Shown here: positions 1-23,837 of the stretch, one piece after another | How the letters are laid out: each line of letters starts with the position of its first letter | Position numbering within the stretch: the stretch's first letter is position 1 | Source of the DNA: a virus | Length of the DNA stretch: 23,837 bases | Virus record (IMG/VR): IMGVR_UViG_3300034108_000378 | Location: 1-23,837 of that record | Strand: one strand, 5' to 3' | Made by a program: the position numbers and the translations under genes | Notes under the pieces: model-generated | Database searches by the model: none | Told to the model about the DNA's origin: nothing | What the model saw: the letters and a program-made list of their open reading frames with translations, nothing else

Positions 1-106
1 TCAATCACTAACCGATGCAGAACTAGCCCATCACTTTCCGAAACTTGCCGCTAAGTATGATCGGGATGGTATTATCAAAGCGGTGGTGTTCGGGGTGGAA
101 AAATAA
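1..106 (+). CDS. C-terminal end of an unknown protein (partial)
   Basis: An open frame runs in from the left edge (first full codon at 2) and stops with TAA at 104-106, giving 34 residues that end in VVFGVEK. The visible part (SLTDAELAHHFPKLAAKYD, then DGIIKAVVFG) looks like a helix followed by a strand and has no motif I recognise. It ends 7 bases before the methyltransferase start on the same strand, so the two are probably co-transcribed. Function cannot be assigned from this fragment. Confidence 0.6.
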   Translation, partial: QSLTDAELAHHFPKLAAKYDRDGIIKAVVFGVEK

Positions 107-113
107 CTAAACG

Positions 114-794
114 ATGAAAAAGATAAAAGTATTGAACCTTTACGCTTGTCTTGGTGGCAATCGTTATAAATGGGATGAAGTCGCTGACATTGAAGTTACA
201 GCGGTTGAACTTGATCCCGAACTTGCTCGAATGTATCAAGAGCGTTTCCCAAATGATACGGTTGTTATAGCTGATGCTCATCAGTATTTACTTGACCACT
301 TTAAAGAGTTTGATTTTATTTGGAGCAGTCCGCCTTGTCCAAGTCATTCGCGAGCCAGGTATTGGAATAGTTCTAATTATGAAACCACTACTCAACCAAT
401 ATACCCAGACATGAAGTTGTATCAAGAAATATTGTTTTTGCAGCACTACTACCGAAACGGAAAGTTTGTTGTTGAAAATGTTATACCATACTATGAGCCT
501 TTAATACCTGGAGTAAAAAGAGATAGACACTTATACTGGACCAATTTTACGTTGCCAAATAAATTAAGCAATAGAAATATTAGTGGTGTTGTATCGCAAG
601 CAAAGGATGAACTAAAAGAACTTTGTAAAATTCACGAAATAGATGTTTCAAATTATAACGGACAACAAAGTATAATTAAAGTTGCCAGGAACCTTGTTGA
701 CTACGAAGCAGGCAAAACGATCTTTGAAACAGCTGTCGGAATTGTAAGGAAAAGTCAAGCGAATCAGATCGGTCTGTTTGATGAGTTAAAATAA
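114..794 (+). CDS. C5-cytosine DNA methyltransferase, short phage type
   Basis: Predicted to transfer a methyl group from S-adenosylmethionine to cytosine C5 in DNA. The N-terminus (VLNLYACLGGNRYKW) fits motif I, the SAM-binding loop. SSPPCPSHS holds the motif IV Pro-Cys with nucleophile Cys75. FVVENV (Glu121-Asn122-Val123) is motif VI, and RHLYWTNF follows. At 226 aa it is much shorter than typical C5 enzymes of 300-400 aa. The target-recognition region is reduced, and the usual motif IX/X block is hard to see. The C-terminus carries QIGLF (residues 218-222), which fits the bacterial sliding-clamp binding pentapeptide QLxLF. No restriction enzyme lies next to it, so self-protection of phage DNA is the simplest role. 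The second half is more AT-rich than the late genes. Confidence 0.85.
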   Translation: MKKIKVLNLYACLGGNRYKWDEVADIEVTAVELDPELARMYQERFPNDTVVIADAHQYLLDHFKEFDFIWSSPPCPSHSRARYWNSSNYETTTQPIYPDMKLYQEILFLQHYYRNGKFVVENVIPYYEPLIPGVKRDRHLYWTNFTLPNKLSNRNISGVVSQAKDELKELCKIHEIDVSNYNGQQSIIKVARNLVDYEAGKTIFETAVGIVRKSQANQIGLFDELK

Positions 795-809
795 ATTTTC
801 GCTTCAGTG

Positions 810-839
810 TTGTTCGTGTTGTTTATTTGTGTACGTTTG
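810..839 (+). promoter_or_regulatory. Bacteroidota-type promoter (TTG-N19-TACGTTTG)
   Basis: TTG at 810-812 lies 19 bases before TACGTTTG at 832-839. This matches the -33 TTG and -7 TAnnTTTG elements known for Bacteroidota primary-sigma promoters. It sits in the only gap of note (795-856) between the methyltransferase and the small-gene operon, 17 bases before the next ATG. The same elements with the same spacing recur at 3272-3301. Transcription has not been shown. Confidence 0.6.
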
Positions 840-856
840 TGAAAAGATAAATTGAT

Positions 857-1033
857 ATGGCACGAAACAAGAAATACATTGAAGCAACTAAACACCTGAC
901 CAAGCGAGTACCTGCCAGTCAGTTGAGTAAATGCCACGAGATAATTGACGAGTACCTAACCCCATTTGAAGCACCGAAAGATGAAACGAAAAGTAACCGA
1001 CCTGAATCCGAACGAGGCGATTCTGATAAGTAA
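857..1033 (+). CDS. Small hypothetical protein, first gene of accessory operon
   Basis: A 58-aa frame starts at ATG 857 and ends with TAA at 1031-1033. The protein begins MARNKKYIEATKHLTKRVP and ends in a very polar tail (KDETKSNRPESERGDSDK). It stands 17 bases downstream of the candidate promoter, which supports it as the first gene of the operon. It overlaps the next frame by 53 bases, so one of the two starts may be misplaced; the following gene could begin further downstream. No domain recognised. The N-terminal 40 residues look folded and basic, while the tail looks disordered. Confidence 0.5.
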   Translation: MARNKKYIEATKHLTKRVPASQLSKCHEIIDEYLTPFEAPKDETKSNRPESERGDSDK

Positions 1034-1454
1034 TGATGCGGAGCGTGATGCGATCTTGCAGTTGATGGAGGATGCGGGGTGTATATGGAATAGCGGAGAT
1101 GCACCATTTGATGTATTGCCTATAAGAACACCTTATCCATATTGCTTGGCTTATAAATTTAGAAGTATTGATTTTATAGCAAGCGATGGTATTAGAGTTG
1201 TAAACAAAAACTCTTTTTATGAAGCCGAAATGATCTACCCCGCCACAGACTTCATTGGCAGCGAGGGGGAGAGTTTGGAAGCGGATAAGAAAGTAATGAT
1301 TACGATTAATCTTTCAATGGATAAAGACACTGCATTTAGGATTGGCAACGTATTGAAGCAGCACGAACCTGAAATATGGGAACTGCTTAAACAAGAAATA
1401 AGACAAGCCGAAATAAAACTAACCCGTAACACCCTGACCAATGAGCAACGATAA
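981..1454 (+). CDS. Hypothetical phage protein
   Basis: A 157-aa protein from ATG 981. An in-frame TTG at 966 would add five residues but is less likely. Residues 8-55 (LNPNEAILISNDAERDAIL and LMEDAGCIWNSGD) resemble a loose pattern seen in small phage proteins, with an acidic helix followed by a 'G..W.SG' turn. The C-terminal half is helical and charged. No catalytic motif is visible. It overlaps the next gene by 14 bases, suggesting coupled translation. Function unknown; the setting is early/accessory phage genes. Confidence 0.65.
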   Translation: MKRKVTDLNPNEAILISNDAERDAILQLMEDAGCIWNSGDAPFDVLPIRTPYPYCLAYKFRSIDFIASDGIRVVNKNSFYEAEMIYPATDFIGSEGESLEADKKVMITINLSMDKDTAFRIGNVLKQHEPEIWELLKQEIRQAEIKLTRNTLTNEQR

Positions 1455-1812
1455 GCACACACCGACACCGTGGATTTATAGACCACACCGACACGACGAT
1501 TGGGGATTTATAAGAGATTCACAAGGCGATTTAGTTGCAGTAGCTAAGAACTCGAAAATATCTTTTAGCGAACACGATGGCTTTAGATCACGAAAAGAAG
1601 ATCCATACGAGGCAAACGCTAAACGAATCGTCCAATGCGTGAATGAGTATGACGGTCTGATAGAAACCATCGCCACCCTCCGAGCCGAGAAAGCGGAACT
1701 TATCGAGGCGTTGAGGGCTACTAAAACGATATTACAAGAATCATATCACCCAAGAACTGATATTGTAAAGGATATTGTTTACTACACGCTTGCTAAATAC
1801 GAAACGAAATGA
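1441..1812 (+). CDS. Hypothetical phage protein of the 'TPTPW...NA.RIV.CVN' type
   Basis: This 123-aa protein has a layout common in small phage proteins. HTPTPWIY comes near the N-terminus, then a short beta region (IRDSQGDLVAVA), then the ANAKRIVQCVNEYDGL helix, then a coiled-coil-like stretch (IETIATLRAEKAELIEALRA). I recognise the pattern from many phage genomes, where it is usually left unnamed or called Ea22-like, but I know of no proven function. It overlaps the gene before by 14 bases and the gene after by 4 (ATGA), so it is a firm member of the operon. Confidence 0.7.
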   Translation: MSNDKHTPTPWIYRPHRHDDWGFIRDSQGDLVAVAKNSKISFSEHDGFRSRKEDPYEANAKRIVQCVNEYDGLIETIATLRAEKAELIEALRATKTILQESYHPRTDIVKDIVYYTLAKYETK

Positions 1813-2072
1813 CCCAAACCAACCTTGACCTGACCGACAAGCAGCCGACCGCGTTGATGCGACTGGAGGCGGTTCTAATTGAATGTAGATCGAAAGAGAA
1901 TGAATCATTTGATAATGGCTGGAATGGTGCTATTGATTTGGCACTTGAAGAAATCGAACAACTCAAACCCTCCGAACTTGCCGACCTGAAACAGTCTTTC
2001 TGCGAGGGCGGGATCGAAACCGAATCCGCTGAAACGTGGGCGAAGAAGTGGGGGCAAGTAGAACAACTTTAA
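1809..2072 (+). CDS. Hypothetical protein
   Basis: An 87-aa acidic protein whose ATG overlaps the preceding stop in an ATGA junction. The middle segment (GWNGAIDLALEEIEQLKP) resembles a helix in short phage proteins of the form 'GWN.AI..AL..I..L'. The C-terminal ETWAKKWGQVEQL looks amphipathic. No known domain, signal peptide or membrane segment can be seen. Its place in a run of similar small genes suggests an accessory or early role. Confidence 0.6.
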   Translation: MTQTNLDLTDKQPTALMRLEAVLIECRSKENESFDNGWNGAIDLALEEIEQLKPSELADLKQSFCEGGIETESAETWAKKWGQVEQL

Positions 2073-2083
2073 ATAAAAACGAT

Positions 2084-2446
2084 ATGAATTGGACTGAACC
2101 AAAAGAACCAACACAAGGAGTAAGCCATTATACTCACGTTATTTCTGAAACCCCATTAGGTCAATGTTTAATTGAATGGAAAGGTTGGAAGCAAAGTGAT
2201 AGCTATTCAGTAACTATTGGGAATGATTATATTGGTGAAGGTGATGATCTAGAAGATGGGAAAAGATTAGCAAAAGAATGGCTTTTAAAAAAGTACAATG
2301 AATTGTCGAAGTTGCTTGTTATTATTAGTGATGAAGAAATATTAAATATTGCTATTGATAAGGCTTCTAATGAAAAATATACTTGGAATTTTGATTATGG
2401 TGTAGACATGGCAAAATGGATGAGAAATAAACTTATTGGTTACTAA
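2084..2446 (+). CDS. Hypothetical protein with C-terminal 'DEEI..A...WM' segment
   Basis: A 120-aa protein from ATG 2084; upstream in-frame codons overlap the gene before and lack a better start. The first part (residues about 10-65) looks like a small beta-rich domain (YTHVISETPLGQCLIEWKGW, then YSVTIGNDYIG). The second part begins ISDEEILNIAIDKAS and ends DMAKWMRNKL, which fits the loose 'DEEI..AA....F..GA.WM' pattern of short Bacteroidota phage proteins. The sequence is clearly AT-richer than the late genes, which may mean a different origin. Function unknown. Confidence 0.6.
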   Translation: MNWTEPKEPTQGVSHYTHVISETPLGQCLIEWKGWKQSDSYSVTIGNDYIGEGDDLEDGKRLAKEWLLKKYNELSKLLVIISDEEILNIAIDKASNEKYTWNFDYGVDMAKWMRNKLIGY

Positions 2447-2476
2447 TATCCTAACCAACCCTAAACACAACGAACA

Positions 2477-2758
2477 ATGACCGAAACGATTGAACAAGCG
2501 GCAAGAAGTTACGCTAATATTACTCACAATAGACCGCTAGACGAAGAAGAAAGATATTACAAAGACTATCAAAAATATGATGGATTTTTGGCAGGCGCAA
2601 CATACCAATCCTCCCAACCGAACCCGCATAGGATTAAAGAGGCGCACATATTCGAACTTGAATGGCTATATTACCATGACAAGATTACTCACTCCCGCAT
2701 GGTCGAAATTCTCAACGAGATCGCCGAGGGGAAGCACAAAGAAAGGATTGAACTTTAA
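2477..2758 (+). CDS. Hypothetical protein with 'AA..Y...F.AGA' segment
   Basis: A 93-aa protein starting MTETIEQAARSYAN. The N-terminal half contains IEQAARSYA and DGFLAGATYQ, the same loose pattern as the C-terminus of the preceding gene, so the two may share a small domain by duplication or recombination. The C-terminal half (FELEWLYYHDKITHSRMVEIL) is helical. It is separated from the gene before by 30 bases holding no clear signal. Function unknown. Confidence 0.6.
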   Translation: MTETIEQAARSYANITHNRPLDEEERYYKDYQKYDGFLAGATYQSSQPNPHRIKEAHIFELEWLYYHDKITHSRMVEILNEIAEGKHKERIEL

Positions 2759-2768
2759 TACAAACGAT

Positions 2769-3014
2769 ATGAAAAAGCAAACAGCAGTTGAATGGTTAAG
2801 ATGCCAATTAGACGAATTAGAAATGACAAAGAATAAGCGGTCTTTAGTTCTTCAATATGACTTAATATCCGAAGCGTTTAATCAAGCCCTCGAAATGGAA
2901 CGCCAACAGATAATTGATGCGCACAAAGACAATGCGGTTATGTACGAAATGGACGCAACTGCACAAGCCGAACATTACTACACCCAAACATTCACAGAAC
3001 CCAAAAACGATTGA
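2769..3014 (+). CDS. Hypothetical Bacteroidota phage protein ('AVEWLRCQL' type)
   Basis: An 81-aa protein from ATG 2769. Reading further upstream in this frame only gives a shadow of the gene before. The order TAVEWLRCQLDELE, FNQALEMERQQIIDAH and AEHYYTQTF matches a short helical protein I have seen repeatedly in phages and prophages of Bacteroidota, without a known function. No enzyme motif. Its leader, like those of its neighbours, has 'AAACGATATG', so a shared A-rich initiation context rather than a Shine-Dalgarno site is likely. Confidence 0.65.
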   Translation: MKKQTAVEWLRCQLDELEMTKNKRSLVLQYDLISEAFNQALEMERQQIIDAHKDNAVMYEMDATAQAEHYYTQTFTEPKND

Positions 3015-3015
3015 G

Positions 3016-3225
3016 ATGTCACCAAGAGAAAAAGCAGCCGAACTATACACTAAGTTTCAGCAATACTATTGGGATGAAACGGATGGTTATATGCCAGACC
3101 ACGACCAAACAATCAAGACCGTTAATTTTGTAATTGACGAGATTGAAACCCAAGCAGAAAACTGGGGCGTTACATCGGTCAAAGCATATTGGATTCAAGT
3201 AGGAACAGAATTATACAAAATCTAA
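3016..3225 (+). CDS. Hypothetical Bacteroidota phage protein ('MSPREKAAEL' type)
   Basis: A 69-aa protein from ATG 3016, one base after the stop of the preceding gene. It begins MSPREKAAELYTKFQQYYW, continues with a helix (TVNFVIDEIETQAENWG) and ends AYWIQVGTELYKI. This layout (EKA..L...F, then AV.EI, then YW..V..E) is familiar from small proteins of Bacteroidota phages. No known activity. It is the last well-supported gene of the accessory operon before the promoter at 3272. Confidence 0.65.
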   Translation: MSPREKAAELYTKFQQYYWDETDGYMPDHDQTIKTVNFVIDEIETQAENWGVTSVKAYWIQVGTELYKI

Positions 3226-3228
3226 CCC

Positions 3229-3288
3229 ATGAAAACCCACCTCGCCAAAACCGAATCGCTCACGGTCGTAATTGACGGATGCGATTAA
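3229..3288 (+). CDS. Possible 19-aa peptide
   Basis: ATG at 3229 opens a 19-codon frame ending TAA at 3286-3288. It begins four bases after the preceding stop, which fits the operon, but it is so short that chance is a fair explanation. Its end overlaps the -33 part of the promoter at 3272-3301. Nothing in the peptide (MKTHLAKTESLTVVIDGCD) is recognisable. Confidence 0.2.
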   Translation: MKTHLAKTESLTVVIDGCD

Positions 3289-3301
3289 TTCATTACCTTT
3301 G
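3272..3301 (+). promoter_or_regulatory. Bacteroidota-type promoter for the terminase/tail operon
   Basis: TTG at 3272-3274 is followed after 19 bases by TACCTTTG at 3294-3301, an exact fit to the Bacteroidota TTG / TAnnTTTG arrangement and the same spacing as the site at 810-839. It lies between the accessory operon and the terminase genes. From here the rightward genes run to 18306 with overlaps or very short gaps, so this could be the main late promoter. The first ATG (3312) lies only 10 bases after the -7 element, so the first transcript may have almost no leader. Confidence 0.6.
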
Positions 3302-3311
3302 TAACGTGAAG

Positions 3312-3401
3312 ATGCCGAAAGACGTAACACTAATTGAGATCATCGCTTGGGTCGTGCTATTGACGGCTCTTTGCGGTGCGATAAATTTAATCGTGAATTG
3401 A
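3312..3401 (+). CDS. Small single-span membrane peptide
   Basis: A 29-aa frame from ATG 3312 (an in-frame GTG lies at 3306) to TGA 3399-3401. After MPKDVT it consists almost entirely of one hydrophobic stretch (LIEIIAWVVLLTALCGAINL) and reads as a single transmembrane helix. It lies just behind the promoter and one base before the terminase small-subunit start. A short membrane peptide here could act on the cell envelope or be only a leader whose translation feeds terminase synthesis. No homologue recognised. Confidence 0.45.
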   Translation: MPKDVTLIEIIAWVVLLTALCGAINLIVN

Positions 3402-3402
3402 T

Positions 3403-3807
3403 ATGGCAGCACCTTCTATCTACAAAAAAGAGTTTAATCAGATCGCACTTGACCTAATGAGAGAGGGTGCATCAATCGTTGAGGTTTGTGCAGAAATTGG
3501 TATTGCACGGGAAACTTTATACGATTGGACTAACCCAGAATCGGATCGTTTTAACCCTGAGTTTTCTGACACCATAAAATTAGGAAGGCAATTATGTCAA
3601 GCGTGGTGGGAGAAAAAAGGACGTGAACACTTGATCGAAGAAAGCGAAATGAACGTCCAAACGGGTACAAGTAAATCGAAACGGTTGAACACTACTGCTT
3701 GGATTTTCAACATGAAGAACCGATTTAAGGACGAGTGGAGTGATACGCATAAACAAGAAGTTGAGGTTAAGAATATGCCCGACTGGATGCAAGATGACAC
3801 TAAATAA
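3403..3807 (+). CDS. terS: Terminase small subunit
   Basis: This 134-aa protein should bind the packaging site on phage DNA and guide the large terminase. Residues 17-42 (DLMREGASIVEVCAEIG, then ARETLYDW) form a helix-turn-helix as in other TerS proteins. The later segment QAWWEKKGREHL and WIFNMKNRFKDEWSD matches the oligomerisation part of Bacteroidota and HK97-like TerS. The C-terminus ends DWMQDDTK and overlaps the large-subunit gene by 14 bases. Length is normal for the family. Position directly before terL supports the call. Confidence 0.85.
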   Translation: MAAPSIYKKEFNQIALDLMREGASIVEVCAEIGIARETLYDWTNPESDRFNPEFSDTIKLGRQLCQAWWEKKGREHLIEESEMNVQTGTSKSKRLNTTAWIFNMKNRFKDEWSDTHKQEVEVKNMPDWMQDDTK

Positions 3808-4933
3808 GAACTTACAATTCTTAATCGATAACGTACCTAATAAACGCATTATCGGGCTTCAGGGCGGAACAAGGTCGGCTAAGACCTATTCCGCTTTGCA
3901 GTTTATAATAAGGTTGATCGGGAACTATTCGGGCTTTAAAATATCAATTACCCGCGATACGTACAATGCACTCAAAGCAACCGCAATGGAGGACTTCTTC
4001 GAGTTGGTTAATTCGGTAGGCATGTATCATCCAAAGAATTACAACAAGACCGATCATATTTATTATCATAACGGGAATGTAGTTGACTTTTTCGGATTGG
4101 ATTCGCCTGGCAAAGTTCAAGGACGCAAACGGCATATCTTGTTAGTTGATGAAGCGATTGAAGCGGATTGGGATGTCGTTACTCAGTTGAAGCTACGAAC
4201 AACACATAAGATAATCTACTGTTTCAACCCGTCCTTAATTGAACACCCGATCTATACTGATTTGAGCCGCGATGATGCAGCCGTATGTATCACAACCTAC
4301 AAAGACAATAAGCACCTAAACGAAGCGACCATTGAAGAAATCGAACGGTTACGACTTACCGATCCTGACTTGTGGCGTGTGTATGGTGAAGGGATGCCAG
4401 CACAAGCGAGGGATTCTGTTTATACTCATGCTATCATTGCACCTGAACAACACGTAACCGATTACTGCTATGGGCTTGACGTTGGTTATCAACACGCAAT
4501 GTCATTGATCGAAGTAGGTAAGGTAGGTAATGCAATCCAAGCGAAAGAAGTAATATACGCTACTAATATAACCACGTCCGATTTATTACGAATGATGGAG
4601 GGTAAGGTAGATAAGCGAACAATGATTCACGTAGATTCTGCACGACCCGATGTGATTGTCGAATTACAGCGGTCGGGCTATTTGGCTAAAATGGCTAACA
4701 AGAGCGTAACTGCGGGGATCAACGTAGTTAAATCAAGACCGTTGTATATTACGTCCGATAGTGTAAATTTACAACGTGAAATCAAATCTTATCGATACAA
4801 CCCAAACCGACCCGATGAAGTCATTAAGCAACACGATGACGGCATGGATGCGATGCGTTATGGTATTGTCGGTCTTATTGGTTTCGGTACAATCAAATCA
4901 GTTAAAATGTCAATCCCAAGCGAAACACAATGA
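3794..4933 (+). CDS. terL: Terminase large subunit (packaging ATPase and nuclease)
   Basis: A 379-aa motor protein that drives DNA into the prohead and cuts concatemers. I chose ATG 3794, which overlaps terS by 14 bases; the upstream frame lies inside terS. The N-terminal ATPase has Walker A GLQGGTRSAKT (residues 21-31) and Walker B HILLVDEA with Asp119-Glu120. FNPS near 144-147 fits the coupling motif. The C-terminal RNase H-like nuclease has acidic residues at GLDVGY (Asp229), HVDSARPD (Asp281 or Asp286) and HDDGMDA (Asp348-Asp352). It is shorter than many TerL proteins (about 420-550 aa) but has all the expected motifs. The next gene overlaps by 4 bases. Confidence 0.93.
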   Translation: MTLNKNLQFLIDNVPNKRIIGLQGGTRSAKTYSALQFIIRLIGNYSGFKISITRDTYNALKATAMEDFFELVNSVGMYHPKNYNKTDHIYYHNGNVVDFFGLDSPGKVQGRKRHILLVDEAIEADWDVVTQLKLRTTHKIIYCFNPSLIEHPIYTDLSRDDAAVCITTYKDNKHLNEATIEEIERLRLTDPDLWRVYGEGMPAQARDSVYTHAIIAPEQHVTDYCYGLDVGYQHAMSLIEVGKVGNAIQAKEVIYATNITTSDLLRMMEGKVDKRTMIHVDSARPDVIVELQRSGYLAKMANKSVTAGINVVKSRPLYITSDSVNLQREIKSYRYNPNRPDEVIKQHDDGMDAMRYGIVGLIGFGTIKSVKMSIPSETQ

Positions 4934-5610
4934 AGCTACCATTTAAAGGAATCGAAATTACATTACCCGTTTGTTGGGAAGATGTAACGTACAAACAATG
5001 GATCGAAATTCTTAAGATCAGTAAAGAACCATCCGACAGATATACTGACATGAGAATCGTTTCGGTGTTATCTGGATTGACTTATGGTGAGGTGCAGAAC
5101 TTAAGTCTTGAAGCATGGGGGATGGTTACTGATTGCATTAGTTTCATTACGGATGAAGAGGTCGATTACAAACGAATCGCAGCAAGTAAGCCACCGTTTC
5201 AATTTACTGTTAACGACAAGGTCTACAACCCAACGATCAATTTCAATAAGTTCAAGACCGCTCAAATGATCGCTTACCAAGACCTATTCAAAGACGGTAA
5301 GGTAGCAGAAGAAATGATCGGTAAGGCGGTTGCGATTTGTTTAGTTCAAGGCGAGTATAGCGATGAGGTAGTGGATGAGTTGGAGCGTGGCGTTATGGGG
5401 TTGCCTTTTATGGATGCGTTGACATTGCACGGTTTTTTTTTGAACACATATCTGAGTTTAATCGAATTACAAAAGCCGAAAGCCGAGAGCCCTCACCTGA
5501 AGAAGTTGCATCAGGTTTTACGGAAATCCCGAAAAAATACAAGTGGTTTTACACGCTTCATTCGCTTACTGATGGGGACAAAACGAAAGAAAGTTACTAT
5601 CTCAATTTAA
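4930..5610 (+). CDS. Tail assembly chaperone (gpG-like, unshifted product)
   Basis: A 226-aa product if read without frameshift. It begins LPFKGIEITLPVCWEDVTYKQW, then IVSVLSGLTYGEVQNLSLEAW, a layout I associate with tail assembly chaperones of Bacteroidota siphoviruses. Residues 1-170 look like a true folded protein. The last 56 residues in this frame turn basic and poorly protein-like (RKSRKNTSGFTRFIRLLMGTK), while the -1 frame beyond a run of nine T at 5433-5441 looks truly coding. This is what the conserved G/GT tail-chaperone frameshift would give. It starts in an ATGA overlap with terL. A homopolymer error joining one 260-aa gene is the alternative. Confidence 0.65.
   Translation: MKLPFKGIEITLPVCWEDVTYKQWIEILKISKEPSDRYTDMRIVSVLSGLTYGEVQNLSLEAWGMVTDCISFITDEEVDYKRIAASKPPFQFTVNDKVYNPTINFNKFKTAQMIAYQDLFKDGKVAEEMIGKAVAICLVQGEYSDEVVDELERGVMGLPFMDALTLHGFFLNTYLSLIELQKPKAESPHLKKLHQVLRKSRKNTSGFTRFIRLLMGTKRKKVTISI
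5433..5442 (+). promoter_or_regulatory. Candidate -1 ribosomal frameshift site (T-run)
   Basis: In the chaperone frame the codons read GGT TTT TTT TTG, so both T TTT TTT and T TTT TTG fit the X XXY YYZ slippery pattern. A -1 slip enters an open frame running to 5711. A second slippery heptamer, A AAA AAT at 5532-5538, is in the same frame and would reach the same C-terminus. A 6-bp hairpin (ACCTGA 5495-5500, TCAGGT 5511-5516) lies downstream of the first site but is too distant to be a usual stimulator. Confidence 0.5.
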
Positions 5611-5711
5611 GTGTTATGGAGTTGCACGTAACGATGAAGATGCGATCAGATATACAAGCAGCCGAAAAGAAATACAACAAACTGATTAACGACAAATCCA
5701 AAAGAAAATGA
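5439..5711 (+). CDS. -1 frame extension of the tail chaperone (T-like part)
   Basis: Reading -1 from the T-run gives 90 further residues, for a fusion of about 260 aa. The stretch KKYKWFYTLHSLTDGD is followed by KESYYLNLSVMELHV and AAEKKYNKL. The 'W..T...L..GD..K...' core resembles the C-terminal part of Bacteroidota phage tail chaperones. The frame is open from 5361 (TAG at 5358-5360) to TGA 5709-5711, and its stop overlaps the next ATG at 5708. It has no good start of its own before an internal ATG at 5616, which supports expression by frameshift, or one continuous gene if the T count is wrong. Confidence 0.6.
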   Translation, partial: FEHISEFNRITKAESREPSPEEVASGFTEIPKKYKWFYTLHSLTDGDKTKESYYLNLSVMELHVTMKMRSDIQAAEKKYNKLINDKSKRK

Positions 5712-7588
5712 GTACACTAAGAGCGGTTGAGTTAATCAAGACAGCAGCCGAAAATATAACAGGCTTCACGTTTATAACGGGAACGAGGCTATTGAATAAC
5801 ATCGAAGCAGACGATCAGCGATTGCCGTTGATTATGTTAGTTCGTCCGTTATCGATTCCAGTAACTATTGCAAGCGGTGGGCGGTTACGAGATAGCTACC
5901 AATGCTTAGTGATCTTTGCAAGTAAGTCGGAGTTAGAATATCAATTCGCTTTGCACGAGCCTATTGTTGGTGATATGCGTTTGGCTGCGGATCAGTTCTT
6001 TGTTAACTTGAATAGCTTTTCCGATTACGTTCAATCGATTAGTTCAATCACTTACGCGGATTACATCAATGACTTCGATGCGAACTTAACGGGTGTAGCT
6101 GCAACCTTTACTCTTGAATTGATTCCATTGGATGAGCAAGTGTGCCCAACGGGAACTTTTGTACCTGAAGACTTACCACCGTTTAGTCGTTACTTGACTG
6201 AGGTTGCTGTTGACGGCGTTACGATAACAGGTAACGGCACAACTGAAGATCCATTGGTGGCAATCGGAGGAGGAGGTGGTGGTGGATCGCTTCGTGTACA
6301 AGACGAAGGAACGACCGTAACCAATGCAGCGGCATCGATAAACTTCACGGGTAACGTAACGGCTTCACTTGCATCGGCTGGCAACGTAACGGTTAATGTT
6401 CCTGCTGAAACGCCACAAGTAAACGCTGACTGGAATGCTTCAAGTGGTGTTGCTCAGATATTAAACAAGCCAACACTTGCAACCGTTGCGACAAGTGGCA
6501 GCTATACCGATTTGATTAATCAACCAAGCATACCACCCGCTCAGGTTAATTCGGATTGGAACGCTGTTAGTGGTATTGCTGAGATTCTCAATAAACCGTC
6601 AATCCCTGCTGCACAGATTCAAAGCGATTGGAATCAAGCCAATAACGCTGCACTTGACTTTATCAAGAACAAGCCAACCATCCCATCGACATCGGGGTTA
6701 GTACCTTACACGGGCGCAACAACAAATGTAGATTTAGGAACCCATACTTTAAGTGCTAAAGACTTAGTTATTAGCCATCCAAGCGGGTCGGGTGTTGCTG
6801 CATCGATTACTAAAGGCGGTAACGGCGAGGCTTTGACAGTTGTTAAATCAAGCGGTTCAGGTAATGCTGCATCGATAACGGGCGGTGTAACATTGATCGA
6901 TGAGTTACATTTGACTACTGACTTAGCCGATAGTTACATTGCGAGTGCTGCGACTTGGAACGCAAAGCAAAACGCACTATCAGCAGGAACGGGAATAAGT
7001 TTAGCAAGTAACACCGTAACCAACACAGCACCCGATCAGACGGTCGTTATTAATGCAGGGGCGGGAATAGGGGTTTCGGGTACTTATCCAAACTTCACCA
7101 TCGCCAATACATTACCCGCTTTGCCCATCAAACAAGTAATCGGATCGGCAACCGAAACGAGCGGCACGGCTATCACTCAGCTATCTTCATTACTTATCGA
7201 AGGTGGTTGGTTGACGGCAAATATGATGGCTCAGGTATTTGCTCGAAATCATAAGGTAGGGGCGAATAACGGCACAACGATTAGACTGTATTTGAACGAT
7301 GCAAACAACTTAACGGGAGCGGTATTGTTGGCCACGTTTGGAGCGGCTGTAAATGGTGCGTCCTCGTTCTCAGATATAATGCGTAGGATAACAATAGTAT
7401 CCGCAACGGAAACATACGTGGTGCTAACATCTACATCGTCATCCAACGACATCGGTAACTTCCAAACGTCAATACTAAATGTGAATTGGGCTACTGACAA
7501 ATATTTGATAGCAACGGGTCAAGATATTAATGGCTCGGATGTTACCAAAAACATTCTTTTACAAATCGAAAAATACGTAAACTCATAA
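5708..7588 (+). CDS. Tail-terminator-like protein fused to a tail-fibre region
   Basis: A 626-aa protein of two parts. Residues 1-150 (RLPLIMLVRPLSIPV, YQCLVIFASKSELEYQ, then DMRLAADQFFVNL) look like the small tail-terminator/completion domain that caps tails. A linker with seven glycines (187-193) follows. Residues 238-326 hold three 'SDWN...ILNKP' repeats, and VPYTGATTNVDLGTHTLSA (from about 334) is typical of Bacteroidota phage fibres. Residues about 470-626 form a beta-rich C-terminal domain that may bind a receptor or glycan. The fusion would place a fibre at the neck or tail end. It overlaps the gene before by 4 bases and the next by 1. The terminator call is less certain than the fibre call. 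Confidence 0.65.
   Translation: MSTLRAVELIKTAAENITGFTFITGTRLLNNIEADDQRLPLIMLVRPLSIPVTIASGGRLRDSYQCLVIFASKSELEYQFALHEPIVGDMRLAADQFFVNLNSFSDYVQSISSITYADYINDFDANLTGVAATFTLELIPLDEQVCPTGTFVPEDLPPFSRYLTEVAVDGVTITGNGTTEDPLVAIGGGGGGGSLRVQDEGTTVTNAAASINFTGNVTASLASAGNVTVNVPAETPQVNADWNASSGVAQILNKPTLATVATSGSYTDLINQPSIPPAQVNSDWNAVSGIAEILNKPSIPAAQIQSDWNQANNAALDFIKNKPTIPSTSGLVPYTGATTNVDLGTHTLSAKDLVISHPSGSGVAASITKGGNGEALTVVKSSGSGNAASITGGVTLIDELHLTTDLADSYIASAATWNAKQNALSAGTGISLASNTVTNTAPDQTVVINAGAGIGVSGTYPNFTIANTLPALPIKQVIGSATETSGTAITQLSSLLIEGGWLTANMMAQVFARNHKVGANNGTTIRLYLNDANNLTGAVLLATFGAAVNGASSFSDIMRRITIVSATETYVVLTSTSSSNDIGNFQTSILNVNWATDKYLIATGQDINGSDVTKNILLQIEKYVNS
6419..6685 (+). repeat. Three 'SDWN...NKP' fibre repeats in coding DNA
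   Basis: Within the fibre gene, protein repeats start at residues 238 (VNADWNASSG), 280 (VNSDWNAVSG) and 304 (IQSDWNQANN), each ending in N-K-P followed by T or S. Repeats of this type are common in phage tail-fibre shafts. At nucleotide level they have diverged, so they are old rather than recent duplications. Confidence 0.75.
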
Positions 7589-7809
7589 TGGACATCACAA
7601 TCGAAAACGGAATAGTGCGATTTACTTCATCGGTTATGGGTGAGATTAACGCACCTTTAGACTTGGAAAATACTGAGATCATTGATGCTGTTTGGTTTCA
7701 TTTAGCAGCAGGCGGTAATGTAACTATGGTGTCCGCTTTACAATGCACCATTAACGGTCAATCATTCACTAACACAACCGAGGCAATAGGCTTCATAAAT
7801 AATTTGTAG
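7588..7809 (+). CDS. Small hypothetical virion-region protein
   Basis: A 73-aa protein whose ATG shares one base with the preceding stop (TAATG). It reads as beta strands (DITIENGIVRFTSSVMG) followed by TEIIDAVWFHLAAGGNV and INGQSFTNTTEAIGFI. No known domain. Because it directly follows the fibre gene, it could be a fibre chaperone or a small tail component. The mild acidity and lack of membrane segments argue against a holin. Confidence 0.55.
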   Translation: MDITIENGIVRFTSSVMGEINAPLDLENTEIIDAVWFHLAAGGNVTMVSALQCTINGQSFTNTTEAIGFINNL

Positions 7810-7811
7810 CT

Positions 7812-8321
7812 ATGCCAGTCGGGTTAGATAATAAAGCCGTAATAAGTTTTGCTGATAAACTCAAAGTCGATCTATCGGATTCGGTAACTCGTTCAGGTGT
7901 TTCTGCATCGGGCAATTTAGCAAAGTCGTTTCGATACACTTTAGACCCTAACCGATTGCGTGTGTATGCTGCGGGCTATTACGCTGCTATTGAGATCGGA
8001 CGCAAACCAACGGTGAACGGTGGATCGGGTGTGTTAAGATCGATCATTCGTAAATGGATAGACGATAAAGGCATCATCCCGAAACCCGACAATCAAGGGC
8101 GAACGATCACTAAAGATTCATTAGCGTTTTTGATTACTCGAAAGATACACCGTGAAGGAACGCTGTTAAATTCGATTAAGAAAGACTTTTACGGACGAAC
8201 AAATCCAACGCAAATAATAACGGGTGTTATAAATGATGGGCGTTTAGATGCGCTTAAACGTGAATTAATTACGTCCTTTGTATTTCAAATCAAACAAGAC
8301 CTGAAAAATGTTAGTAACTAA
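7812..8321 (+). CDS. HK97 gp10-like head-tail/tail completion protein
   Basis: A 169-aa protein. YAAGYYAAIEIGRKPT, IRKWIDDKGI and LAFLITRKIHREGT give the usual layout of gp10-like and minor-tail completion proteins, where a central 'Y...IE.GRKP' strand precedes a basic helical half. Such proteins join the tail to the head connector. It lies between the terminator-like gene and large tail genes, as expected for tail completion. It overlaps the next gene by 14 bases. Family assignment is by pattern only. Confidence 0.6.
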   Translation: MPVGLDNKAVISFADKLKVDLSDSVTRSGVSASGNLAKSFRYTLDPNRLRVYAAGYYAAIEIGRKPTVNGGSGVLRSIIRKWIDDKGIIPKPDNQGRTITKDSLAFLITRKIHREGTLLNSIKKDFYGRTNPTQIITGVINDGRLDALKRELITSFVFQIKQDLKNVSN

Positions 8322-9759
8322 CTACACTCCTGAAATAATCATTGGTGAAGATTCGCCACCCGTTTACTCGCGTTGGGTTGCTGCATGGAATCCCGTGTTA
8401 TTTAGCTACACCCGAAAAGATGTTTTAGTTGCTTCAATTAGTGAAGGGGGTGCACGTAACGCATTGATAGTATTCACAGCAGCACCGTCTGAAACATTAA
8501 ACGATGGGGATAGCGTGTATGTGTTTGTCGAGGGTAAGTTCGATGGGGTGTTTGAGATACTTGATATTCCTTCATCCACATCAATCGTTATAAGCGCACC
8601 TTCATCGGGATCTTTTGTGATTGGTGGCTATGTTAACCTGCTCACATTGCGTCCTAATTACTACATGACACTAAGAATATCGGATCTATTGGATAATGAT
8701 GTAGCAACGATCAAATACACACCTAAGACAAACGGTGTTATTGAGTGCGACATACAAGGAATTGTTCAATCAAGACTTAATAACGAAAGCGATTACAATA
8801 TAACCTCCGAGGTGTTAACGGCAAACCAAGTCAGCACCAATGCGATGTTTGAATTTAAGGTAGCGACTAAAGAGTTTTGGACTGGTTCTGCTAATTCTGA
8901 GGTGGCGAACGGCAATGATTGGTATGCAGTTAACGGAGCGTTTCAGATTGGGCATGATTTCAACGGCAACTACAAAGAATATTTTATTTCAGACGATACA
9001 ACCCCTGGCAAATTCTTAAGCCCGTTTGAAGTGCCTACGGTCTATCCAAACTTTCCGTATCACTTGTCGTTCTTGTGGGACACTAACTACTTACCGGGGA
9101 ATGTAAACATTGCAACCTTTACGAACTACACATCAAACATAAACGAGTTGCCGCCAAGTAACAAAACAACGGGATTGGTAGCGTTAAACGTGCTACCAGA
9201 CAGCGCATTTCAGACGTTTATATTCTCATTGGGTGGTATTACATCGATTGACAATAGACGTAAGGTGTGGGTGTGGCTACAAAAAGCGATTGGCAATGTT
9301 CGGGTAACTGAGCAACGAATGGTAAAAGTTCGCCCTGCTGATTTACAATCTTGCAATTCGGTGTTTTTACGGTGGTTAGCTCCAGATGGATCGTTTGGAT
9401 TTTATTTGTTTGAGGGCAATTACCGCGAAACTACACAAATCGATCTTGAAGGAACGTACCGAAAGTCATTCAATCGAATTGATACGCTCACAGGCATCAA
9501 CAGAGTAAAGAAGAAAAACCAATTCAAGAAGTTTCAAGTAGGAATGACGGGATTGGATAAGAACGATTCGGACGGGATCAGTACTTTGTTAGGCTCTCCG
9601 ATGGTTTATGTCGTAACGCCTAATGTGGTAACGGGATTTTATGATGAAGTTGAGGTAATTGTAGAACCTGGCACTTTTGCGATCAAAGCGGCAAAGGCTA
9701 ATTTATTCGATATTGAATTTAGTTTTGTTTTTCCTGAAGTATTTAATCAAGGCGCATGA
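8308..9759 (+). CDS. Structural tail protein (distal tail/baseplate region)
   Basis: A 483-aa, beta-rich protein. It starts TNYTPEIIIGEDSPPVYSRW. The C-terminal half includes NSVFLRWLAPDGSFGFYLFEG and TGINRVKKKNQFKKF, a pattern I associate with tail proteins of Bacteroidota phages. It is unusually rich in aromatic residues and short strands, with no signal peptide or catalytic motif. It lies between a gp10-like gene and the 659-aa tail protein, upstream of the tape measure, so a distal-tail or baseplate part is likely. The exact role is inferred from position. Confidence 0.6.
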   Translation: MLVTNYTPEIIIGEDSPPVYSRWVAAWNPVLFSYTRKDVLVASISEGGARNALIVFTAAPSETLNDGDSVYVFVEGKFDGVFEILDIPSSTSIVISAPSSGSFVIGGYVNLLTLRPNYYMTLRISDLLDNDVATIKYTPKTNGVIECDIQGIVQSRLNNESDYNITSEVLTANQVSTNAMFEFKVATKEFWTGSANSEVANGNDWYAVNGAFQIGHDFNGNYKEYFISDDTTPGKFLSPFEVPTVYPNFPYHLSFLWDTNYLPGNVNIATFTNYTSNINELPPSNKTTGLVALNVLPDSAFQTFIFSLGGITSIDNRRKVWVWLQKAIGNVRVTEQRMVKVRPADLQSCNSVFLRWLAPDGSFGFYLFEGNYRETTQIDLEGTYRKSFNRIDTLTGINRVKKKNQFKKFQVGMTGLDKNDSDGISTLLGSPMVYVVTPNVVTGFYDEVEVIVEPGTFAIKAAKANLFDIEFSFVFPEVFNQGA

Positions 9760-11735
9760 TACAGTTAGTCGTTAACGATATTGAATTAGACTTGTTTCCC
9801 GATACTACGGTGGGCTTGTCGAAGCGTGCCGCGAACATCGGAAACTTTAATGGGCGGGCGGGTAGCTTTACCAATAAATTCAGCGTACCGTTAACTTCTA
9901 AGAACAAAGCAGCATTAGGATTTCTGCAAGCTAACACGACATCTCGCACCGTTTATGAAGATGTGAATGGTAAGTTAGTATCGGACGGGATTGAGATAGT
10001 GAGTAACGTGCGAATTGTTATCGAACAAGTTTCGGACGTTGCGGAATTACAGTTAAAGGTTGATACGGGCAATCTATTCGACCTACTGAAAAAGACCAAG
10101 CTAAGATCGATCTCATTACGCGACTACGATCATAGATGGAATCAAGCGTCTATCGTTGCGGCTAAAGATAACGTATGGACTGATGCTTACACTTATCCGA
10201 TATTTCAGAACGGTGGGCAGTTATCAGCATTTCAAACGGTAAACTGTAAAGGGTTGATCCCGTGGGTTTATGTTAAGTTCTTAATGAACCGAATCGCTAA
10301 TCAGTTCGGTTATAATTTCGTTGGTAGTGGTTATACCGATCCATTGCTTGAAAAGTTGGTGTTACCAATTAGTGCAGCTAAAAACGACAAGTTAATAATG
10401 AATGATTACTTGGTCGTTTGTGAAGAGGTTGGGCGGGTTGATTGGGATATATTAAGCACGGGCGGCACGGCTAACATTTCAGGTATTAGTAGCGGCTTTG
10501 TGAATTGTGCTGTTGATAGTTTAACTGCTGAAACAGTTGATCGTTGGAGTATCGTTAACAGCAATCAAGGCTATTCGGTTGGAAGTTCTTTAAAGACGGG
10601 ATTTGAGTTATTGTTAGCGGGTACGTATAAATTCAAACTCACCTATACAATCAGGTTGTACGATGCTTTTGGAAGCGGTTACTTTGGTGGAGTTTGTTTG
10701 TTTCGTAGGTTAGGAACGGCAACGACCGCAGTATGGTTTGATAGTTACCCAACGATGGGCACATTTGGCGGGGAGGTATTTATTGATGTTACCAAAACCA
10801 ATATACCCGATGATAGCTTCACCAATTCGGATGAGTATCTGTACTTATGCGGGTTTAGTGGCAACACAGCAAGCACACCCGTTGCAAACGTATCGATTGA
10901 ATACACTATGCAGTTAACGCTTGTTGAGTGCAATTTGGAAACAACTACCTACAACCGTCCGATCACACTTTCACCAAACCTTCCCGATTGGGATTGTGGT
11001 AAGTTTTTTAAAGAGATAGCAAACTTTACGGGATCATCTTTTCAAGTGGATGAGTACAGCCGTGAGATTAGAATGTTCAAACTTAACGAACTTGAAACCA
11101 ACAAGGCAAACCCTTATGATTGGTCTGATAAGTTGACGATTAACAATGCGGCACAATTCAGATTTGAGTTAAGTGGATTGGGTAAAAAAACATTATTCAG
11201 TTACGACAAGTTTGATATTTATAGTTACTTGCTTAACATCAGCAATACTCAACTACCCGAAAATGAAGACTACATAAAATCTGATTTTGTACCTATTGAA
11301 CAGCGTAACGCGATACGATTAGAAGGTATTGCATTTATTGACATTTGGGATGGGGATAATAACCGTAACAAGTTTGATGATAAAAATCGTGTTGGACTAA
11401 TCAGAACAACAACGGGTACTACCTACGCTTCGCCTAACCAATCCGCAATAACACCAAGCGGAACGGATAACGTAGGCTATTTTGACGATGTTAATAACTT
11501 TTCATTGGATTGGGCGGTGTTGTATGTGGAATACTACTCACAAGTATTGGATAATTTAGCACCTGACATATTGGTATTGGATGCTGAATTTCTGCTTAAC
11601 TGTTTAGATATTCAGAATTTTGATTTTAGTGTGCCCGTTTATCTTTCTCAATACGGGGCTTACTATTTTGTCAATGAGATAAAAGAGTTTACGACCCCTA
11701 ATGACGTAACATCGGTAACACTTGTAAGGATATGA
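9756..11735 (+). CDS. Large tail/baseplate protein
   Basis: A 659-aa protein. The N-terminus (IELDLFPDTTVGLSKRAANI, then GSFTNKFSVPLTSKNKAALG) fits a pattern recurrent in Bacteroidota phages: a short beta domain with 'F...F.VP.T..N'. The middle (LRDYDHRWN, then WVYVKFLMNRIANQFGYNF) is also typical of that family, whose members are structural and often thought to belong to the baseplate hub. The C-terminal part (PVYLSQYGAYYFVNEIKEF) is beta-rich. It starts in an ATGA overlap and ends in another. No enzyme motif is seen. The role is inferred from family resemblance and position. Confidence 0.65.
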   Translation: MIQLVVNDIELDLFPDTTVGLSKRAANIGNFNGRAGSFTNKFSVPLTSKNKAALGFLQANTTSRTVYEDVNGKLVSDGIEIVSNVRIVIEQVSDVAELQLKVDTGNLFDLLKKTKLRSISLRDYDHRWNQASIVAAKDNVWTDAYTYPIFQNGGQLSAFQTVNCKGLIPWVYVKFLMNRIANQFGYNFVGSGYTDPLLEKLVLPISAAKNDKLIMNDYLVVCEEVGRVDWDILSTGGTANISGISSGFVNCAVDSLTAETVDRWSIVNSNQGYSVGSSLKTGFELLLAGTYKFKLTYTIRLYDAFGSGYFGGVCLFRRLGTATTAVWFDSYPTMGTFGGEVFIDVTKTNIPDDSFTNSDEYLYLCGFSGNTASTPVANVSIEYTMQLTLVECNLETTTYNRPITLSPNLPDWDCGKFFKEIANFTGSSFQVDEYSREIRMFKLNELETNKANPYDWSDKLTINNAAQFRFELSGLGKKTLFSYDKFDIYSYLLNISNTQLPENEDYIKSDFVPIEQRNAIRLEGIAFIDIWDGDNNRNKFDDKNRVGLIRTTTGTTYASPNQSAITPSGTDNVGYFDDVNNFSLDWAVLYVEYYSQVLDNLAPDILVLDAEFLLNCLDIQNFDFSVPVYLSQYGAYYFVNEIKEFTTPNDVTSVTLVRI

Positions 11736-11890
11736 CACGACCAGAATATCTTAAACTTGATCGAATGGCAGCGTTGAAATTCAAAGCCCGTTCAATAATG
11801 TCAAAGAACAATACTAACTTCATGCGCTTTGACTTGCTCTGTTATCAGAGGGGTTACAATAAGATTGATATGTACTTTTTTTGCAACTAA
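11732..11890 (+). CDS. Small basic protein before the tape measure
   Basis: A 52-aa frame from ATG 11732 (ATGA overlap with the preceding gene) to TAA 11888-11890. It is basic and helical at first (YLKLDRMAALKFKARSIM), then RFDLLCYQRGYNKIDMYFF. The overlap start and the position six bases before the tape-measure gene support translation. It could be a small tail-assembly factor. A run of seven T near its end does not open a useful alternative frame. No family recognised. Confidence 0.5.
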   Translation: MTRPEYLKLDRMAALKFKARSIMSKNNTNFMRFDLLCYQRGYNKIDMYFFCN

Positions 11891-11896
11891 GAAATA

Positions 11897-14428
11897 ATGG
11901 CTGAAGAAACTGAAAAGATAATACTTGACATTCAATTCGATACTGAGCAAGCGACCAAGAACTCACTCGAATTGCGTAAGTCATTAGCCGAATTGCAGGC
12001 TCAACAAAAGACGTTAAAGGCATCGGGTCAAGACCTGACTGAAGAGTATATCCAAAACGCGGTTGAGTTAAAGCGATTAAGTGCCGAGGTTCGTACAAAC
12101 GAAAATCAGTTACTTAAAGCGGCACAAGCCAATAAGGCAGCAGAAGGTAGTAACAACCAATTAAAAGCAAGCCTATCAGTTTTAACCGCTCAATTCAATT
12201 CTTTATCCAAAGAAGAGCGGACTAACACCGTAGCCGGTCAAGTTCTTGAAAAGTCAATTCAAAACATTACCAATACGCTTAAAGGAACTGAAGAAGGGAT
12301 CGGAGATTTTAGGCGGCAAGTAGGAGGCTATAAGCAAGCGATTGAAGAATCGTCTAATTCTATTGCGGGGCTTCGAGCAAGGTTAAAGGAACTTGATGAC
12401 ATTATTCAAAATACTGACATCGGTTCGCAGCGATTCAAGGACGCATCAGACGAAGCGGCTAACCTTAGATTATCCATTGAACAAGCTACGGGCAAGGTCG
12501 ATGAGTTTGGTAATCGTGAACCTAAGAACCCCGTTAAGCGAACGTTTGAAGATGCTTTAATCACAGTCGGTTTGCTCGGTTCGGGATTCCAAGCATTATC
12601 CGCTCAGTTTGAAGGTAATGAAGACGCACAAAAGAAATTAGCCACAGCAGCACAAGGGGTTAATGTCGCGTTGAACTTAGCCAATATCATCAAAGAAAAA
12701 GGTGCAATCATTGACACGTTAACGCTTGCTAAGACAAACGCACTAACAGCCGCCACAGCAGCCTATACTTTTGTCGTAGGTACATCAACGGGCGCACTTA
12801 AGATATTCAGGTTAGCACTCGCAACAACTGGGATCGGGGCGTTGGTAGTTGGTGTAGGTTTGCTTATTACCAATTTTGATAAGGTCAAAGAAGCGGTGTT
12901 AAGATTTATACCGGGTCTTGCCGCAGTTGGTGAATTTATCAGTAAGGCTACCGATGCGTTTTTGGACTTCATAGGCGTTACGGACGATGAAACCAAATCA
13001 CTTAAGAACCAAGAAACGCAAGTACAAAAACTAATCAATGCGGAAACAAGACGCTTAGACCAAGCCAAACAATCATTTACTCAACGTAAGCGATTACTTG
13101 AAGCAGCAGGAAAAGACACGCAAGCATTACAGATCGAAGAGGAAAAGTTTTTCAGGGATCAAGCGTTACGTCAAATCAAGTTTATTGAATCACAGCTTGG
13201 ACTAATAAAGACCGTTTCTGCCACAGCATTTGCAGGGGCGAAAGCAGAAATTCAAAGACTTCAAGACGAGGTTGCAAATCGAACGGTTGAGGTAACGGCT
13301 ATTCAAATTGAATCAGCACGGGAAGCAGCAGAAGAGGCAAAGAAGATTCGTGAAGAACAAGAAAAGAAAGAAAAAGAAGCACTTGAAAAACGAAAGAAAT
13401 TTGCTCAGTCAATTAACGATCTTGAAATAGCTGAAGCTGCTGCGGTTGCGGATGCTAAAAAGAAACAACTTGAAAAAGAAGACGAGCAACGTAAAAAGAA
13501 TATTGAAGCCGCTAAAGCAGAACTTTCAACTTTAACAGTAACAACACAAGAACAACTTGAAGCAAGGACTTTACTACGACTTACAGCGGCACAAGCAAAC
13601 ATTGATATTGCAGCATTAGAGAAAGAAGGAATATTAATACAAAGTCAAGAAACTGCATTAGCGTTGATTGAACTTGAAAAGACATCGGGATTAGAACGTG
13701 AACAGATAGTTCTTGACTATAACGCATTTGTTGAAGAGCAAGGCGACATTAGTTTTGAAAAGTTTCTTGAATTACAGCAAGCACAAGTTGACGTACAAAA
13801 TGCTGCATACGAACAACAAGCAGCCGCAGCAGTCGCGTTCGGTCAATCTGTTACAGCAGTATTTGAACAATCACTAACCGAAACGGGATTAGACCTTCAA
13901 AAGTTTAGTCGTGGTGTTATTACCTTACTTCTTGACACATTGCAAAAAACCGTTAATGCTTCATTGGTTGAAATCGTAGCCAAACAAGTCGCATCAAAAG
14001 GCGTGGTAGGTTTAGCAACTGGAGCGGCATTATCCGCAGCGGTTAACATCGCATTTAGTTTGGCTAAGTCGCAAATCAATAAACCAACTCCGAAAGCATT
14101 TGCAAGAGGTGTGATCGGTTTAGAAGGGGCGGGAACGGAAACATCAGATTCGATCCCCGCTTATCTATCGCGTGGAGAATCGGTAATCCCTGCATGGGGC
14201 ACACGGGCAATTCAAAATATGTACCCAGGCTTTCTCGAAAATTTCGTAGGTTCGCCAAAGTTTCGAGATGGTGTAATCGATTTTCAACCGAGCGTTACAG
14301 CAGCATCAGACGGTAATAATAATTTGATCGATGCAATCCGTTTACTACCCGCTCCAATCGTTCGGGTCGCGGATATAAACAAAGGTCAAAACGATTATGC
14401 AGAAGTTAGGTTAAGCGGTACAATATGA
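11897..14428 (+). CDS. Tail tape measure protein
   Basis: An 843-aa protein that should set tail length and pass into the host envelope during DNA entry. Residues 1-200 and about 375-650 are long charged coiled coils rich in Glu, Lys, Gln and Ala. A hydrophobic region lies at about 280-345, with ALVVGVGLLI near 313, and another near 700-725 (GVVGLATGAALSAAVNIAF). The C-terminal SRGESVIPAWGTRAIQN, preceded by SDSIPAYL, is the common 'S.GE.VIPA' signature near the end of tape measures. It is the longest gene in the window, as expected. At 843 aa it predicts a tail of roughly 120-130 nm by the usual 1.5 Å per residue rule. Confidence 0.88.
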   Translation: MAEETEKIILDIQFDTEQATKNSLELRKSLAELQAQQKTLKASGQDLTEEYIQNAVELKRLSAEVRTNENQLLKAAQANKAAEGSNNQLKASLSVLTAQFNSLSKEERTNTVAGQVLEKSIQNITNTLKGTEEGIGDFRRQVGGYKQAIEESSNSIAGLRARLKELDDIIQNTDIGSQRFKDASDEAANLRLSIEQATGKVDEFGNREPKNPVKRTFEDALITVGLLGSGFQALSAQFEGNEDAQKKLATAAQGVNVALNLANIIKEKGAIIDTLTLAKTNALTAATAAYTFVVGTSTGALKIFRLALATTGIGALVVGVGLLITNFDKVKEAVLRFIPGLAAVGEFISKATDAFLDFIGVTDDETKSLKNQETQVQKLINAETRRLDQAKQSFTQRKRLLEAAGKDTQALQIEEEKFFRDQALRQIKFIESQLGLIKTVSATAFAGAKAEIQRLQDEVANRTVEVTAIQIESAREAAEEAKKIREEQEKKEKEALEKRKKFAQSINDLEIAEAAAVADAKKKQLEKEDEQRKKNIEAAKAELSTLTVTTQEQLEARTLLRLTAAQANIDIAALEKEGILIQSQETALALIELEKTSGLEREQIVLDYNAFVEEQGDISFEKFLELQQAQVDVQNAAYEQQAAAAVAFGQSVTAVFEQSLTETGLDLQKFSRGVITLLLDTLQKTVNASLVEIVAKQVASKGVVGLATGAALSAAVNIAFSLAKSQINKPTPKAFARGVIGLEGAGTETSDSIPAYLSRGESVIPAWGTRAIQNMYPGFLENFVGSPKFRDGVIDFQPSVTAASDGNNNLIDAIRLLPAPIVRVADINKGQNDYAEVRLSGTI

Positions 14429-14661
14429 CAAGAGAAGAATTGATACATAAGTTAACGGTTTCGGGGATGCTTACCGAACTTTACAAGGCAGGTCTGATTG
14501 GATTTAAGCCGCTTATGTATCGAGATATTTACTATCATTACCAAACCGAAATGACAGTTAAGCATCGAAAGAAACTTCAAGCGGCAAAGGTAACAGCCGC
14601 AAAATTTGGCGTAGATTTATCAACCGTTTACAGAGCAAAGCAATTTTTTAACCCTAAATAA
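14425..14661 (+). CDS. Small helix-turn-helix protein
   Basis: A 78-aa basic protein in an ATGA overlap with the tape measure. It begins MTREELIHKLTVSGMLTELY and ends with AAKFGVDLSTVYRAKQFF, a helix-turn-helix-like segment (residues 56-74). The layout (LI..L..SGML.EL, then Y.EIY, then a C-terminal HTH) is one I recognise from Bacteroidota phages. It may bind DNA and control late genes, or regulate the following cassette. Function is not established. The next gene starts directly at its stop. Confidence 0.6.
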   Translation: MTREELIHKLTVSGMLTELYKAGLIGFKPLMYRDIYYHYQTEMTVKHRKKLQAAKVTAAKFGVDLSTVYRAKQFFNPK

Positions 14662-15237
14662 ATGAAAGACCAAAACCCTTACTTAGCAATTTGCACAAAC
14701 CGTTCAAGCGAATTAGTACCACTTTACAATCAAGCGTTCTTAGATTATCAAGGCATCGTTTGTTCGTCCGTAATAAACGAAAAGCCGAACAAGTACATAA
14801 TGAATTTGCATAACGAGTTTATTGATACCGCGGCTATTGTATTGAATATTTCAGAGAATGTATTCGTGTTTGATATGGAGGCGTTGTTATCCTTTGCTAC
14901 CCGTCAAGTGATTGAACGGATCGAAGTATGTGGAGTAACTGCGGCACAAGGTCATGTTCAAATGAGTGATGCGTTTAATATCATCATTCCAAAGACTACG
15001 ATAAGCGGAAAGAACTATTTCGCTCAAATGCACCAACTCGAAAAGGATTTATTCATTACCTACGATTTTGCTAAAGACGCCCCTGGCATTTTATTATTAA
15101 ACCAAGCGGGGCTTCCCTTCGCTATTTGGGCGGGTCAAATTAAATATGCTAAGTGCCCACCGATTGACTTTGATGCTTGCTATCAGTACGCACTTGAAAA
15201 GAAAAATCAGTACATCACAGCAGAACAAACAGCATGA
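14662..15237 (+). CDS. Unknown protein at the head of the glycosyltransferase cassette
   Basis: A 191-aa protein beginning NPYLAICTNRSSELVPLYNQ. The opening 'LAICTNR' recalls the first strand of GT-A proteins, but I see no DXD motif where it should lie. VFVFDMEALLSF and AFNIIIPKTTISG suggest alternating strands and helices, and LPFAIWAGQI is hydrophobic. It is followed with a 4-base overlap by a glycosyltransferase, so it probably works with the cassette. It could be a degenerate sugar transferase or an accessory factor. I do not assign a function. Confidence 0.5.
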   Translation: MKDQNPYLAICTNRSSELVPLYNQAFLDYQGIVCSSVINEKPNKYIMNLHNEFIDTAAIVLNISENVFVFDMEALLSFATRQVIERIEVCGVTAAQGHVQMSDAFNIIIPKTTISGKNYFAQMHQLEKDLFITYDFAKDAPGILLLNQAGLPFAIWAGQIKYAKCPPIDFDACYQYALEKKNQYITAEQTA

Positions 15238-15875
15238 ACGTAGCAGTTGTAACCCCACACCACGACCCGAAACGATCAATGTTTTTAGATCGGTTGAAGT
15301 TTTACATGAATCGTCAAACACGAAAGCCCGATCAATGGATAATCGTTGACGAACCTACCAACATCAAACCCGATTTAACGTACCGAGTTAGGATAGGTAT
15401 TGAACGAGCAATCGAAAACGGGGCGGATGTTATTCTGATTATGGAGGATGATGATTGGTACGACCCGCAATACATTGAGATTATGGTTGACGGATGGAAA
15501 CGAATGGGTAAGCCTCCGATATTTGGAATCGGTTATACTATCTACTGTTACATTTTTGGAGGTCGGTACTGGAACTCTCAACACAAGGGTCGTGCGTCTT
15601 TGATGAGTACGTTAATAACCAAAGAAGCTGCATTGAGTTTTAAATATCCGCATGACACCGAGGTATGGTTAGATATGGCAATGTGGAAAATAGCGGGCGG
15701 TAAAACCATCGAACCGAACAAGGCATATTCAATCGGGATTAAACACGGGATCGGAATGTGTGGAGGCGTTGGGCACAACAAAGGATTTAGCCGTTACACA
15801 TCAGACCCGAATCATAACGAGTTACGCAAACATATTAAAGACGATTTAGCATGGTACTTGAAACTCAGACAATAG
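15234..15875 (+). CDS. Glycosyltransferase, GT-A fold (family 2-like)
   Basis: A 213-aa protein. The N-terminal strand NVAVVTPHHDPKRSMFLDRL and the RKPDQWIIVDEP segment give the start of a GT-A Rossmann-like fold. VILIMEDDDWYDP (Glu71-Asp72-Asp73-Asp74) is the DXD-type site that binds the metal and nucleotide-sugar. Helix-rich residues after 150 (TEVWLDMAMWKIAGG) would form the acceptor side. The length is at the short end for GT2 enzymes. It overlaps the genes on both sides, by 4 and 25 bases. The sugar and the target (host glycan, virion protein or modified DNA base) cannot be told. Confidence 0.75.
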   Translation: MNVAVVTPHHDPKRSMFLDRLKFYMNRQTRKPDQWIIVDEPTNIKPDLTYRVRIGIERAIENGADVILIMEDDDWYDPQYIEIMVDGWKRMGKPPIFGIGYTIYCYIFGGRYWNSQHKGRASLMSTLITKEAALSFKYPHDTEVWLDMAMWKIAGGKTIEPNKAYSIGIKHGIGMCGGVGHNKGFSRYTSDPNHNELRKHIKDDLAWYLKLRQ

Positions 15876-16222
15876 AAACCCGCGATAAGTATTACCGCGA
15901 TCAAATCGCAATGTTTACAGCGTGGGAAGATCGCGTTGGTTACGTTTGCTCAATGGCTAAGAATTACGAAGCGGCTATAACCTACGGACGCAAGGTGCAA
16001 CGGTGTAATAACAATGCGTTTATACATCGGCACGGTAATATGTTTATCACTTATTCCGATTCGCAAATGGTAAGCGGTCTAATGGCTTTATTTAGCTTCG
16101 TGTATGGATTCGCACCTATGGAAATCGTTCAAACCTATCAGCCTAAATTCATTGAGTTGTTGGTTGATGTTATTCCAGACCAAACTATTTTGAACCTTAT
16201 TGAATCATTCCGTAAAGCATGA
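15851..16222 (+). CDS. SufE-like sulfur acceptor protein
   Basis: A 123-aa protein that lines up with SufE over its whole length. WEDRVGYV (25-32) fits the 'W..R..Y' start. YGRKVQRCNNNAF puts Cys52 where SufE has its persulfide-accepting Cys (Cys51 in E. coli, in IQGCQSQVW). FITYSDSQMVSGLMALFSFVYG fits SufE's 'GDSDA.IVKGL.A....Y', and APMEIVQTYQPKFIELL fits 'P..I......F....'. In bacteria SufE takes sulfur from the cysteine desulfurase SufS for iron-sulfur cluster assembly. The GCQS around the Cys is changed, so activity may differ. It sits between two glycosyltransferases and overlaps both, which is unexpected for a SufE relative. Confidence 0.72.
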   Translation: MVLETQTIETRDKYYRDQIAMFTAWEDRVGYVCSMAKNYEAAITYGRKVQRCNNNAFIHRHGNMFITYSDSQMVSGLMALFSFVYGFAPMEIVQTYQPKFIELLVDVIPDQTILNLIESFRKA

Positions 16223-16896
16223 ATATAGCAGTTATCATTTTAGCAGCCTCGACCGATCAAGATAAGATCGAAATGACACAAGCGGCGATCGATTCTGTTA
16301 AATCAAAACAGCACCGTGTTAATGTGTTGGTTGTTGATAGCCACGTATTACACCCGTATCGAAACGCTCGTACGATATTACAACAAGAACCGTTTAACTA
16401 CAACCGAAACTTAAAAGAGGGCATCAGATACATCGTAGCGGATCAAATCACTTACGATTATTTTTTGGTCCTGAATAACGATGTGTTGCTTGGTGAAAGT
16501 TGTATCGACAATCTTATAAACACGGGATTAGATTCATGCAGCCCGAAAGACCCGACATTGGCAATACACGAAGCCTACAAAGGTATTACATTCGGTTATC
16601 GAACGTCTTATCAACTTTGTGGATGGGCTTTGATGTTTAGCCGTTACTTACTTTATGAATGTGGCATCGATACGTTATTCCCGAATGAATTACCGTTTTG
16701 GTTTCAGGATAACTTCTACGGTCATGTTATTAAGGCTAACAAGTTTCAACACGCACTAATCGCAGACGCTCATTGCATCCATCTTGAATCGAAAACACAC
16801 GACCTACTTACTAACCGCCACGACCTAACAGAAGGGCTTAGACCAAAATACGATGAACTTATCCGACAATTCGATCTTCAGTTTTCCGCCCGTTAA
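16219..16896 (+). CDS. Glycosyltransferase, GT-A fold (family 2-like)
   Basis: A 225-aa protein. It begins NIAVIILAASTDQDKIEMTQ with RVNVLVVDSH next, the first two strands of a GT-A fold. YFLVLNNDVLLGE (Asn86-Asn87-Asp88) is in the DXD position. Residues 137-165 (YQLCGWALMFSRYLLYECGI) and WFQDNFYGHVI match the 'G..m...R.......FD..F..Y..D.D' acceptor region of family 2 enzymes. It is a different subtype from the transferase at 15234. It starts in an ATGA overlap with the SufE-like gene, so the two are translationally coupled. Substrate unknown. Confidence 0.72.
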   Translation: MNIAVIILAASTDQDKIEMTQAAIDSVKSKQHRVNVLVVDSHVLHPYRNARTILQQEPFNYNRNLKEGIRYIVADQITYDYFLVLNNDVLLGESCIDNLINTGLDSCSPKDPTLAIHEAYKGITFGYRTSYQLCGWALMFSRYLLYECGIDTLFPNELPFWFQDNFYGHVIKANKFQHALIADAHCIHLESKTHDLLTNRHDLTEGLRPKYDELIRQFDLQFSAR

Positions 16897-17533
16897 CCAA
16901 TCAGATTATCTAAGTGCCGAACCTTTTGCGCACGCTACGTTCAAAGATATTTTCAATCGTGAATTTCTTGTTACGGTTGCTAATGAGTTTCCCGATTTAG
17001 CGATCAATGCGGATCGTATCTTTAACAACCATCACGAAAAGAAACACGTTACATTCGGAGAATCGAAGCTGTCAGACAGCGCAAAGACTTTAGTAAGGTT
17101 CTGTAATTCCGAGCCGTTTCTATTATGGCTTACCGAATTAACTGGCATCGAAAATCTTATGCCCGATCCTTATCTTATCGGAGGCGGTTACCACGAAATC
17201 AAGACGGGCGGTAAGTTAGGTATTCACGTTGACTTTGATAAGCACGGCACATGGGGAGCAAATCGAAGGATTAACGTACTGATTTATCTAAATGAAGATT
17301 GGCGTCCTGAGTGGGGCGGTGGAATAAAACTTTACGATACCGATCTAAATGAAAAGGTTTGTGTTAATCCCGAACTTGGCAATGTGGTAATATTCAGCAC
17401 GACTGATAAATCTTGGCACGGACATCCTGAACCTTTAACGTGCCCGAAAGACAAGAGCCGTAAGTCAATCGCATTGTACTATTATACCGCTCCCGAAATG
17501 GATTGGAAAGGAAACGACACAATCTTTAGATAA
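16853..17533 (+). CDS. 2-oxoglutarate/Fe(II) oxygenase, prolyl-4-hydroxylase-like
   Basis: A 226-aa oxygenase that should hydroxylate its target with O2 and 2-oxoglutarate. GIHVDFD gives the HxD iron ligands (His125, Asp127), SWHGHPEPL the distal His (His189), and SRKSIALYYYT the Arg (Arg203) for 2-oxoglutarate. RRINVLIYLNEDW and EWGGGIKLYD are the usual core strands between them. Phages use related enzymes on proteins or nucleobases, and some work on glycans. The start overlaps the transferase before it by 44 bases; no better in-frame ATG lies later without removing conserved sequence. Target unknown. Confidence 0.8.
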   Translation: MNLSDNSIFSFPPVNQSDYLSAEPFAHATFKDIFNREFLVTVANEFPDLAINADRIFNNHHEKKHVTFGESKLSDSAKTLVRFCNSEPFLLWLTELTGIENLMPDPYLIGGGYHEIKTGGKLGIHVDFDKHGTWGANRRINVLIYLNEDWRPEWGGGIKLYDTDLNEKVCVNPELGNVVIFSTTDKSWHGHPEPLTCPKDKSRKSIALYYYTAPEMDWKGNDTIFR

Positions 17534-18306
17534 TGAAATTAGCAGTAGCCTACAATATCTTTGACGGGGTTGAAAATCTCGAAACGTCCGTTAAGAACAT
17601 AAGACCATTAACAGATATGCTGATCGGGGTTTATCAGTCTATATCGAACTATGGCAATGTGATCGACAAGGACATTCCCGCATTACTTCAACGGCTTGGT
17701 TTTCATTACATCATTGAATACATTCCCGACCTTACCCAAACGCCACATTTTAACGAGATCGCTAAACGTAACATCGGGCTTGATATAGCCAGGCAAAACG
17801 GGTGCGAATTGTTTATGACAATGGACTGTGATGAAATGTACAATCTATCCGAATTAAAACGGGCTAAGAATGAATTTGAACGGTCGGGTAGTGATGCTTC
17901 TGCTTGTATGATGCAGACTTACTACGGTAACAGTCGGATGGTTTATGCCGAACCTGAAACATATTACGTAACGCTATTTTTCAAGACCGATTCAAAAGAC
18001 ATCAGACGGTTTAGGGAGTTTGTACAGTTTCCAGTCTTAGCTGATCCAACACGTAAGCTACCATCGAATAAAGTGTTAGTGTTTCCGAGATCGACTATTC
18101 AGATGCACCACTATTCATACGTGCGTGAAGATATACGGATGAAGTTGATAAATTCGAGTGCGTTACGTAACTACAAAGACAGAGTTGAAGAAATCGTTTC
18201 GGCTTATCAGAATTGGAATGGTGGTAATAGCGGATTGACTGTTCACGGATTAACGCCACTTGTTGAGGTCGAATCGCTTAATATCCCTATTCCTGAGTTT
18301 CAATAG
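17533..18306 (+). CDS. Glycosyltransferase, GT-A fold (family 2-like)
   Basis: A 257-aa protein. It begins MKLAVAYNIFDGVENLETSV, and LFMTMDCDEMY (Asp98 to Glu101) is the DXD-type site. Later IQMHHYSYVREDIRMKLINSS matches the 'H.SY.R....K' motif of GT2-type enzymes that add sugars to polysaccharide or protein. It is longer than the other two transferases and most like cellular ones. Its first base is shared with the preceding stop. Its last 20 bases overlap, on the other strand, the end of the leftward 18287-18583 gene, so the two operons meet head-on here with no evident terminator. Confidence 0.75.
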   Translation: MKLAVAYNIFDGVENLETSVKNIRPLTDMLIGVYQSISNYGNVIDKDIPALLQRLGFHYIIEYIPDLTQTPHFNEIAKRNIGLDIARQNGCELFMTMDCDEMYNLSELKRAKNEFERSGSDASACMMQTYYGNSRMVYAEPETYYVTLFFKTDSKDIRRFREFVQFPVLADPTRKLPSNKVLVFPRSTIQMHHYSYVREDIRMKLINSSALRNYKDRVEEIVSAYQNWNGGNSGLTVHGLTPLVEVESLNIPIPEFQ

Positions 18307-18583
18307 CAAGGTGTCTATAACTTGACATTCTTGTAATTGTGCCGCCTAACATAATCGCTCCACCCATTGCGTAGAATGGTTTATAAAGGTTGCCATTTGT
18401 TTTTTGAGCGTAATAACCTAAAGCACAAATAGCCGCTCCGACAATTTGCATACCAGTACCAAATGCGTGTTCCTTTCTGAATTGTTCGAGTTTAAGGTCA
18501 ATCGGTTTGGGTTGTGGTTGGACGAATTGGGCTTGTGATGTTAGTGCCGTTAAAAGCAGGACGGTTGTAATTAGTGTTTTCAT
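18287..18583 (-). CDS. Exported small protein with two hydrophobic segments
   Basis: A 98-aa protein read leftward. The first 19 residues (MKTLITTVLLLTALTSQAQ) form a Sec signal peptide of the form common in Bacteroidota, ending at an AQ-type cleavage site. GTGMQIVGAAICALGYYA (about 42-59) and FYAMGGAIMLGGTIT (about 70-84) are two likely membrane helices. No lipobox Cys. It could be a holin-like or envelope protein, or act in superinfection exclusion. Its start overlaps the HNH gene's end by 4 bases. Confidence 0.6.
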   Translation of the reverse strand: MKTLITTVLLLTALTSQAQFVQPQPKPIDLKLEQFRKEHAFGTGMQIVGAAICALGYYAQKTNGNLYKPFYAMGGAIMLGGTITRMSSYRHLAIETQE

Positions 18584-19113
18584 TTTGGTCTGTAATCTGT
18601 CGTGTGTTTATTTCCCTTTTCCATATTGCAATCTCTACACAATACTTGAAGGTTGTCAAATTCAAATTGTAAGTTAGGAAACTTTGAACGTGGTTTGATA
18701 TGATCTACGTGTAACTCGCATCTTGAAGCACCGCATTTCATACATTTCAATCCATAGGTTCGTAGTGTTTTTCTTCTTAGCAATTCCCATTCCTTTAATT
18801 GAAAAAACAGATCACTTGCAATATATTTTTTTGATTTTTGTTTTGGCTGCTTCTTTTTTCTCTTTTCTACTTTTGGTATATTCTTTTTGTTTAGAACATT
18901 ACAAGTTTCAGAGTTCATTATTTCAACAGCCCAATACTTCCAAAAAGATTTTGTTGGAGGCTCAATTTTTTTTGAATCGCAATAAACACGAACAAAATCC
19001 ATATCACAAAATTTTGAAGTGTCTTTACCTAATTTCTTAGCGTAATCACGAAGTTTTCTAACTATTGATTGATGCGTTTTATGAGATACTTTGTAGTCTT
19101 TTTTAATCGACAT
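18580..19113 (-). CDS. HNH endonuclease, free-standing
   Basis: A 177-aa protein. The C-terminal 55 residues hold a full HNH/treble-clef site: CMKC (Cys124, Cys127), HVDHIKPRSKFPN (Asp137-His138), FDNLQVLCRDCN (Asn154, Cys159, Cys162, Asn163) and KGNKH. This nicks or cuts DNA. The N-terminal 100 residues are basic and Lys-rich (KVEKRKKKQPKQKSKKY) and may bind DNA. The gene is far more AT-rich than the late genes around it and faces the other way, as expected of a mobile (homing-type) endonuclease gene. A packaging-associated HNH is the alternative, but those usually sit beside terS or terL. Confidence 0.85.
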   Translation of the reverse strand: MSIKKDYKVSHKTHQSIVRKLRDYAKKLGKDTSKFCDMDFVRVYCDSKKIEPPTKSFWKYWAVEIMNSETCNVLNKKNIPKVEKRKKKQPKQKSKKYIASDLFFQLKEWELLRRKTLRTYGLKCMKCGASRCELHVDHIKPRSKFPNLQFEFDNLQVLCRDCNMEKGNKHTTDYRPK

Positions 19114-19159
19114 AGTTAGTCTGCTTACGAGTTTGAGGGAGTGAGGGAGGAGGCAAAGA

Positions 19160-19195
19160 AAGTGTTTACCCCTACCCCTAAAGAGATAAACACTT
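19160..19195. repeat. 9-bp perfect inverted repeat (AAGTGTTTA)
   Basis: AAGTGTTTA at 19160-19168 pairs exactly with TAAACACTT at 19187-19195 across an 18-base spacer that contains CCCCTA twice. It lies 46 bases upstream of the leftward HNH start. No T-run follows on either strand, so it is not a classical terminator. It could be an operator for the HNH gene or a leader hairpin. Confidence 0.6.
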
Positions 19196-19420
19196 CCTCG
19201 CCTGATTTTGCTTCCTGAGAATCGGTCGCTCGGTCGTCGGCTTCTGCTGGAAAGTGTTTTGTCCGAACACAGAATATTATGAGAAATTGTCTTTGCTAAT
19301 TAATACGCTTCGGTCTTACCCTTTATGCCTTTTCACTCCGAACAAATTGGCTTCTCGGAGATGCTTATAATTTGATATATTAATTCTTTTTCATCTGTTT
19401 ATTTTAGTTTCTCATTCTCC

Positions 19421-19484
19421 CCCGTGCGTGCTGCACTGTATCAATCTGTCTTTCCTAACTAAGTATGAAACAAACACGCACGGG
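19421..19484. repeat. 10-bp GC-rich inverted repeat (CCCGTGCGTG)
   Basis: CCCGTGCGTG at 19421-19430 is exactly matched by CACGCACGGG at 19475-19484, with 44 bases between. A perfect GC-rich 10-bp pair is unlikely by chance in this AT-richer stretch. It would give a stable stem on either strand and directly precedes the pseudoknot-capable segment at 19501-19581. Confidence 0.65.
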
Positions 19485-19494
19485 ATATAAAGAA

Positions 19495-19529
19495 CGAAAA
19501 AGCCTGAAACGGTTGGACGCGATCAGGCT
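19495..19529 (-). terminator. Possible intrinsic terminator of the leftward 19599-20132 gene
   Basis: Read leftward, AGCCTGA and TCAGGCT (7 bp, 15-base loop) are followed by TTTTC, so the hairpin ends in a short U-run. It lies 70 bases after the stop of the 19599-20132 gene. The U-run is only five bases and the loop is large, so strength is uncertain. The same bases form helix B of the pseudoknot above. Confidence 0.4.
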
Positions 19530-19581
19530 CTTGTGTAAATCTACCCCAGTAGATAAGTCTTTAGAAACGTCCAACTGTTTC
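19501..19581. ncRNA. Pseudoknot-capable segment, possible structured RNA
   Basis: Three helices can be drawn. Helix B pairs AGCCTGA (19501-19507) with TCAGGCT (19523-19529). Helix A pairs the 14 bases at 19506-19519 with 19568-19581; on the + strand the one non-Watson-Crick pair is G.U, while on the - strand it is an A.C mismatch. Helix C is ATCTAC (19539-19544), loop CCCA, GTAGAT (19549-19554). The order B5'-A5'-B3'-A3' is an H-type pseudoknot, with helix C inside its second loop. The two helices share two bases at their junction. I recognise no known RNA family. Confidence 0.35.
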
Positions 19582-19598
19582 GTAGGCAAACATACAAA

Positions 19599-20132
19599 CT
19601 ATTTCGATACCTCCAAACACTTTTCAATTTTTCCCGTTAAAGCCCCAAACATATCAGTAGCTAAATACATCCGAACCCCTTTAGTTCGTAAGGCTTTATC
19701 AAGTTTCATAAAATCATCAATTACCCTTGTTATTTTTGGTAACGTGCCGAGTGATTTGTGCCCGTATAAATCAACACCATTAATCCCGATTTCAGTAGCC
19801 CCCATAAAATACGCATGGATAACACCTACATAAGCCGAGGTTATTGAATGAGGGTAGTGCTGCTTTAAATGCAGTTCGGATATGTCGTGGCGGTGCTTGG
19901 TTAGTTCAATCGGGCGCACGTTGGATCGGTAACTAATCCACTCGTTGCATTGCGTGTACATCGCGGTAGTATCTTGCATCATGTACTTTATTCGACCGCC
20001 CGTGAATATGCGAGGTGGATCAACACATACAATCGCATCACACTTTAATCGACAATCATTTAGACCGATGTAGTAATCGTAACCGTCTAATCTATTTGCG
20101 GATTCTCCTAATCCCATAACCAATGCTTTCAT
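19599..20132 (-). CDS. DUF115/MptE-like or GT29-like Rossmann-fold protein
   Basis: A 177-aa protein from ATG at 20130-20132 (leftward); the longer frame lies in the intergenic region and the opposite gene. KALVMGLGESANRLDGYDYYIGLND is the typical start: a glycine-rich loop, then 'D..IG.N'. It is followed by CDAIVCVDPP, HSITSAYVGVIHAYFMGATEIGINGVDLYGHKS and a final MYLATDMFGAL. This order fits phage and bacterial proteins related to MptE/DUF115 and to family 29 (sialyltransferase-like) glycosyltransferases. It may act with the glycosyltransferase cassette although it is transcribed the other way. It is complete and ends TAG. Confidence 0.6.
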   Translation of the reverse strand: MKALVMGLGESANRLDGYDYYIGLNDCRLKCDAIVCVDPPRIFTGGRIKYMMQDTTAMYTQCNEWISYRSNVRPIELTKHRHDISELHLKQHYPHSITSAYVGVIHAYFMGATEIGINGVDLYGHKSLGTLPKITRVIDDFMKLDKALRTKGVRMYLATDMFGALTGKIEKCLEVSK

Positions 20133-20155
20133 GTGTTGTTTCGTTTTGCTGCAAA

Positions 20156-20163
20156 CAAAAGTA
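20156..20163 (-). promoter_or_regulatory. Possible -7 element TACTTTTG for the leftward gene
   Basis: On the minus strand TACTTTTG matches TAnnTTTG and lies 23 bases upstream of the 20132 start. No TTG lies at the 19-base spacing used at 810 and 3272, so only half of the promoter is seen. The rightward protease gene diverges from the same 67-base gap (20133-20199). On the plus strand I see only a weak TAATTTTA at 20187-20194. Confidence 0.35.
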
Positions 20164-20199
20164 ATCATTGCAACGATAGGTTGTTTTAATTTTACACCC

Positions 20200-21276
20200 A
20201 TGGCAGACATCACAGCATGGATAGTTGGTGAAGTAAAGCAAGGTATCACTTTGCCAAATCTTCACAAACAGATCGGGATGGTAACTGAAAAAGATACCGT
20301 TACCGTTAACATCATTTCTGAAGGTGGTTCATATCACGAAGGTATGGATTGCTACAACTACCTGAAATCTTTGCCGTGTAATGTCGTAACGGTCGCAAAA
20401 GGAACGGTTGCATCAATAGCAACACTTATCCAATTAGCAGCACCAAAGCAAAACCGTTTTGCTGAGAGTTATTCCAAGCCGTTAATTCACAACCCCTGGG
20501 GAGAGATTTCGGGCGATGCTAAAACGATGCAGAACTATTCAGACGCATTGAAAGCTACTGAAGATGAACTTGTCGGGATTTATGTATTAGAAACGGGCAG
20601 CGATGAACAAGCTATTCGATCAGCAATGGAGGCGAATGATTTCATTTCAGTTGAAAAGTACAAAGAACTTGGATTCATTTCTAAGGTACTCGAACCGATC
20701 AAAGCCGTTGCGATTCTCGACATTCAAGAAAAACCAATAAACAAATCAGATCAATCAATTATGAACCAAATCGAAAAGAAGCTAAACTCGATGTTTGCGA
20801 GTATTAGCAACAAACTCGGCATTAAAAACGAGTTTACAGAAACAAAAGCGATGGTTATGGAACTCGAAGACGGTTCTAAAATTAACATCGTAACAGAATC
20901 GGAAAGCCCTGAAGTAGGTAATCCCGTGCAACTCGAAGACGGCACGCCTGCATCGGACGGAGATTACACACTTGCAGACGGCTCGGTTATCCGTGTTGAA
21001 GCGGGTGTAATTTCTGAAGTAGTCGCTGCAATGTCAGAGGACGAAGATGAAGAAATGAAGGCGTTAAAAGCCGAAAACGAAACATTGAAAGCAAGTGTTT
21101 CCGAATTGAACGCGAAACTTGAAACCTACGCTAAAACGGTTGAGGTTATCAACGCTAAATTGGAGCAATCTTATGTAGCACCTACACGCAATTCATTCAA
21201 GGCTAAAAAGGTATCAGACGAGCCAAAGCCGCTTTTCACTAAAGACGATTTAAAAACCACTCCAAAAACAAAATAA
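20200..21276 (+). CDS. Prohead maturation protease (ClpP/S14-like) fused to a scaffold-like tail
   Basis: A 358-aa protein; the ATG at 20200 opens MADITAWIVGEV, a typical first strand. Residues 35-105 hold the protease core: VNIISEGGSYHEGMDCYNYL, KGTVASIATLI with Ser72 as nucleophile, and PLIHNPWG with His97. NDFISVEKYKELGF near 155 fits the end of the ClpP fold. Residues about 200-358 form an acidic, coiled-coil tail (MKALKAENETLKASVSEL), as expected for a scaffold that the protease clears. An internal ATG at 20761 (MNQIEKKLNSMF) could start a scaffold-only product of 171 aa. The next gene, the major capsid protein, follows after three bases. Confidence 0.85.
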   Translation: MADITAWIVGEVKQGITLPNLHKQIGMVTEKDTVTVNIISEGGSYHEGMDCYNYLKSLPCNVVTVAKGTVASIATLIQLAAPKQNRFAESYSKPLIHNPWGEISGDAKTMQNYSDALKATEDELVGIYVLETGSDEQAIRSAMEANDFISVEKYKELGFISKVLEPIKAVAILDIQEKPINKSDQSIMNQIEKKLNSMFASISNKLGIKNEFTETKAMVMELEDGSKINIVTESESPEVGNPVQLEDGTPASDGDYTLADGSVIRVEAGVISEVVAAMSEDEDEEMKALKAENETLKASVSELNAKLETYAKTVEVINAKLEQSYVAPTRNSFKAKKVSDEPKPLFTKDDLKTTPKTK

Positions 21277-21279
21277 GAA

Positions 21280-22341
21280 ATGGGAATTATCAATTTAAAC
21301 ACGGTAACGTGGAACGGTCAAGAGGTTAAAGACTTCGCTGAAGCCACATTTGAAAAGGTATTTGAGAAACCTCAGATTACCGAATTTCACACAATCGAAG
21401 AAAACATCGTAGCTAAAAAGCAAATCGTATTTCTTGGTTTACTTGCAAAGGTTACTAAGAAGGATGCGGGTTGTTCTTCTACACCAACAAACGGAGTAAT
21501 CGCAGCAACTCAGAAATTCTGGGATCCTGAAACTGTGGAAATCTGGCAGTCGGAATGTTACGCGAACTTGGAAGGATCATTCTTGGTTTACGCTAAGAAA
21601 CTCGGCATCGCACAAGCAGACTTAACTGGCACGACATGGGCACAATTCTTATCGGATCGTTTAACTGATGCGATGTTAGAAGATGCTTTCCGTATCGTTT
21701 GGTTTAACGACAAAGATGCTGCGAACTATGATGATTCTCCTGCGGGTAAAATTACCAACGGTGTATCTGTAACGGATTACAATATCATCGATGGTTTGTT
21801 TAAGCAATTAGATGAGATCATCGCAGCAGACCCAAGCCGCCACGTTGACATCCCTGAAAACGCAACAGCTACATACGCTCTTCAAGATGCGCTTGCTACT
21901 GATCGCGCTTTCTTGGTATTCAAAGCGTTGTTAAACACATCGGATTACCGCTTACGCACGCAGCCCGATCAAATCATCATCGCAACACAATCACTTGTTC
22001 AAAACTATGTGGATTTCTTGGAATCGAAATCACAAGTATTTGAATTGACGGCAACAATCAACGGTATTCAGCAAGTATCGTATCGCGGTCAAGTGTTGTA
22101 TGGCTTTAACTTCTGGGATCGCACCATCCGTGCTGACTTCGATAACGGTACTAAGTGGGACAATCCACACCGTGCGTTATACACTACCAAATCTAACCTT
22201 GTAGTTGGTGTTGATTCTGCTTCTGCGGTTCAAGATTTCGAGGTATGGTTTGAACGTAAAGACAAGACTACCAATATGCGCGGAATGTACAAGATCGATG
22301 CGAAAGTGTTGGAAGATTATCTTGTTCAATACGCTGTTTAA
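21280..22341 (+). CDS. Major capsid protein
   Basis: A 353-aa protein directly after the protease/scaffold gene. FAEATFEKVFEKPQITEFHTI, FLGLLAKVTKK, then FWDPETVEIWQSECYANLEG and WAQFLSDRLTDAMLEDAFRIVWF resemble capsid proteins I know from Bacteroidota phages, which are taken to have the HK97 fold. No N-terminal delta domain is clear; the scaffold function would sit in the preceding protein. The leader is A-rich (AAATAAGAAATGG), which favours strong translation in Bacteroidota. Assignment is from position plus family resemblance. Confidence 0.8.
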   Translation: MGIINLNTVTWNGQEVKDFAEATFEKVFEKPQITEFHTIEENIVAKKQIVFLGLLAKVTKKDAGCSSTPTNGVIAATQKFWDPETVEIWQSECYANLEGSFLVYAKKLGIAQADLTGTTWAQFLSDRLTDAMLEDAFRIVWFNDKDAANYDDSPAGKITNGVSVTDYNIIDGLFKQLDEIIAADPSRHVDIPENATATYALQDALATDRAFLVFKALLNTSDYRLRTQPDQIIIATQSLVQNYVDFLESKSQVFELTATINGIQQVSYRGQVLYGFNFWDRTIRADFDNGTKWDNPHRALYTTKSNLVVGVDSASAVQDFEVWFERKDKTTNMRGMYKIDAKVLEDYLVQYAV

Positions 22342-22360
22342 CCTTTAAAAACAAGACACT

Positions 22361-22939
22361 ATGCCAACAGGATGTGAAGGAATATTTGAAAGTATCTTTA
22401 TTGATTGCAACAAACCGATTCAATCGGGTGTAAAGGACATTTTGTATCTGATTAACTACGACGATATTTTATCGACCACAGTTGATCCGTTAAATGCCAA
22501 TCTAATTACTGGAATTACACTTGTATCGGGAGCGGTTGCATATCAATTTGAAGGTAAAAACAGTTCAATCGAACCGAGGGCGGCATTGCTAAGACAGCGT
22601 TATTCTGAAGTTTACGACCATGAAATTACGTTCAAGGTGTTCGACAATGGTGCGGACATTAAACGTAATCTTCAAGGTGCGGTAACCAAGAAAGTTGTAG
22701 CAATCGTTGAGAATCGTTTCAAAGGGACTGAAGATGATGCAGCGTTCGAGATTTACGGTTTGGGTGCGGGCTTACAAGCTAACACTTTAGAACGTATTAC
22801 TGCGGACAGCGACACGCAAGGGGCTTACAATGTAGTTTTGGCGTCCTCTGAACAAGAGAAAGAGCCGAATCTACCAGCTACTTTGTTCGATACCAATTAC
22901 GTAACTACTAAGGCGTTGGTAACTGCACTAACTGTATAA
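22361..22939 (+). CDS. Structural protein, possibly the tail tube
   Basis: A 192-aa protein. The order LITGITLVSGAVAYQFEGKNSSIEP, YDHEITFKVFDN, KKVVAIVENRFKG, AAFEIYGLGAGL and PNLPATLFDTNY is one I have seen in Bacteroidota phages next to the capsid gene. The 'yDH.v.F.vf' and 'G...GL' strands suggest a small beta-barrel virion protein: tail tube or head decoration. Being a beta-rich protein of about 190 aa, it fits a tube protein, and no other tube gene is apparent in the window. Expression should be high. Confidence 0.55.
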   Translation: MPTGCEGIFESIFIDCNKPIQSGVKDILYLINYDDILSTTVDPLNANLITGITLVSGAVAYQFEGKNSSIEPRAALLRQRYSEVYDHEITFKVFDNGADIKRNLQGAVTKKVVAIVENRFKGTEDDAAFEIYGLGAGLQANTLERITADSDTQGAYNVVLASSEQEKEPNLPATLFDTNYVTTKALVTALTV

Positions 22940-22942
22940 CCT

Positions 22943-23413
22943 ATGACGGGACAGCAGTTATTAACTGAGGTCGAATCATTACGGGGCGCGATTAAGAAAC
23001 CTACTGAGGCACTTCTTAATCGCGTCTTTGATTTGAATGATCGGCTAACTACGATTAAATCAAAAAGAAATTGTGTAAATTGCGCTACTGAATGCCTTGC
23101 ACGATTAAGTGAGTTAGGCAAAAAGTATCGAACCGTTGAAATCCCTGAAAAGACTATGATTACATTTCAAAAAGCAGGTCAATCTAAGCTAACAAAGTAC
23201 AAGATTAAGAAGCCGTTTAGACCGTTTGGCACAACTCGCACTTATGCGGACTTTAACACTACTGATGCCGAGGTTGAATCTTTACTAAAACACGAACCTC
23301 AACACGTTTTGCACTTTACAATGGCAGACGGCTCACCCGTTGATTTAAAGCAGTTGGGCAAAAAGATAAGAACGCCAAAGACTGAGGCGAAAGAAACCGA
23401 TAAAACTGAATAA
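22943..23413 (+). CDS. Hypothetical protein with a Cys cluster, between capsid and portal
   Basis: A 156-aa protein. Residues 1-60 form a helical hairpin with NCVNCATEC (Cys44, Cys47, Cys51) at its turn, which could bind zinc or form a disulfide. Residues 60-100 are basic (MITFQKAGQSKLTKYKI and KKPFRPFG), and the C-terminus is charged and probably disordered. It starts four bases after the tube-like gene and ends two bases before the portal. It may be a head-tail or capsid accessory protein. No family recognised with certainty. Confidence 0.55.
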   Translation: MTGQQLLTEVESLRGAIKKPTEALLNRVFDLNDRLTTIKSKRNCVNCATECLARLSELGKKYRTVEIPEKTMITFQKAGQSKLTKYKIKKPFRPFGTTRTYADFNTTDAEVESLLKHEPQHVLHFTMADGSPVDLKQLGKKIRTPKTEAKETDKTE

Positions 23414-23415
23414 CG

Positions 23416-23837
23416 ATGTCAACTGCAAAGATCACTTCAGGTAAAACCAAGCAGCGTGTAGTATTGCCCGATTATAAACGGGAAATGATTGAGGCTTATG
23501 ATGCTGACAATAGCTATCCTGAGAGGGTTAGGGACATTGTGCTTGCTTCAGGGGTTGCACGGGCTTGTACCGAAATCTTTGCACGTTACATATTCGGAAA
23601 CGGTATAAGCGATCCTGAACTGTTTAAAATGGTCGTAGATCGAAAAGGAACGACATTAGACAAGTTGCTTAGAAAGTGTGTTGCTGATTATGCTTTGTGG
23701 TATGGTTACGCTATCCACGTTCAATACAATGCGTTTGGTGAAAAGATCGGTTACACACACCTACCTTTTGAATATTGTCGTAAAGGCATTAAAGACAAAG
23801 AGGGGTTAATCGCGGTGTATGATAATTGGGATCGAAG
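23416..23837 (+). CDS. Portal protein (N-terminal part, cut by window edge)
   Basis: 140 residues are visible from ATG 23416 to the edge. YDADNSYPERVRDIVLASGVARACTEIFARYIFGNGI is followed by LDKLLRKCVADYALWYGYAI and HLPFEYCRKG. This is the usual opening of portal proteins from Bacteroidota phages: a helical 'NRYP...' start, a 'C....I.G.G' helix and a 'D...YG...' strand. Portals form the DNA-entry ring at one capsid vertex. The gene runs off the right edge. Confidence 0.8.
   Translation, partial: MSTAKITSGKTKQRVVLPDYKREMIEAYDADNSYPERVRDIVLASGVARACTEIFARYIFGNGISDPELFKMVVDRKGTTLDKLLRKCVADYALWYGYAIHVQYNAFGEKIGYTHLPFEYCRKGIKDKEGLIAVYDNWDR

Follow-up and report, generated by a model that had tools for sequence, protein, structure and literature searches.

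A conserved run of nine T as a candidate frame-switch site in a chaperone-like phage gene

Organization of the locus

The sequence studied, referred to as the window, is the whole 23,837-base stretch of an IMG/VR virus record, and the features described in this section all lie on its plus strand. The terminase large subunit gene (3740–4933; phrog_2, 1e-33; PF04466, 9.1e-15) stands immediately upstream of an open reading frame at 4930–5610 that is defined by the ORF list, the alignment of relatives and a structure model, and that encodes a 226-residue protein, the putative G-like short product. The N-terminal 167 residues of this protein share between 68 and 21% identity with six aligned relatives, and its AlphaFold2 model has a mean pLDDT of 80.6. 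Within this 0 frame lies a run of nine T (T9) at 5433–5441, which is unique in the window, a run of eight occurring once and a run of seven twice. The 0-frame codons across the run are GGT TTT TTT TTG, placing a T_TTT_TTT heptamer (5433–5439) in slippery phase. The -1 frame extension spans 5442–5711 and ends with a TGA at 5709–5711, as judged from its translation, from the relative L003, in which it is 73% identical, and from a scan for start codons. Joining the 0 frame to the -1 frame at T9 yields a fused product of 260 residues, the T-like C-terminal domain of which is helical in the structure model. Both frames are open at 5442–5610, an overlap delimited as dual-coding by a drop in synonymous change and by the profile along the gene. 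The coordinates of T9, the reach of the -1 frame to 5711, the two product sizes and the slippery codons ahead of the switch had all been given correctly in the original prediction. It was mistaken in supposing that a count of eight T would restore one frame, since a -1 shift is equivalent to one T more or two fewer. The second slippery heptamer to which it drew attention, A_AAA_AAT, is present and in phase at 5532–5538, but it is found only in the window (1/25 contigs) and is probably irrelevant to the shift.

The stop of the long product is overlapped by the start of the next gene (5708–7588; taken from the ORF list and a homologue of 153 residues in L003), and the tape-measure protein is encoded further downstream at 11897–14428 (phrog_20660 tape measure, 6.8e-10). 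The order terminase, T9 gene, next gene and HK97gp10-like gene is common to the relatives L003, L010 and L012 and to Bacteroides phage BS-TP3.

Conservation of the T run

Relatives were gathered from viral contigs, with both the protein and alignments as queries, giving a set of 25 contigs, the window included, that have T9 and a long -1 frame with the full overlap. Exactly nine T in identical codon phase are found in 25/25 of these contigs, down to about 20% protein identity, and 24 of the 25 are distinct over 300 nt (150 nt on each side of T9). In an alignment of 17 sequences, identity to the 0-frame product of the window goes down to 18%. The 25 loci, 195,472 bases in all, contain 28 T runs of at least nine, 25 of which are the T9 site; by these sequence counts, the presence of T9 at the site is far beyond chance. 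The codon that carries the first T of the run varies (GCT in 16 contigs, AAT in five, GGT in three, AGT in one), so that the wobble T is kept despite different amino acids, and the base following the run is G in 23 contigs and A in two. Alignment of homologues had been proposed as a check of the original prediction, and overlap, frame change and slippery run are indeed conserved in 25/25 contigs. A 26th contig, L021, ends 27 codons past the site and was removed by the filter for a long -1 frame; its T9 has the same phase, and neither frame meets a stop before the contig ends.

Duplicate contigs were collapsed (L003=L005=L008=L038; L035=L039; L034=L040; L009=L017; L002=L004=L013=L041=L042; L010=L027; L011=L023; L012=L015). 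L030 and L033 do not reach the site, L006, a 24% terminase relative, lies outside the comparison, and L001, L036 and L037 are not counted separately. Some scans used patterns containing FFFE, which require T's at the site and hence carry an ascertainment effect; L002 and L043–L046 were recovered with patterns not touching the site, and T9 is present in these too. Searches of phages by tblastn gave no match for the 0-frame ORF, the -1 part or the fused protein of L012, and two scans of genome contigs returned nothing; one of the alignments offered no segment of sufficient conservation for a further search.

Selection on both reading frames

Synonymous rates were compared in 19 of the 25 sequences (clade A, n=3; clade B, n=16; L034 and five L002-type sequences excluded). 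In both frames and in both clades tested, pS amounts to 0.22–0.30 in the overlap as against 0.53–0.75 outside, i.e. synonymous change is down by half or more in either frame. In clade B, frame 0 has a pS of 0.526 ahead of the overlap and 0.224 inside it, and frame -1 has 0.265 inside versus 0.531 after it; the equivalent values in clade A are 0.749 and 0.264 for frame 0 and 0.304 and 0.744 for frame -1. Along the gene, the frame-0 drop begins around T9. The pN/pS ratios of the clade B overlap (0.48 and 0.36) are far from those of wrong-frame controls (1.64 and 2.22), whereas the clade A ratios (0.68 and 0.58) are closer to their controls (0.69 and 1.18), so that the argument there is the fall in pS. 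As synonymous change drops in the overlap in both frames, both products seem to be selected, and on the substitution pattern both frames are under purifying selection in the 19 sequences tested. Together with the conservation of site and overlap in 25/25 contigs, the constraint on both frames in these 19 supports the programmed -1 transition at T9 that had been predicted.

Past T9 the unshifted frame had been described as ill-formed. It is instead conserved and keeps the same tail length within clades, namely 55 codons in the window, L003 and L035 and 46 codons in 16 clade-B contigs. The chance of such an open 0-frame tail given the -1 protein lies between 0.0055 and 0.13 in four sequences, which is a weak test, and the claim of dual coding therefore stands on the substitution test instead.

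Isolated phages and single-frame relatives

In BFVD the 0-frame model matched P12024S_38 of Nonlabens phage P12024S (E 6.8e-6), a gene that comes after the terminase gene and contains T9 at 23578–23586 of JQ823122. Past this run the -1 frame is open and runs into the annotated P12024S_39, and the gene of P12024L has the same T9. The alignment of the fused profile to the fused protein of P12024S spans the junction and has an hhalign probability of 92.8 (E 4e-7, 207 columns), as compared to at most 0.28 for four other window proteins and at most 0.96 for ten shuffles. The two Nonlabens phages are thus alike to the window in having T9 at the corresponding place of a homologous gene after the terminase, with an open -1 frame in P12024S. 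They differ in that the run starts at codon position 2, not 3, T_TTT_TTT still being in phase, and in that _38/_39 and _40/_41 are annotated as two separate hypothetical genes.

A different arrangement is found in Bacteroides phage BS-TP3, where gp55, like the 13 viral loci found with it, has both parts in a single frame; T runs of six or more are absent from 13/13 of these BS-TP3-like loci. The gp55 family is homologous to the window family across the junction (hhalign probability 96.9, E 1.8e-10) and occupies the same place after the terminase, but it is encoded in a single frame, has no T run and has a shorter N-terminus. It gives no match to P12024S (hhalign probability 0.6), and gp55 matches phrog_28240, a family of unknown function, at 1.6e-30. 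Relatives that encode the whole protein in one frame without a slippery run had been named in advance as counter-evidence; they occur only in this distant BS-TP3-like group and do not refute the shift in the window, which appears to be confined to one part of the family. One single-frame relative, at 3001–3423 of L059, stops early, at 141 codons, in comparison with L058 and is possibly decayed or mis-sequenced.

Several candidates were rejected as homologues with hhalign probabilities of at most 14.3: phi46:1 gp16, the 191-residue protein of phage 6H together with its downstream frame, and BK687P3 gene 26. The 6H protein is a weak BFVD fold match to the 0-frame model, and in this phage (L061) a coding-looking frame in another phase, without a listed CDS, lies downstream of the 191-residue gene at 10352–10927. 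BS-TP2, Riemerella CRP6 and Olleya Harreka_1 were dropped as comparisons because the portal gene follows the terminase there, and ARB25 and MT835636 were scanned for long T runs only.

Two products from one start

How could a single gene make use of both frames? It seems probable that two proteins are produced from one start by way of T9, in a manner working like lambda G/GT. Most expression would remain in frame 0 and give the predicted 226-residue protein, and a fraction would shift to the -1 frame at T9 and give the predicted 260-residue protein with a differing, helical C-terminal domain. The short and the long form would have about the first 170 residues in common, and T9 would set the ratio between them.

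Other readings of the T run have to be weighed against this one. Homopolymers are prone to error, and the original prediction regarded a wrong T count, from sequencing or assembly, as the main alternative, the gene then being truly single-frame, as both parts are in the distant relatives. However, the same count recurs in 25/25 contigs and in two isolate genomes, and the 0 frame past T9 is conserved too; with T9 and overlap conserved in 25 contigs and both frames under selection, an error in the count can be regarded as ruled out for all practical purposes. Replication slippage at T9 might also toggle the long product between genomes, since phase variation can arise at long runs of A or T (PMC3711429). 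Such toggling is highly improbable, as neither a T8 nor a T10 variant was found in the 25 contigs and two isolates and both frames are selected simultaneously. It could further be imagined that the -1 part is an independent gene that overlaps the first and is translated from a start of its own; L003 does have a -1-frame GTG, 12 nt ahead of T9, and P12024S_39 and P12024L_41 are annotated as genes on their own. In 24/25 contigs, though, the -1 frame has none of the codons ATG, GTG and TTG from its upstream stop to T9, the first downstream start being 84–198 nt past T9 or absent, and constraint begins around T9, all of which makes a separate gene very unlikely. In L002-type sequences the -1 frame is open only from T9, fixing the position of the shift there.

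Polymerase or ribosome slippage

Within the two-product explanation the frame may change at transcription, when RNA polymerase slips on T9 and adds a U, or at translation, when the ribosome slips on U_UUU_UUU, and both may act. Polymerase slippage was left out of the readings offered in the original prediction. Insertions by polymerase are described to increase steeply with run length (PMC5574713), and E. coli polymerase to slip at T7 and T8 at 5% and 10% in poly(T7/8) reporters (PMC6260861). Nine is reported as the run length at which many bacterial genomes show selection, and a 9-mer conserved together with the overlap is given as the criterion for slippage sites (PMC1088944). An A/T run of about nine, conserved along with the ORF overlap, is observed in 25/25 contigs and two isolates. 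Two known systems resemble such a mechanism. In Shigella mxiE overlapping ORFs are joined to a longer protein by a nucleotide inserted at a U run (PMC1088944); the protein is unrelated, and slippage has been shown for mxiE but is only inferred for the window gene. In Thermus thermophilus dnaX slippage on nine T leads to two products (PMC5009743), of which, in contrast, the shorter is the novel one (PMC1088944), and again the protein is unrelated.

Ribosomal -1 frameshifting on U_UUU_UUU, with tRNA-Phe in both P and A sites, would leave the two-product reading unchanged and is a serious possibility, which we would put at somewhat less than an even chance. A heptamer of the X_XXY_YYZ type, T_TTT_TTT, is in phase in 25/25 contigs and in P12024S and P12024L despite the differing phase of the run, the two further T's deriving, on this reading, from flanking codons and dual coding. 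Shifts of that kind are classical in tail chaperones, including that of lambda (PMC5009743), and the order of tetramers established for E. coli puts U_UU.Y second behind A_AA.G (PMC4066793). On the other hand, U_UUU_UUU shifts less than A_AAA_AAG in E. coli (PMC5009743), and a fixed length of nine would be unnecessary. No consistent stable downstream hairpin was found in the 13 of 25 sequences folded, although in three of these 13 the region downstream of the site folds below background in part of the folding windows (L028, z -2.9; L044, -2.6; L035, -2.0 to -2.3), and no Shine-Dalgarno-like element was noticed upstream by eye. Since T_TTT_TTT and dual coding of the next codon explain most of the T's, T9 by itself does not separate ribosome from polymerase. 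Because the length of nine is invariant even with the other codon phase of P12024S, and because a consistent hairpin is missing, we lean slightly toward slippage by RNA polymerase. That this phage lineage sets the ratio of short to long chaperone-like protein by polymerase slippage on a conserved T9, and not by ribosomal frameshifting, is accordingly put forward as a tentative proposal with not quite an even chance of being right.

We know of no earlier tail-chaperone switch made at transcription, and searches of the open-licence literature brought up no paper describing T9 or slippage of RNA polymerase for tail chaperones; a polymerase-made switch would, to our knowledge, be the first of its kind for these proteins. 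The same two-protein ratio would then be reached at different steps of expression across phages, comparable to dnaX.

Possible function as tail assembly chaperones

A short product accompanied by a -1-extended one, the position among structural genes and the lack of a small ORF just before the tape measure together suggest a chaperone pair. A G/GT-type tail assembly chaperone, as named in the original prediction, is therefore plausible for the gene pair, considering its architecture, its place in the gene order and the weak fold matches; the two-product architecture is supported by the sequences, while Pfam and PHROGs contain no family naming either part as tail chaperone, the only match being phrog_28240. 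The 0-frame model superimposes on the HK97 tail chaperone 2ob9 with a Z score of 2.7 (70 residues, rmsd 4.4), tied with unrelated chains, and among the mostly unnamed BFVD matches a single one, at E 2.6e-3, bears the name tail assembly chaperone. A Foldseek search of the PDB with the 0-frame model gave nothing at E <= 0.001. For the T-like model no BFVD hit was significant, and its PDB matches are common helical arrangements only.

The lambda G/GT pair and its HK97-type relatives are similar in producing a short protein and a -1-extended one with the N-terminus in common, from an in-phase slippery heptamer in the structural region of the phage. The slippery motif of lambda is GGGAAAG, in contrast to T9 here, and the window family further differs in its overlap of 46–55 codons, in having no sequence family match and in its weak fold match. 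The position differs as well, as the window gene comes after the terminase and is separated from the tape measure by about 6.2 kb. A tail chaperone gene directly upstream of the tape measure is usual but not universal, and the ORF list contains no small chaperone-like ORF directly upstream of the window tape measure. Chaperones of the lambda type bind the tape measure and the tail-tube protein and do not occur in virions. By analogy with lambda G the short form would coat the tape measure, and by analogy with lambda GT the long form would recruit the tail-tube subunit.

The locus represents a family of chaperone-like genes, so far unannotated, whose shift site is a homopolymer. The family also occurs in the cultured phages P12024S and P12024L, in which each of its two parts is listed as a hypothetical protein on its own. 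As the long product is missed by gene callers, tail modules of such phages are mis-annotated.

Neighbouring genes and host

The host is probably a bacterium of the Bacteroidota, judging from terminase and capsid matches to phages of Bacteroides and Flavobacterium. The probable major capsid protein is encoded at 21280–22341 (phrog_38780, 2e-42) and is about 30% identical to a BS-TP3 protein. In the product of the gene at 5708–7588 a conserved N-terminus is joined to a poly-Gly linker and to a long region resembling tail fibres (phrog_9729, 9.1e-17), and its homologues in L010 and L012 carry another, shorter extension. A short ORF at 114–794 resembles a C5 cytosine methylase, the Pfam match covering the first 83 of 324 model positions only. 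In the interval from the tape measure gene to that of the head protease, a 2OG-Fe(II) oxygenase (16853–17533; PF13640, 1.9e-17) is encoded among ORFs at 15234, 16219 and 17533, which look glycosyltransferase-like by eye but are without a Pfam match.

Follow-up and report, generated by a model that had tools for sequence, protein, structure and literature searches.

A 123-aa protein encoded on an environmental virus contig is, judged by sequence comparison, related to SufE, and the best explanation for it is a fast-evolving SufE-superfamily protein that has become fixed among the virion genes of a single phage lineage. Aligned with canonical SufEs, the phage family keeps the key residues of three of the regions through which SufE contacts the cysteine desulfurase SufS (Trp20, Cys51 and Asp74 in E. 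coli numbering), but not that of the fourth, Arg119, a loss that the original prediction had missed. Arg119 is a defining residue of SufE, and the protein is therefore classed here as a SufE-superfamily variant rather than as a member of the SufE family. We tentatively favour a role as a SufS-docking, release-defective mimic of SufE over that of a working sulfur donor; homology, the pattern of residues, synteny and selection are shown by the data, while docking, persulfide acceptance and inhibition are parts of this reading that we infer.

The 23,837 bases of the window, by which we mean the whole stretch of DNA analysed, make up an IMG/VR virus contig that encodes terminase, head-maturation protease, capsid-like, tail and tape-measure proteins, and the relatives of its terminase and capsid suggest that the phage probably infects Bacteroidota. 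On the 3' side of the tape-measure gene, an overlapping run comprises a 78-aa ORF, a 191-aa ORF, GT1 (15234-15875, plus strand; 213 aa), the SufE-like ORF (15851-16222, plus strand), GT2 (16219-16896, plus strand; 225 aa), a 2OG-Fe(II) oxygenase (16853-17533, plus strand; 226 aa; PF13640, 1.9e-17) and GT3 (17533-18306, plus strand; 257 aa). As originally predicted, both genes that flank the SufE-like ORF overlap it and are glycosyltransferase-like: the ORF has 25 nt in common with GT1 at its start and 4 nt (ATGA) in common with the start of GT2 at its stop. The description of these neighbours as glycosyltransferases is well founded for GT2, which matches the phage glycosyltransferase family phrog_22332 at 1.7e-15, and weaker for the GT-A-like GT1 (with a MEDDDW motif) and the weakly GT2-family-like GT3, both of which have sub-threshold Pfam Glycos_transf_2 matches and DxD-like motifs. 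The overlaps are also the sole basis for the earlier suggestion that the SufE-like protein is part of their pathway. The oxygenase is the most conserved gene of the cassette, with 89% identity to that of a sister phage; it is 36-38% identical to proteins of the marine viruses AG-345-E08 and AG-345-L05, and might act on a virion protein, hydroxylating it ahead of glycosylation. Elsewhere in the window, a short opposite-strand block lies within the structural genes (18287-20249, minus strand) and holds a 98-aa ORF, an HNH endonuclease (PF01844, 2.3e-10) and an unmatched 216-aa ORF with 70% identity in the sister phage. In contig 3300037493_002968 the gap from GT3 to the 216-aa homologue is 11 nt, and the HNH gene and 98-aa ORF are therefore absent there. 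A match to the C-5 cytosine DNA methylase family (PF00145, 7.6e-10) at positions 114-794 is partial, covering the first 83 of 324 profile positions.

Two further IMG/VR contigs carry an orthologue of the SufE-like gene at the same place, 3300037493_002968 (L002:7642-8004; 49% identity) and 3300037541_000425 (L035:8618-8986; 56%), both first reached via neighbouring genes and both with the same GT1 and GT2 overlaps. When searched with a single sequence, INPHARED phages, PLSDB plasmids, GTDB genomes and IMG/VR yielded no relatives, and homologue scans with two- and three-row alignments returned the same two contigs and nothing further. Synonymous sites of the gene are near saturation (pS 0.68-0.86) with pN at 0.30-0.36, so purifying selection has maintained the gene over a long separation. 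Conservation is higher in GT1, GT2 and the oxygenase gene; in the SufE-like protein, 39% of columns are invariant across the three phage orthologues.

Evidence for the relationship to SufE comes from several profile comparisons. The Pfam SufE family (PF02657) matches residues 18-102 with E=5.9e-6 and 26.5 bits, half a bit under the curated cut-off of 27 bits; the two orthologues match with E=2.7e-4 (21.2 bits) and 9.4e-6 (25.9 bits), and all three scores fall under that cut-off. Comparison of the phage family with SufE by hhalign, over residues 13-101, gave a probability of 93% with E=3e-7. When the 14 canonical sequences were made into a SufE profile, with the phage proteins left out, it scored the three orthologues at 18.3-20.9 bits, against 9.5 bits for the best of ~8,500 scored shuffles. 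Across the ORFs of the collected loci, the canonical profile found this phage family only, besides canonical SufEs, and the reverse search with a phage-family profile recovered SufEs among the same loci. Identity to E. coli SufE is 22%, and a single-sequence search of the PDB with the phage protein found no SufE; its phmmer matches, to repeat-protein and antibody chains, were set aside as chance. The original prediction had the protein following SufE along its length: the similarity is real, as PF02657 and the shuffle control attest, and it covers residues 12-102 only, ending before the Arg119 region.

The predicted fold is that of SufE, with SufE rows in the alignment behind the model. An AlphaFold (AF2) model made with phage and viral SufE rows reached a pLDDT of 92.8 and a pTM of 0.87, and its top PDB matches in Foldseek were all SufE or CsdE at a probability of 1.00, 1mzg SufE among them. 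The best TM-score belonged to 8vbs_C, a SufE from a SufS complex (0.76/0.71), followed by CsdE and then IscU. With two phage rows alone, pLDDT fell to 57 and the Foldseek search, which gave no SufE match, was meaningless; the confident model needed the SufE rows, and the fold evidence therefore rests partly on the alignment. A BFVD fold search returned no match. The structure search proposed with the original prediction, which could have pointed to a non-SufE fold, thus gave SufE/CsdE as best matches for a model that used SufE rows. Relative to SufE (PF02657/IPR003808; E. coli SufE, PDB 1mzg and 8vbs), the phage protein has the predicted fold, the element order, a similar size and equivalents of Trp20, Cys51, Asp74 and Gly80, but differs in its shorter strand hairpin and C-terminus and in lacking the Arg119 loop and the GCxSxVW motif. 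IscU and SufU are a distant fold match only (TM about 0.5 for IscU), much weaker than that of SufE. In proteins of the IscU/SufU type, cluster or zinc ligands are provided by three conserved cysteines; only two cysteines, Cys33 and Cys52, are invariant in the phage family, which thus has no obvious ligand set of that type. CsdE (E. coli YgdK; PDB 4lw4, 5ft8 and 5nq6) shares the predicted fold, by Foldseek, and a cysteine in the same loop, but keeps an arginine-containing loop (PMC11408855) that the phage protein is missing; that loop is also present in the CsdE-like sequence of INPHARED record OQ572403.1.

Residues kept and lost were read from a joint alignment of the three phage proteins with the 14 canonical SufEs. 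Cys52 (codon at 16004-16006, plus strand) falls opposite E. coli Cys51, the persulfide-accepting position, as originally predicted, and homologues lacking it, which would have told against that prediction, were not among the three orthologues: all three have the cysteine, within a conserved gene run, an invariance that rests on these three sequences. The equivalents of Asp74 and Gly80 (Asp70 and Gly76) are likewise kept in all three, as is that of Trp20 (Trp25). The loop around the cysteine is altered, again in agreement with the original prediction: the motif QRC[NS]NNA, extended as RC[NS]NNA[FY], is found in 3/3 phage proteins where GCxSxVW is found in 14/14 canonical SufEs, with Gly50 replaced by Arg, Ser53 by Asn, Val55 by Ala and Trp56 by Phe or Tyr. 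Arg51, immediately before Cys52, is invariant in the three orthologues. A further departure lies in the C-terminal stretch (residues 100-123; 16148-16219, plus strand), where canonical proteins have HL[ST]PxR[SR]xG: Arg119 and its loop are found in none of the three phage proteins and in all 14 canonical SufEs, the aligner placing a Pro at the Arg119 position in a segment five residues shorter. Gly122 is also replaced, and Ala134, invariant in the canonical set, lies beyond the end of the phage proteins. A protein that has lost Arg119 together with the loop around it is less likely to be a normal transpersulfurase.

The effect of substituting this arginine has been studied in E. coli. Four SufE regions (A-D) contact SufS, with W20, C51, D74 and R119 as key residues, and two of these, C51 and R119, are described as the pair conserved universally among SufE-like folds (PMC11408855). 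The R119A variant of SufE had the lowest Kd for SufS and accepted persulfide, yet turnover was blocked and there was no Fe-S assembly in vivo; its authors assign R119 a role in SufE release (PMC11408855). A release-defective mimic is favoured here because Arg119 is lost, the contact residues are kept, and R119A binds tightly and blocks turnover. The phage protein would dock on a host type II cysteine desulfurase, of the SufS or CsdA type, via Trp25, the Cys loop and Asp70, and Cys52 would be able to take persulfide from it. Without the release arginine, the protein would then be stuck in a tight 'close-approach' complex with SufS, which would be titrated or throttled such that host sulfur and Fe-S supply is damped or redirected during infection. 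The position of the gene between glycosyltransferase genes would on this account be a matter of expression together with late genes, not of sugar chemistry. A target in the host fits the finding that the ORFs scanned in the window and in a sister phage contain no family of sulfur-using partner enzyme. A stronger form of the same proposal, in which an R119-less, dominant-negative phage SufE locks host SufS in a persulfide-loaded, close-approach complex and thereby stops SUF Fe-S biogenesis or diverts it, we regard as doubtful. No phage protein that inhibits the SUF system is known to us, and none was found in a search of the literature.

Several points tell against a mimic. The heavily altered Cys loop (RCNNN, RCSNN) could abolish docking or persulfide handling, and the invariant Arg51 could stand in for Arg119; these are the main doubts over a protein that traps SufS. 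In addition, R119A is a single substitution, whereas here the whole loop is shortened; the invariance of Cys52 comes from three sequences that share 39% of their columns unchanged; and a role in the cassette accounts better for the placement among glycosyltransferase genes.

That neighbourhood is what keeps the main rival close behind the SufS mimic. It is possible that the glycosyltransferase/2OG-oxygenase cassette has taken on the SufE fold as a small accessory subunit or adaptor, free of sulfur chemistry, which might steady GT1 or GT2, for instance, or present a virion protein. The overlaps of 25 nt with GT1 and 4 nt with GT2 are conserved in three contigs, most canonical SufE invariants are lost, sulfur pathway genes were not found in the scanned ORFs, and the gene evolves faster than GT1 and GT2, all of which speaks for an adaptor. 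Nevertheless, what remains of the canonical set is the SufS-facing Cys52, Trp25 and Asp70, and it counts further against an adaptor that no glycosyltransferase with a SufE-fold subunit is known to us or was found in a literature search.

An altered but working sulfur acceptor, passing persulfide from host SufS to a host or phage target, or boosting Fe-S assembly under stress, is unlikely. A boost of that kind has been proposed for marine viral sufE, a reported auxiliary gene (PMC8940887), and this precedent, the presence of Cys52 in 3/3 orthologues and the chance that Arg51 beside it might replace Arg119 all speak for such a function. Against it, the strictly conserved, turnover-essential Arg119 (PMC11408855) is missing in 3/3, GCxSxVW is lost and no recipient enzyme was found in the scanned ORFs. 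Among the ORFs scanned in the window and one sister phage there were no sulfurtransferase, SufS, thiolation or Fe-S enzyme families, and no sufS was found beside the SufE-like gene. Of the functions first suggested for the protein, that of supplying a sugar or base with sulfur was rejected on the lack of a sulfurtransferase in those ORFs, and help to an Fe-S enzyme found no support in them.

Other viral SufEs also set the window gene apart from a working acceptor. The original prediction knew of no well-described phage SufE in a sugar-modification cassette; SufE genes in viruses as such have already been reported (PMC8940887), and the canonical ones checked here sit elsewhere. A scan of IMG/VR with canonical SufEs gave 19 contigs (L011-L029), all of which keep both Arg119 and GCxSxVW; the SufE of L014, for instance, matches PF02657 at E=2e-31 with Arg119 kept, and at least one, that of L016, is very close to the enterobacterial one. 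Representative neighbourhoods contain ThyX, DNA ligase, MazG-like and ferredoxin-type families, and neither glycosyltransferases nor 2OG oxygenases appeared among the best 25 families of each neighbourhood scan. As these other viral SufEs are canonical and have other neighbourhoods, the window gene is a separate kind of occurrence. Several of the IMG/VR contigs (L020-L029) encode closely similar SufEs with an N-terminal extension, MYIKGGMKK..., a conserved basic leader before the canonical domain, and in L011-L013 one ORF near the viral SufE matches PF01289 (thiol-activated cytolysin; 3.3e-35). The INPHARED SufE carriers MT836179, MW462191 and Y1 were rejected as phage precedents, having chromosomal-type neighbours and a bacterial appearance. 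INPHARED records MW462191.1, MT836179.1 and OQ572403.1 (L008, L009 and L010; the last two marked UNVERIFIED) hold SufE/CsdE among chromosomal-type genes and look wholly or partly bacterial.

It is very improbable that the protein is a redox or thiol protein whose SufE scaffold carries Cys33 and Cys52 as a switchable pair: these are the only two cysteines invariant in the three orthologues, and a redox-inhibited CsdE structure exists (5nq6), but Cys33, which belongs to the second helix, aligns with Ile28 of E. coli SufE and thus has no counterpart there. Least credible of all is a chance resemblance with no homology to SufE, which could appeal to single-sequence PDB searches without SufE and to Pfam scores just under the curated cut-off, but has against it three orthologues that match independently, profiles that match in both directions and shuffles that score far lower.

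In a conserved lineage that keeps Cys51 but has dropped Arg119, nature has run an experiment on how SufE is released during protected persulfide transfer, a question approachable with existing SufS/SufE assays. If the phage protein does bind SufS, it would be, as far as we know, the first phage protein aimed at the SUF system; binding to a glycosyltransferase instead would represent a new use of the SufE fold.
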